A program made the position numbers and the translations under genes. Below are positions 1 to 64,000 of a stretch of DNA of 64,000 nucleotides, one piece after another. The stretch covers positions 372,001 to 436,000 of the forward strand of contig NZ_CP013920.1 of NCBI RefSeq assembly GCF_001534665.1, written 5' to 3'. The first letter of the stretch is position 1. Each line of letters starts with the position of its first letter. Origin of the DNA: Candidatus Arsenophonus lipoptenae (GTDB lineage: Bacteria; Pseudomonadota; Gammaproteobacteria; Enterobacterales; Enterobacteriaceae). The notes below the pieces were generated by a model. It had not been told where the DNA came from. It did not search any database and saw only the letters and a list, made by a program, of their open reading frames with translations.

Positions 1-2201
1 AACAAGTAATGCTAGTAGCTCAAAAAGAAGCATCAACTGATGAACCAAGTATAAATGATCTTTTTTCTGTAGGAACAGTATCTTCTGTTTTACAAATGTT
101 AAAACTACCAGATGGTACTGTTAAAGTATTAGTTGAAGGTTTACGCCGTGCAAAAATTACTATGTTAACAGACAATGGAGAATATTTTTTTGCCCAAGCT
201 GAGCATTTTAACTCTCCTAATATCGATGAAAAAGAACAAGAAGTACTAAATAGAACAACTATAAATCAATTTGAAGGTTATGTTAAATTAAATAAAAAAA
301 TTCCTCCAGAGGTATTAACATCATTACATAATATTGAGCAATCAGATAAATTAGCAGATACAATAGCTTCACACATGCCACTTAAATTAGCTGATAAACA
401 ACGTGTACTAGAAATGTCTAATGTAGTTGAACGTCTCGAATATTTAATGGCATTAATGGAATCTGAAATTGATTTACTTCAAGTTGAAAAACGTATTCGT
501 AATCGTGTAAAAAAACAGATGGAAAAAAGTCAACGTGAATATTACTTAAATGAACAAATGAAAGCAATTCAAAAAGAACTAGGTGAAATGGAAGATATAC
601 CTGATGAATGTGAAATATTCAAACGAAAAATAGAAAAGATTAAAATGCCAAAAGATGCTAGACAAAAAATAGAATCAGAATTACAAAAATTAAAAATGAT
701 GTCACCTATGTCTGCTGAAGCAACTGTTTTACGAAGTTATATTGATTGGATGGTACAAGTACCTTGGAATACTAGAAGTAAAGTTAAAAAAGATTTGGTA
801 AAAGCTCAAGAAATACTAGATAACGATCATTATGGACTAGAACGTGTAAAAGAACGTATTCTTGAATATTTAGCTGTACAAAGTCGTATCGTTAAAATTG
901 ATGGACCAATTTTATGTTTAGTAGGACCCCCTGGAGTTGGGAAAACATCACTTGGACAATCGATTGCAAAAGCAACAGGTCGTAAATATATTCGTATGGC
1001 ACTAGGTGGTGTTCGTGATGAAGCAGAAATTAGAGGACATAGAAGAACTTATATTGGTTCTATGCCTGGAAAACTAATTCAAAAAATGGTGAAAGTTGGT
1101 GTTAAAAATCCACTATTCTTATTAGATGAAATTGATAAAATGTCATCAGATATGCGCGGAGATCCATCATCTGCTTTACTTGAAGTGCTTGATCCAAAAC
1201 AGAATATTGTATTTAATGATCACTATTTAGAAGTTGATTATGACCTTTCTGATGTTATGTTTGTCGCAACTTCAAACTCAATGAACATACCAGCACCATT
1301 ATTAGATCGTATGGAAGTTATTCGTCTCTCTGGTTATACTGAAGATGAAAAATGTAATATTGCAAAAAAACATTTATTACCTAAACAGATACAAAGAAAT
1401 GCCTTAAAAAAAGATGAATTAACAATAGATATTAGTGCAATAATAGGTATAATTCGTTATTATACTCGTGAGGCTGGCGTTCGTGGATTAGAACGTGAAA
1501 TTTCCAAATTATGCAGAAAAGCAGTAAAAAAACTAATAATAGATAAATCCTTAAAACATATTTTTATTGATGATAAAAATTTAAAAAATTATCTTGGTGT
1601 TCGTAAAGTCGATTATGGTCGTGCTGATACTAAAAACCGTATTGGACAAGTAACTGGATTAGCTTGGACTGAAGTGGGAGGAGATTTATTAACTATTGAA
1701 ACAGCTTGTATTCCTGGTAAGGGTAAATTAACTTATACTGGATCCTTAGGTGAAGTTATGCAAGAATCAATTCAAACAGCATTAACTGTAGTACGTGCAC
1801 GTGCAGAAAAGTTAGGTATAAACAGTAATTTTTACGAGAAAAGAGATATTCATGTACATGTTCCTGAAGGAGCAACACCAAAGGATGGCCCTAGTGCTGG
1901 TATTGCAATGTGTACAGCATTAGTTTCTTGTTTGATAGGAAATCCTGTTAGAGCAGATGTCGCTATGACTGGAGAAATAACACTACGTGGATTAGTATTA
2001 CCTATTGGTGGTTTAAAGGAAAAACTATTAGCTGCTCATAGAGGTGGCATAAAAATAGTACTAATTCCTAATGATAATCTACGTGATTTAGAAGAAATAC
2101 CTCAAAATGTGGTAGCAAACTTAAAAATCTATCCAGTCAAAACAATTGAGGAAGTTTTTTTTATTGCGTTACAAAACTGTCCTTTTAAAGAAAACAAATA
2201 G
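1..2201 (+). CDS. lon: ATP-dependent protease Lon (5' end cut by window)
   Basis: Lon is the cytoplasmic AAA+ serine protease that degrades misfolded and short-lived regulatory proteins. The frame is open to the left edge of the window, and the first codons align with about residue 49 of the 784-residue E. coli protein, so the ATG at 9 is internal and roughly 50 residues lie outside. Visible parts in order are the remaining N-terminal substrate domain, the AAA+ module with Walker A GPPGVGKTS (about 923-949), and the protease domain with catalytic Ser (GPSAGIA; codon 1893-1895) and Lys (codon 2022-2024), equivalent to E. coli Ser679/Lys722. The C-terminus is about four residues shorter than in E. 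coli. hupB and ppiD, which follow lon in E. coli, are absent. Confidence 0.97.
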   Translation, partial: QVMLVAQKEASTDEPSINDLFSVGTVSSVLQMLKLPDGTVKVLVEGLRRAKITMLTDNGEYFFAQAEHFNSPNIDEKEQEVLNRTTINQFEGYVKLNKKIPPEVLTSLHNIEQSDKLADTIASHMPLKLADKQRVLEMSNVVERLEYLMALMESEIDLLQVEKRIRNRVKKQMEKSQREYYLNEQMKAIQKELGEMEDIPDECEIFKRKIEKIKMPKDARQKIESELQKLKMMSPMSAEATVLRSYIDWMVQVPWNTRSKVKKDLVKAQEILDNDHYGLERVKERILEYLAVQSRIVKIDGPILCLVGPPGVGKTSLGQSIAKATGRKYIRMALGGVRDEAEIRGHRRTYIGSMPGKLIQKMVKVGVKNPLFLLDEIDKMSSDMRGDPSSALLEVLDPKQNIVFNDHYLEVDYDLSDVMFVATSNSMNIPAPLLDRMEVIRLSGYTEDEKCNIAKKHLLPKQIQRNALKKDELTIDISAIIGIIRYYTREAGVRGLEREISKLCRKAVKKLIIDKSLKHIFIDDKNLKNYLGVRKVDYGRADTKNRIGQVTGLAWTEVGGDLLTIETACIPGKGKLTYTGSLGEVMQESIQTALTVVRARAEKLGINSNFYEKRDIHVHVPEGATPKDGPSAGIAMCTALVSCLIGNPVRADVAMTGEITLRGLVLPIGGLKEKLLAAHRGGIKIVLIPNDNLRDLEEIPQNVVANLKIYPVKTIEEVFFIALQNCPFKENK

Positions 2202-2368
2202 CTCTAAATACTATAAAATTAATCATTAACACATATCAATAAATATCTAAATTATAATACATAGATAGCATAACGTGATCTTGTAAATAATACAAATGAT
2301 ATATCTTATATAAGATATTTGTTAAATATATAATTAATAAAACTATTGCATATTATTTCGATAAAATA

Positions 2369-3199
2369 TCAAATTTCATCTACTATTCTTAATAATTCAT
2401 TAATAGAAATTTTTTTTCTAGTATTATCATCAACTTTTTTAATAATAACTGCACTATATAAACTATAATTACCATCTTTAGAAGGTAAATTACCTGACAC
2501 AACAACAGATCCAGCTGGAATGCGACCATAAATAATTTCGCCAGTATTTTTATTATAAATTTTGGTGCTCTGGCCAATATATACACCCATAGATATAACT
2601 GAACCTTCTTCTACAATAACACCATCAACTATTTCAGAGCGAGCACCAATAAAACAATTATCTTCGATAATAGTTGGATTTGATCGTACTGGTTCTAACA
2701 CGCCACCAATTCCAACCCCACCTGATAAATGTACATTTTTACCAATTTGTGCACAAGAACCAACTGTGGCCCAAGTATCAATCATAGATCCTTCGTCAAT
2801 GTAAGCCCCAATATTAACATAAGATGGCATTAATACTGTATTTTTCGCTATAAATGCACCTTTTCTAACTATTGCTGATGGGACAACTCTACAACCTGCT
2901 TTTTGAAATCTAGTGTAATCATAATTAGCAAATTTTATATCTATTTTATCAAAATATTTACTTTCTGCACCATTTATTAATTTATTTTTATTGATACGAA
3001 AAGCAAGTATTACTGCTTTTTTTAACCATTGATGAGTAATCCATTTTCCATTGATCTTATCAGCAATTCTTAAAGTTCCATTATCAAGTTGATTAATTAC
3101 CTGATTTATTGCTGTATTTAATTTAAAATCATCATTTACTGATGTCAGTCTTAAATGATGTGCAAAAGCATTTTCAATAATTATTTGAAGCTGCTCCAT
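2369..3199 (-). CDS. dapD: 2,3,4,5-tetrahydropyridine-2,6-dicarboxylate N-succinyltransferase
   Basis: DapD transfers succinyl from succinyl-CoA to tetrahydrodipicolinate in the diaminopimelate/lysine pathway. The product is 276 aa, close to E. coli (274), and ends in a long left-handed beta-helix of hexapeptide repeats (for example [36 protein letters not shown]). I place the start at 3199 ([12 protein letters not shown], matching E. coli MQQLQNIIETAF), with AGAGGAA upstream. A longer frame to 3286 adds 29 residues with no family match. With sucAB making succinyl-CoA and asd/metL upstream in the pathway, the window holds much of the aspartate-to-DAP route. The glnD/map neighbours of E. coli are missing. 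Confidence 0.96.
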
Positions 3200-3476
3200 A
3201 ATATTAATTCCTCTATTGTTATCATGTAAATCTTTATTATTTATATTAAAAATAACATGGATAAAACAATATATTAATAAATGCAAAAATATAAAAAATT
3301 AAATTTTAATATATTTTAATGATAACTATTATGATATCTATTTTTTAGATATTATTTATTACTTATTAATATTTGAAAAACTATTACAATAAATCTGTCT
3401 TAATATAAGATAGATTTAAATACGTTAAATAAAATATTAAAATTTAATATACATTCTATAATTTATGGATTCTTAA

Positions 3477-4631
3477 TTAATTAAAACCAACAGCAGAACG
3501 AAGATCAGCTACTTTGTTTATTTTTTCCCATGGAAATTGAGAACGACCAAAATGTCCATATGTTGCAGTTGGCTGATAAATAGGTCGCAATAAATTTAAC
3601 ATTTTAATTAAACCATATGGACGTAAATCAAAGATTTCATTGACAACATGTATAAAAATATCATTAGATATTTTCTCAGTACCAAAGGTTTCAATCATAA
3701 TTGATATTGGCTTAGCAATACCAATAACATAAGAAATTTGAATTTCACAACGATCAGCAAGTCCAGCAGCAACAATATTTTTCGCCACATAACGGGCAGC
3801 ATAAGCAGCAGATCTATCAACTTTAGATGGGTCTTTGCCAGAAAAAGCACCACCGCCATGACGAGCCATACCACCATAAGTATCTGCGATAATTTTACGT
3901 CCAGTTAAACCACAATCACCCATTGGGCCTCCTATAACAAAACGACCTGTTGGATTTATAAAATATTTAGTATTTTTATGTAACCACTTAGTAGGTAATA
4001 CCGGCTTAATAATCTCATCCATTACAGCTTCTGATAATATTTTTGATTTGATTTCTTCAGAATGCTGAGTAGATAATACAATAGTATCTATGCCAACTAT
4101 TTTATTGTTTTCATATTGAAAAGTAACTTGGCTTTTAGCGTCTGGTCGTAACCAAGGTAAGGTGCCATTTTTTCTAACTTCAGATTGACGTTTAACTAAA
4201 CGATGTGCATAAATAATTGGAGCTGGCATGAAAACATCAGTTTCATTATTAGCGTAACCAAACATAATTCCTTGATCTCCTGCTCCTTGTTCTAACACAT
4301 TTTTATGATTTATACCTTGATAAATATCTAATGATTGTTTCCCTATTGCACAAATAACAGCACAAGAATTAGCATCAAAACCCATATCTGAGCTAGTATA
4401 ACCAATTTCACGTATAGTAGATCTAGCAATTTCTTCAATATCAATCCAGGCATTAGTAGTAATTTCACCTCCAACTATTACCATGCCGGTTTTTACATAA
4501 GTTTCACATGCAACTTTAGCTGTTGTATCTTGTTCAAGAATTGCATCTAAAACTGCGTCAGAAATCTGATCAGCAATTTTATCAGGATGACCTTCTGATA
4601 TTGACTCAGAAGTAAATAAATGTGAGGTCAT
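3477..4631 (-). CDS. metK: S-adenosylmethionine synthetase
   Basis: MetK makes S-adenosylmethionine from methionine and ATP in the cytoplasm. The length, 384 aa, equals E. coli. The N-terminal [16 protein letters not shown], the [15 protein letters not shown]-binding hexapeptide region and the C-terminal [19 protein letters not shown] loop are intact. The start is ATG at 4631 with only a weak ribosome site. I saw no MetJ-type operator (AGACGTCT repeats) in the 213-bp spacer before mutH, so methionine repression has probably been lost (inference). In the window SAM is used by PrmB and by other methyltransferases elsewhere. Confidence 0.97.
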
Positions 4632-4847
4632 AAGTATTTAATTACCTTATTTTTTAAAATATTATTTTAAAACATTAATATTTATACTTTAATTATAATA
4701 TTAAGTTAATGGCATTTCTAGTAATTTTTTATTTGTTTTTTATCCTAAAATAATTTATTTGAATTAACACTAACTTATTGATATTTTATTTAGTAATTAA
4801 AATAAATTTTGAATTACTTAATATTTTTTATTTATTGGATATGATTG

Positions 4848-5579
4848 ATGATTAAAAAATTTCCTATTTCTCCTGAAAATGAAGAAAAATTGCTTAATAA
4901 CGCTAAAAATTTAGCAGGATATACAATAAAAGAACTAGCAAATAATATAAATATATCTATGCCTAATAACCTTAAATGTAACAAAGGTTGGATTGGGAAA
5001 TTATTAGAATATTATTTAGGTGCTAGTGGTGGTAATACAGCAAAACAAGACTTTGCTCATATTGGTATCGAATTAAAAACTATTCCTATTAACTATTATG
5101 GTAAACCATTAGAAACAACTTTTATTTGTGTAGTACCTTTAATTAATAATATAGGAATAACATGGATATCTAGTTACTTACGTTATAAATTATCACGTAT
5201 CTTATGGATACCAATTGAAGGTGAACAAAGAATTCCATTAGCAAAACGAAGAATAGCTTCTCCAATATTATGGAGTCCAAGTAAAATCCAAGAACAATGG
5301 TTAAAACAAGATTGGGAAGAATTAATGGATATGATCGTTTTAGGTAATATTGAAGATATTACATCAAGACATGGGCAATTTTTGCAAATACGGCCAAAAG
5401 CAGCTAATAGTAAGTCATTAACAAAAGGAATAGGAAGAAAGGGCCAACAAATAATGACTTTACCTCGTGGATTTTATCTAAAAAAAAATTTTACAGATAT
5501 AATAATATCTCATCATTTTAATTTATGCTCTAATAATCAATATTTAAAAAAAATAAATAGTTATTTTGATATAATTTAA
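4848..5579 (+). CDS. mutH: DNA mismatch repair endonuclease MutH
   Basis: MutH nicks the unmethylated strand at hemimethylated GATC sites when activated by MutS and MutL. The product of about 243 aa is slightly longer than the E. coli protein (229 aa) because of a lysine/asparagine-rich tail. The catalytic set is intact: Glu54, Asp68, Glu75 and Lys77 in the [14 protein letters not shown] region (E. coli E56, D70, E77, K79). The [12 protein letters not shown] and [10 protein letters not shown] segments are also kept. The ATG at 4848 is preferred over the in-frame TTG three bases upstream. Retaining MutH implies that Dam, MutS and MutL persist elsewhere, which is unusual for a strongly reduced symbiont. 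Confidence 0.94.
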
Positions 5580-5996
5580 TATATAATCTATATATAAAAT
5601 ATAAATTTTGACTGAAATTTTATATGACAAATTTATCATAAAAATTTTTAATATAATTAAATTAAACCATACTAAAACTGTAAAAGATTAAATCTTATTA
5701 ATATATAGTAAAACTATATATATAAAAAATATATATCAATAATCAAATAATCACTAAATTTTAAAATTTATGTTGTTTATTTAATTACAAATAAAAATAA
5801 TAGAAAATTATAAAACAAATATCTTAATATTTGCTGACATTTATATATATATTTATAATATATTTTCTTAAGTTTTAATACTGAATTGTTTTAATAAAAT
5901 TAAAAACATTTGTAAAAAAATAATTTAAAATTATATCAAATACTGCAGTATAACAAAAACATTGAATTAATATAAATATTAATTTATCGAGATATT
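5580..5996. other. AT-rich spacer mutH-recC
   Basis: This is 417 bp of almost pure A/T. I found no coding remnant, RNA gene or convincing terminator. Confidence 0.6.
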
Positions 5997-8900
5997 ATGT
6001 TATATATTTATCATTCTAATCGATTAAATGTCCACAAAAACATAATTTCTAATTTAATTAAAAATTATCCATTAATTAATCCAATAGAAAAAGAAATTAT
6101 TTTAGTGCCAAGTCAAATCATGTCGCAATGGTTACAAATAGAACTTGCATACAGTATAGGAGTTGTGGCTAATATTTCTTTTCTTTTACCATCTAATTTT
6201 ATTTGGAATATTTTTATTCAAGTTTTTTCTTCTTTTCCAAAAAAAAATACTTTTAGTAAAGAAAATATGAGTTGGAAATTTATGAAAATTTTACCATCTT
6301 TATTAGATGAACCAGAATTTAAAGAAATTAAACAATATTTAAATAAAGATATAGATAACAGAAAATTACATCAATTATCATACCGTATTGCTTTTTTATT
6401 TAAAAAATATCTAATTTATCGTCCTCAATGGTTAGAATGTTGGTATAATAAACAAATAATTAATGGATTAAGTAATCATCAACATTGGCAAAAAATACTA
6501 TGGCTAAAATTCATTGAATATTATAAAAAACTTAATCAACATCATTGGTATTATACAAATCCTTATAAAAAATTTATAAATACATTAGACTTACCCTTAT
6601 CTTCTAATATTAATTTGCCAAAACGTATATTTATATGTGGTATTATCTCATTTCCTCCAATATATTTAGAATTATTTAATGCTCTTAGTAAACATATAGA
6701 TATTCATTTAATGATGATGAATCAATGTTATAAATATAATTACGACATACAAGAAGGTAATAATTTAAAAACAAATATTGATACATGCGCAAAATATAAT
6801 ATAAATAAAAAAAAATTATTTCTAAATAATCAATTATTAGAATCTTGGGGAAAATTAGGAATTGATAATTTATATTTACTTTCTCAATTTAAGCAATCTA
6901 ACGAAATTCATAAATTTATAGATATACCATCTGATTCTTTATTACATCACATTCAAAGAGATATTCTAAACTCAAAAAATCTAAACAATATTCGTTTAAC
7001 AAAAAATAGCTATTTTAATAGCTTAAGTAAAAGAAAATTAAATAAAAAAGATAAATCATTGACATTTCATTCTTGCCATAGCCCCCAACGTGAACTAGAA
7101 GTTTTACATGATTATTTATTAAAATTATTTGATGAAAATCCAACATTAATACCAAAAGATATTATTGTAATGGTATCTGATATTAATAAGTATATGCCTT
7201 ACATAAAAGCTGTATTTAACAATGTATCTGCTAATCATAGCATTCCCTTTTCTATATCAGCATATAAAATAGAACACGGTGACTACTCTATTCTACAAAC
7301 TTTTATTTTATTACTTAATTTACCTAATATTCGTTTTACAGGAGAAGAAATATTTACATTTTTAGAAATTCCAGCATTAGCTAGAAAATTTTCTATATAT
7401 GAAAATGAATTACCTTTATTAAAAAGATGGATTAATGAATCAGGGATCTGCTGGGGATTAAATAATGAACATATTTCAATGTTAGACTTGCCTATAACAG
7501 AGCAAAATACATGGAGTTTCGGTTTAAATAGAATGATGTTAGGCTATGTTATGCATAACAATATAGGTACTTGGAATAATATTTCCCCTTATAATGAATG
7601 TACAGGACTATCAGCTAAATTAGTTGGTCATCTTGCGGTTTTTATTGATTATTTATCTAACTGGAAAAATATACTAAATAAGAAAAAAAAATTATCAGAA
7701 TGGTTACCTATAGGTCAGATCATATTAAATGATTTTTTTGAAATTAATGAAAATATTGAATCAATATTTATATTTATTTTAAAACAATGGAAAAAGATTA
7801 TTAATACTGGCATATTAGCAAAGTATGAAGATATGGTTTCTATATCAATTATTCGTAATGAATTAGAGAAAAGCTTTAATGATGAAAAAATAAAACAACG
7901 CTTATTTAATGATAAAATTAGTATTTGTAATCTTACATCTATGCATTCTATTCCATTTAAAGTCGTATGTTTATTAGGATTAAATGATCAAATATATCCA
8001 CGTTCAATACCTACATTAAATTTTGATTTAATAACTGATAATCCACAACTTGGTGATCAAAATTATAGAGATAATGATTATTTTTTATTTTTAGAAGCTT
8101 TAAATTCTGCTTCTCAAATATTTTATCTTAGTTATATTGGATATAATATTAATGATAATCAAGAAAATAATCCATCAGTATTAATAAATGAATTACTTGA
8201 TTATATAAGTCAAAATTTTTGCTTAGAAGGTGATGAACATTTAAATATTGATTTCAGTTCTTTTAAAATAAAAAAACATTTAGTTACTAAACATACTAGA
8301 GTGCCATTTTCAATAAAAAATTATTTATCTAATAGTATTCATCAAAGTTACTCAACTGCATGGTTACAAACAGCTAAAAAAAAAGGAAAAAAACAAATAC
8401 TTTTTTGTAAATCATCACTAATGCCAATAGAACAATATTCTAATGAAATATCATTAGAACAGTTAATTAGTTTTTATCGCCATCCGATAAAATATTTTTT
8501 TCAAAAAAGATTAAAAGTTTATTTTTTTAATAAAGAAGTACATTTACCTGAAAATGAACCATTTATTGTAGATAATTTAGAAAAATATAAAATTAATGAA
8601 CAATTAATGAAAGCTATGATTAATGAGGAATCAATAGAAAATCTATTAACAATAGTACGCGCAACCGGAAAATTACCTGTAAAATATTTTGGGCAAATTT
8701 ATTGGGAAAAACAGATTAAAGATATGCAGCCGTTAGTTAATAAAATTAAGATAAATTATCACAAAGTTATTAATAAACCATTTATTATTAAATTTTTAGA
8801 AAATACTTATTTACACGGACAATTAAGTAATTTGCAACAAAATGGTATTATTCGTTATCGACCTGCTATTCTTACAATTAATGATGGTTTATCTCTATGG

Positions 8901-9350
8901 ATAGAGCATCTAATTTTTTGTTTAATTATTGGAGTTGGTGAAAGTTATTATTGGGGGAAAAATAATAGTGAATGGTGTTTCAATTCTATAGATAAATGTC
9001 AAGCTAAATTATATTTACAACAATTAATTAATGGCTATAAAGAAGGTATGAACTCACCATTAGCACTTTTTAATAAAAGTAGTTGGAAATGGTTAATATC
9101 ATGCTACAATAAAAAAAATAATACATTTGATTTTAAATCAGATAAAATATTATCTAAAGCAAACATGTACCTTATACAATCTATACAAGGTACGCATAAT
9201 CAACCAGGTGAAATTCAAGATAGTTATATTAATCGTGCTTTTAGTATAATAGATAATAATCTATTAAAAAAAATTAAAGAAAATGCAATTACTTATTTAT
9301 TTCCTATGATAATTTTTAGAAAAAAAATCTCTTTTAGTAAAGAAGCATAA
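5997..9350 (+). CDS. recC: Exodeoxyribonuclease V gamma subunit RecC
   Basis: RecC is the scaffold and Chi-recognition subunit of the RecBCD helicase-nuclease, which processes double-strand breaks for RecA. The product is 1117 aa against 1122 in E. coli and aligns end to end. The N-terminus MLYIYHSNRL matches E. coli MLRVYHSNRL, and SIPFKVVCLLGLND and the C-terminal YREGMSAPL-like segment (YKEGMNSPLALF) are conserved. It is strongly enriched in Lys, Asn and Ile. In E. coli recC is followed by ptrA, recB and recD; here a 343-bp spacer and ybgI follow, so the partner subunits must be elsewhere or lost. RecC alone has no known enzymatic activity. Confidence 0.95.
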   Translation: MLYIYHSNRLNVHKNIISNLIKNYPLINPIEKEIILVPSQIMSQWLQIELAYSIGVVANISFLLPSNFIWNIFIQVFSSFPKKNTFSKENMSWKFMKILPSLLDEPEFKEIKQYLNKDIDNRKLHQLSYRIAFLFKKYLIYRPQWLECWYNKQIINGLSNHQHWQKILWLKFIEYYKKLNQHHWYYTNPYKKFINTLDLPLSSNINLPKRIFICGIISFPPIYLELFNALSKHIDIHLMMMNQCYKYNYDIQEGNNLKTNIDTCAKYNINKKKLFLNNQLLESWGKLGIDNLYLLSQFKQSNEIHKFIDIPSDSLLHHIQRDILNSKNLNNIRLTKNSYFNSLSKRKLNKKDKSLTFHSCHSPQRELEVLHDYLLKLFDENPTLIPKDIIVMVSDINKYMPYIKAVFNNVSANHSIPFSISAYKIEHGDYSILQTFILLLNLPNIRFTGEEIFTFLEIPALARKFSIYENELPLLKRWINESGICWGLNNEHISMLDLPITEQNTWSFGLNRMMLGYVMHNNIGTWNNISPYNECTGLSAKLVGHLAVFIDYLSNWKNILNKKKKLSEWLPIGQIILNDFFEINENIESIFIFILKQWKKIINTGILAKYEDMVSISIIRNELEKSFNDEKIKQRLFNDKISICNLTSMHSIPFKVVCLLGLNDQIYPRSIPTLNFDLITDNPQLGDQNYRDNDYFLFLEALNSASQIFYLSYIGYNINDNQENNPSVLINELLDYISQNFCLEGDEHLNIDFSSFKIKKHLVTKHTRVPFSIKNYLSNSIHQSYSTAWLQTAKKKGKKQILFCKSSLMPIEQYSNEISLEQLISFYRHPIKYFFQKRLKVYFFNKEVHLPENEPFIVDNLEKYKINEQLMKAMINEESIENLLTIVRATGKLPVKYFGQIYWEKQIKDMQPLVNKIKINYHKVINKPFIIKFLENTYLHGQLSNLQQNGIIRYRPAILTINDGLSLWIEHLIFCLIIGVGESYYWGKNNSEWCFNSIDKCQAKLYLQQLINGYKEGMNSPLALFNKSSWKWLISCYNKKNNTFDFKSDKILSKANMYLIQSIQGTHNQPGEIQDSYINRAFSIIDNNLLKKIKENAITYLFPMIIFRKKISFSKEA

Positions 9351-9693
9351 TATACTTCATATAGAAGTATGAAATTATTTTTTATTAACCAAAATTAAAA
9401 TATTATGTAATTTTTAATTTTAATATTTTATTCCAAATATTAAATATAATGTAAAAATTTTTACAAAAATTAATATGCTATTTAAATAAAAATATTTAAT
9501 AATAAAATATAAAACTATTAATTATTAGATAGTAATATTACAGATTAAATTATACTTTAACAATATAAACAATATATTAATAAATATATCATTAAAGTTT
9601 AATTATAAGATAATACTAATACAATAGTAGTTTTTAACTAATTTTAAATTTATAAATTTAACTAAATTAATATTGCAAATTGGATAAATAAGT
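9351..9693. other. AT-rich spacer recC-ybgI
   Basis: This 343-bp spacer holds a weak hairpin just after the recC stop (TACTTCATATAGAAGTA, about 9353-9369). There is no recognisable remnant of ptrA, recB or recD. Confidence 0.55.
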
Positions 9694-10437
9694 ATGAATA
9701 ATATTAAATTAGAAAAAATAATCAATCAATACTTAAAGATTGATAATTATCAAGATTATTCACCTAATGGTCTACAGGTAGAAGGTCGCTCAGAAATATG
9801 TAAAATAGTAACTGGAGTTACGGCATCTCAAGCACTGCTTAATGAAGGAATAAAATTATCAGCTGATGCTATCATTGTACATCATGGTTATTTTTGGAAA
9901 AATGAACCACAAGTAATTCTTAATATGAAGCGTAATAGATTAAAAACATTGCTATGTAATAACATGAATTTATATAGTTATCATTTACCACTAGATTGTC
10001 ATCCAATAATTGGCAATAATATACAATTAGGAAATCTTATGGAAGTGGAGATAGAAAGTTATATTACTCCATTCTTACCAATAGGTAAATTTACAAAATC
10101 TATAACTGCTGATAATCTGATATCTCGTTTAAGCAATAGACTAAATCGTCAACCATTATACTGTGGAGATAATGGGCCAATAAAAATACATAAAATTGCT
10201 TGGTCTACTGGTAGTAGCCAAGATTTGATTCAAAAAGCAGCAGAAGCCGGAGCTGATGCCTTTGTAACAGGTGAAGTTTCTGAACAAACAATTCATATTG
10301 CTAGAGAAATGAAAATTCATTTTTATGCTGCAGGTCACCATGCAACTGAAAAATTTGGAGTAAAACTATTAGGTGAATGGTTAAATAAGAATTATGGATT
10401 TCAAGTTATTTTCATAGATATAAATAATCCGGTATAA
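9694..10437 (+). CDS. ybgI: NIF3-family metal-binding protein YbgI
   Basis: YbgI belongs to the NIF3/DUF34 family of toroidal hexamers with a dinuclear metal site. A GTP cyclohydrolase I type 2 label is often attached, but the role is unsettled; a metal-handling or radiation-resistance role has been proposed. The product is 247 aa, equal to E. coli. Metal ligands are visible in VHHGYFWK, in the SYHLPLDCH region, and near the C-terminus in AAGHHATEKFG. In E. coli ybgI lies upstream of the gltA-sdh-suc region; here it directly precedes suc with the intervening genes deleted. Confidence 0.93.
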   Translation: MNNIKLEKIINQYLKIDNYQDYSPNGLQVEGRSEICKIVTGVTASQALLNEGIKLSADAIIVHHGYFWKNEPQVILNMKRNRLKTLLCNNMNLYSYHLPLDCHPIIGNNIQLGNLMEVEIESYITPFLPIGKFTKSITADNLISRLSNRLNRQPLYCGDNGPIKIHKIAWSTGSSQDLIQKAAEAGADAFVTGEVSEQTIHIAREMKIHFYAAGHHATEKFGVKLLGEWLNKNYGFQVIFIDINNPV

Positions 10438-10451
10438 TGAACTAAATTCAT

Positions 10452-10490
10452 ATTCAATTAAATATATTTAATTCAATTAAATATATTTAA
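10452..10490. repeat. Two-copy tandem repeat, 19-bp unit
   Basis: The unit ATTCAATTAAATATATTTA occurs perfectly at 10452-10470 and 10471-10489; the match extends one base further. It is the first of four neighbouring doublets. Confidence 0.95.
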
Positions 10491-10500
10491 ACTTATTTAT

Positions 10501-10535
10501 ACTAACTATATTATTTTACTAACTATATTATTTTA
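10501..10535. repeat. Two-copy tandem repeat, 17-bp unit
   Basis: The unit ACTAACTATATTATTTT occurs perfectly at 10501-10517 and 10518-10534. It begins about ten bases after the previous doublet and is unrelated to it in sequence. Confidence 0.95.
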
Positions 10536-10549
10536 TCTTTTAGATAAGC

Positions 10550-10596
10550 TTCATTAATCTATTAAAATTATTGTTCATTAATCTATTAAAATTATT
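10550..10596. repeat. Two-copy tandem repeat, 24-bp unit
   Basis: Copies lie at 10550-10573 and 10574-10596 (period 24; the second copy lacks the last base). The unit begins TTCATTAATCTATTAAAATT. It abuts the next doublet. Confidence 0.95.
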
Positions 10597-10638
10597 AAAG
10601 ATTCAATAACTATTAATTAAAGATTCAATAACTATTAA
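10594..10638. repeat. Two-copy tandem repeat, 22-bp unit
   Basis: Perfect copies lie at 10594-10615 and 10616-10637. The unit begins ATTAAAGATTCAATAACTAT. It overlaps the end of the preceding doublet by three bases. Confidence 0.95.
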
Positions 10639-10745
10639 CTTTTTAAAAATATACCAAGATCATTTAATAAAAAAATATATTACATTAAATTTTAAAATAA
10701 ATGCATTTCAATAAATATTAATTAAAATATTTGAATAATAAAATA

Positions 10746-10792
10746 AATCAAGTTATAATAATCAAGTTATAAATAATAATATAACTTGATTA
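10746..10792. repeat. 14-bp doublet plus inverted copy (hairpin)
   Basis: AATCAAGTTATAAT (10746-10759) is repeated with one mismatch at 10760-10773. An inverted copy ATAACTTGATTA lies at 10781-10792, so TAATCAAGTTAT (10759-10770) can form a 12-bp stem with it around a 10-nt loop. It is about 200 bp before sucA. A terminator role is possible, but there is no following T-run on the plus strand. Confidence 0.8.
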
Positions 10793-10999
10793 TAACATAA
10801 ATTTCAGATTAAAAATACATAAATGATTGTGTTTTTATCAAAAAATTTTAAAAATTTAATTGTAATATTTAACAAAATTTTAGCTTAAACGAACATAAAA
10901 ATACTTAAAAACTTAATTGCAGCTAATAATGTTAAGAATAATATTAAAAATATTATAACATAATTAGTTAAAATAATATATAAACTTTAAAGGATCATG

Positions 11000-13825
11000 A
11001 TGCAAAAAAGCATAATGGAAGAATGGTTAGATTCTAGTTTTCTAAGTAGTGCGAATCAATCTTATATTGAGCAACTTTATGAAGAGTATTTAATTGATCA
11101 TAATTCTGTAGACCTAGATTGGAGAAATATTTTTGATAAACTATCAAATGCACAGATATTTAATTTTGAACACTCACATTCTGAGATACGTACCATTTTT
11201 CGTTCATTAGCAAAAAGATCTACACCTTTACAAACTTCTATCAAGAAGGCATTTTTTAATTATGAAAAACAAACTAAAGTTATTGAACTAATAAATGCCT
11301 TTAGGTTTAAAGGACATCAAAATGCAAATTTTGATCCTCTAGGTATATGGAAACAACCAATTGTTCCAGATTTAGATCCTATATTTTACGGTTTAACTAA
11401 AACTGATCTTGAAAATACATTTAATATTGGTTTGTTTGCTGGCAAACAAACCAATATTAAATTAAGTGAACTATATATTATCTTAAAACGAATTTATTGT
11501 TCTTCAATAGGCATTGAATATATGCATATGACAAATATTGAAGAACAACATTGGATGCAACAACATATAGAAATAAATACACCAATTAATGAAACATTTA
11601 GCGCAGAAGAAAAAATACAATTTTTATCAGAATTAATTGCGGCTGAGGGGCTAGAACATTTTCTTGGAAGAAAATTTCCTGGGGCAAAACGTTTTTCTTT
11701 AGAAGGAGGTGATTCATTAATTCCAATGTTGAAAAATCTAATTCAATATTCAAGTCAAAAAGAAACTCGAGAGATAGTAATAGGTATGGCTCATCGAGGA
11801 AGATTGAATGTGCTAGTTAATGTTTTAGGTAAATATCCTAAAGAATTATTTGATGAATTTTTAGGCAAACATAGAAATAATTCAGGTACTGGAGATGTTA
11901 AATATCATCAAGGATATTCTGCTAATTATAAAATTAAAAATATTTTAGTTCATTTAACATTAGCCTTTAATCCATCGCATTTAGAGATAGTTAATCCAGT
12001 TGTAATCGGTTCTGCTCGTGCACGAAGAGATCGATTACATGGAAAAACTAATACTAATAATAACGCAGTATTACCAATAACGATTCATGGAGATGCATCT
12101 TTGATAGCTCAAGGAGTTGTTCAAGAAACCCTTAATATGTCGCAAGTAAGAGGCTATGAAGTTGGTGGCACTATACACATTGTCATAAATAACCAAATTG
12201 GATTTACCACATCTAATCTTAAAGATGTACGTTCAACACAATATTGTACAGATATTATGAAAATGATATCAATACCTATTTTTCATGTTAACGCAGATGA
12301 TCCAGAAGCAGTTATTTTTGTTACCAGACTGGCATTAGATTTTCGTAATAAATTTAAGCGTGATGTAGTTATTGATTTAGTTTGTTACCGTCGTCATGGT
12401 CATAATGAATCTGATGAACCAAGTGTTACTCAACCAGTAATGTATCAAAAAATTAAAGAACATGCTACAACTAGTAAAATTTACGCAGATAAATTAATAT
12501 CTGAAAAAATTATTAATAAAAATCAAGTTATAGAAATGATTGATATTTACCGTAATAAATTAGATAACAATGATTACTTGATGAATAATTGGGATTCCGT
12601 AAAAATAAATAATTTAATTTGGAAGCCTTATTTAAATCATGAGCAGAATAATAATCAATATAATCCAGTTCCAGTTAATAAACAAAGATTAAGAGAATTA
12701 ATAAAAATATTAACTACTATTCCGGTAGAAATTATTATGCATCCTAGAGTAAAAAAAATTTTTAGTGATAGACAAGATATGGCTAACGGAAAAAAAATGC
12801 TTGATTGGGGAGCAGCAGAAACTTTAGCATATGCAACATTAGTGGATATAGGAATAAACATTCGTTTATCTGGTGAGGATATAGGACGCGGTACTTTTTT
12901 TCATCGTCATGCAGTTATTCATGATCAAACTAATGGATTAGTATATATACCTTTAGCTAATATTAGTAAAAATCAAGGAATATTTGAAATATGGGATTCA
13001 GTACTATCTGAAGAAGCTGTACTTGCCTTTGAATATGGTTATGCATCAACAGAACCTCGTGTTCTAACTATTTGGGAAGCTCAATTTGGTGATTTTGCTA
13101 ATGTAGCACAAGTAGTTATAGATCAATTTATTAGCTCAGGTGAACAAAAATGGGGACGTATGTGTGGATTAGTAATGTTATTACCTCATGGATATGAGGG
13201 GCAAGGTCCTGAACATTCTTCTGCTCGCTTAGAACGTTATTTACAATTGTGTGCAGAACAAAATATACAAGTGTGTATTCCATCTACTCCATCTCAGATA
13301 TATCATATACTTCGCCGTCAAATACTTTGTAATACTAGACGTCCATTAATTATAATGACACCTAAGTCATTATTACGTCATCCTATGGCAGTTTCTAGCT
13401 TAGAAGAATTAGCAAATAGTAAATTTTTACCGGTTATTAATGAATTAGATCTAATAAAATCAGAAAACACCAAACGTGTAATTTTATGTTCAGGTAAAAT
13501 TTATTATGATTTAATTGAACACCGTCGCAAAAATAAACAAAATGATATTGTTATTATACGTATTGAACAATTATATCCTTTTCCATCTAAAGAGTTAGAA
13601 AAAATATTAAAGCCTTATGTGCATGTTCAGGATTTTATATGGTGTCAAGAAGAACCTATGAATCAAGGTGCATGGCATTATAGTAAACAAAATATCAAGG
13701 ATATACTATCTAAAAATTCATTATTAAGTTATGTTGGACGACCTGCATCTTCTTCACCTGCCGTAGGTTATATATCAATGCATCAAGAACAACAAAAAAC
13801 ATTAATCGAAGGTGCACTAAAATAA
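11000..13825 (+). CDS. sucA: 2-oxoglutarate dehydrogenase E1 component
   Basis: SucA is the thiamine-diphosphate-dependent decarboxylase of the 2-oxoglutarate dehydrogenase complex. It feeds a succinyl group to the SucB lipoyl domain. The product is about 941 aa (E. coli 933) and conserved throughout, including GMAHRGRLNVLVNVLGK, ITIHGDASLIAQGVVQE and the C-terminal LLPHGYEGQGPEHSSARLER. Two adjacent ATGs exist at 10997 and 11000. The second gives MQKSIMEEWLDSS, matching E. coli, and has the better spacing from AGGA at 10991. sucB follows after three bases. sdhCDAB, normally upstream, is absent. Confidence 0.97.
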   Translation: MQKSIMEEWLDSSFLSSANQSYIEQLYEEYLIDHNSVDLDWRNIFDKLSNAQIFNFEHSHSEIRTIFRSLAKRSTPLQTSIKKAFFNYEKQTKVIELINAFRFKGHQNANFDPLGIWKQPIVPDLDPIFYGLTKTDLENTFNIGLFAGKQTNIKLSELYIILKRIYCSSIGIEYMHMTNIEEQHWMQQHIEINTPINETFSAEEKIQFLSELIAAEGLEHFLGRKFPGAKRFSLEGGDSLIPMLKNLIQYSSQKETREIVIGMAHRGRLNVLVNVLGKYPKELFDEFLGKHRNNSGTGDVKYHQGYSANYKIKNILVHLTLAFNPSHLEIVNPVVIGSARARRDRLHGKTNTNNNAVLPITIHGDASLIAQGVVQETLNMSQVRGYEVGGTIHIVINNQIGFTTSNLKDVRSTQYCTDIMKMISIPIFHVNADDPEAVIFVTRLALDFRNKFKRDVVIDLVCYRRHGHNESDEPSVTQPVMYQKIKEHATTSKIYADKLISEKIINKNQVIEMIDIYRNKLDNNDYLMNNWDSVKINNLIWKPYLNHEQNNNQYNPVPVNKQRLRELIKILTTIPVEIIMHPRVKKIFSDRQDMANGKKMLDWGAAETLAYATLVDIGINIRLSGEDIGRGTFFHRHAVIHDQTNGLVYIPLANISKNQGIFEIWDSVLSEEAVLAFEYGYASTEPRVLTIWEAQFGDFANVAQVVIDQFISSGEQKWGRMCGLVMLLPHGYEGQGPEHSSARLERYLQLCAEQNIQVCIPSTPSQIYHILRRQILCNTRRPLIIMTPKSLLRHPMAVSSLEELANSKFLPVINELDLIKSENTKRVILCSGKIYYDLIEHRRKNKQNDIVIIRIEQLYPFPSKELEKILKPYVHVQDFIWCQEEPMNQGAWHYSKQNIKDILSKNSLLSYVGRPASSSPAVGYISMHQEQQKTLIEGALK

Positions 13826-13840
13826 TAAATGGATATAAAA

Positions 13841-15058
13841 ATGAAGAGAATAGAAATTCTTGTCCCTGATCTCCCTGAATCAGTTATGGATGCTATAGTT
13901 GTAAATTGGCATAAAAAACCAGGTGATCAGGTAATAAGAGATGAAATATTAGTAGAAATTGAAACTGATAAAGTTGTACTTGAAATACCAGCAGTAGATT
14001 CAGGAGTATTGGAATCTATTGTAAAAAAAGAAGGTGCTATTGTTTTATCTAAAGAACTATTGGGTTACATTATTGCCAATGATAAAGTAGAAAAAACTAC
14101 TAATATAAAAAATATTATTCCACCTAAATATAATGATGACATTAATCTTGAAAAAGAAAATGATAATACACTTACACCAGCTGTTCGTCGTTTAATTGCA
14201 AAACATGAGTTAAATCCATCTAATATTAAAGGCAGTGGTATAAAAGATCGCATAATACCTGATGATGTTAATAAACATATCAAAGATAAAAAAAATAAAA
14301 ATATATTAACTGAGCAAAAAGATAATACAAATATAAAAGTATCATCATCTGTTTCTAATAGAAATGAAAAGAGCATACCAATGACTCCTTTACGTCGACG
14401 TATTGCAGAACGTTTACTTAAAGCAAAAAATAATGCTGCTATATTAACTACTTTTAATGAAGTAAATATGAAACCTATTTTAGATTTAAGAAAGCAATAT
14501 GGTGAAAGTTTTGAAAATAGACACGGTATCCGTTTAGGATTGATGTCTTTCTATGTAAAGGCGACTGTTGAAGCTTTAAAACGTTATCCTGAAGTTAACG
14601 CATCTATTAATGATTTAAATATAATTTATCATAATTATTTTGATATTAGTATAGCTATTTCTACACCTAGAGGATTAGTAACCCCAGTATTACGCAATGT
14701 AGATCTAATGAGTATGGCAGAAATCGAAAAAAAGATAAAAGAATTTTCGATTAAAGGTCGCGATGGCAAGTTAACAATAGATGAATTAACTGGCGGTAAT
14801 TTTACCATTACTAATGGAGGTGTTTTTGGTTCCTTAATGTCAACACCAATTATTAATCCACCTCAAAGTGGTATTTTAGGAATGCATATTATTAAAGATA
14901 GAGCAATGGTCGTTGATGGTGTGGTGAAAATTTTACCTATGATGTATTTAGCTCTTTCTTATGATCACCGTTTAATTGATGGACGTGAATCTGTTAGTTT
15001 TCTAATAACAATAAAAAATATGTTAGAAGATCCAGCTCGCTTATTATTAGATGTCTAA
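13841..15058 (+). CDS. sucB: 2-oxoglutarate dehydrogenase E2, dihydrolipoyl succinyltransferase
   Basis: SucB moves the succinyl group from lipoyl-lysine to CoA, producing succinyl-CoA. Domains in order are one lipoyl domain (lipoylated Lys44 in ETDKVVLE), a peripheral-subunit-binding domain ([20 protein letters not shown], around residues 107-126), and the catalytic domain ending with active-site [12 protein letters not shown]. The start at 13841 ([14 protein letters not shown]) fits the family; an in-frame ATG at 13829, three bases after the sucA stop, adds four residues and cannot be excluded. The linkers are unusually rich in Lys and Asn. The E3 subunit Lpd is not in this window. Confidence 0.96.
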
Positions 15059-15131
15059 ATAATAAATTTTAAATTATAAAATATTTAATCTAAATTAGAT
15101 ATTACGTAAAATATAAATTTTTATTAGCTAA

Positions 15132-15184
15132 TCTTTAAATAAATTAAATACATAAAAATTTTATGTATTTAATTTATTTAAAGA
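15132..15184. repeat. 53-bp near-perfect palindrome between sucB and sucC
   Basis: The arms 15132-15157 and 15159-15184 are perfect 26-bp inverted copies around one central base. The left arm begins TCTTTAAATAAATTAAATAC. The palindrome ends 18 bases before the sucC start, just ahead of the likely ribosome site (GGATTAATT). It could form a long hairpin in the mRNA and uncouple sucAB from sucCD. Confidence 0.9.
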
Positions 15185-15202
15185 AATTATGGATTAATTA
15201 TT

Positions 15203-16369
15203 ATGAATTTACATGAATATCAAGCAAAACAGTTACTCTCATATCATGGGTTACCAATACCAAAAGGTTATGTTTGTACAACACTAAATGAAGTATACAA
15301 AGCAACATCAAAATTAGGTAATAGTCCTTGGGTTGTAAAATGTCAGATACATGCTGGTGGTAGAGGACAAGCTGGTGGCGTACAAATTATTAATAATATG
15401 AATGAAATACGATTATTTACTGAATATTGGTTAGGAAAAAGACTGATAACATACCAAACAGATTCTAATGGACAACCTGTTAATTATATATTGGTAGAAT
15501 CAATGACAAAAATAGAAAAGGAACTTTATTTAGGTGCTATTATAGATCGTAGTTCCAATAGAATTATTTTTCTAGCATCTATTGAAGGTGGTATTGAAAT
15601 TGAAAAAGTAGCAAAAAAAACACCAGAACTGATTCACAAAATCATTATCGATCCTTTAACTGGCCCAATGCCTTATCAAGGTAGGGAACTTGCTTACAAG
15701 TTAGATTTAAATAATATACAAATTGAGCAATTCAGCAAAATATTTATTAAATTAGCGAATATTTTTTTGAAATATGATTTAATGTTAATCGAAATCAATC
15801 CGTTAGTTATTACTAATCAAAAAGATTTAATATGTTTAGATAGTAAAATTAATATTGATAATAATGCTTTATACCGACAAAAAAAATTATCTCAAATGAG
15901 GGACATCTCTCAAGAAGATCCAAATGAAGCACATGCATTAGAATGGGATTTAAATTATGTTGCTTTAAATGGTAATATTGGTTGTATGATAAACGGTGCT
16001 GGTTTAGCTATGGGCACGATGGATATTGTCAAGTTAAATGGTGGTACTCCAGCTAATTTTCTTGATGTTGGGGGGAGTGCAACCAAAGAACGTGTAAAAG
16101 AAGCATTTAAAATTATCTTATCGGACTCAAATGTTAAAGCTATTTTAGTTAATATTTTTGGTGGTATTGTTCTATGTGATTTAATTGCTGATGGTATAAT
16201 TGAAGCACTACAAGAAATTGGAACAACAATTCCTATTGTTGTCCGTCTTGAAGGTAACAATGCTGAATTAGGTAATCAAAAATTATCTAATAGTGGATTA
16301 AAAATAATTACTGCAACTAGTTTGCAGGAAGCAGCAAAAAAAGTAGTTGCAGCAGTAGAGGTAAAATAA
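15203..16369 (+). CDS. sucC: Succinyl-CoA ligase (ADP-forming) beta subunit
   Basis: SucC binds nucleotide and carries the succinate site of succinyl-CoA synthetase, which makes ATP from succinyl-CoA. The product is 388 aa, identical in length to E. coli. It starts [12 protein letters not shown] and has the ATP-grasp domain ([17 protein letters not shown]) and the C-terminal CoA-ligase domain ([19 protein letters not shown]). It lies 144 bp after sucB, separated by the 15132-15184 palindrome, and two bases before sucD. Confidence 0.97.
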
Positions 16370-16371
16370 GG

Positions 16372-17247
16372 ATGTCTATTTTAATTAATAAAAATACTAA
16401 AGTTATTTGCCAAGGATTTACAGGTCATCAAGGAACTTTTCATTCTAAACAAGCTATTGATTATGGTACAAAGATGGTCGGTGGAGTAACACCAGGTAAG
16501 GGTGGATTAATACATTTAGGATTACCTGTTTTTAATACAGTACATGAAGCTGTACAAAAAACTGGGGCAAGGGTATCGGTAATTTATGTTCCTGCTCCAT
16601 TTTGCAAAGATTCAATTCTTGAAGCAATTAATAGCGGTATAAAATTAATTGTTACTATTACGGAAGGAATTCCTATTTTAGATATGCTAATCATAAAATA
16701 TAAACTAGAAGAAACTAAAATAAAAATGATTGGACCAAATTGTCCTGGTATTATCACTCCAGGAGAATGTAAAATTGGTATTCAACCAGGCCATATACAT
16801 AAACCTGGTAAAATAGGTATTGTATCAAGATCTGGTACTTTAACCTATGAAGCAGTTAAACAAATTACTGATATTGGATTAGGACAATCTACCTGTGTTG
16901 GTATAGGTGGTGATCCCATTACTGGATTAAATTTTATTGATATTTTAAAAATGTTTCAAAAAGACCCAGAAACTAAAGCTATTGTAATGATTGGTGAAAT
17001 TGGAGGTACAGCTGAAGAAGAAGCGGCTGATTATATCATGCATAATATTACTAAACCAGTCGTTGCTTATATTGCCGGTATAACAGCACCAAAAGGCAAA
17101 CGTATGGGACATGCTGGTGCAATAATTGATAGTAGTGGAGGCACTGCTGAAGAAAAGTTTATTGCTTTAGAAAAAGCAGGTGTAAAAACTGTTCGTAATT
17201 TAGTGAATATTGCTAAATATGTAAAAAATTTAGTCGATATCAAATAA
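16372..17247 (+). CDS. sucD: Succinyl-CoA ligase (ADP-forming) alpha subunit
   Basis: SucD carries the phosphohistidine and the CoA-binding Rossmann domain of succinyl-CoA synthetase. The product is 291 aa (E. coli 289). The N-terminal [17 protein letters not shown], the [14 protein letters not shown] segment and the active-site GHAGAII with His247 are intact. It is translationally close to sucC (two-base gap; sucC ends with a GGA that can serve as ribosome site). The SucABCD set is complete apart from Lpd, while succinate dehydrogenase is missing from its normal place. Confidence 0.97.
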
Positions 17248-17610
17248 ATACATTAATACTAAGTAATTTTTAAACTTTTTATATTACTTTTAATATTATA
17301 TAAAAATCATAAATACAATATACTATATCTTAATAAAAATATAGTATACAAAAAGATATTCTTGATCTCATCATATTTAATAATATTAACGTTATATTTT
17401 AATAGTTCAAACAGATTTTTATCTTTATAACTTTGATAAATATCATATAAAAATGATTAAAACTAAATATACTGATAAAATAAATTTAATAGATCAAAAA
17501 ATATTTTTATAATAAATTAATTAAGTTATAATATAATATATATAATAATTTATTATATATATTTATAAAATAAATAGTTTTAAATAAAATTAAAATAATA
17601 TAATAATTTT
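17248..17610. other. AT-rich spacer sucD-prlC
   Basis: This is 363 bp. It contains a 10-bp-stem hairpin (17319-17348), annotated below, and an A/T-only inverted repeat near 17535-17565 just before prlC. There is no coding remnant. Confidence 0.55.
17319..17348. terminator. Hairpin downstream of the suc genes
   Basis: TATACTATAT and ATATAGTATA form a 10-bp stem around a 10-nt loop, 72 bases after the sucD stop. It lacks a clear T-run, so a terminator role is weakly supported. Confidence 0.3.
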
Positions 17611-19650
17611 ATGAAAAGAAACCCATTATTAACACAGTCTACATTACCTCATTTTTCAATAATTAAAACAGAACATATAATACCAGCAATAAAAACAATA
17701 TTAGATAATTATCGAAAGGATATTGATTCTGTACTTAGAAAAAATAATACTTTTAATTGGAATAATTTATATCGTCCATTAGAAGAAGCTAATAATAACT
17801 TATCTAAAGCTTGGTCAACAATTAATCATCTTAATGCAGTAAAAAATAGTAATGAATTACGACAAGTTTATGATAAATGCTTACCTATGATATTAGAATT
17901 TAATAATTGGATTATGCATCATAATGGCCTTTACAAGGCTTATCAAGCATTAAAATGTAATGCTGAATTTAATAAATTAAATCAAGCACAACGTCAATCT
18001 ATCGAAAATAAGTTACGTAATTTTAAATTATCAGGTATTCACTTACCAATAGAAAAAAAAAGACGTCATAAGAACATTATGATTAAACTATCAATATTAG
18101 AAAATCAATTTAGTAATAATGTACTAGATTCAACAATGGGCTGGACAAAACTAATTCAAAATAATAGCCATCTTGATGGCATACCAGGAAAATATATTTT
18201 AGCGGCAAAAGAATTAGCAAAAAAAACAGGGGGGAAAGGTTGGTTATTCACACTAGATACAACGAGCTATCTATCAATTATGAAGTATGCTAATAATCGT
18301 GAGTTACGCAAAGAAATGTATTATGCTTATAATACACGTGCTTCTAATACAGGACCTAATGCTGGAAAATGGGATAATGGTGATATTATGGAAGAAATTT
18401 TATCCTTACGTTATGAATTATCTAAATTACTAGGTTTTAATAATTTTGCTGAAAAATCATTAGCCACGAAAATGGCTAAATCACCTAAACAAGTTTTAAA
18501 ATTTTTGAATAATCTTATAAAAATATATTATAAAAAAGCTAAAAAAGAATTGGAGGAATTAACACAATTTTCTCGTAATTACTATAAAATTAAACAAATT
18601 AAACCATGGGATTTAGATTATTACTGTGAAAAACAAAAACAGCATAAATTTTCCATTAAAAATGAAAAATTATGTACTTATTTTCCAGAAGAATTAGTTA
18701 TAAAAGGATTATTTGAACTAATAAATAGAATTTACAATATAGATGTTAAAGAACGTTATGACATCGATATATGGCATCCAGATGTACGTTTTTTTGAATT
18801 ATATAATCATAAAAATAATTATTTATATGGTGGATTATATTTAGATATATATAGTAGAGAATATAAACGTGAGGGTGCATGGATGAGTAATTGTGTTAGT
18901 AGATTAAAACACCTTGATAATAGTTATCAAAAACCAGTTGCTTACTTAATATGTAATTTCAATAAATCTTTCGATAAACAGATTCTTTTAAATCATGATG
19001 AAGTCATTACCTTGTTTCATGAATTTGGACATTGCTTACATCATATATTAACTAAAATTGATGTAGCTGATGTTTCAGGTACTAATGGGGTCCCATTAGA
19101 TGCTATTGAATTACCTAGTCAATTTATGGAATATTGGTGCTGGGAACCTGAAGTATTAACTTTTTTATCAGGTCATTACAAAACTGGAAACCCATTGCCA
19201 AAAAAAACATTAAAAAATATGTTAAAATATAAAAAATATCATATTGGTATGTTTTTCATGCGTCAATTAGAATTTTGTTTATTTGATTTTAATTTACATA
19301 TTAAATATAATGATCATGAAAATAATCATGTCTTATCTACTATGAATTTAATTAAAAAACAATTTTCTATAATGCCATATATTGAATGGAATCGGTTTCC
19401 TAATACATTTAGTCATATCTTTTCTGATGATTATGCCGCTGGCTACTATAGTTATTTATGGGCAGATGTTTTAGCAGCTAATGTGTTTGCAAAATTTAAA
19501 GATAAAGGTATCTTTAATCGTATAATTGGATTATCATTCCTTAATAATATCTTAAGCCAAGGTGGTGCTGAGAACCCTTCAATACTTTTTAATCGTTTTC
19601 TTGGCCGAAAACCTAATATAAAAGCAATGCTGGATAGCAAGGGTTTTTAA
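17611..19650 (+). CDS. prlC: Oligopeptidase A (M3 metallopeptidase)
   Basis: Oligopeptidase A is a cytoplasmic zinc peptidase that degrades signal peptides and other short peptides. The product is 679 aa against 680 in E. coli. The zinc motif HEFGH lies at residues 470-474 in the segment HDEVITLFHEFGHCLHH. E. coli has Gly where this protein has Cys immediately after the motif. The distal GYYSYLWADVLAANVF signature of the M3 family is intact. The start is ATG at 17611; no strong ribosome site is visible. It is probably functional. Confidence 0.95.
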   Translation: MKRNPLLTQSTLPHFSIIKTEHIIPAIKTILDNYRKDIDSVLRKNNTFNWNNLYRPLEEANNNLSKAWSTINHLNAVKNSNELRQVYDKCLPMILEFNNWIMHHNGLYKAYQALKCNAEFNKLNQAQRQSIENKLRNFKLSGIHLPIEKKRRHKNIMIKLSILENQFSNNVLDSTMGWTKLIQNNSHLDGIPGKYILAAKELAKKTGGKGWLFTLDTTSYLSIMKYANNRELRKEMYYAYNTRASNTGPNAGKWDNGDIMEEILSLRYELSKLLGFNNFAEKSLATKMAKSPKQVLKFLNNLIKIYYKKAKKELEELTQFSRNYYKIKQIKPWDLDYYCEKQKQHKFSIKNEKLCTYFPEELVIKGLFELINRIYNIDVKERYDIDIWHPDVRFFELYNHKNNYLYGGLYLDIYSREYKREGAWMSNCVSRLKHLDNSYQKPVAYLICNFNKSFDKQILLNHDEVITLFHEFGHCLHHILTKIDVADVSGTNGVPLDAIELPSQFMEYWCWEPEVLTFLSGHYKTGNPLPKKTLKNMLKYKKYHIGMFFMRQLEFCLFDFNLHIKYNDHENNHVLSTMNLIKKQFSIMPYIEWNRFPNTFSHIFSDDYAAGYYSYLWADVLAANVFAKFKDKGIFNRIIGLSFLNNILSQGGAENPSILFNRFLGRKPNIKAMLDSKGF

Positions 19651-20052
19651 TTAAAGTAAATCTCACAAATATAGTAATTTTTAAAAAACAAAACCATACA
19701 GCTTATTTTAAATTATGAACGTCAAGATTATTTAATATTGATTTTATTTTTAATACAACATTACATTGGATGCTATAAATTAGTTAATATTAAAAATAAT
19801 TTTAGTAGATGTTAATTTAATCATTTATTGTTAGACACAAAATATACATAAAACTATATATAAATTAAGTATTTGCTATCTTAGTATTAAGATTACATAA
19901 TTTTAAAAAATATTTAATTAATTAATTATAATTAAATAAATTAAATATTTATATATTAATAACTGTAATGAATTGTACTTATGATACAAATTATTATTAA
20001 TGATTATTGATCAAATATTTTATTTATTATATATAAACATATTTTACATATG
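19651..20052. other. AT-rich spacer prlC-elbB (convergent)
   Basis: This 402-bp spacer separates convergent genes. An A/T-only inverted repeat lies near 19908-19950. I could not pick out a convincing terminator or remnant gene. Confidence 0.5.
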
Positions 20053-20721
20053 CTATTTATAATCTGATAACTCTAATATTTTTCCCACCAATTTATCTAT
20101 CCCTCGATAAGCCTCACTAATATTATTAGCTAACATATATCCAGGAGTAGAAATAACTTTATTTTTAATATCAACAATAATATCATCAACAGTACAATTT
20201 ATGGCAACTCCACCTAAACTATTTACAATATCATTTATTTTTTGATTATTACCTATTGTTAATTTTATATTTTTACCATAAATTAGTGGTAATAATATAG
20301 GAGCAATGCAAATATAACCAACAGCTTTTCCTATAAAACTTCGACAAATTTTTAAAATATCTATTTTTAATTTAAAATTAATACCTAATGATGCAAAATC
20401 TGATAAGTTTTTAGTTACACCAAAACCACCTGGTACAATTAATGCATTAAAATATAAAGCATTACATTCTGTAATAGATTTTACTTTTCCTCTTACTATT
20501 CTAGCTGATTCAAGCAAAACATTTCTTTTTTCACATATTTGCTTACCAGTTAAATGATCAATAACCTCACATTGTTCTATATTAGGAGCAAAACATTGAT
20601 AATTTATTCCTTTCCTTTCTAAAGAAAAAAGCGTAAGAATAACTTCGCTAATTTCTGATCCATCTAAATAACCACATCCAGACAGTATAACTGCTACATT
20701 AAAATCAGATTTTTTAATCAT
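20053..20721 (-). CDS. elbB: ElbB/DJ-1-PfpI family protein (isoprenoid biosynthesis-associated)
   Basis: ElbB belongs to the DJ-1/PfpI superfamily. The E. coli protein has been linked to isoprenoid synthesis and to glyoxalase III-type activity, so the physiological role is uncertain. The product is 222 aa (E. coli 217) with VAVILSGCGYLDGSEI at the N-terminus, the LIVPGGFGVTKNLSDFASLG loop, and the nucleophile cysteine in GYICIAPILLP. The start is ATG at 20721. The survival of this small accessory enzyme suggests a useful detoxifying role (inference). Confidence 0.9.
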   Translation of the reverse strand: MIKKSDFNVAVILSGCGYLDGSEISEVILTLFSLERKGINYQCFAPNIEQCEVIDHLTGKQICEKRNVLLESARIVRGKVKSITECNALYFNALIVPGGFGVTKNLSDFASLGINFKLKIDILKICRSFIGKAVGYICIAPILLPLIYGKNIKLTIGNNQKINDIVNSLGGVAINCTVDDIIVDIKNKVISTPGYMLANNISEAYRGIDKLVGKILELSDYK

Positions 20722-21163
20722 TTTTTAAAAGATCCATTATAAAATATTAAACGTTTATATATAAATAAAAATCAGAAAAATTATAAATTTAATTTTAAGA
20801 ATTTTTAAAAATTACCATATTTTAATAAATTAAAAAAATATTATTATGTATTTATATATAATAATATTTTTTAATTCAACAACCGTTTTATATACTATTT
20901 AAATTAGTAGTTTAAATACTATAAAATAAGTATCTAAATCTATAATTAAGTAAATATATTTATTTAAGTTATTAACATTATTTTTCTATTATTTTAATAT
21001 GCAAAAACTATAAAAAAATATTTCTTATTTTCATATTATTGAATATTAATAATATTTATCTTGATAATTTAAAATATTATTATGATTTAAGTGTACTAAA
21101 TATACATAATATAAAATAAATGCTTTTAATAATTATTTTCGAATATAAAAAGTTCACATAATA
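20722..21163. other. AT-rich spacer elbB-pitA
   Basis: This 442-bp spacer between two leftward genes holds a long hairpin (20828-20876) and a second imperfect inverted repeat near 20888-20925. There is no coding remnant. Confidence 0.55.
20828..20876. repeat. Long AT hairpin downstream of pitA
   Basis: The left arm 20828-20847 and right arm 20858-20876 pair over 19 bp with a single one-base bulge in an A-run, around a 10-nt loop. It is A/T only, so chance or slippage origin is possible. It lies 107 bp upstream of elbB. Confidence 0.6.
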
Positions 21164-22651
21164 TTATATTAACTTTAATGATAACCAATAAAATAAACTA
21201 GAAAATATGATAGATATGGGCAATGTAAAAAACCAAGCTAATAATATATTCTTAATTGTTTTAGTTTGTACACCATCACCATGAATAACCATTGTACCTG
21301 CTACAGCAGAAGATAAGACTTGTGTTGTTGATACTGGCATTCCAGTATAACTAGCAATACCAATAGAAATTGCTGCAGTTAATTGAGCAGCAACTCCTTG
21401 TGCATAAGTCATGCTACTCTTACCAATTTTTTCACCAATTGTTATAACAACACGCTGCCAACCAATAATAGTTCCAATGGAAAGAGATAATGCGACAGCA
21501 ATAATAATCCATAATGGTGCATACTCAACTGTATTTAATAAATCATTACTTAAATTACGTAAAAACCGTGTATCAGAAGACGATATTTCTGGTAATTTAG
21601 CTACATATAATGCTGTATCAGATAAACATATTAACAATCTACGCATTTGATTGCGTTGTTCTTGTTTTAACATTGAATAATTTTGAATTTGTATCAATAT
21701 TTTAGATGTCTGTTTTAAGACTTTCATAGGGCTAGAGTTATCACAATAAAATTTTTCATCTATAATTTTTAATCCAGATTCATGCTTTGATTTACGAATA
21801 ATATGATTCACTACTGATTGATGCTCTTCGTAGTAATGTTGTAGATGTATTATTGCATCATGAGTACGAGTTATATCATAATCACTAGCATGCATATTAA
21901 GCACAAATCCAGATGGTACTACTCCTATTAATACTAACATAATAAGACCAATACCTTTTTGTCCATCATTAGCTCCATGGGAAAAACTAACACCAAATGC
22001 AGATAAAATTAATGCAGTTCTAGTCCAAAAAGGGGGTTTTTTTTTACCATCTTTCTTTTCTCTTACATCTGGAGTTAAATGAATACGCATGCGTTTTCTG
22101 GTACTATTCCAATAACGACGCAATAAAAAAATCAAAGATCCAGCTATAATAAAACCTATTACAGGAGAAAAGATAAGAGAAATAAAAATTTCAATTACTT
22201 TAGGAATATTTAACGCCTCTACTATAGAAGAATCTATTATTAAAGCATTAGTTAAACCAACACCAAGAATAGCTCCTATTAAAGTATGTGAACTAGAAGT
22301 AGGTAAACCTAAATACCAAGTGCCAAGATTCCAGATTATGGCTGCTAATAACATAGAAAAAACCATTATTAAGCTATGCGTAGAACTTACATTAAGTAAA
22401 AGATCTGTTGGCAATAAATGTACAATTGTATAAGCTACACTTAAACCACCTAAAATAACACCTAAAAAATTAAATATACCAGACATAACTACGGCTAATT
22501 GAGCTCTCATTGCTCTAGTATAAATAACAGTTGCTACCGCATTTGATGTATCATGAAATCCATTAATTATTTCGTAAAATAATACAAATAACAATGCTAT
22601 TATTAGCAATACAGTAGTATAAAAATCTAAATTAGCAAATACATTTATCAT
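21164..22651 (-). CDS. pitA: Low-affinity inorganic phosphate transporter PitA
   Basis: PitA is an inner-membrane symporter of metal-phosphate complexes and protons. The product is 495 aa (E. coli 499). Both PHO4-family repeats are present: the N-terminal [24 protein letters not shown] and the central [21 protein letters not shown] central hydrophilic loop (about residues 190-370) separates two membrane halves, ending in [19 protein letters not shown]. It is likely the main phosphate importer, as no pst genes are in the window. Confidence 0.95.
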
Positions 22652-23256
22652 AAAATTTAAACCAGTGGCTTTATTATGAAATGAATGTATTATCAGTTAT
22701 AAAATATAACGTTAGAAGAAAAATACATATCTTTATTATTTACAAGTTACAAAAATTAAAACACAGCATCTAAAATTACTACATATATAAATATATTTAT
22801 TTAACAATACTAGTATTGTATAGCATAAAAGATAAAAAAATACCATTTTAAAAATACAATATTTAAAAATATTTACGTATAATATATTAATATTGCTATG
22901 ATATATATTCTCATAAAAATTTAATTAATTAATATGTAATATATTATTATATATTTATTGAAGTATAATAAATTTTAATTAAACATCTCAGTATAAATAT
23001 AAATCAAAAATAAGTAATTTTCTTAATTTATATTTATATGTATTTCATTATAAAATACATATACAATTATATTATTTAAATTAAAATTCTTTTTATATTT
23101 TTACCTAAGGCATTTAAAATAGTTTTAAAAAATGACGAGATTAACATCTTTATATTCATGCTTGTATTGATTAATTTAATATTTAATAAAAATGTAAAAT
23201 AAAATAATGATAAAATAGTTTTTATTTAATTAAATAACTATTTAAATATTAAAAAA
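22652..23256. other. AT-rich spacer pitA-hslU
   Basis: This is 605 bp downstream of hslU, where menA and rraA occur in E. coli. A perfect 16-bp palindrome ACAATACTAGTATTGT lies at 22804-22819. Composition is less extreme around 23105-23170, but I cannot read a gene there. Confidence 0.5.
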
Positions 23257-24588
23257 TTATAAAATAAATCTACTTAAATCTTCATCAGCAACTAATTCGT
23301 CTAAATGTTTAGCTACATAATCAGCATTAATAATAATATGTTGACCATTTCTTTCACTAGCATCAAAAGAGATATCTTCCATTAATCTCTCAAGTACAGT
23401 ATGCAATCTACGAGCACCAATATTTTCAGTTTTTTCATTGACTTGCCAAGCTGCTTGAGCAATTTTATTAATACCATCTCTGGTAAATTCAATATTTAAA
23501 CCCTCAGTAGCCATTAATGCTTTATATTGTATTGTTAGAGATGCATTAGGTTCAGTTAAAATACGATTAAAATCTTCTGCAGTTAAAGCTTGTAATTCAA
23601 CTCTGATAGGCAATCTACCTTGCAATTCAGGAATTAAATCAGAAGGACTAGCAATTTGAAAGGCTCCGGAAGCAATAAACAAAATATGATCAGTTTTAAC
23701 CATACCGTGTTTAGTAGAAATTGTACAACCTTCAACTAAAGGCAATAAATCACGTTGCACACCTTCTCGTGAAACATCTGGACCAGATGTTTCACCACGT
23801 TTACAAATCTTATCTATTTCATCTATAAATACGATACCATGCTGTTCAACAGCATCAATTGCTTGCTGTTTTAATTCTTCTGGATTAACTAATTTTGCAG
23901 CTTCTTCTTCTATTAATATTTTAAAAGCTTCATTAATCTTCATTTTGCGAGATTTATGTTTTTGTCTTGCTAAATTTTGAAACATAGATTGTAATTGACT
24001 AGTCATTTCCTCCATACCTGGAGGAGCCATAATTTCTACCCCCACTGGTGGAGTAGCAATTTCAATTTCAATCTCTTTATCATCTAACTCTCCTTTTCTT
24101 AATTTTTTTCTAAAAGTTTGACGAGCGTTAGATGGTTCTATATTTGTATCAGTTTGTCCCCAATTATTTTTAGCAGGTGGTAATAAAACATCCAAAATAC
24201 GTTCTTCTGCTAATTCTTCTGCACGATAACGATTTTTTTCTATAGTTTGAAGTCGTACCATTTTTACAGCAGCATCAGTTAAATCACGAATAATAGAATC
24301 AACTTCCTTACCTACATATCCAACTTCAGTAAACTTTGTTGCTTCTACTTTAATAAAAGGGGCGTTAGCAAGTTTTGCTAAACGACGAGCTATTTCAGTT
24401 TTTCCTACACCAGTTGGACCAATCATTAAAATATTTTTTGGTGTTACTTCATGACGTAATGTCTCATCTAGCTGCATGCGTCTCCAACGATTACGCAATG
24501 CAATAGCAACAGAACGTTTTGCTTTATTTTGACCAATAATATGATTATCTAATTCATTGATAATTTCACGAGGTGTCATTTCAGACAT
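23257..24588 (-). CDS. hslU: HslUV protease ATPase subunit HslU (ClpY)
   Basis: HslU is the AAA+ unfoldase ring that feeds substrates to the HslV peptidase. With the start at 24588 ([20 protein letters not shown]) the protein is 443 aa, exactly the E. coli length; AAGGA lies seven bases upstream. A longer frame to 24660 would overlap hslV and is rejected. Walker A GPTGVGKT is at residues 57-64, Walker B is in [11 protein letters not shown], and the C-terminal LSRFIL tail that docks into HslV is preserved. It forms a two-gene operon with hslV, ten bases apart. Confidence 0.97.
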
Positions 24589-24598
24589 GTTTAAATCC

Positions 24599-25129
24599 TT
24601 AAAATTTTGAAGATAGTTCTTCAAAGTTAAAATTATGATTGGTATAAATACAGATATCACTAGCTATATTTAACGCTTTTTCTACAATTTCACGGGTACT
24701 CATTTCTGTATTTTCTAATAAAGCACGGGCAGCAGCTTGTGCATAAGCACCACCAGAACCAATCGCAATTAAATCATTTTCTGGTTGAATAACATCTCCA
24801 TTACCTGTAATGATTAATGAATTATTTACATCTGCAACAGCTAAAAGTGCTTCAAGTTTTCGTAACATACGATCTGTACGCCAATCTTTGGCTAATTCAA
24901 CAGCTGATTTTGTTAAATGTCCTTGATGCAGTTCTAGTTTTTGTTCAAAAAGTTCAAATAATGTAAATGCATCAGCAGTACCACCTGCAAATCCAACTAT
25001 AACTTTATCATGATAAAGGCGACGTACCTTGCGGACATTACCCTTCATAATAATATTACCAATAGTAGCTTGTCCGTCACCACCAATGACAACCTGACCA
25101 TTACGACGAACACTTATAATTGTAGTCAT
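24599..25129 (-). CDS. hslV: HslUV protease peptidase subunit HslV (ClpQ)
   Basis: HslV is the proteasome-like threonine peptidase of the HslUV complex. The product is 176 aa, as in E. coli. It begins [20 protein letters not shown], so the catalytic Thr is exposed after Met removal. The conserved [24 protein letters not shown] and [19 protein letters not shown] segments are present. A heat-shock-type promoter is visible upstream at 25211-25241. Retention of both Lon and HslUV indicates sustained proteolytic quality control. Confidence 0.97.
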
Positions 25130-25485
25130 GACTTATCCATTAATTATTCTTATTAAGAAATAAGATTTTTATCTTATATAAAAAGTCAACTACATGACGT
25201 TAGTAATTATGAAAATGGAGTAAAAAAATCATTTTTCAACCCTTATTTTATAACCTAGATAATTTATGCTAAAAAATAGATAAACCAATATGCAAATAAC
25301 TCTATAAGCTATGATAAGATTTTCCATTATAATTTTTAGCTATTCTTTTTTATCTATAAAAACACTTAAAAATATTTTATGAACTAGTAATTACTTTATA
25401 ATACAAAAAATTAAATTATCTTTAATAAATCTTATATTCCCAAATTATTAACATATTTTAATAATGTAAAATATTTATAATAACA
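25130..25485. other. Spacer ftsN-hslV
   Basis: This 356-bp spacer carries the candidate sigma-32 promoter for hslVU. It also occupies the place where the rest of ftsN (Gln-rich linker and SPOR domain) would be, but no such sequence can be read. Confidence 0.6.
25211..25241 (-). promoter_or_regulatory. Candidate heat-shock (sigma-32) promoter of hslVU
   Basis: Read on the minus strand, GGTTGAAA (25241-25234) and CTCCATTTTC (25220-25211) resemble the sigma-32 -35 (CTTGAAA) and -10 (CCCCATnT) elements. Thirteen bases separate TTGAAA from CTCCAT, within the usual range. The site lies about 80 bp upstream of hslV and is more GC-rich than its surroundings. hslVU is a known sigma-32 operon in E. 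coli. Confidence 0.55.
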
Positions 25486-25902
25486 TTATTTTATTTTATT
25501 GCTATTAACGGGTTTTTTAACTATATAATTATCCACTTTTATATTGATATTTTTATTAAAATGATTAAAAGATCTAATATATTTATTTACAATAATGTCA
25601 GATGTTAATTTTTTGTATTCTATATCCTGTGAGTAAATATTACTCTTTTCTAGAGCTTTTATATAAAACCAACGTTCTTTTGGTTTAGGAGGTAGACTAT
25701 TAACTATTCGGGTTTTATTATTAAATAATTCTAAATTTAAAATATATTTATTTGGAATAAAATAATGTAACCTATTCATTAATATAATACAAATGATAAA
25801 TACAATCAAAGAGATTGTCATAAACACTTCGTTTGATTTTTTTTTCTCTAAATATTTTCTTGTAATTGACGTTTTTCGTCTTACATAATCTTTTTGTATC
25901 AC
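25486..25902 (-). CDS. ftsN: Minimal cell-division protein FtsN lacking the SPOR domain
   Basis: FtsN triggers septal peptidoglycan synthesis by FtsWI. This product is 138 aa against 319 in E. coli. What remains is the FtsA-binding tail (MIQKDYVRRK; E. coli MAQRDYVRRS), a membrane helix at about residues 27-43, and the periplasmic NSLPPKPKERWFYIKALE (residues 68-85). The latter matches the E. coli essential peptide, with the key Trp83, Tyr85 and Leu89 present as Trp78, Tyr80 and Leu84. The long Gln-rich linker and the C-terminal SPOR domain are gone. The start is GTG at 25902. Position between hslV and priA supports the identity. Confidence 0.88.
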   Translation of the reverse strand: MIQKDYVRRKTSITRKYLEKKKSNEVFMTISLIVFIICIILMNRLHYFIPNKYILNLELFNNKTRIVNSLPPKPKERWFYIKALEKSNIYSQDIEYKKLTSDIIVNKYIRSFNHFNKNINIKVDNYIVKKPVNSNKIK

Positions 25903-26332
25903 TTTTAAAATAAGAACAACAAAAATTATTAAATTAATTATAATAATACGTAATTATTTCAAAAAAAAATTATATAACTATATAAATATAACAATAAATA
26001 TTAAAAATTAAAATTTAATTATAATTAATTCTATTAAAAAGAACTGGAATGGTATTCCATGTTAGATAATATTTAATAAATTAAATACACAACATATTAT
26101 TATACTAATAATTTCGTTAATAAATAATATTATTAAAATAATTAGCAACTATTTAATATAGTTAACAATTTTATTGTTTTCAATGCATTTATATAAAACA
26201 TTTAATAAAAATATAAAATATTAATTTAAAATAGTTTTATTAGCTTTTAAAATAAAAAATAATTTTTATAAATTATAGAATATAAACGCTAATTTTATTT
26301 ATAATTACTATAACAATGATATATTATCATAT
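25903..26332. other. AT-rich spacer priA-ftsN
   Basis: This 430-bp spacer sits where cytR occurs in E. coli. A short hairpin TGGAAT-GGT-ATTCCA at 26045-26059 stands out by GC content. I see no cytR remnant. Confidence 0.5.
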
Positions 26333-28528
26333 CTAATTTTCAATTGGATCAACATCAATATTCCATTTTATTTTTCTACCTTCAGGATATTTCATAATTT
26401 TAGGTAACACACATGAAAAAAACTGTTGTAAATAATAACGAGAAGGATGTTGAAGCAATAATTGCCAATGGAATCGTCCTGCACATTTAAATTTAATTGC
26501 TGGGATAGGTCCTATTAAACAAAGTTTAGAGTCACGCATACTGTGTTGTTCTATATACTGTCGACACTTCTCTAAAAAATTAGCTGCAGATTTGTCATTA
26601 TAATCTTCTGAACGAATAATGATATGATTACTATATGGTGGCAAAGAAACATCACGACGTTCAGCAAGCATTTCTATTGCTAATGCATTATAGCCTTTTT
26701 TAATTAATGTCAATAATAAGGGGTTTTCTGGATAATATGTTTGTAAAATTAATTCACTATTCTTTGTTCGATCAATAATATTATTGGATATTTTAATATA
26801 CAATTGAGCAAATTTTTCTATTGCACGATAATCACTAGCAAAAAGTACAGAATCTATATTAAGTAATGAAACCAGAGTAATGTCAGGACAAATATATCCT
26901 TTAGCCAATATTTGTGTTCCAATTAAAATTCTGGCACCATTTTTATATATAATTTCTAATTTCTTTTTTAATTCTTTCTTATCATAAATAGTATCGCTAT
27001 CAATACGAGTAACTGGGACATCAGGAAAAATATTGTTAATAATTTTTTCTAATTGTTCAGTTCCTAAACCAAGAGTAATTAAACATTTTAAACCACATTT
27101 TAAACATTGTATTGGCATTGGTAATTGATTATTACATCGATGACAATGCATTTGACGATCATAATAGTGTAATGTGTAATAATAATTACAACTTAAACAC
27201 TCTGCAATCCAACTACAATTATGACAAATTAATATTGGCGAATAACCACGACGATTTAAAAACAACAAAACCTTATTATTTGCTAATAAATGATCCTCAA
27301 TACGTTGAATTAATATACGTGATATACCATGTTTTAATGGTTGGCATTTCAAGTCTAACAAATATTGACTTAACTTTTTATTACTTTTAGTTTGTTCAGT
27401 AAGATCTAGCCGTTGATATTTTCCTTCATCAATATTTTTAAGACTTTCTAAAGAAGGTGTCTCTGTACCTAAAATAATGGAAATATCTTCTTTTTTCGCA
27501 CGCATAACTGCAAAATCTCGAGCATGATAACGCCATCCATATTGTTCTTTATATGCATTATCATTCTCTTCATCAAGAATAATTAATCCAAGATTCATAA
27601 ATGAAATCAATACAGCAGATCTTGTACCTATAACGATAGCACTATATCCTTTTTTAGCTCGCAACCAAACTGCTAATCTTTCATTATTATTTAATTTAGA
27701 ATGTAATATGTCAATCGGGGCATTAAATCGTTTTTTAAAAATATCCATAAAATTATAAATTAATTTTATTTCTGGAACTAATAATAATACTTGTTTGCCT
27801 GTTTTTAAAACATTACCAATAACATTTAGATAAACTTTTATTTTACTAAAACTGTTTTTACTAACTAATACAAAAGTAGTAAATTTTAATTTAGAATTTA
27901 GTATTCTTACTACTGTTTTTTGTTCTAGATTAAGTTCTTTTTTTTTAATAAAAAAATAAAAATTAGGATACCAATTTTCCATTTGAGGTTGCACATATAA
28001 CAATTGAATTAAATTTTTCTTTTTTAATAATTTTAAAGTATTTTTACTTAATTCAAATTCATTAATTTGATGATGATAAAGGTTTCTTTCTTGTAATAAT
28101 TTTAGTGCTTTTTGTTGTTTTGGTGATCTTCTTAATTGATTAATAGAAGTATTTTTACCATACGAAGTAACTTGCCATTGCTGCAAAGGAGAAAAAATAG
28201 TACCCTTACCTTGACGCAATAGACTTGGTAATGCATGAAATAATACTTCACCAATAGGATAGTGATAATACTTAGAAGACCAAATAAGTAATGACAATAA
28301 ATTATCGGAGAATAATGATTCGTAATCTAAAATTTCTTTAATAATTTTATATTGTCTATAACTACATTTGACATGTATATTATCTGATAATACAATACCT
28401 AAAATCATACGTTTTCCTAAAGGAACTAATACTCGACGACCTTTGATAGGAGATAAAAAATTACTTGGTAATTGATAATTAAAAGCATGCATTACTGGAA
28501 TAGGTAAGGCAACTTTAACAATATTCAT
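26333..28528 (-). CDS. priA: Primosomal protein PriA with degenerate ATPase motifs
   Basis: PriA recognises forked DNA and loads the DnaB replicase helicase at stalled forks. The frame is 731 aa (E. coli 732) and aligns throughout. All eight zinc cysteines are kept (435, 438, 444, 447, 462, 465, 475, 478), as are FLNRRGYSP, GTQILAKG and the C-terminal domain (LLQHPSRYYLQ). The ATPase motifs are not: Walker A GVTGSGKT has become SKNSFSKI (223-230, only the Lys kept), DEEH is DEEN (319-322), GSATP is GTETP (354-358), and the motif VI VAGRAGR is ISNNIID (580-586). The 3'-OH-binding N-terminal domain is recognisable. ATP hydrolysis and helicase activity are probably lost while DNA binding and primosome assembly could remain. 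Confidence 0.93.
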   Translation of the reverse strand: MNIVKVALPIPVMHAFNYQLPSNFLSPIKGRRVLVPLGKRMILGIVLSDNIHVKCSYRQYKIIKEILDYESLFSDNLLSLLIWSSKYYHYPIGEVLFHALPSLLRQGKGTIFSPLQQWQVTSYGKNTSINQLRRSPKQQKALKLLQERNLYHHQINEFELSKNTLKLLKKKNLIQLLYVQPQMENWYPNFYFFIKKKELNLEQKTVVRILNSKLKFTTFVLVSKNSFSKIKVYLNVIGNVLKTGKQVLLLVPEIKLIYNFMDIFKKRFNAPIDILHSKLNNNERLAVWLRAKKGYSAIVIGTRSAVLISFMNLGLIILDEENDNAYKEQYGWRYHARDFAVMRAKKEDISIILGTETPSLESLKNIDEGKYQRLDLTEQTKSNKKLSQYLLDLKCQPLKHGISRILIQRIEDHLLANNKVLLFLNRRGYSPILICHNCSWIAECLSCNYYYTLHYYDRQMHCHRCNNQLPMPIQCLKCGLKCLITLGLGTEQLEKIINNIFPDVPVTRIDSDTIYDKKELKKKLEIIYKNGARILIGTQILAKGYICPDITLVSLLNIDSVLFASDYRAIEKFAQLYIKISNNIIDRTKNSELILQTYYPENPLLLTLIKKGYNALAIEMLAERRDVSLPPYSNHIIIRSEDYNDKSAANFLEKCRQYIEQHSMRDSKLCLIGPIPAIKFKCAGRFHWQLLLQHPSRYYLQQFFSCVLPKIMKYPEGRKIKWNIDVDPIEN

Positions 28529-28742
28529 TGTTAATTATTCCTAATAATTATTGTATTATTATTTTCTTTAATATGGTATTATTTACCTTATATATCATAT
28601 ATATAAAAATATAATTCATATTTAATAAATATATTTCGATATAATTTATTAGTCATTTATTAAAAGAACAATTTTTAATAATTAAAAATTATATTTCAAT
28701 ATTGAATAATAAATAGTATTTTACTATAATTAAAGGAGTTAT

Positions 28743-28964
28743 ATGAAAAAAAATATACATCCAGAATATAAGGAAATAATTGCTATTTGTTCTTGTGGCA
28801 ATATGATGAAAATTAAATCAACAGTTAATCATAATCTACATTTAGATGTATGTGGTCAATGTCATCCATTTTATACTGGTAAACAACGTGATTTAGCTTA
28901 TGGTGGCCGTGTTAATAAATTTAATCAAAGATTCAATATACCTAGAATAAAAGACAACAAATGA
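28743..28964 (+). CDS. rpmE: 50S ribosomal protein L31
   Basis: L31 is a ribosomal protein bridging the two subunits. The product is 73 aa (E. coli 70). The zinc-type cysteines Cys16, Cys18, Cys37 and Cys40 are present, so this is the zinc-binding RpmE form. It begins [10 protein letters not shown] strong ribosome site AAAGGAG lies just before the ATG. It is divergent from priA, as in E. coli. The stop codon is followed after one base by a perfect 64-bp palindrome. Confidence 0.96.
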
Positions 28965-28965
28965 A

Positions 28966-29029
28966 CAACTACTACATTAATCAATAATATATTCTATATA
29001 GAATATATTATTGATTAATGTAGTAGTTG
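28966..29029. repeat. Perfect 64-bp palindrome after rpmE
   Basis: The two halves 28966-28997 and 28998-29029 are exact reverse complements over 32 bp with no spacer and mixed base content. The left half begins CAACTACTACATTAATCAAT. The palindrome starts one base after the rpmE stop. In RNA it would fold into a very stable hairpin; the flank is A-rich rather than T-rich, so it is not a standard intrinsic terminator for rpmE. Confidence 0.95.
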
Positions 29030-29286
29030 AAAACTAAAAACTATCCTAATATAATTTATTAAATTTAAAATATATTTAGAATATATTATCAATTTATCAT
29101 TTTAAAATTAACATATTATAGCACTCTTTTCTTTTAAAAAATCATCATTATTTTATTAAAATCTATAAAATTTAGATTTCATATATACTAATATAGTTAT
29201 GATAATTTTATTTTAAATGATTATAATTTTCAATTAGTTAATAAATAATTTTATATAAGATAACATAAATCATTTTTATATAAATG

Positions 29287-29316
29287 TATTATTTTCTATA
29301 ATTACAGAAAATAATA
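29287..29316. repeat. Hairpin in the metL upstream region
   Basis: TATTATTTTCT and AGAAAATAATA form an 11-bp stem around an 8-nt loop, 85 bp before metL. There is no T-run; function unknown. Confidence 0.4.
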
Positions 29317-29401
29317 ATTAAACTTATTAAAAAATTTAATAACAAAATAAAATATAAATAATATTTATTAACTAATAAAAATTTAAGAGGTATTTTTTAG
29401 C

Positions 29402-30784
29402 ATGAATATAGTGATAACAGAAAAAACAAAATATAACCATCGTCAATTACATAAATTTGGTGGAAGTAGCTTAACTAATGTACAAGGTTATAGAATGGTC
29501 GCTAATATCATGGCAAATTATAGTAAATCAGGTGATTTAGTAGTTGTATCCGCTGCTGGGACAACTACTAACAAATTAATAAATTGGATTAATTATAGTC
29601 ATACTAATCATATTGTAGCTAATAAATTATTAAAATCTATTTCAAATTATCAACAAGAACTAATAGATGGCTTATTACCAAATAATAAAAGTAAAATATT
29701 AAAAATGGCGTTTTTAAAAGATCTCAAAAAATTAAATAACTTAATAAATAAATCAATTAATAATGATATTTATTCAGAAATTGTTGGTCATGGAGAAATT
29801 TGGTCTGCACGTTTAATGTCCGCAGTGTTAGAAAATGCTGGTTTATCAAGCTATTGGTTAGATGCAAGACTTTTTTTACGTACAGAATTTATTGGTCAAC
29901 CAAAAATTGATGAAAATTTATCGCGCCCATTATTACAACATTTTTTACAAAAATATCCTAATAAATGGCTAGTAATTACTGGCTTTATTGCACAAAATAA
30001 ACAAGGTAGAATGGTATTATTAGGACGTAATGGAAGTGATTATTCAGCAACACAAATAGGAGCATTAGCAAAAGTTAATAAAGTCACTATTTGGAGTGAT
30101 GTTACTGGTATATATAACGCTGATCCACGCAAAGTTAAAGATGCTTCTTTACTGCCGATCTTGGGATTTAATGAAGCTAATGAACTAGCACGTTTATCAA
30201 CACCAGTACTTCATCCTAGAACATTGCAACCATTAGCTATTAATAATATTGATTTACAACTAAAATGTAGTTATAACCCAGAACAAGGATCAACAAAAAT
30301 AGGGCATTTCTTCACTCAAGATACTGGAGTTAAAATAATCACTAGTCATGAAGATATTTGTCTTATAGAACTATACCTTATGAATCGACAAAATTTTTTC
30401 CAGACTTATAAGAATATAAATTTATTTCTTAATAAAAATCAAATACTGCCGTTAGCTACTGGATTAAATTCAGATAAAAAATTAATTCAATTATGTTATA
30501 CATCAGAAATTGCTAATGCTAGCCTAAATTTATTACAACAAGTACAATTAGAAAAAATTGTATTACGTCATCATTTTGCCATTATTGCTATAATAGGATC
30601 TGATATTATAAAAAATTCAATAAATACTCATCTATTTTATCAACAATTAAAAGATCAACCTGTTGAATTTATTTGGCATTCTAATAAAGGAATAAGTTTA
30701 GTGGCAGTTTTACATACAACTAAAACATCTAATTTAGTTCGTTTACTACATCAAAGTTTATTTAGAAATAAACAATATTATTAA
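29402..30784 (+). CDS. metL: Aspartokinase II domain of MetL, homoserine dehydrogenase domain lost
   Basis: Aspartokinase phosphorylates aspartate, the first step toward lysine/diaminopimelate, threonine and methionine. The 460-aa product matches only the N-terminal half of the 810-aa bifunctional E. coli MetL: LHKFGGSSLTNVQGY at the N-terminus, VGHGEIWSARLMSAVL, LLGRNGSDYSATQIGALA, then the regulatory region ending LHQSLFRNKQYY. In E. coli the matching LHQSVFRAEKR runs straight into the NAD-binding start of homoserine dehydrogenase. The cut therefore falls at the domain boundary. E. coli AKII is the isozyme not inhibited by lysine or threonine. Gene order priA-rpmE-metL is that of E. coli minus metJ and metB. 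Confidence 0.92.
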   Translation: MNIVITEKTKYNHRQLHKFGGSSLTNVQGYRMVANIMANYSKSGDLVVVSAAGTTTNKLINWINYSHTNHIVANKLLKSISNYQQELIDGLLPNNKSKILKMAFLKDLKKLNNLINKSINNDIYSEIVGHGEIWSARLMSAVLENAGLSSYWLDARLFLRTEFIGQPKIDENLSRPLLQHFLQKYPNKWLVITGFIAQNKQGRMVLLGRNGSDYSATQIGALAKVNKVTIWSDVTGIYNADPRKVKDASLLPILGFNEANELARLSTPVLHPRTLQPLAINNIDLQLKCSYNPEQGSTKIGHFFTQDTGVKIITSHEDICLIELYLMNRQNFFQTYKNINLFLNKNQILPLATGLNSDKKLIQLCYTSEIANASLNLLQQVQLEKIVLRHHFAIIAIIGSDIIKNSINTHLFYQQLKDQPVEFIWHSNKGISLVAVLHTTKTSNLVRLLHQSLFRNKQYY

Positions 30785-31482
30785 TATAAAAAATATTCTT
30801 AATATAAAATTTAATATTAATTCATTATCAATTATATAATTAATAAAATCATCAATAAAATTTAGTTTTTTGATTTGTATAAATATATTTGATGCTATCA
30901 ATCAAACTATTAAATTATTTTCAAAAAAAATCATATGTACTTTACTTTAACTTTATATATTACTAATGATTTTTTACTTATTAAACAATATTGAATTATA
31001 AATTTAAATTACTATATCAGTATATATAATAATAAAAGTTTGTATTTATCTAATTAAATATTTTATCTTATCAATTGTATTCTTAATAGTTATTTTAAAT
31101 TCTAATAATATATATCAATACAATTCATTTTTTTGTAAATATTACTAAATATATCAATATATATATCCTATAGAATAATTAATAATATAAATGATTAATA
31201 ATTATTCAGAGTTATTAAAATTTGTTTTTTATAATCATATTAGTATAATATTTATTATATTATGCAATATAAATATACTAAAAAAGGCAATTAACATATT
31301 TATATGTACATAATTTTAATTAATTATTTAATAAATAATATTCCATTATTAAATTTTATCAATTGGAACAATTAAAAATTCATATCTTATTTATTATGAA
31401 ATAAGAATTTATGATTAAAATGTAATAATAAATATAATATATAAATATTATATGTAATATTAATACAAAGGATAATAATTAA
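30785..31482. other. AT-rich spacer after metL
   Basis: This 698-bp spacer is where the homoserine dehydrogenase half of metL and metF would lie. I translated it by eye and could not find a dehydrogenase remnant, so the loss appears old. Confidence 0.55.
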
Positions 31483-32307
31483 ATGATATTTAATTTTCTT
31501 ATAATTATATTATATACAGCATTGAATTTGATTAGTGAAATATCATATGCAGATAAATTAAATGATATTAAAAAAACTAAAACAATACGTATTGCTGTAT
31601 TTGATAGCAATCCACCATTTGGTTTTATTGATCCCAACACTAAAAAATTAGCAGGTTATGATATTGATATAGCTAAAAAAATTGCCAATAATTTAAATGT
31701 TAAATTAATATTACGTCCAACAAATCCAGCAAATCGGATACCTCTTTTAATATCAGGTAAAGTTGATTTAATTGGAGCTAATTTCACTATTACATCAGAA
31801 CGTGCTAAACAAATTCATTTTTCTATTCCTATTTTTTCTACAGAGCAAAAATTTATAGCCCGTAAGGGATTATTAAAAACAATTAATGATATCACTATGT
31901 TACGTATAGGAGCAGATAAAGGCACTGTACAAGAAATCACATTACGAAAATATTACCCAAATATAAAAATTATTTCTTATGATGATACCCCATTTGCATT
32001 TGCTGCATTACAAAATGGGAATGTACAAGCTATTACACAAGATGATGCAAAGTTAATTGGTCTATTAAGTAATTTACCTGAAAATATAAAAAGAAATTAT
32101 GAAATTTCACCGTTTAGTATTACACACGAATATCAAGCTTTAGCTGCAGTTAAAGGTGAAACTAACTTGATTAATGCAATAAATAATATTTTATTAAATC
32201 TAGAAAACAATGGTCAAGCAAAAATAATTTATGATCGTTGGTTTGGTCCAAAAACTAAAGCAGAACTACCCAGAGGTAGTTTTCAATTTACAATATCAAA
32301 AAAATAA
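31483..32307 (+). CDS. Polar amino-acid ABC transporter, periplasmic binding protein
   Basis: This is a family 3 solute-binding protein (PF00497 type) of 274 aa. The N-terminus has a hydrophobic signal peptide (about residues 1-23) ending SYA before DKLNDIK. The mature part shows the class pattern TIRIAVFDSNPPFGFID, YDIDIAKKIA, NPANRIPLLISGKVDLIGAN and TITSERAKQIHFS. It opens a three-gene operon with two permeases; AAGGATAAT precedes the ATG. The ligand is probably a polar amino acid such as glutamate or glutamine, but the exact substrate cannot be called and I give no symbol. Confidence 0.88.
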   Translation: MIFNFLIIILYTALNLISEISYADKLNDIKKTKTIRIAVFDSNPPFGFIDPNTKKLAGYDIDIAKKIANNLNVKLILRPTNPANRIPLLISGKVDLIGANFTITSERAKQIHFSIPIFSTEQKFIARKGLLKTINDITMLRIGADKGTVQEITLRKYYPNIKIISYDDTPFAFAALQNGNVQAITQDDAKLIGLLSNLPENIKRNYEISPFSITHEYQALAAVKGETNLINAINNILLNLENNGQAKIIYDRWFGPKTKAELPRGSFQFTISKK

Positions 32308-32351
32308 AAATTTTTATAAAAATATATAAATTTAATAAACAGGTTAAATCA

Positions 32352-33095
32352 ATGTTTAAATATTTTTTTTCTAACCAACAATTAACAAAGGAGTATCTTG
32401 ATTGGATTTGGCAAGGATTAGTTATTACTATTTGGATATCATTTTTAACTATAATTTTTTCCACTATTTTGAGTTGTATTTTAGTTGCTACTAGAGAAAG
32501 TCGTATTCTGTTATTGCGTTGGTTAACAATTATTTATATCTCATTATTTCGTAATACCCCATTATTAATACAGCTTTTTTTTTGGTATTTTGCTATAGGT
32601 AATATTTTACCAGTATCTATTATACAATGGTTAAATACATCACATCAATTAATTATATTTAGCTTAAAAATAACATGGCCATCATTTGAATTTTTAGCTG
32701 GATTAATTAGCCTAATACTATATTCCACACCTTTTATTACTGAAGAATTAAGATCTGGAATTTATGCTGTAAAATATGAACAAAAATTTGCTGCATTAGC
32801 ATTAGGATTGATTAGATGGCAAGTTATGCGTTACATTATTTTACCTCAAGCTTTAAAAATTTCATTTTCACCATTATTGGGACAATATATGAATATTGTA
32901 AAAAATTCTTCACTTACTATGGCTATTGGTGTTGCTGAACTTTCATATATTTCTCGTCAAATTGAAAGTCAAAGTTTACAAACATTTATGGCATTTGGCA
33001 TTACGACAATACTTTATATTACTATTATTGCTATAATAGAAGCCTTAGAACAATGCCGGAAACAACACTTAATAAATAAAGGAAAATTTACATGA
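32352..33095 (+). CDS. Polar amino-acid ABC transporter permease 1
   Basis: This 247-aa inner-membrane permease is of the His/Glu/Gln/Arg (HEQRO) type. It has about five membrane segments. The EAA-loop equivalent that contacts the ATPase, KFAALALGLIRWQVMRYIIL (about residues 145-164), is intact, as is MNIVKNSSLTMAIGVAELSY after it. It overlaps the second permease by four bases (ATGA), indicating translational coupling. An intact ATPase-docking loop argues that an ATPase still serves it. Confidence 0.88.
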   Translation: MFKYFFSNQQLTKEYLDWIWQGLVITIWISFLTIIFSTILSCILVATRESRILLLRWLTIIYISLFRNTPLLIQLFFWYFAIGNILPVSIIQWLNTSHQLIIFSLKITWPSFEFLAGLISLILYSTPFITEELRSGIYAVKYEQKFAALALGLIRWQVMRYIILPQALKISFSPLLGQYMNIVKNSSLTMAIGVAELSYISRQIESQSLQTFMAFGITTILYITIIAIIEALEQCRKQHLINKGKFT

Positions 33096-33802
33096 ACTTT
33101 AAAGTTATTCTAGAAAATTGGCAATATCTATTATTTGGTGCGTTTCCAGATGGACCATTGGAAGGAGCAATACTTACACTTTTCATAAGTGTATTATCTG
33201 GAAGTATTTCTATTTTTCTTGGTATAGCTGGCGGAATAGCTTTAACAATATTAAGTGGTTGGTGGGCAAATATATTAGCAATGATATTAGGTTTTTTTAG
33301 AGCTATACCAGTTATTATGTTAATTTTTTGGATCTACTTCTTATTGCCTATGTTAATAGGAATAGATATTCCTGCATTAATGACAGTAATTTGTTCTCTA
33401 TCTTTAATAACATCAGCTTATTTAGCTCATGGTGTAAAGGCAGGAATTTTAGCAATAAGTAAAGAACAATGGCAAGCTGGAATGTCATTAGGTTTTAATA
33501 AATTATCGGTATTATGGTACATAATACTACCACCAGCATTAAGAATGATGATTCCATCATTTATTAATCAATGGATTACTTTAATTAAAGATACTTCATT
33601 GGCTTATATTATAGGGGTAGCAGAGTTGTCATTTTTAGCGACTCAAGTTAATAGTAGAGAAATAATTTATCCTTTAGAAATTTTTTTATTTGTTGCTTTA
33701 ATATATTTTATCATGTGTTTTTTACTTGAAATAATATCAAATCATATACTACATATTATAAAAAATAATACAACACATATAGATTGTGTTAGCAAATTAT
33801 AA
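33092..33802 (+). CDS. Polar amino-acid ABC transporter permease 2
   Basis: This 236-aa HEQRO-type permease partners the preceding one. Several hydrophobic helices, the EAA-like loop EQWQAGMSLGFNKLSVLWYI and INQWITLIKDTSLAYIIGVAEL are visible. In typical operons an ATP-binding subunit follows directly; here no ATPase gene is found in the next 2 kb. The subunit must be encoded elsewhere or shared with another transporter, or the system is failing. Confidence 0.88.
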   Translation: MNFKVILENWQYLLFGAFPDGPLEGAILTLFISVLSGSISIFLGIAGGIALTILSGWWANILAMILGFFRAIPVIMLIFWIYFLLPMLIGIDIPALMTVICSLSLITSAYLAHGVKAGILAISKEQWQAGMSLGFNKLSVLWYIILPPALRMMIPSFINQWITLIKDTSLAYIIGVAELSFLATQVNSREIIYPLEIFLFVALIYFIMCFLLEIISNHILHIIKNNTTHIDCVSKL

Positions 33803-34107
33803 TATCAAAATTAAATTTTGAAAAAATATTAATAAATAAATTAACTATAAATAATCTTCATAGGCAATATATAAAAATATTTAGTATTTTATATTTTTAT
33901 TAAATTAAACTACATTTTTAAGATAAAAAATAACATTTAAACAAAAATATTACATATTTGATCTGTCACATAATAATATTAATTATTAAATTAATTAATT
34001 TATACTTTATAAGTATGACAATTAATATTGATGGTTTTATTTATAAACTGGCAAACTAGATGTAATAGATAATCTATCACTTATTATTTTTAATATAATC
34101 ATAGCTT

Positions 34108-34149
34108 ATCATAAGTGGCGATTATTTATAAATAATCGCCACTTATGAT
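34108..34149. repeat. Perfect 42-bp palindrome
   Basis: The halves 34108-34128 and 34129-34149 are exact 21-bp reverse complements without spacer. The left arm begins ATCATAAGTGGCGATTATTT. The GTGGCGAT core is strikingly GC-rich for this genome. It is about 300 bp past the second permease. Confidence 0.95.
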
Positions 34150-34255
34150 TTTATAAAATCATGACATTTAAAATTTCTTTTTTTTAAACGTAAACTATTA
34201 TATAAGTTTAAAACTTAGAGTAATCTTTTATACATAACTACTAATTTTTAACTAA

Positions 34256-34324
34256 TGGTTGCTATAACCAGTAGAATAGCATTCTACATGCATATTAATA
34301 ATGACTCATGTCATAATTATGACA
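34256..34324. repeat. Run of short hairpins and palindrome
   Basis: Two hairpins abut: TGGTT-GCTAT-AACCA (34256-34270) and GTAGAAT-AGC-ATTCTAC (34271-34287). They are followed by the perfect 16-bp palindrome TGTCATAATTATGACA (34309-34324). The sequence is more mixed than typical spacer DNA. It could belong to a structured RNA or to an operator; neither can be shown. Confidence 0.6.
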
Positions 34325-34468
34325 AAGTATGTTTCTATTAATTCTTAAAGATAAGGAACTTATTTGTATTTTTAATACTATATTAAGAAATAATTTTAGG
34401 CATTTATATTTATTTGGTTTCATATAACACTCTATTATAGTCATAATATGTTTATTTATTTTTGACTA

Positions 34469-34492
34469 ACACATATAATGTGTAATTTTTTT
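34469..34492 (+). terminator. Possible intrinsic terminator in the gene-less region
   Basis: ACACAT-ATA-ATGTGT (34469-34483) is followed by AA and seven T (34486-34492). The 6-bp stem is weak, but the layout is that of a plus-strand rho-independent terminator. It would end any transcript running through the palindromes at 34108-34324. Confidence 0.35.
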
Positions 34493-35626
34493 ATTCGATA
34501 AATGTTTTTATTATTAAAATAGTTCTTGAAAAATGACCTATTTTAACCATTAATATTGTTTTATCATTTAATTAATAAAAATATTTTAATAAAATATTCA
34601 ATTAGTTAATTTATTTTTAATAAATCTTTTTAAAATAAAAAATTTAAAATTAAAAATTAATTTTTACGAAATTTTTTTTAAAACTGAGAAATAATGTAGA
34701 TGATTTTATAATGTAATTGTATTTTATTTATATTTTATTCATTAATAATAAATGAATTCTATGAGCTAAGATTTTATTAAGTTTTTATTATATTAAAATA
34801 AAATTAATGATAAATTAACTAATAAATATAGAAAGCTTCATTCTACTTATTAATAGCGCAAAAAAAAATTCTTATTCTATCATAATAGAATAATCTAAAG
34901 CGAACAAAAGAATAGTTTTAAAACTGTAAATTCACTAATTATTAACATTATTATATTATCTTATAATATATTCCCTATATATATATGACATATAATATAA
35001 ATTTATTAAATATTACTATTATTATGATTTTGCATTATATACCAATATACCTCCTAAATTGCTATTTCATTTATTTGATATCTCAATATAAACCTAATAT
35101 AAACTAATAATTCTCTATTATTAAATAAACATATAATTATTAGTACAGATTTTTAAAAATAACAATGTTATCTATTTTTCACCTTTTGCTATTAACATAT
35201 AATAAGTATATAGTTATTTTAATTTCTTAAATAACTGCAAAACTATCTTTATTTACTAAGATTAAGTTTAATATGATCAGATAAATGCATTAAATTTATT
35301 AAAATATATCTATCTATATTAACAATTCCAAACTTACTTTTAAAAAATCTTATTTTACTAAATAAAGCTATTATAAAATATATAAATATATATTATCATA
35401 TAGATAAAAATTTTAATTAATATGAGAACACAATTTAAAATAACTTTTATAAATAATATTTATATTATAATATTATTTATAATAATTACATATTAATTAT
35501 TTTTATATTAATTAATATATTTTAATAAAATTAATAGATGAAATATTTTATCACCTATTTAATAATATAGATACACACTATAATTATATATATTTGTATA
35601 AAAAATAATATTAATATAATTTTACT

Positions 35627-35662
35627 AAAATAAGAATAATTCTTAAAATAAGAATAATTCTT
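35627..35662. repeat. Two-copy tandem repeat, 18-bp unit
   Basis: AAAATAAGAATAATTCTT occurs perfectly at 35627-35644 and 35645-35662. Each copy contains the small inverted repeat AAGAAT-A-ATTCTT. It is the same kind of doublet as those at 10452-10637. Confidence 0.9.
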
Positions 35663-35769
35663 ATGGAATTAATAAAATTGGTTACTATTATGTTTTAGCA
35701 TAAATAAGAAACAGATAATTATCTATAAATATATATTTATAAAAAATATAGCAAGATCATAAAAATAAA

Positions 35770-36345
35770 TTAATTCATATTACCCCAACGGGTAAATAAA
35801 CTCTTAGATATATTTATGCCATATTGATCTAATAATCGGTTAATAGTTTGATTAATAATATCATGTATAGTTTTAGGTTTATGATAAAAAGCTGGCATAG
35901 GTGGAAAAATTATTGCTCCAATTTTTATAAGATTCATCATTAACCTTAAATGACCTAAATGTAGAGGTGTTTCTCTAACTCCCAATATTAATTTACGTCT
36001 CTCTTTCAAAATTACATCTGCCGAACGAACAATTAATGTATCATTGTAACTATTAGCAATACCAGATAATGTTTTTATTGAACATGGCATAATAATCATA
36101 CCAGAGGTAATAAATGATCCAGAAGAAATGGCTGCAGTTATATTTCTATTATCATAAACAACATTTGCTAGTGTTTGCACATCGCGCAAACTATAATTTG
36201 TCTCTAAAGACAATGTCTGTTTAGCTGCTGAACTAATAATTAAATGAGTTTCAATATAATCAATATCATATAAAACTTCTAATAATCTAATACCATAAAT
36301 AGCACCACTAGCACCTGTTAAACCAACAATAATTTTCTCTATCAT
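35770..36345 (-). CDS. ubiX: Flavin prenyltransferase UbiX
   Basis: UbiX attaches a dimethylallyl group to FMN to make the prenylated flavin used by the UbiD decarboxylase of ubiquinone synthesis. The product is 191 aa (E. coli 189). The N-terminal VGLTGASGAIYGIRLLEVL FMN site, SSGSFITSGMIIMPCSIKTL and RETPLHLGHLRLM are conserved. It begins a leftward series that follows E. coli order (ubiX, purF, cvpA, dedD, folC, accD) with purF missing. Confidence 0.95.
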   Translation of the reverse strand: MIEKIIVGLTGASGAIYGIRLLEVLYDIDYIETHLIISSAAKQTLSLETNYSLRDVQTLANVVYDNRNITAAISSGSFITSGMIIMPCSIKTLSGIANSYNDTLIVRSADVILKERRKLILGVRETPLHLGHLRLMMNLIKIGAIIFPPMPAFYHKPKTIHDIINQTINRLLDQYGINISKSLFTRWGNMN

Positions 36346-37159
36346 TTAAATTAATAAAAATTAAATTTAATATTAAAATATCAATAATTTCTGATATATT
36401 GTAATTATATAAACAATTTAAAAATAATTAAGAATTAAAAATAAATTTATAATATTAATATTATCATACAATTTTTATAAAATTATATAAAAACCGTTTA
36501 TAAATAATCTATATATTATTTTTCTAATATATCATAATCAATTAAAAATATATACACTACTCTTCTAGTTAAACTGATCTACTTAGTTAAATGGTTTAAT
36601 TTTAACTAAATAATATGTAAATTATTTTTAATTAATTATATTGTATAGTTTTATAGCTCAGTTGCTAATATCTTAAATATATTATTAAATAATTTTTAAC
36701 ATACTAATAATAAATTTCTTATTTGCAATCATATAATTTTTTATTCTTTAATTTTATATAATACTAGATATAATCATAAATAAATTAAGTATATAAAATT
36801 TTAATAAAATTGATTAATATTATTTCTTTGAAATAAAGAAAATACTTTTACTTAAATATATTTTTTAAAATATTAATTAATATAAATATAGCTATGAATA
36901 CATATCAACAAATAATCTAAATTAGCAAAAAATTACAAGTAATATTTTAATATTATAAATATAGTTTGAATTTTTTAAATTATTTTAAGTATACAATTTA
37001 AATTAATTTTAGTAATAATTAAAATAATATTTATTATTATAACTTTATTATATTATAATAATTTATTAATACTTCACAAAAGTAAATAATTAATTGATAT
37101 AAAATACAGAAATTATAATAACAATACAGATACTTTATTAATTTAACATAGTGATAGTT
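36346..37159. other. AT-rich spacer replacing purF
   Basis: This is 814 bp between ubiX and cvpA, where purF lies in E. coli. A 9-bp hairpin (TTAGTTAAA at 36583-36591, TTTAACTAA at 36601-36609) is visible. No purF remnant can be read, so deletion or complete erosion is inferred. Confidence 0.55.
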
Positions 37160-37642
37160 TTAATTGAAAATTAAATATTCTTTTAAGATAATTAAAAACC
37201 AATTAACAATATTAATAAATTTATATATTAATTCTGATTTTTTCCAATCGTCACTTTGTGAAATTGGTGTAAAGATATCAATAAAAAATATAATAATTGA
37301 TGTTATTATTACACCTCTTAATATACCAAAAAAGAAGCCTAAAACACGATCGATACCTGTTAATCCAGTTTTACTAATTAATAAACTAATGATATTACCT
37401 ACTATTAATCCAATAATTAAAATAAATATAAACAAAAATAAAATAGTAATAATATTACTTATTAATATATTATCGAAAAAATTAGTAAAATAACTTGCTA
37501 TATATGAATAAAATTCGCTAGTAATAAAAAAAGCACAACACCAAGTAATTAATGATACTAATTCTCGTATAAAACCACGAATTAAACCAATAAAAGTAGA
37601 AAAACTAATAATGGCAACTATACCATAGTCAATCCAAATCAT
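37160..37642 (-). CDS. cvpA: CvpA family inner-membrane protein
   Basis: CvpA is a four-helix inner-membrane protein needed for colicin V export in E. coli and linked to envelope homeostasis; its biochemical role is unclear. The product is 160 aa (E. coli 162). The N-terminal MIWIDYGIVAIISFSTFIGL and the loop KTGLTGIDRVLGFFFGILRG match the family, and the hydrophobic helices are evident. dedD, which normally follows on the way to folC, is missing in the 226-bp gap at 37643-37868. Confidence 0.92.
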   Translation of the reverse strand: MIWIDYGIVAIISFSTFIGLIRGFIRELVSLITWCCAFFITSEFYSYIASYFTNFFDNILISNIITILFLFIFILIIGLIVGNIISLLISKTGLTGIDRVLGFFFGILRGVIITSIIIFFIDIFTPISQSDDWKKSELIYKFINIVNWFLIILKEYLIFN

Positions 37643-37868
37643 AAATTTTTCTCAAATGATTAAATAGCGATCAATTATGAAATATTTTTATAAAACTTAA
37701 ATTTAAATTTAAAACTATAAAATAAATCATAATAGCGAATATAAATATTTATAATAAATATATTTTATAATGAAAGCAGTTTTATAACTGATATGCTCAT
37801 TTTATCTATAAATATTATTAATTAAAATTTTTAACGTTATATTAAAAATAATTATTAAAAATTAAAAA

Positions 37869-39173
37869 TCAAATTAGGTTACTTTTAAACTTTTCAATTT
37901 CTATCACCTTAGCAACTGTGTGAAATGAACCAAAAACTAATAAAATATCTTGCTTATTTATTCTTTTTATTACTTTTAACCAAGCATCTTCTACTGTACT
38001 AAATTTATATGATGAATTAACATATTGAGCTAATTTATCAGAAGATGCACCAAGTATTTCATTCAATGAAGCTAAGTACCATATATCTACATGAGGAATC
38101 AGATAAGATAAAGTATTTTTTATATCTTTATTAGATAACATAGCTACAACTGCATATACTTTAGTATCTCTATGTTTTGGTAAACAAGATATTTTATCAG
38201 CTAAATATGCTGAAGCATGTGGATTATGAGCAACATCTAAAATTATATAAGGATTTTTATGAATAATTTGAAATCTGCCTGGTAATTTTGCATTTATTAA
38301 TCCAAGCTTAATAGCTTGTAAGGTTATATTACGTCTAATAATACTATCTTCTTTGAGTAAACAACTAATAACTGCTAATGCTGTAACAGCATTACAAATT
38401 GGAATCTTGGGTATAGGTAATTTTTTAAAAAAGTAATCATGAGATTTCCAGTTCCAATAATCATTGTATAATTTAAATTGACAATCTATTCCACAAAAAA
38501 ATAATTTTGATCCAATATCTTGGGCTACACTATAAATCGAATTTGGTATATCCATCTCACCAATAACAGCGTAACATCCTGGGCGAAAAATACCAGCTTT
38601 TTCATATCCAATTTTCTCGCGATTACTGCCTAAAAACTCTGTATGATCTAAAGCAATACTCGTAATAACGGCAATATTAGAATTCACAATATTAGTAGCA
38701 TCTAAACGACCACCTAAACCAACTTCTAGAATAACAACATCTAGTTTAGTTTCTTTAAATAATTGCAAGGCTGCTAAAGTAGCATATTCAAAATAAGTTA
38801 ACTTTGTTGTACCTTTTTTAGATTCAATATCAAAAAAAACCCGACAAAATAATTCTTTAGGTAATGTTTTACCTTGAATTCTAACACGCTCAGTATAATG
38901 TAAAAGATGTGGTGAATTATAAACACCTACTTTTAATCCTGCATTAATTAAAATTAATTCTAATAGATGACAAGTAGTTCCTTTACCATTTGTTCCTGCA
39001 ACAGTAATAACTATAGGTGCTGGATTTAAAATATCTAATTTACTGGCAACTATATTTAATCGATCTAATCCTAAATCAATAATTTTATTATGCTGATTTG
39101 ATAAATAAACTAACCATGTATCCAGAGAAGAATTAACTCCAGGTTTAATAAAATTATTATATATCTCTTTCAT
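37869..39173 (-). CDS. folC: Bifunctional dihydrofolate/folylpolyglutamate synthase
   Basis: FolC adds glutamate to dihydropteroate to make dihydrofolate, then extends the polyglutamate tail. The product is 434 aa (E. coli 422). The ATP loop GTNGKGTTCHLLE (about residues 60-72), the Mur-ligase-like EVGLGGRLDATN and the C-terminal DVAHNPHASAYL are intact. It supports de novo folate synthesis or at least folate retention. The order folC-accD matches E. coli, with 71 bp between them. Confidence 0.95.
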   Translation of the reverse strand: MKEIYNNFIKPGVNSSLDTWLVYLSNQHNKIIDLGLDRLNIVASKLDILNPAPIVITVAGTNGKGTTCHLLELILINAGLKVGVYNSPHLLHYTERVRIQGKTLPKELFCRVFFDIESKKGTTKLTYFEYATLAALQLFKETKLDVVILEVGLGGRLDATNIVNSNIAVITSIALDHTEFLGSNREKIGYEKAGIFRPGCYAVIGEMDIPNSIYSVAQDIGSKLFFCGIDCQFKLYNDYWNWKSHDYFFKKLPIPKIPICNAVTALAVISCLLKEDSIIRRNITLQAIKLGLINAKLPGRFQIIHKNPYIILDVAHNPHASAYLADKISCLPKHRDTKVYAVVAMLSNKDIKNTLSYLIPHVDIWYLASLNEILGASSDKLAQYVNSSYKFSTVEDAWLKVIKRINKQDILLVFGSFHTVAKVIEIEKFKSNLI

Positions 39174-39244
39174 TTTTAATGAATATCTTATTTGAAAATA
39201 TTATATTAATAATAAATATCAGAAAATTATTTAATAATATAAAC

Positions 39245-40114
39245 TTAATTTACTTCGATAATAGTTTGATCAGTTAACATCGCTAATATTTCTGCTAATT
39301 TATCTCTTATTTCAGGACGCCTAATAATCATATCAATAGCACCTTTTTCAATTAAAAATTCACTACGTTGGAAATGAGGTGGTAACGTTTCCCTAACTGT
39401 TTGTTCAATAACTCGTGGTCCAGCAAAACCAATTAACGCTTTAGGTTCAGCAATATTGATATCACCTAACATAGCTAAACTTGCTGATACGCCACCCATA
39501 GTTGGATTTGTAAGTACCGAAATATATGGAATTCCATTTTCCTGCATTTTAGCAAGTGCTGCACTAGTCTTTGCCATCTGCATTAAAGATATTAATGCTT
39601 CTTGCATTCTAGCCCCACCACTAGCAGAAAAGCAAACTAAGGGGCAATGATCTTTTAATGCTTGCTCAACAGCACATACAAACCTTGCTCCAACAACTGA
39701 AGCCATTGAACCACCCATAAAACTAAATTCAAACGCTGCTACAATAACATTCATACCCTTAAGAGTACCTTTCATAGCAATTAAGGCATCCCTTTCATGT
39801 GTTAATTTCTGTGCTAATGCAATACGATCTTTATATTTTTTTAAATCGCGAAATTTCAAAATATCTTTTGGCTCTAGTTCACTACCTAATTCTGTTGTAA
39901 TGTTTTGATCTAGAAAAGAAATTAACCTTTGACGCGCTGAAATATTCATATGATGATCACATTTTGGACATACAGCTAAATTACTTTCTAATTCAGCACG
40001 ATAGAGTACTTTCCTACAATTATCACATTTTGTCCATATTCCTTCAGGAATATTTGCTTTACGGGTAGTTTTAGTGATATTACTCTTATTAAAAATTTTT
40101 TCAATCCAGCTCAT
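39245..40114 (-). CDS. accD: Acetyl-CoA carboxylase carboxyltransferase beta subunit
   Basis: AccD with AccA forms the carboxyltransferase that makes malonyl-CoA, the first step of fatty acid synthesis. The product is 289 aa, about 15 shorter than E. coli at the poorly conserved C-terminus. The N-terminal zinc ribbon has Cys30, Cys33, Cys49 and Cys52. The crotonase-type core [33 protein letters not shown] and [12 protein letters not shown] is present. Downstream fabB is in the same pathway. Confidence 0.96.
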
Positions 40115-40622
40115 TAAGAATCCCTTCTAGCTAAAATTAAATTATATTTATAATATTAATTATTAAAAATACTTTTATGTAAAAATTATTGATTTTTAAT
40201 TAGTATCAAAAAATGTAATTTTTACAATACTATATTTATAACTAATAAATATAATAAAAATAATATATTCGATATAATAAGACATAAATATATATAGTTT
40301 AAAATAGAAATCTTATTAAACTAGGTATGAAGAAAAATTTTAGAATCGAAATTACTTAAAAATAAATTTTAGAATTATAAAATAATAACATTATTAGATA
40401 GAATGAAATAATAAATTAATAATTAAAATTAATATCAATTTAATTTTAATTAATTTAAACAATATAACACTCATCCAGTATAGAATCTATTATAAAATAT
40501 ATATAGTAAGTTATTTTATTTAATTTCTGACTAAAATAGAACTAAATAAAAAATTAGAATAATATTAATATGTTTTATAAAAATCTAATAATAATTAACT
40601 TAAATGATATAAATATATTTAA
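40115..40622. other. AT-rich spacer truA-accD
   Basis: This 508-bp spacer replaces dedA of the E. coli order. There is no readable remnant. Confidence 0.55.
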
Positions 40623-41429
40623 TTATAAAATAATTTTATTAAATGGATATAAAAAAAAAGGCAATTCAATTGTTTTAGGTAAATCAAATTTTGATGGATA
40701 ATCTATAGAAATTAAATAAAGACCTGTTGCTTTTGCTGTTGCAGCTGCCTTTGTTCTATCTTTTAATTCTAAAAGATTTTTTATCCAATTAATATCCTGA
40801 TCACCTGATCCTATAGAAAACAAACTACCTACAATATTTCTAACCATATGATGAACAAAAGAATCAGCTTTAATATCAATCATAATATAATTACCATAAC
40901 GATTTACTCTAATATGTTTTATATGACGCCAAGGTGATTTAGATTGACATTTAATAGATCGAAATGAAGTAAAATCATGCTCTCCGACTAACACCTGTGC
41001 TGCAATATTCATTTTTTCAGCATCTAATAGTTTAGGATAATGAGTGATACCTGAAGCTAAAATTGCTGATCTATATTTACGATTAAAAATAACATAAATA
41101 TATCTCCTAGCAGTAGCGCTGAATCGTGCATGAAAATCAGAATTAACTAATTTATACCAATGTACTACAATATCAGATGGTAAATTACTGTTAACACCAT
41201 GAATCCAAGCAGAATCTTGACGTATAACAGATGTTTCAAAATGTATTACTTGTCCTATAGCATGAACACCCGCATCAGTACGACCTGAACAGTAAACTTG
41301 AATAAATTCATTTGCAACTTTACTAAGTGCAAGTTCTACACAAAACTGGATACTTTTAACAGTTTGTTGACTTTGCCATCCATAATAATTACTACCATTA
41401 TATTCAATACCTAATGCAATTTTAATCAT
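40623..41429 (-). CDS. truA: tRNA pseudouridine(38-40) synthase TruA
   Basis: TruA isomerises uridines 38-40 in the anticodon stem-loop of many tRNAs. The product is 268 aa (E. coli 270). The catalytic Asp52 is in [14 protein letters not shown], and the RNA-binding [16 protein letters not shown] and [13 protein letters not shown] segments are intact. It starts directly at [18 protein letters not shown], lacking the short disordered N-terminus of E. coli. Confidence 0.96.
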
Positions 41430-41709
41430 TTACAAATAACTATACCATATTTAATGTAAATAAACATTATTTTTACAAAAATACTAATTAACTATATATT
41501 ATATTTTTATATTTAATATAAATATATTAAATATACATCTAAGTTATATATTTTACGTGATAAATTATTTAATTATTAAAAACCTTTTAATTAAAATTTA
41601 ATTTTTAAATAAAAAACGACCTACTTAGTTAACTAAAAAATTAATTAATTACTATACACAAAATTTGTATTTTTATTTCACTAAACAAAACAAAATACTC
41701 AATATTTTA

Positions 41710-42840
41710 TTAAATTAAATTCGTATTAAATCCTAATACTTTTAATATATAAGATATATTTGGATCATAACAATTAACTTTAACAGAAGACCATTCTCTA
41801 CGCTTTGGATACAATTGACGTAAATTATCAAATTCTTTGTCAACATGAATAATATTCCTTAAAAGGACATCATCATAACTAACATTATACATAAAATGTA
41901 CTAAATTTTTTAAATTAGTTTGTGTTAATGTTCCTGAAAAATTGATTTCATTACATGTCTGAATAGGTAACATATCATTTAATTTAACCTGTTGTATTTG
42001 TCCTAAAAATTTACTGTATGACACAAAAACTTGTATGCTAGCACGTATTTGACCTTCTAAAGAATAACCAGCAATATGTGCCGTACCAATTTTTACTTTA
42101 GCTAATAAAGGTAAAGAAATATTTGGCTCATTTTCCCAAACATCCAATACGGTATATAATTTTTTACCTTTTTCCAATGCCTTTAATAAAGCATGATTAT
42201 CAAATATCGAACCACGACTAGTATTTATTAATATGCATCTATCTCGAATTATAGAAATTAATTCGTCATTTAATAAATGATAAGATTTATAAAGTCCTTT
42301 ATTGTTTAATGGAATATGAAATGTTAAAATATCTGCCTCATGGATTAATTTTTCTAGTGGCCAAAATAGTTCACTACTATCACCAGAATTTTCTCTAGGA
42401 GGATCGCATAATATTGTATTTACTCCTAAAGCTTTTAAACTTTTATTAAGACGGCTACCAATATGACCTACTCCAATGATACCTACTAATTTTTCTCTTA
42501 AATCAAAGCAATATCGTTCAGCTAATAATAGTAAAGATGACAAAACGTATTCTACTACAGCAATTGCATTACAACCTGGAGCAGCAGAAAAAACTATACC
42601 TGATTGAGTTAACCATTCTATGTCAATATGATCAAATCCAGATGTTGTAGTACCAACAAATTTTACATTACTATTTTTAAGTAATGCTTCATCCACTTGA
42701 GTAATAGAACGGATAATTAAAGCATCTGCTGCTACTAAATCTGAAGATGAAATTGATCTGCCAGAAACTAACTTGACATCACCAATATTTTTAAATAATT
42801 CAGTTGCGCAAGGTATATTTTTATCTAATAATATATTCAC
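41710..42840 (-). CDS. pdxB: Erythronate-4-phosphate dehydrogenase
   Basis: PdxB oxidises 4-phosphoerythronate in the DXP-dependent pathway to pyridoxal phosphate. I favour a GTG start at 42840 (MNILLDKNIPCATELF, matching E. coli MKILVDENMPYARDLF), giving 376 aa; a TTG at 42855 would add five residues. The NAD site GIIGVGHIGSRLN and the catalytic trio regions INTSRGSIFD, LDVWENEP and GTAHIAGYSLEG are present, as is the family-specific C-terminal domain (RREWSSVKV). usg between truA and pdxB is lost. It points to vitamin B6 synthesis. Confidence 0.94.
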   Translation of the reverse strand: MNILLDKNIPCATELFKNIGDVKLVSGRSISSSDLVAADALIIRSITQVDEALLKNSNVKFVGTTTSGFDHIDIEWLTQSGIVFSAAPGCNAIAVVEYVLSSLLLLAERYCFDLREKLVGIIGVGHIGSRLNKSLKALGVNTILCDPPRENSGDSSELFWPLEKLIHEADILTFHIPLNNKGLYKSYHLLNDELISIIRDRCILINTSRGSIFDNHALLKALEKGKKLYTVLDVWENEPNISLPLLAKVKIGTAHIAGYSLEGQIRASIQVFVSYSKFLGQIQQVKLNDMLPIQTCNEINFSGTLTQTNLKNLVHFMYNVSYDDVLLRNIIHVDKEFDNLRQLYPKRREWSSVKVNCYDPNISYILKVLGFNTNLI

Positions 42841-43368
42841 TGATTTACAGACCAAATTTGGTTATTAATTAACTAATTTATGTAATATTAAAAATAAATA
42901 TACATTACATTAATAATTACAGAAAATAAAAAATTGGTAAAATTTTTATAAAAAGTATAGAATATATATCATAAAAGTATTGATTTTTTTATCAATTAAA
43001 TATTAATTAATTTTAATCCTATAGAATATTGCTTGTTTTGAAAATTTATTTATAATCTTTAAATAAAAAATTGCACCGCTATAAATCAAATACTATTTGA
43101 AGTATGATATAAATATAAAAACTTAATTATTTTGTATTAAAGCATAATTAGTTTAATATTTAGCATTTTATTTTACTTATAAAAGTTCTTATATTAATTA
43201 ATATAAGTAAAAATATTTTACAAAATAAAAATTTTACCTTATTATAAATTCAAAAATTAAACTTTACAAATGATATTTATTTTTATTTTAAATAAATTAA
43301 AACCTATTAATTAAATATTTTATTAAATAGAATTTTAATTCTATTCTAGAATCATTATGCATTCATTA
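42841..43368. other. AT-rich spacer fabB-pdxB
   Basis: This spacer of about 528 bp replaces flk and mnmC. It holds a 20-bp perfect palindrome CTTATATTAATTAATATAAG (43188-43207) and the hairpin after fabB annotated next. No coding remnant is readable. Confidence 0.55.
43326..43345 (-). terminator. Hairpin just after fabB
   Basis: AATAGAATT-TT-AATTCTATT lies 24-43 bp past the fabB stop. On the minus strand it is followed by TAATAAAATATTT, a poor T-run. Possible terminator or 3'-end stabiliser. Confidence 0.35.
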
Positions 43369-44592
43369 TTATTCATTATATTTACTCATCACTAATGAGG
43401 CATTAGTCCCTCCAAAACCAAAACTATTAGACATCACAGTTTTTAATTTTTTATTAGTTGGTTTAGTAACAATATTCATTGTTTCTGCTTTTTTATCTAA
43501 ATTATCAATATTGATGCTTGGTGCTATAAATCCATGCTCTAGCATTAATAAACTATAAATTGCTTCATGAACTCCAGCAGCTCCTAAAGAATGCCCAGTC
43601 ATTGCTTTGGTAGCTGAAATTACTGGTGTATTATTACTGCCAAATACTTCTGTAATAGCTTCTAATTCTTTTGTATCGCCCACTGGAGTTGAAGTACCAT
43701 GGGTATTAATATAATCAATTTGTTTTACATCTACTAATGCCATTCTCATACATCTTACTGCTCCTTCACCTGAAGGGACTACCATATCATAACCATCTGA
43801 AGTTGCACCATATCCAACAATCTCAGCATAAATATGTGCATCACGAGCTAAAGCATGCTCTAATTCTTCTACAACAACAATACCACCACCAGCAGCAATA
43901 ACAAAACCATCTCTTCCTTGATCATAAGTACGAGAAGCTTTTTCTGGGGTTGCATTATATTTTGTAGATAATGCCCCCATCGCATCAAATTCACAAGTTA
44001 ATTCCCAACTTAATTCTTCACCACCACCAGCAAAAATAATATCCTGTTTACCTAACTGAATTAACTCTACGACATGCCCAATACAATGTGCAGATGTAGA
44101 ACAAGCTGAACTAATAGAATAATTAACACCTCTAATTTTAAATGGGGTGGCTAAGCACGCGGAAATACCTGATGCCATAGCTCTAGTAACCATATAAGGA
44201 CCTACACCTCTTAATCCTTTTGTACGCATACCATCTGAACCAGCAACTTGATTGCGTGGAGAACCACCCCCAGAACCAACTACTAAACCGGTGCGAATAT
44301 TTGAAATCTGATCTTCAGTTAATTTAGCATCTGAAATTGCCTCTTCCATAGCTAAATAAGCATATATAGAACAATCACTCATAAAACGTAGAATTTTACG
44401 ATCAATTCTTTGTCTAACGTAATCTTCTGAAATCTTAATATTTCCCCAAACATGACTACGTAAACCCATTTTTTTAAATTCTTCCGAAAACCTAATACCA
44501 GAAAGCCCTCTTTTCAAAGAACCAAGTACTTCTTTCTGGTTATTACCTATGCTGGAAATTATCCCCAGACCAGTGATAACTGCACGTTTCAT
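43369..44592 (-). CDS. fabB: 3-oxoacyl-[acyl-carrier-protein] synthase I
   Basis: FabB is the condensing enzyme required to elongate unsaturated fatty acids. The product is 407 aa (E. coli 406). The Cys-His-His triad is visible in [27 protein letters not shown] and [13 protein letters not shown], and the glycine-rich C-terminus [13 protein letters not shown] is intact. A GAGG ribosome site precedes the ATG. A FabR-type operator lies 56-73 bp upstream (44648-44665), suggesting that fatty-acid-responsive control survives. Confidence 0.97.
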
Positions 44593-44647
44593 TAATTATC
44601 TTACCTCATAATTAAAATTCATTTGCTGATATTTTATCCTGATATTT

Positions 44648-44665
44648 AGAGTACACTTGTACGCT
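44648..44665 (-). promoter_or_regulatory. FabR-like operator upstream of fabB
   Basis: On the minus strand the site reads AGCGTACAAGTGTACTCT, an interrupted palindrome with one mismatch pair. It resembles the conserved AGCGTACA-nn-TGT... element bound by FabR upstream of fabA and fabB in enterobacteria. It is conspicuous by base content in an otherwise A/T spacer. A possible -10 (TAAAAT) lies between it and fabB. Confidence 0.6.
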
Positions 44666-44954
44666 GAAAAGTACAATGAGGCAAATAGGTAGAATTTGTT
44701 TTTGTTGTATATTTTATATATAAAATATTAAAAATAAGTTTATTAGAACTAATTAATGTTATAAAAATAAAAAATAATTTAGATAAATATATGAAAATAA
44801 GGAATGAAAAAACTGAAAAATATAATTTTATTTATCTTTTTAATACTAATCACAATATATCAATTATTGATATATTAACTATATTTTATAAATATTTTTA
44901 TAAAATAAAAATATTATTATAATCATATTAATAAATAATTTTTTTTAATTAATT

Positions 44955-44994
44955 ATAAATTAAATAAAAAATATAATTATTTTATTTAATTTAT
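44955..44994. repeat. AT-only hairpin with 15-bp stem
   Basis: ATAAATTAAATAAAA (44955-44969) pairs perfectly with 44980-44994 around a 10-nt loop. Being A/T only, it may be a chance product of composition. Confidence 0.5.
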
Positions 44995-45035
44995 TTTATA
45001 AAAAATTTTATTTATAACCAATTCAATACTTTTTA

Positions 45036-45055
45036 TTTTAATTTTAAAATTAAAA
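45036..45055. repeat. 20-bp AT-only palindrome
   Basis: TTTTAATTTTAAAATTAAAA is a perfect palindrome. Low complexity makes chance likely. Confidence 0.45.
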
Positions 45056-45428
45056 ATTAAATATTAACCTTTAATAAAAAGTTAATTATTAATAACTAAA
45101 ATAAATATAAAAATAGTAAATTATCTTTTAATTATTATTTAGTATTAATAGATATTATCTAGATTTATTTAATTTTAAAATAACAAGTATTTTTACTCCT
45201 CCAAAATTATTAAATTATATAATTAATTTTAATCACATTATTTAATTATATTAAGAATTAATATAAAATTTAAGTTGTACTAATTAAACTAATAAAATTT
45301 TATTATTATATTAAGATTAATTGATGAATAATATTTCATCATATTTGCAATAATAATCATTCATTAAATTATAATATTATTAAAAATAAAATATATCTTA
45401 TATTTATATACACTACAAAAATGCAAAT

Positions 45429-46496
45429 TTAAAATTTAATGTTACATTGTGCTCTATAACGTAAAAAATGGTCCATAAGAACTATTGCCATCATTGCTTC
45501 TACTATTGGTATAGCTCTAATACCGACACACGGATCATGACGTCCCTCAGTGATAACTTCAATTTCATCGCCATCATTATTGACACTTTTACCAGGTATT
45601 TTAATACTTGAAGTTGGTTTAAATGCTAAATGAGTAATAATTTGTTGGCCACTACTTATCCCACCTAATATACCGCCTGCATTATTTTTAATAAAACCGT
45701 TATTAGTAATTTCATCTCTATTTTCATTTCCTTTTAATGTAACTACTTTAAAACCTGCACCTATTTCAATACCTTTAACTGCATTTATGCTCATCATAGC
45801 ATGAGCAATATCTGCATCTAATCGATTAAAAACAGGCTCTCCTAATCCAACTGGGACATACTCAGCAATAACAGTTATTTTAGCACCAATAGAATTACCT
45901 TCTTTTTTTAAAGAAGACAATAATGAATCTAAAGCATCCAATTTTGTTATATCAGGACAAAAAAAAGGATTTTGTTCTACTAAATCCCAATCTTTTAATT
46001 CACAAAAAATATTTCCTAATTGACTTAAATAAGCACGAATAATTACACCTAATTGTTGTCGTAAATATTTTTTTGCAATAGTTCCAGCAGCTACACGCAT
46101 AACTGTTTCTCTAGCTGAAGCTCGGCCACCACCACGATAGTCACGTATACCATATTTTTTTTGATAAGTATAATCTGCATGGCCAGGTCGGAATACATCT
46201 TTGATGTCACTATAATCTAGTGAACGTTGATTTTCGTTTTGAACTAATAAACCAATTGATGTTCCTGTCGTAATCCCATTAAAAACACCAGATAAAATCT
46301 TAACTTGATCTTGTTCATATCTAGAACTGGTATAAGAAGAAGTACCAGGCCTCCGGCGATCTAAATCTATTTGTAAATCTTTTTCTGACAATGCCATGCC
46401 AGGAGGAAACCCATCAATAATACAACCTAAAGCTAAGCCATGAGATTCACCAAATGTCGTCACACGAAAAAGTTGTCCAATAGAGTTTCCAGGCAT
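45429..46496 (-). CDS. aroC: Chorismate synthase
   Basis: AroC catalyses the last shikimate step, forming chorismate with reduced FMN. The product is 355 aa (E. coli 361), slightly short at the C-terminus. Family signatures [31 protein letters not shown] and KGRHDP-like [20 protein letters not shown] are present. Chorismate would feed folate, ubiquinone and aromatic amino acids, in line with folC and ubiX here. It follows prmB after 102 bp, as in E. coli. Confidence 0.97.
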
Positions 46497-46598
46497 ACTA
46501 GTATTTATCCTTCGTTATTATGAATAAGGCATTATTATTTATCATAATATCTACATTATAAAAATAAATTATTGTATAATATAAAATATTTTATTCAT

Positions 46599-47531
46599 TT
46601 AATCGATAAATAATTTAAAAAATTCTTGATGTTCAAGGAGTTGTTTCTTTGTTAACATAAATACACCATGACCGCCATAATCTAATTTTAACCAAGTGAA
46701 TGGGATATTTCTATATTGTTTAATAAGTTGTAACATAGTATTTCCAACTTCACAAATAAGTATACCATTTTCTGTTAAAAAACGGGCGGCATTAGCTAAA
46801 ATTCGTCTAACAAATTTTAAACCATCAGGACCACCCTCCAAAGCTAATTTAGGTTCTGCCCAATATTCTAGTGGTAAATTAGACATATCTTTAGAATCAA
46901 CATATGGGGGATTGGTGATAATTAAATCAAACTGAATAGATGGGATATTTAAAAATAAATCTGATTGAATAAGTTTTATTCTATCAGAAAATCCATGAGT
47001 GATGATATTTTGTTCACTTACATCTAATGCATTAATAGAAATATCAACAGCATAAATTTGTACTGTAGGAAATATATAAGCACAAGATATAGCTATGCAT
47101 CCACTTCCGGTACATAGATCTAAAAGATACATGGGTTCATAATCAATGATATCAATAAAATGTTTATCAATTAATTCACCTATAGGTGTTCTGGGTATTA
47201 AAACACGCTCATCAACATAAAACTCATGCCCACAAAACCAAGATTTATTAATTAAATAAGCTACAGGGATATGTTCATTTATACGACGAATTACTCGTTT
47301 AATAATACGATGACGTTCACTTATAGTTGTACGAGAATGCCATAATTGATCAGGAATATATAATGGTAAAAATAGTGATGGTAAAACTAATTGTAATGCT
47401 TCATCCCAACAATTATCTGTTCCATGACCGTAAAAAATATTGGATACATTAAATTGACTAATTACCCAACGATACATATCTTGAATAGTATGTAATTCAA
47501 TAGTTGCTTCATTAACAAAATATTTATTCAA
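46599..47531 (-). CDS. prmB: Ribosomal protein L3 N5-glutamine methyltransferase
   Basis: PrmB methylates a glutamine of ribosomal protein L3 using SAM. The product is 310 aa, as in E. coli. The SAM site [16 protein letters not shown] and the catalytic ITNPPYVD are intact. The start is a TTG at 47531 supported by an AGGAGG ribosome site five bases upstream and by the match [18 protein letters not shown] to E. coli MDKIFVDEAVNELQTIQD. Confidence 0.95.
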
Positions 47532-48117
47532 AAAACCTCCTAACTAATTAGGAATTGCATGTATTTTATATATACAGTTGTACTATTTAATTATTCAAAA
47601 TTTATAAATATATTTTATATATAAAAATATAATGGTTTTATTATTTACTACTTATCTATATATATTACATTTCACTATTAAATAATATTTATATTTTTAT
47701 AATTATTTGATTATATAATATATAAATTAATATTATTATCAATAATTTATATTTTATATGGTTAAACAATATTTAAATAATGGACAATTTAATTATTATC
47801 AATAGTATTACATGAAATTATATTTTCATATAAAAATTTTATAACAATACTGTTGTGTCATATTTAATATTAAAATTAATGCAATTTAATTACTACAAAC
47901 TAATAATTTAAATATTTTTTAAAATTATCATATCAAACATGACTTAATTTTATATTAATAAATATAAATATGATTTATTAAAAAAATAAAATATACATCA
48001 CATATATACATATATTATTAATAGTTAATGATAAAAATCAAAAATATAATATAATTATGTCATTAAGATAATTTATTTAGATATCTAAATATACAATAAA
48101 AAATAAATATAGATCTT
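47532..48117. other. AT-rich spacer ybjG-prmB
   Basis: This is 586 bp of nearly pure A/T. Apart from the AGGAGG ribosome site of prmB at its start, I see nothing recognisable. Confidence 0.55.
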
Positions 48118-48731
48118 TTAACCTTTAATCCAACCTTTCTTTATCAAAGATAAAAATAATAATTTATATATTTTTATCATATATGGGAGTAACTTATAAC
48201 CACCAATAATCCAAATTATTTGGCTAATACCACAAGCTATAAGAGAAATAAAAAAGGACCCAACCATATCTAATGGCCAATGTACACCTAAAAAAATTCT
48301 AGCCCAAATAATAGCAATTGCTGGTATAAATAATAGTAATCCAATTCTTATTTTAAACCAAAAAAAAAACTAAGTGTAAATGTAAAAGCAATAGTAGCAT
48401 GGTTACTAGGAAATGATGGTGTTGGATCATGATATAAAAACTGCTGACCTATACCTAAAATAAAAGGTCTTTCTTGAGGGAAAAGTATACTAATAAAACC
48501 TGAAATGACTGAACATATAACAATAATTAATGAAAAAGTAGTTTTACATACAAAAATTCTTTGATAAGATAAATTTTTTGATGGCCCCCAAATCCAAGAT
48601 ATGATAGTGATTGAAGGAAATATAAAAATCAATTTTTTTGCAAAAAAAGTAGCTATGCCTAATATATTACTAGATGTCATAGGATTAGCATTAATAAATT
48701 TAAATAAACTTAAATTAATATCATTAAACAA
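48118..48731 (-). pseudogene. ybjG: Undecaprenyl-diphosphatase YbjG, frameshifted in a poly-A tract
   Basis: YbjG is a PAP2-family membrane phosphatase that recycles undecaprenyl pyrophosphate to the lipid carrier of cell wall synthesis. The first 127 codons (TTG start at 48731; MFNDINLSLFKFINANP) contain FPQERPF and the PSNH motif (FPSNHATIAFT), then shift frame. In the next frame the match continues for about 80 codons, including ARIFLGVHWPLDM with the catalytic His and the tail IKKGWIKG (E. coli IRKGWVRD), to TAA at 48118-48120. The break lies in a run of ten A on the plus strand (48360-48369); eleven would restore a 204-aa protein (E. coli 198). Slippage could rescue it. Confidence 0.9.
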
Positions 48732-49029
48732 ATTAAAACTCTCATAGAATTATATATTCTAGTCATATAATATAAATAAAAAAGATTAAAGATAAATTAT
48801 AATAAATTCCTATATAATTTACATATATATTTTGGAAATTAATTCTTTTTTAAAATAGAATTAACAATAAACACATACAAAAATATTCATATATTTTAAA
48901 ATTTATAATTAAATTAAGTGATAAGGTTTTAAAAATTTTAATTATAATAGAATAAATCTATTAAATCAAATTTAATTAAAAATAATTAAATACATGTATT
49001 TATAATACATATTGTAATAGGAGGTAAAT
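48732..49029. other. Spacer ybjG-pfkA (divergent)
   Basis: This 298-bp A/T spacer must hold both promoters. The pfkA ribosome site (ATAGGAGG) is at its right end. Confidence 0.5.
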
Positions 49030-50007
49030 ATGAATAAAGGTAGGATAAAAAAAATTGGTGTGTTAACTAGTGGAGGTGACTCGCCAGGAATGAATGCTGC
49101 TATTCGTAGTGTTGTTCGTATGGGACTCCATGAAAACTTAGAAATTTATGGTATTTATGATGGCTACATAGGACTTTATGAAAATAAAATACAAAAACTT
49201 AATCGTTTTAGTGTTTCTGACATTATTAATAGAGGAGGTACTTTTTTAGGTTCTGCTCGGTTCCCTGAATTTAGAGACAATGAAATAGTAAGAATACAAG
49301 CAATTAATAACATGAAAAAACATGATATAGATGCATTAGTTGTAATAGGAGGAGATGGTTCTTATCATGGGGCAAAAAAAATCACTGAATCTGGTTTTCC
49401 TTGTATAGGGATACCAGGAACTATTGATAATGATGTAGCTGGTACTGATTATACAATCGGTTATTTTACAGCATTAAATACAATTGTTGAAGCAATTGAT
49501 CGATTACGTGATACATCCACTTCTCATAAACGTATTTCGATAGTTGAAATTATGGGGCACTATTGTGGTGATTTAACTTTATCAGCAGCAATTGCAGCTG
49601 GATGTGAATTTATAGTATTGCCAGAAATAAGTTTTAATAAAGATGAATTATTAATAGAAATTAAATCAGGTTTAAACAGAGGCAAAAGACATGCTATTGT
49701 TGCTATTACCGAGCATATTTATGATATTAATATATTAGCAAAATATATTGAAAAAATAACTGGACACGAAACAAGAGCTACTGTATTAGGTCATATTCAA
49801 AGAGGGGGTAATCCAGTAGCAAGTGATCGTATTTTAGCATCTCGTATGGGGGCCTATTCTATTCAATTACTTTTACAAGGATATGGTGGACGTTGTGTAG
49901 GAATTCAAAATGATCAACTAGTTCATCATGATATAATTGATGTAGTAAGTAATATGCAACGTAAATTTAAAAAAGATTGGTTAGATATGGCAAAAAAATT
50001 ATATTAA
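49030..50007 (+). CDS. pfkA: 6-phosphofructokinase I
   Basis: PfkA phosphorylates fructose 6-phosphate, committing sugar to glycolysis. The product is 325 aa (E. coli 320; the extra residues are N-terminal, MNKGR). ATP and substrate motifs [36 protein letters not shown] and the catalytic [15 protein letters not shown] are intact. The start is supported by AGGAGG six bases upstream. Together with sucABCD it shows that central carbon metabolism is retained in part. Confidence 0.97.
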
Positions 50008-50624
50008 TTAAATGTATAACTTCTATTTATGGTATGAATTAATACATATTTTATTTAAAATTTTACCTAAATATATAATATTATATAAAGATATATAATA
50101 TAAAATTAAAGTAAAAAAACAAATAATATATGGTTTTATGCTTTAAATAAGCATATATGTGTATATTTTATTAATTAAAAATAATTAAATTATTTATTCT
50201 ACTTATTATGATAAGTAGAATAAACTTAAATATTAAAGAAGTATATGATTATATATTTAATTTAAAAATATTTTTGATACATTTTTACTAAAAAATAAAA
50301 TATTAAAATTAAATATACTATACTTATAACAATTAGTGATTTTAATATATTAAAATATATGATATTTAATCATATATTGCTAAATAAATTATCCATATAT
50401 CAATAGTATATTGATCTAGTCATATTAATAGCATATTAATTAAATTAAAAAGCAATTTTAACTATAATTTAATATATTCAAGTAAACAGATAACCAATTA
50501 AAACAAACATTTTATGTATGCTAACTAAATATATAATAATTATTATACTTTATTAAAAGATATTTATTTACTAAATATTTCATATTAATTTTTATAATTT
50601 TAGTAAAGTAATGTTTTTATAATA
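50008..50624. other. Spacer pfkA-nfuA (convergent)
   Basis: This 617-bp spacer has two neat hairpins, 50137-50155 (7-bp stem TATGCTT) and 50193-50224 (14-bp stem), which may be terminators or remnants. The rest is featureless. Confidence 0.55.
50193..50224. terminator. 14-bp-stem hairpin after pfkA
   Basis: TTTATTCTACTTAT and ATAAGTAGAATAAA pair perfectly around the loop TATG, about 190 bp after pfkA. No T-run follows on either side, so a terminator role is tentative. Confidence 0.4.
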
Positions 50625-51203
50625 TTAATAAAAAGAATGCTCTCCATGTTGGTGTTCAGTAAAATCTTTAACACCATTAAGTTCATTTGGAAACATATTT
50701 AATAATTGCTTTTCAATACCATTTTTTAATGTCAAGGAAACCATTGAACAGCCATTGCATCCTCCACTAAATTGTAAAATTACATATCCATCATTAGTAA
50801 TTTTTATTAATGAAACAGAACCTCCATGAATAGCTAATTGTGGATTAATTTGTGATTTAATTACGTAATTTATACGTTCAATTAATGGAGCATCGCTATT
50901 AACGTATTTTATTTTAGCATTTGGTGCTTTTATTGTTAATTGAGATCCTAGTTTATCTATACTGAAATTAATTTCAGCATTCTCTAAAAAAGGCGCACTG
51001 ACTGAATCAATATATGCCGATAACTTATCAAATTTCAGTTCAATATCACTTTCCTCAATAGAATCAGGGGCACAATAAGAAACACCACATTCAGCAAACG
51101 GGGTGCCAGGATTAATGACAAATACACGAATTTGTGTACCTGGTATTTGATTTTTTAATAATTTTATAAAATGATCTTGCGCTGATTTAGTAATAGTAAT
51201 CAT
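50625..51203 (-). CDS. nfuA: Fe-S biogenesis scaffold NfuA
   Basis: NfuA carries Fe-S clusters to client enzymes. The product is 192 aa (E. coli 191). The N-terminal degenerate A-type domain and the C-terminal Nfu domain with Cys149 and Cys152 in GGCNGCSM are intact. In E. coli the order is bioH-gntX-nfuA; here gntX is gone and bioH is divergent. A 10-bp-stem palindrome (51232-51254) lies just upstream of the start. Confidence 0.96.
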
Positions 51204-51544
51204 GATTAAATACTCAAATAAATTTATCTTAATAAAAGTATACTATACTTTTATATGCTATTTAATTTATAAATCATATTAAATTAATTTAATTTTATAG
51301 TGAATAACTAATTACTAAATCGAAGTATTATTGATATACCTATACAATATATTAAAACAAAATATAAAAATTAAATTTTAATGTAATTAAAAGATACGAA
51401 TCTATTATAATATAAATATTATTGATATAATATATTATAATTATTATAATATTTACTCTTCTATGTTATATAAATATGCTTAAATAACTAATTATTAATA
51501 CATTGATATATAAAATATAACTCTTGTTTTTAAAAAAAATAACA
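51204..51544. other. Divergent spacer nfuA-bioH
   Basis: This 341-bp spacer holds the nfuA-proximal palindrome (51232-51254). gntX has disappeared without readable trace. Confidence 0.5.
51232..51254. promoter_or_regulatory. Palindrome upstream of nfuA, possible operator
   Basis: ATAAAAGTAT-ACT-ATACTTTTAT is a perfect 10-bp inverted repeat 29 bp before the nfuA ATG. It could be an operator or a 5'-leader hairpin. It does not resemble an IscR site that I can name. Confidence 0.35.
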
Positions 51545-52363
51545 ATGAATGATTTATTTTGGCAAAGATTAGGAAAAGGAAAACAAGATGTTGTTCTATT
51601 ACATGGATGGTGTTCAAATGCAGAAGTTTGGCGTAATATTGCATTATTATACAATCCATATTTTTGTTTTCATATTATTGATTTACCTGGTTATGGGAGA
51701 AATAATATATTTCCACCAATGACATTACAACAAATGTCAGAAATTATTTGGCATAAAGCACCAAAATATGCTATTTGGGTTGGTTGGTCTTTAGGTGGAT
51801 TACTTGCTAGTACTATAGCTCTTCAACATACATCTGAAATATCTGGATTAATAACGATAGCATCATCTCCTTTTTTCATACAAAAAGATAATTGGCCAGG
51901 TATTAATCCTGTGTTGCTAATAAATTTTAAACAACAATTAAAAATTGATTTTCATCGTACAATAAAATCTTTTTTAGTACTGCAAACATTAGGAATAAAA
52001 AAACCACATAATGATATAAATTTTTTAAAATCAACATTTATGAGTCAACCGTTACCTTCAATTTCTGTATTAAATAAAGGTTTAGAAATTTTATTAACAA
52101 ATGATTTAAGAAAACCTTTGTCACAGTTGAAGATATCTTTTTTACGTATCTATGGTGAACTAGATAATTTAGTCCCAAAAAAAATAGTATCTATAATAGA
52201 TAAATGGTTACCAAATTCATCTTCTGTAATAATAAAATATGCTGCACATGTGCCATTTATCTCTCATCCTCATAAGTTTTTACATCTACTAATTGATTTT
52301 TACAATCATACTCAGAAAAATATTAATTTTATTAATTACAAAAATAATCTTAGATTAAATTAA
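51545..52363 (+). CDS. bioH: Pimeloyl-[ACP] methyl ester carboxylesterase BioH
   Basis: BioH removes the methyl group from pimeloyl-ACP methyl ester, releasing the precursor for biotin ring assembly. The start at 51545 (MNDLFWQRLGKG) matches E. coli MNNIWWQTKGQG; a TTG-started longer frame is rejected. The alpha/beta-hydrolase triad falls at Ser82 (GWSLGG), Asp207 and His235, the E. coli numbers. The product is 272 aa (E. coli 256) with a basic tail. It supports biotin synthesis, typical of nutritional symbionts. Confidence 0.93.
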   Translation: MNDLFWQRLGKGKQDVVLLHGWCSNAEVWRNIALLYNPYFCFHIIDLPGYGRNNIFPPMTLQQMSEIIWHKAPKYAIWVGWSLGGLLASTIALQHTSEISGLITIASSPFFIQKDNWPGINPVLLINFKQQLKIDFHRTIKSFLVLQTLGIKKPHNDINFLKSTFMSQPLPSISVLNKGLEILLTNDLRKPLSQLKISFLRIYGELDNLVPKKIVSIIDKWLPNSSSVIIKYAAHVPFISHPHKFLHLLIDFYNHTQKNINFINYKNNLRLN

Positions 52364-52504
52364 GATTATATAAATTTAGTTATATTTCTTATATATATTA
52401 TATATATGTTATATCTTCTTATAATATCACAATAAATTTTAGTTATATGATTGATATATTTTATATTAAAAATAATTTTACATTAATATATACAAAATAT
52501 ATTT

Positions 52505-52587
52505 TGCCGAAGGCCGGATTTGAACCGGCATACTAAAATAGTGGATGATTTTGAATCATCTGCGTATACCAATTTCGCCACTTCGGC
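52505..52587 (-). tRNA. leuX: tRNA-Leu (anticodon CAA)
   Basis: The 83-nt sequence on the minus strand folds as a class II tRNA: acceptor GCCGAAG/CTTCGGC, D-arm, anticodon stem GATGA/TCATC with loop TTCAAAA (anticodon CAA at 52553-52551), a variable arm ACTATTTTAGT and T-arm GCCGG-TTCAAAT-CCGGC. It closely resembles E. coli leuX. The 3' end reads TTCGGCA then AAAT, so CCA is not encoded, unlike in E. coli, and must be added by the CCA transferase. Confidence 0.96.
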
Positions 52588-52674
52588 AAAGATAAAAAAT
52601 AAAAGTACTTTTTATAACACAAATAAAAAATTTTTATATTTAAATAACACATTAAACATTTAATATATAATAAA

Positions 52675-52703
52675 ATACTAAATCAACTTTCTTGATTTAG
52701 TAT
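52675..52703. repeat. 12-bp-stem hairpin between tRNA-Leu and mnmE
   Basis: ATACTAAATCAA and TTGATTTAGTAT pair around the loop CTTTC. It is upstream of the tRNA gene and downstream of mnmE, so it may serve as a second mnmE terminator. Confidence 0.4.
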
Positions 52704-52785
52704 ATAAAACTATCTATTTTTGTAATTTTTAATTTTATTTATAATTATAATGATGATTTATTATTTATTAAAAGTATAATAAAAT

Positions 52786-52825
52786 CAAGATAAAAATCTT
52801 CATCAAAAGACTCTTTTTTATCTTG
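52786..52825 (-). terminator. Probable intrinsic terminator of mnmE
   Basis: On the minus strand CAAGATAAAAA...TTTTTATCTTG forms an 11-bp stem with an 18-nt loop, starting ten bases after the mnmE stop and followed by ATTTTATT. The layout fits a rho-independent terminator of the rpmH-mnmE transcript. Confidence 0.5.
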
Positions 52826-52834
52826 GTTTAAATT

Positions 52835-54202
52835 TTATTTTCCAATACAAAAATTTGAAAAAATATCACTTAACAAATCATTAGAATTATATTCTCCAGT
52901 AATTTCACTTAAAGACTGTTGAGCTAGACGAAGTTCTTCTGCTAAGAGATCAATAGAATGATCTAATAAAAATAATTGATATCCTTTTTTTAAATGTTCA
53001 ATAGAAATATTGAGAGCTTGTATATGACGTCGTCTAGCTAAAAATACTCCTTCAATAGGTTGATTAAATAAAATTGATTTTCTTAAATATTGTCGTAATA
53101 AATTAATACCTTTATTTTTATAAGTAGACATAAAAATAAGTGAGTAATGGCCTACTTTTTTTATTATTATTGGCTCACCAGTAATATCTACTTTATTTTT
53201 AATTAATGTAATAGGTATATATTTTGATAATTTAGCTACAAATCCAGAGTAAAAATTTTCAATTTTAAATTCTTTTATTATAGTGCCATCAAACATAAAT
53301 AATATATGATCTGCTTTTTCTATTTCATCCCAAGCACGTTTTATACCTATTTTTTCAACTTCATTTGTTGCTTCACGCAACCCAGCTGTATCTACAATAT
53401 GTATTGGTATACCATCAATATATATATGTTCACATAACACATCTCTTGTTGTGCCTGGAATATTAGTAACAATAGCTGATTCACGACCAGATAAAGCATT
53501 TAATAAACTAGATTTACCAACATTAGGACAACCTGTAATAACAATTTTTATACCTTCTCGTAAAATACTACCATGATGTGCTTTTAAACATATATTATTC
53601 AAACGTGATATTATATCATTTAACTTTGATTTAATATCTATATTGGATAATACATCAATATTAGAATCAGAAAAATCAATTGATGATTCCACGTAAACAC
53701 GTAAGTTAGTAAGCAATTTTATGATATCATCAATTTGTTTCGAAAAAACACCTTGTAATGATTTTACTGCTGAACGGGCTGCCTGTTCAGTGCTAGCATC
53801 AATTAAATCAGCAATAGCTTCTGCCTGTGTTAAATCAATTTTAGCATTAAGAAAAGCACGTTCAGAAAATTCACCAGGATTAGCAATCCTGATATCATCA
53901 ATATTTAAAATTTGCTTAAGTAATAAATCAATAATAATTGGCCCGCCATGTCCTTGTAATTCTAAAACGTCTTCTCCAGTAAATGAATTAGGTCCAGGAA
54001 AATAAAGTGCAATTCCTTCATCTAATACTTTGCCATCCATATCATAAAAAGGAAGATAATTTGCATATCTAGGTTGAAGTAATTTACCTAAAATAATTTT
54101 AATAACTTCAATAACTTTTGGACCTGATATTCGTAAAATACCAACTCCTCCTCGACCAGGTGGGGTTGCTTGTGCAATGATTGTATCATTTATGTAAACC
54201 AC
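52835..54202 (-). CDS. mnmE: tRNA modification GTPase MnmE (TrmE)
   Basis: MnmE with MnmG builds the cmnm5 group on wobble uridine 34. The product is 455 aa (E. coli 454). The N-terminal tetrahydrofolate-binding domain ([17 protein letters not shown]), the G domain with [16 protein letters not shown] and DTAGLRE, and the C-terminal FCIGK containing the catalytic cysteine are all intact. The start is GTG at 54202, overlapping the end of yidC by 17 bp, so the two are probably co-translated. Confidence 0.97.
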
Positions 54203-55814
54203 GACGTTCTAATCCATGATAAATAATATATTGTTGAATTATTGTTACTAGATTACTGATTATATAATATAAAACTAAACCAGATGGCAACCATAAAAAA
54301 AATACTGCAAAAATAACTGGCATATATACCATAACTTTGTGTTGTATAGGATCTGTTACTGTAGTTGGCGACATCTTTTGTATAATATACATAGTAAAAC
54401 CCATAAATAAAGGAAGAATATAATACGGATCTTGGGATGATAAATCTTCGATCCAGCCAACAAAAGGTGCATGTCGTAATTCAACAGAACACATTAACAT
54501 ATAATATAATGCAAGAAAAATAGGCATTTGAATTAATAAAGGTAAGCAACCACCTAATGGATTAACTTTTTCTGATTTATATAAATCTATCATTTCTTGA
54601 CTCATACGTTGTTTATCATTACCAATTCTTTCTTTAATTGCTGTTATTTTTGGCTGTAATAAGCGCATTTTTGCCATTGAAGTGTATTGAGCTTTAGTTA
54701 AAGGATACATAATACCTCTAACAATAAAAGTAATAACTATAATAGAAACTCCCCAATTTCCTATAATATTATTAATAAATTTTAGTAACTTAAATAAAGT
54801 TTGAGAAATAAACCAAAACCAACCATAATCAACAGTAAGATCTAAATATGGTGCAATTGCTGCTAATTCAGATTGTAATTCAGGACCAATCCATAAAGTA
54901 GAAATATATTTTTTATTACTATTAGCATCTATTTTTATTGAAGAACTTTTATATCCAATAACAGCAATATTTTTATCTAAATTAATTGTATAAAAAGTAT
55001 TTTTACTTTGATGATCTGGAATCCAGGCAGTAGCAAAATATTGCTGTAACATTGCAATCCAGCCACCTTTAGTATTAATATTTAAATCACTATTTATAAT
55101 ATCATTAAAACTATATTTTTTATAATTAATTTCATCAGAAGAATATACTGCTCCTCGATAACTATGAAAATATAAATCATTATTTACTATGTCACGTGTT
55201 TTAGGTAACTCTATAGTTTGTTTTAACTGACCAAAAAATTCCATTACCAATGATTTGGAGCTGTTATTATAAATATGGTATTCAACTAATATGTCGTATT
55301 GACCACGTTTTAATGTATAAATTTTCTTGTAAAGAACACCATTTTTATCAATAAAATCGAGATAAATACATAGTTTATTTTGACCATTTTGCAAAATATA
55401 ATTATTTGAATTAGATTTATATAAAGGTCGTAATCCATTGTTATAAACATAGTCATCTGGACCATCTTTACCTATCAATCCACTTTGTGCTTGATAAATA
55501 AAATCTTTACTTGTATACAATAACCTATATGGATCAGATGAATGTAATATCTTTGGGTAAGATAACAGATCTGCTGTATTGATATCACCTCCTCTTTTAT
55601 TAATAAGTAATTCTAGTACATCAGTTTTCACTTTTATAAACTGATCTGGATTATTATTTATATTAATTCCTTCATTATTATCATAAGTAAGCATATCTAA
55701 TTTTATTTTTTGATTATTTTTCATAAATAATATCTTATCACTTTCCCAAGTATGCCAAATTAGAAATGAAACAAATATCAAAGAAATAAATAAAAGATTT
55801 CGTTGGGCATCCAT
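54186..55814 (-). CDS. yidC: Membrane protein insertase YidC
   Basis: YidC inserts proteins into the inner membrane, alone or with SecYEG. The product is 542 aa (E. coli 548). It has an N-terminal membrane helix ([17 protein letters not shown]), a large periplasmic domain (to about residue 330) and the five-helix insertase core with the conserved Arg in [20 protein letters not shown] and [17 protein letters not shown]. The C-terminus is basic. It lies in the conserved order rpmH-rnpA-yidD-yidC-mnmE. Confidence 0.97.
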
Positions 55815-55868
55815 AGTTAATATTCTCTATTATGGTTATTTAATTTCTGTAGAACGGAAAAATTTTAA

Positions 55869-56081
55869 TCATCCATCATATAATGGGTGACATTTTAATA
55901 TACGTTTCAATATTAACCAACTACCTTTTACCAATCCATACTGATATAATACTTTTATTCCATATTGGGAACAGGTTGGATCAAAACGACAACTAGGTTG
56001 CAATATAGGACTTATTATTAATTGATAAAATTTTATTATTAAAATCAATAACCACGTTCCAAACGATAATACTGTAGCCAT
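55869..56081 (-). CDS. yidD: Membrane protein insertion efficiency factor YidD
   Basis: YidD is a small membrane-associated protein that helps YidC-dependent insertion. The product is 70 aa, about 15 fewer than E. coli at the variable C-terminus. The core [20 protein letters not shown] plus SQYGIKVL and [16 protein letters not shown] is intact. It starts inside the end of rnpA (overlap 37 bp), an arrangement shared with enterobacteria. Confidence 0.94.
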
Positions 56082-56401
56082 AATTTTCCTAATATTTTTA
56101 TAATTTCTTGATTATCTAAATCAACAATACCCTTTTTAACTAATATAACAAAATCCATTGAAAGAAATTTATTTTGATGCAAACGAAAATATTCCTTTAT
56201 TAATCTTTTAATACGATTACGCTCATGAGCTAATTTTACATTTTTTTTCGCAATAGCAAAACCTATACGAGGATGCCCTTTTTCATTTAAACGACCAACG
56301 ATTATTATCGTTGAAGAACTAACTAACTTTGGTTCTTGAAAAACATAATCAAAATGACTACTCTTTAATAACCTTAAATTTCTAGAAAAAACAAACATCA
56401 T
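56045..56401 (-). CDS. rnpA: Ribonuclease P protein component
   Basis: RnpA is the protein subunit of RNase P, which matures tRNA 5' ends. I place the start at the ATG at 56401 ([21 protein letters not shown]), giving 118 aa (E. coli 119); an in-frame TTG at 56419 would add six residues. The RNR motif [15 protein letters not shown] is intact. It lies between rpmH and yidD, as in relatives. The RNA subunit gene rnpB is not in this window. Confidence 0.94.
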
Positions 56402-56427
56402 AACTAAATTAGAATACAAACATTGAT

Positions 56428-56571
56428 TTATTTTGAAGAAATAGCTAATCTAGCACGTTTTTTAGCACGCCTACGAGCTAAAATATGACGACCACCTCTA
56501 GTTGCCATACGTGCTCGAAAACCATGAGAACGATTACGCTTTAATATAGAAGGTTGAAAAGTGCGTTTCAT
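56428..56571 (-). CDS. rpmH: 50S ribosomal protein L34
   Basis: L34 is a tiny, highly basic large-subunit protein. The 47-codon frame begins [20 protein letters not shown] and ends RLAISSK. E. coli L34 is 46 aa and ends SK; the extra Ser recalls Proteus/Providencia-type L34 (from memory). An AGG ribosome site precedes the ATG at 56571. It is divergent from dnaA and heads the rpmH-rnpA-yidD-yidC-mnmE unit. Confidence 0.97.
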
Positions 56572-57230
56572 ATTAATTTTACCTATATTTAACAAAATCT
56601 AAGTATTTATATTTAATAATTTTACTTTTAGTGTATTTATCAATAAATAAACTAAGTAATAAATACATGATAAAAGATGATTTACGAAATTTAAAATAAA
56701 ATTTTTTCAATAATTTAAATATAAAATTTAGATTTTAAAATAAAATATGAAATAATAATAGCACATAAAAATTATAAAATGAAATAGATTCTATAATGTA
56801 AAAATAACAATAAACGACAAATAATTAAATATAAACATTATTTTTTAAGATAAAAATATATCAACAATCTTAATCTCAATTTACAGATTACACAATAATT
56901 AGATTTTATACTTAAAAATACTTTAGTATTTAATATAATATATTTAATATATATAAATATATGTTAGAATATTAATTAATTCTTATTTTTTATATCTATC
57001 TTAAATTTTATCAAATTAATTAAAATTTAGAAAAACTTTACAAAATAAAAAAGAAATATCATTCAAGTTTTACAATATGATCTCTTTTAAGTATACTAAA
57101 AATTATATTTTTTATAATATATTATAGTTTATTTTATAAATTTTAGTTATACCTTACAAATGTACTAACAGTTTTTATTATCTACTAAATAAAATCATTT
57201 TTAATTAGTCTTGTTTTAATGGAGTACGTC
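56572..57230. other. rpmH-dnaA divergent control region
   Basis: This 659-bp A/T-rich spacer must contain promoters for both directions. I searched both strands for DnaA boxes (TTATCCACA and near variants) and saw none, and only one GATC. It therefore shows no sign of being the origin or of DnaA autoregulation by classical boxes. Confidence 0.6.
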
Positions 57231-58616
57231 GTGTCATTTTCACTTTGGCAGCAATGTCTTGCCAGATTGCAGGATGAATTACCTGCAATAGAATTTAGTA
57301 TGTGGATACGCCCTCTCCAAGCAGAATTAAGTAATAATACATTAGCACTATATGCCCCAAATCGCTTTGTATTAGATTGGGTAAAAGATAAATACATCAA
57401 TAATATTAATGAATTATTAAGTAATTTTTGTGGTTCAGAGATACCTAATTTAAAATTAGAAGTGGGGAATAAACCTCAAATAATATCAAGTGATAATTTA
57501 ACTAATACCACAGAAAATCAAACAATGGCAAAAAAAATAAACTCAACTATATGTCACAGTTGGGGAAATACACAAATTAAAACTAAAATTGCATATCAAT
57601 CGAATGTAAATTATAAACATACTTTTAATAATTTTATTAAAGGAAAATCAAATCAACTAGCCAGCGCAGCTGCTATACAAGTAGCAGACAATCCTGGTAA
57701 GACTTATAATCCACTATTTCTTTATGGAGGGACAGGATTAGGAAAAACTCATCTACTTCATGCCGTAGGTAATAGTATTATTAATAACAAAAAAAATGCA
57801 AAGGTAGTTTATATGCATTCTGAACGTTTTGTACAAGATATGGTAAAGGCATTACAAAATAATACTATTGAAGATTTTAAAAAATATTATCGCTCAGTAG
57901 ATGCATTATTAATTGATGATATTCAATTTTTTGCCAATAAAGAACGTTCTCAAGAAGAATTTTTCCATACATTTAATTCATTACTAGAAGGTAATCAACA
58001 AATTATCCTTACATCAGATCGTTATCCTAAAGAAATTAATGGTGTCGAAGAAAGATTAAAATCTCGCTTTGGATGTGGATTAACGGTTGCTATTGATCCT
58101 CCTGAATTAGAAACTAGGGTTGCTATTTTAATAAAAAAAGCAGATGAAAATAAAGTACAATTATCTAATGAAGTTGCTTTTTTTATTGCAAAACATTTAA
58201 GATCAAATGTCAGAGAATTAGAAGGAGCTCTAAATAGAGTTATAGCTAATGCTAAATTTACTGGCTGTTCTATGACCGTTGATTTTGTAAGAGAGGCATT
58301 ACGTGATCTATTAGCATTACAGGAAAAATTTGTAACTATCGATAATATTCAAAAAATTGTTGCAGAATATTATAAAATTAAAGTTTCTGATTTGTTATCT
58401 AAAAGACGTTCTCGTTCTGTAACTAGGCCTAGGCAAATAGCTATGGCATTAGCAAAAGAGTTAACAAACCATAGCTTACCAGAAATAGGAAATTTTTTTG
58501 GCGGAAGAGATCATACCACGGTGCTTCATGCTTATAGAAAGATAGAACAATTACAGGCAGAAAATAATGATATTAAGGAAGATTTACATAACTTAATAAA
58601 AATATTATCATCGTAA
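57231..58616 (+). CDS. dnaA: Chromosomal replication initiator DnaA
   Basis: DnaA binds oriC and opens the duplex. The GTG at 57231 gives [20 protein letters not shown], as in E. coli, which also uses GTG; GGAG lies six bases before it. The upstream ATG at 57219 is rejected. The product is 461 aa (E. coli 467); the shortfall is in the linker domain II. Walker [10 protein letters not shown], Walker [10 protein letters not shown] and the DNA-binding [11 protein letters not shown] are intact. A conserved Trp after SRFG is Cys here (RFGCGLTV). Keeping dnaA separates this genome from symbionts such as Wigglesworthia and Blochmannia that lack it. Confidence 0.97.
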
Positions 58617-58629
58617 TATTAGTAATATT

Positions 58630-59733
58630 ATGAATTTTACTATTGAACGTGAAAAATTAATTAAACCATTACAACAAGTGAGTGGCCCATTATCTAGTAG
58701 ACCTAAATTACCTATTTTAGGTAATTTATTATTGCAAGTAAATAAAAAAATACTTTTATTAACAAGTACAGATTTAGAAGTAGAAATGGTTGCTAAAGTG
58801 ATATTAACTGAACAATCTCAAAATGGTTCAATTACTGTTCCTGCTCGTAAATTTTGTGATATTTGGCGTGGATTACCAAATGATTCAAAAATCAGTGTAA
58901 CTTTAGAAGGAGATCGACTACTTGTACGTTCTTGTCGTAGCCGTTTTTCACTTTCTACTTTGCCTGCAACTAGTTTTCCAAATCTTGATAATTGGCAAAG
59001 TGAAGTTGAATTTGAATTACCAAGGTCAACTTTAAAATATTTAATTGATGTTACTCAATTTTCTATGGCAAATCATGATGTGAGATATTATCTCAATGGC
59101 ATGTTATTTGAAATTAAAGGAAAAGAATTACGTACTGTAGCAACTGATGGACATCGTTTAGCTGTTTGTTCACGCAATATTATACATAAAAACTTACAAA
59201 ACTATTCAGTGATAGTTCCTAGAAAAGCGATAATAGAATTAATGAGATTAATTGATAATAGTGATGATGTTATTAAATTACAAATTAGTAGTCATAATAT
59301 TAGAGTACATATTGATAGTTTAATTTTTACCTCTAAATTAGTTGATGGTAGATTTCCTGATTATCGACGTGTTTTGCCTAAAAACGCAAATAAAATTATG
59401 ATAGCAAATTGTGATAAATTAAAACAAGCATTTTCGAGAGCTTCAATTTTATCAAATGAAAAATTTCACGGAGTTAGACTTTATATAAGTAAAAATCAAC
59501 TTAAAATTACAGCAAAAAATCCGGAACAAGAAGAATCAGAAGAAATTATTGATGTACATTATGAAAATCAAAAAATAGAAATAGGATTTAATGTTAGTTA
59601 TATTCTTGATGTATTAAATACTTTAAAATGTGATCAAGTTCATTTATTATTAACTGACTCTAATTCTAGTATTCAAATTGAAGATATAGCTAATAATTCT
59701 GCAATATATATTATTATGCCAATGCGTCTCTAA
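58630..59733 (+). CDS. dnaN: DNA polymerase III beta sliding clamp
   Basis: DnaN is the ring-shaped processivity clamp of the replicase and the docking site for many repair proteins. The product is 367 aa (E. coli 366), with three similar domains visible: MNFTIEREKLIKPLQQVSG, a central FELPRSTLKYLIDVTQFSMA and the C-terminal clamp domain ending IYIIMPMRL (E. coli YVVMPMRL), which forms the hydrophobic cleft. It starts 13 bases after dnaA. recF, the usual next gene, is missing. Confidence 0.97.
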   Translation: MNFTIEREKLIKPLQQVSGPLSSRPKLPILGNLLLQVNKKILLLTSTDLEVEMVAKVILTEQSQNGSITVPARKFCDIWRGLPNDSKISVTLEGDRLLVRSCRSRFSLSTLPATSFPNLDNWQSEVEFELPRSTLKYLIDVTQFSMANHDVRYYLNGMLFEIKGKELRTVATDGHRLAVCSRNIIHKNLQNYSVIVPRKAIIELMRLIDNSDDVIKLQISSHNIRVHIDSLIFTSKLVDGRFPDYRRVLPKNANKIMIANCDKLKQAFSRASILSNEKFHGVRLYISKNQLKITAKNPEQEESEEIIDVHYENQKIEIGFNVSYILDVLNTLKCDQVHLLLTDSNSSIQIEDIANNSAIYIIMPMRL

Positions 59734-62408
<2,675 letters not shown>

Positions 62409-62433
62409 AAATTAAATCCATATATAAATATAA

Positions 62434-63534
62434 TTATAATAATTTTAACATACGACGTAACGGCTCAGCTGCCCCCCATAATAATTGATCACCAACAGTA
62501 AAAGCAGATAAATATCTTTTCCCCATATTTAATTTACGTAACCGTCCAATAGGAATATTCAAAGTTCCTGTAACTGCAGTTGGGGTTAATTTTTTAATAG
62601 TTAATTCAGGTTCATTAGGAATGACACATACCCAATCATTATGTGATTCTAAAATTTGTTCAATATTTCTAATAGAAATATTCTTTTTTAATTTTAATAT
62701 AATAGCTTGACTATGACATCTTAAGGCATCAATACGAACACATAAACCATCTATAGGAATGATAGTATGAGTGTTTAAAATTTTATTAGTTTCAGCCTGT
62801 CCTTTCCATTCTTCATAAGTTTGACCATTAATTAATTTTTTATCTATCCAAGGAATTAAATTACTAACTAATGGTATACTAAATTCTTTTGCAATCATTT
62901 TGCCACTACGAATAAAAGTAGTAATTTTCTTCTCAATCGATAAAATAGATATCGCTACATTCTGTAAATCATCAGAAACCTTTGAATATAATTCACCCAT
63001 TTGTAATAGTAATTCTCTCATATTACGCGCACCTATACCAGAAACAGCTTGATAAGTTGAAACTGAAATCCATTCAATTAAATTTTCAACAAATAAACCA
63101 GCTAAAGCCATTAACATCAAACTAACAGTGCAATTACCACTAACAAAAGTTTTTATGCCGCTATTTAAACCTCTATCAATATGTTGACGATTAACTGGAT
63201 CTAAAACAATGATACTATCATCTCTCATTCTTAATGAAGATGATGCGTCTATCCAGTACCCTGACCAACCGATATCAAGAAGTTTATGATAAATTTGATT
63301 AGTGTAATTACCTCCCTGACAAGTAACTATTACTTCTAATTCCTTAAGAATATCTAAAGAAAAGGCATCTAAAAGCTTTTTTTGATATTGACCATAATTT
63401 GGTGCAATTTCTTCATATTGAGAAGTAGTAAAAAATACGGGATTAATATTATTAAAATCACCTTCTTCATTCATTCGTTGTAATAGTACTGAACCTACCA
63501 TACCTCTCCAACCAATAAATCCTACAGTTTTCAT
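62434..63534 (-). CDS. asd: Aspartate-semialdehyde dehydrogenase
   Basis: Asd reduces aspartyl phosphate to aspartate semialdehyde, the branch point to diaminopimelate/lysine and homoserine. The product is 366 aa (E. coli 367). The NADP loop [13 protein letters not shown], the catalytic Cys135 in SGNCTVSLM and the His in LRCHSQA are intact. With the aspartokinase-only MetL and with DapD it outlines a route to DAP/lysine. Confidence 0.97.
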
Positions 63535-64000
63535 TTTATACCATCTAAAAATTATTAATAAGTATTAATATGTATGTTAAAATGCATAAATAATCTTTAA
63601 AGTTATTTTTTTTAAATTTTGACAAAAGTATTATGATTAATAAATCAAGATTAAATAAAGAATTTTAAAATATTTACTTATTAAGTATATTAATAAAAAT
63701 ATTTCATATTATAAAATTTATTTTTCAAAAAACTTAAGCAACATTTATATTTATTAAATACATTTATATATACAAAATAATATAATAACATTATTAAATT
63801 TTAATAAATTATTAAGATAATGCCATCATATTTTTAATTGATAAGTTATTATTTATTTGCCAATTAATATTTATATAAAATATGTATTACTATTTTATAT
63901 AGTATTATTTAAAATAATATAACTAAAATTAGTTTACAGCAAATCTATATTTTTACATATTTTAACAAATTATTCTTAATAAAAGAACAATAAAGAACTG
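63535..64000. other. AT-rich spacer upstream of asd
   Basis: These last 466 bp of the window show no open frame, RNA gene or notable repeat on either strand. Confidence 0.55.

Follow-up and report, generated by a model that had tools for sequence, protein, structure and literature searches.

The purpose of the motor of the replication restart protein PriA is a puzzle: E. coli survives without it, yet it is almost universally conserved (PMC4504706). The locus described here raises the question of what PriA does where the motor has been lost in nature and the rest of the protein has been kept, and whether such a gene is still kept for a task or is a remnant in decay. It lies in a window of 64,000 nucleotides, positions 372,001-436,000 of the single 836,724-bp contig of Candidatus Arsenophonus lipoptenae; Ca. 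Arsenophonus lipopteni has been described from the deer ked Lipoptena cervi, in which it lives as a symbiont (PMC5027103).

Domains and motifs of the window PriA

The priA frame runs from an ATG start to its stop codon over 731 codons, with no internal stops. Its parts are as follows:

26333..28528, minus strand: priA, full-length replication restart protein of 731 aa, predicted to be ATPase-dead (ORF, homology, AlphaFold2, fold match)
28229..28519, minus strand: 3'-DNA-binding domain (3'BD, aa 4-100), intact (Pfam PF17764, E 2e-22)
28004..28192, minus strand: winged-helix domain (WH, aa 113-175), intact (Pfam PF21213, E 1.5e-20)
27839..27862, minus strand: motif I / Walker A (aa 223-230), destroyed, SKNSFSKI for GITGSGKT (alignment)
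27563..27574, minus strand: motif II (aa 319-322), DEEN for DEEH (alignment)
27455..27469, minus strand: motif III (aa 354-358), GTETP for GTATP/GSATP (alignment)
27242..27256, minus strand: NRRGY segment (aa 425-429), intact (alignment)
27095..27226, minus strand: zinc-binding region (aa 435-478), all eight cysteines present (alignment)
26882..26920, minus strand: motif V (aa 537-549), GTQILAKGYICPD, core kept, HHF lost (alignment)
26768..26794, minus strand: motif VI (aa 579-587), destroyed, SNNIIDRTK for SGRAGRAGK (alignment)
26348..26641, minus strand: C-terminal domain (CTD, aa 630-727), intact (Pfam PF18074, E 6e-18)

By sequence, fold and neighbourhood, the protein is an orthologue of E. 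coli PriA. It matches the E. coli-type PriA of PDB 4nl4 from end to end (phmmer E 1e-227, residues 2-729) and passes the NCBIfam equivalog model NF004065 (922.8 bits, cut-off 858) as well as TIGR00595 (485.9 bits, cut-off 230). The 3'BD, WH, two helicase lobes, zinc region and CTD follow one another in order across its full length, and the gene order hslVU-ftsN-priA is that of E. coli. The AlphaFold2 model (mean pLDDT 85, pTM 0.81) finds its best Foldseek match in fork-bound E. coli PriA (8fak; TM 0.84/0.96, rmsd 2.6), and the top matches are all PriA. Scored against PRK14873, which we take to be the actinobacterial PriA type, the protein reaches 112.8 bits (cut-off 812), and it is a proteobacterial PriA instead. 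Rocha et al. described the actinobacterial protein as a 'smaller and very divergent' putative orthologue (PMC1193525).

The motifs were compared in an alignment with 35 relatives. Within motif I, Lys229 is the sole P-loop residue left. The eight zinc cysteines (435, 438, 444, 447, 462, 465, 475 and 478) are invariant across 32/32 aligned homologues and are all found here, although the short Pfam CRR model PF18319 does not score on the protein. The 3'-DNA-binding domain retains 16 of its 18 near-invariant residues, and the C-terminal domain is the least diverged of all. The combination of intact motifs that marks an active SF2 3'-5' helicase (Walker A, DEEH, GSATP, GRAGR) is missing, and motifs I and II are degenerate, which is the sequence pattern of a Deinococcus-type pseudohelicase. 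With the P-loop and motif VI, the arginine finger, both lost, the window protein is not expected to bind ATP productively or to unwind DNA.

The preliminary description of this DNA had proposed an unbroken frame corresponding to PriA from end to end, with motifs I, II, III and VI lost or damaged and with the eight zinc cysteines and the winged and C-terminal segments kept; all of this is confirmed. Its statement that motifs IV and V are kept holds for the NRRGY segment and for the motif V core (GTQxLAKG), but the invariant HHF of motif V has become YIC. Its list of losses was correct and incomplete: the invariant TPQT after motif Ia is replaced by IYNF, and the Glu following Walker A is also missing. 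A second intact priA copy, which would have spoken against its interpretation, was not found in the 836,724-bp genome. Paired or compensated frameshifts behind motifs I and VI were rejected, as the codon alignments show point substitutions. Sequencing error was likewise rejected, given dozens of scattered, codon-consistent changes and a 40x Pilon-checked assembly (PMC5027103).

The preliminary description knew of no such natural variant. One had in fact been reported in 2015, the naturally occurring pseudohelicase PriA of D. radiodurans (PMC4504706). That protein has no ATPase activity, near-normal fork affinity and binds DnaB, in a genome without PriB and DnaT (PMC4504706). The window PriA resembles it in having lost its ATPase motifs within a genome that has no PriB or DnaT. 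The two belong to different phyla and lost their motifs independently; in D. radiodurans there is biochemistry, with DNA binding kept and reloading of the replisome deduced, whereas the window protein likened to it is known from its sequence. The P-loop lysine is changed to arginine in D. radiodurans PriA, while the same lysine is the only P-loop residue left in the window PriA, which, unlike its counterpart, keeps the full proteobacterial domain set. Next to the natural PriA pseudohelicase known from Deinococcus-Thermus, the window protein is a further, predicted one, independent in origin and degenerate to a greater degree.

Substitution pattern of the gene

Losses are distributed unevenly along the protein. 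With near-invariance defined on 32 intact homologues, 18 of 46 near-invariant residues are lost from the ATPase motifs, against 5 of 50 from the DNA-binding (3'BD, WH), zinc and C-terminal domains (Fisher p = 0.0015). The other near-invariant residues of the helicase lobes are intermediate (21/90 lost; p = 0.07 versus the motifs). By this measure, the fork-recognition domains (3'BD, WH, CTD) and the zinc domain are kept under selection. Four other P-loop proteins within the window have perfect P-loops, and therefore the loss is specific to priA.

Neutral evolution was simulated from an intact Arsenophonus priA. At the observed third-position divergence, none of 120 runs kept an open frame, and each acquired at least 33 stops, bearing out the earlier argument that neutral decay would have created stops. 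A quarter of that divergence already produced at least 8 stops, and at half of it a mean of 3.8 of the 8 zinc cysteines survived. Compared with priA of another Arsenophonus genome (G005), the window gene differs by 0.30/0.16/0.40 at codon positions 1/2/3, where neutrality would predict equal values. Scaled to the distance that separates two less-reduced Arsenophonus, the rates are 6.8 for PriA, 6.7 for dnaA, 7.0 for yidC, 4.9 for gyrB and 4.8 for dnaN; gyrB, dnaN and aspartokinase (4.6-4.9) lie somewhat below PriA. Since its rate matches those of dnaA and yidC, priA as a whole is not unusually relaxed, and the whole-gene relaxation that the preliminary description had named as a counter-indication was not seen.

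Neither the frame breaks nor the neutral substitution pattern of a pseudogene is present. From the open frame and the substitution pattern, rather than from a dN/dS between close sisters, we infer that the window priA is still under selection after loss of its ATPase. The earlier proposal of a helicase-free PriA kept under selection is supported, with the loss of the helicase read from the sequence, and the parallel symbiont cases described below strongly reinforce it. The gene is a clear case of a catalytic core decaying inside a selected protein, instead of gene loss.

PriA without ATPase motifs in other symbiont genomes

We surveyed 392 genomes of the family and examined 52 reduced ones closely, a set picked for small size or weak match, so that frequencies within it are biased. 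Labels beginning with G, g and L denote genomes, GTDB genera and loci, respectively, and G000 is the window's genome. Unexpectedly, single-frame PriA predicted to be ATPase-dead was found in 28 cases, spread over 11 GTDB genera of the family. Besides the window, full-length frames without ATPase motifs occur in g6 (four genomes), G023, G089, G094 and g112. The PriA of G089, assigned by its plasmid to Ca. Ishikawaella capsulata, is among those classed as ATPase-dead, as are those of the Buchnera-type genera g97, g76, g115 (assigned by plasmids), g116 and g144. The PriAs of Buchnera aphidicola and Ca. Ishikawaella capsulata share with the window protein the loss of motifs I, III and VI, the eight zinc cysteines and a genome without PriB, and their frames are mostly full-length. 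They differ in their partners: both symbionts retain DnaT and DnaC, whereas Arsenophonus has DciA instead.

Nine further PriAs lack the ATPase motifs, five with one frame break and four in recoded genomes. The five with one break (L077, L101, L102, L103 and L104, in G155, G217, G062, G195 and G235) are otherwise open, and the split lies near the N-terminal third; these could be cases of real splitting, poly-A slippage or early decay. The recoded genomes (260-305 kb) encode PriAs of 598-616 aa with eight zinc cysteines. Their frames (L105-L108, in G315, G242, G375 and G133) use TGA and never TGG, and several of the TGA codons align to Trp; on this evidence TGA is read as Trp in these four genomes. 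The same reassignment has been reported for the symbiont Stammera (PMC8629427).

The set of eight zinc cysteines is complete in 37/37 ATPase-dead homologues, even at 24-35% identity to the window protein. The dN/dS values among the dead PriAs are 0.15-0.27 in g6, 0.20-0.49 in g115, 0.31-0.56 in g112 and 0.50-0.66 in g97, where synonymous sites are near saturation; genes of equal composition evolved neutrally in simulation reach 0.9-1.2. The dead PriA copies evolve under purifying selection (dN/dS 0.15-0.66).

Within Arsenophonus, the motifs are intact in five less-reduced genomes and in the 663-kb genome G004, and the PriA of the 853-kb genome G002 is half-decayed (GINGSDKT, GTETP, SRRIGRSGK). 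In a PriA tree built with the motif columns removed, the window protein groups with intact relatives inside the Arsenophonus clade (100/100), and its motif loss is therefore separate from that in Buchnera and others. This tree requires at least 2 changes for the fully dead state alone and 5 if the half-decayed state is scored separately, a count of origins that is a rough minimum because long branches meet in the tree. The resolution of a RecA tree was too poor for counting origins.

In the open-access literature, we found no papers on the recurrence of symbiont PriA as pseudohelicases; published symbiont genome papers score priA merely as present or absent. Automatic annotation would label the window protein a 'replication restart helicase', as it passes TIGR00595; such a label is probably mistaken for it and for the PriAs of dozens of other symbiont genomes.

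Loading partners and possible role

ATPase-dead E. coli PriA can assemble primosomes, and the preliminary description drew support from the corresponding Walker A mutants. This analogy fails at the partner. In E. coli the PriA-PriB route runs without the helicase, which the PriA-PriC route needs; a PriA whose helicase is dead acts through PriB, and cells that carry priA300 (K230R) and also lack priB are severely impaired (PMC9713433). In G000, neither PriB, PriC nor DnaC was found above the cut-off, and DnaT was not recognisable there or in any other Arsenophonus genome (G000-G008). No chromosomal DnaC is evident in these genomes, and PriB is still found in G002 and G004. Matches to PF01695 in G000 were rejected as DnaC, being DnaA and other AAA+ proteins. 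RecA is absent from G000 and G002 and present in G004. The E. coli PriB-DnaT hand-off cannot run in G000, because PriB, PriC, DnaT and DnaC are all absent.

The preliminary description had listed loss of these partner genes as a refutation. The loss is complete, but the idea withstands it, because the genome encodes the other DnaB operator, DciA (G000:C1:672681-672920, PF05258 E 7e-12, in a 159-aa ORF). DciA also occurs in control genomes of bacteria related to D. radiodurans. By gene content, DnaB loading in the genus Arsenophonus seems to rely on DciA, and by analogy with Deinococcus, G000 more probably uses a PriA-DnaB(-DciA) route than the PriB-DnaT hand-off. A full-length RecC, a RecBCD component, is encoded in the window, in a genome without recA:

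5997..9350, plus strand: recC, 1117 aa, partner in fork and end processing (Pfam Exonuc_V_gamma 5e-82, RecC_C 3e-54)

Co-occurrence was tested in 51 genomes of clear status, with no correction for phylogeny. A loading set of DnaT plus DnaC, or of DciA, is present in 21 of 22 genomes with dead PriA versus 3 of 15 without priA (p = 3e-6); with one genome per genus, the figures are 15/15 and 3/15 (p = 1e-5). Among genomes with DnaC, DnaT accompanies dead PriA in 15/15 cases versus 2/8 where priA is gone. recA is found in each of the 11 reduced genomes whose PriA is intact and is missing from 17 of the 25 with dead or half-decayed PriA (p = 1.5e-4; one per genus, p = 0.001). No recA-less genome among those examined has an intact PriA. 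Dead PriA and recA occur together in g6, Ishikawaella, G155, G094 and g112; recA loss as the sole trigger was rejected on account of these five lineages.

We consider it fairly probable that the window protein is a natural PriA pseudohelicase, an ATP-independent landing platform that, at a stalled or collapsed fork, would bind the branch and the 3' end of the leading strand. We infer a role in DnaB loading, in which DnaB would be reloaded there with its operator DciA, PriA handing DnaB(-DciA) on directly. The motor would have become dispensable once homologous recombination (recA) and the PriC pathway were lost in the lineage, because forks needing D-loop processing or lagging-strand unwinding would be rare without RecA and PriC, and because RecBCD would trim reversed forks, leaving restart to forks that need no remodelling. 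The same motor loss has taken place in parallel in other insect symbionts.

Stepwise decay, in which the ATPase motifs went first, the rest is to follow and the protein has little or no function, is quite unlikely. It would agree with the complete loss of priA from many reduced relatives (48 of the 392 family genomes have no match), with remnants carrying stops in G126, G147 and G256, and with the half-decayed gene of G002 in the same genus. True decay, however, shreds the frame, as in the G026 pseudogene between nth and tyrS, of which short fragments are left, whereas the window frame is open as in none of the neutral runs and its losses are concentrated in the ATPase motifs; the conserved zinc cysteines and the dN/dS well below 1 of distant dead PriAs point the same way. 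Marginally less unlikely is a role other than loading, with PriA acting as a scaffold that binds DNA structures or SSB, or competing with other helicases at forks and so limiting them. In its favour, strict conservation covers DNA binding, the zinc region and the CTD and not any proven loader contact, and the E. coli partners are absent from G000. Against it stands the co-retention, and joint loss, of dead PriA with DnaT and DnaC or with DciA.

We think it very doubtful that the motor was lost adaptively, an active helicase becoming harmful once RecA, RuvAB and RecG go, so that inactivation was selected and not just tolerated. E. coli priA300 does suppress both the DNA loss seen in recG ruvAB cells and the poor recombination of recG mutants (PMC4752480), and the want of intact motifs in the recA-less genomes examined would fit, but dead PriA occurs in recA-positive genomes too, and g6 has a RecG-like frame (recognised by eye) beside priA. 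We give next to no credence to an altered ATPase that still works via non-canonical residues around the retained lysine. Still present are Lys229, the core of motif V and, in motif II, two acidic residues; the P-loop glycines, the Thr/Ser ligand and both GRAGR arginines are all gone, the motif II His and motif III of the nucleotide pocket are changed, and in E. coli PriA the single change K230R abolishes the ATPase (PMC4504706).

To return to the ATP-independent platform, the symbionts amount to natural replicates in which the motor has been removed and the rest kept, making the two PriA functions separable by comparative genomics. They suggest that the task PriA cannot give up is fork recognition together with help in loading the replication machinery. 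It is possible, and we offer this tentatively, that insect symbionts repeatedly and independently turn PriA into an ATP-independent, fork-recognising and DnaB-loading platform after recombination is lost. The motor would then serve recombination-coupled (RecA) and PriC-dependent restart, and the zinc region, 3'BD and CTD would be indispensable even in recoded genomes of about 300 kb.

Other genes of the window include the following:

25486..25902, minus strand: frame of 138 aa in the ftsN position between hslV and priA (~45% identity to the matching Arsenophonus frame)
29402..30784, plus strand: stand-alone aspartokinase part, 460 aa (Pfam AA_kinase only)
4845..5579, plus strand: MutH (domain search)

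The 138-aa frame looks like the N-terminal part of FtsN. Pfam gave no domain for it, SPOR included, so that FtsN seems to be cut down to its N-terminus and membrane segment. The 460-aa frame probably corresponds to the kinase half of an aspartokinase-homoserine dehydrogenase fusion. MutH has been reported lost in Moranella endobia, whereas it is retained in the reduced genome of the window.
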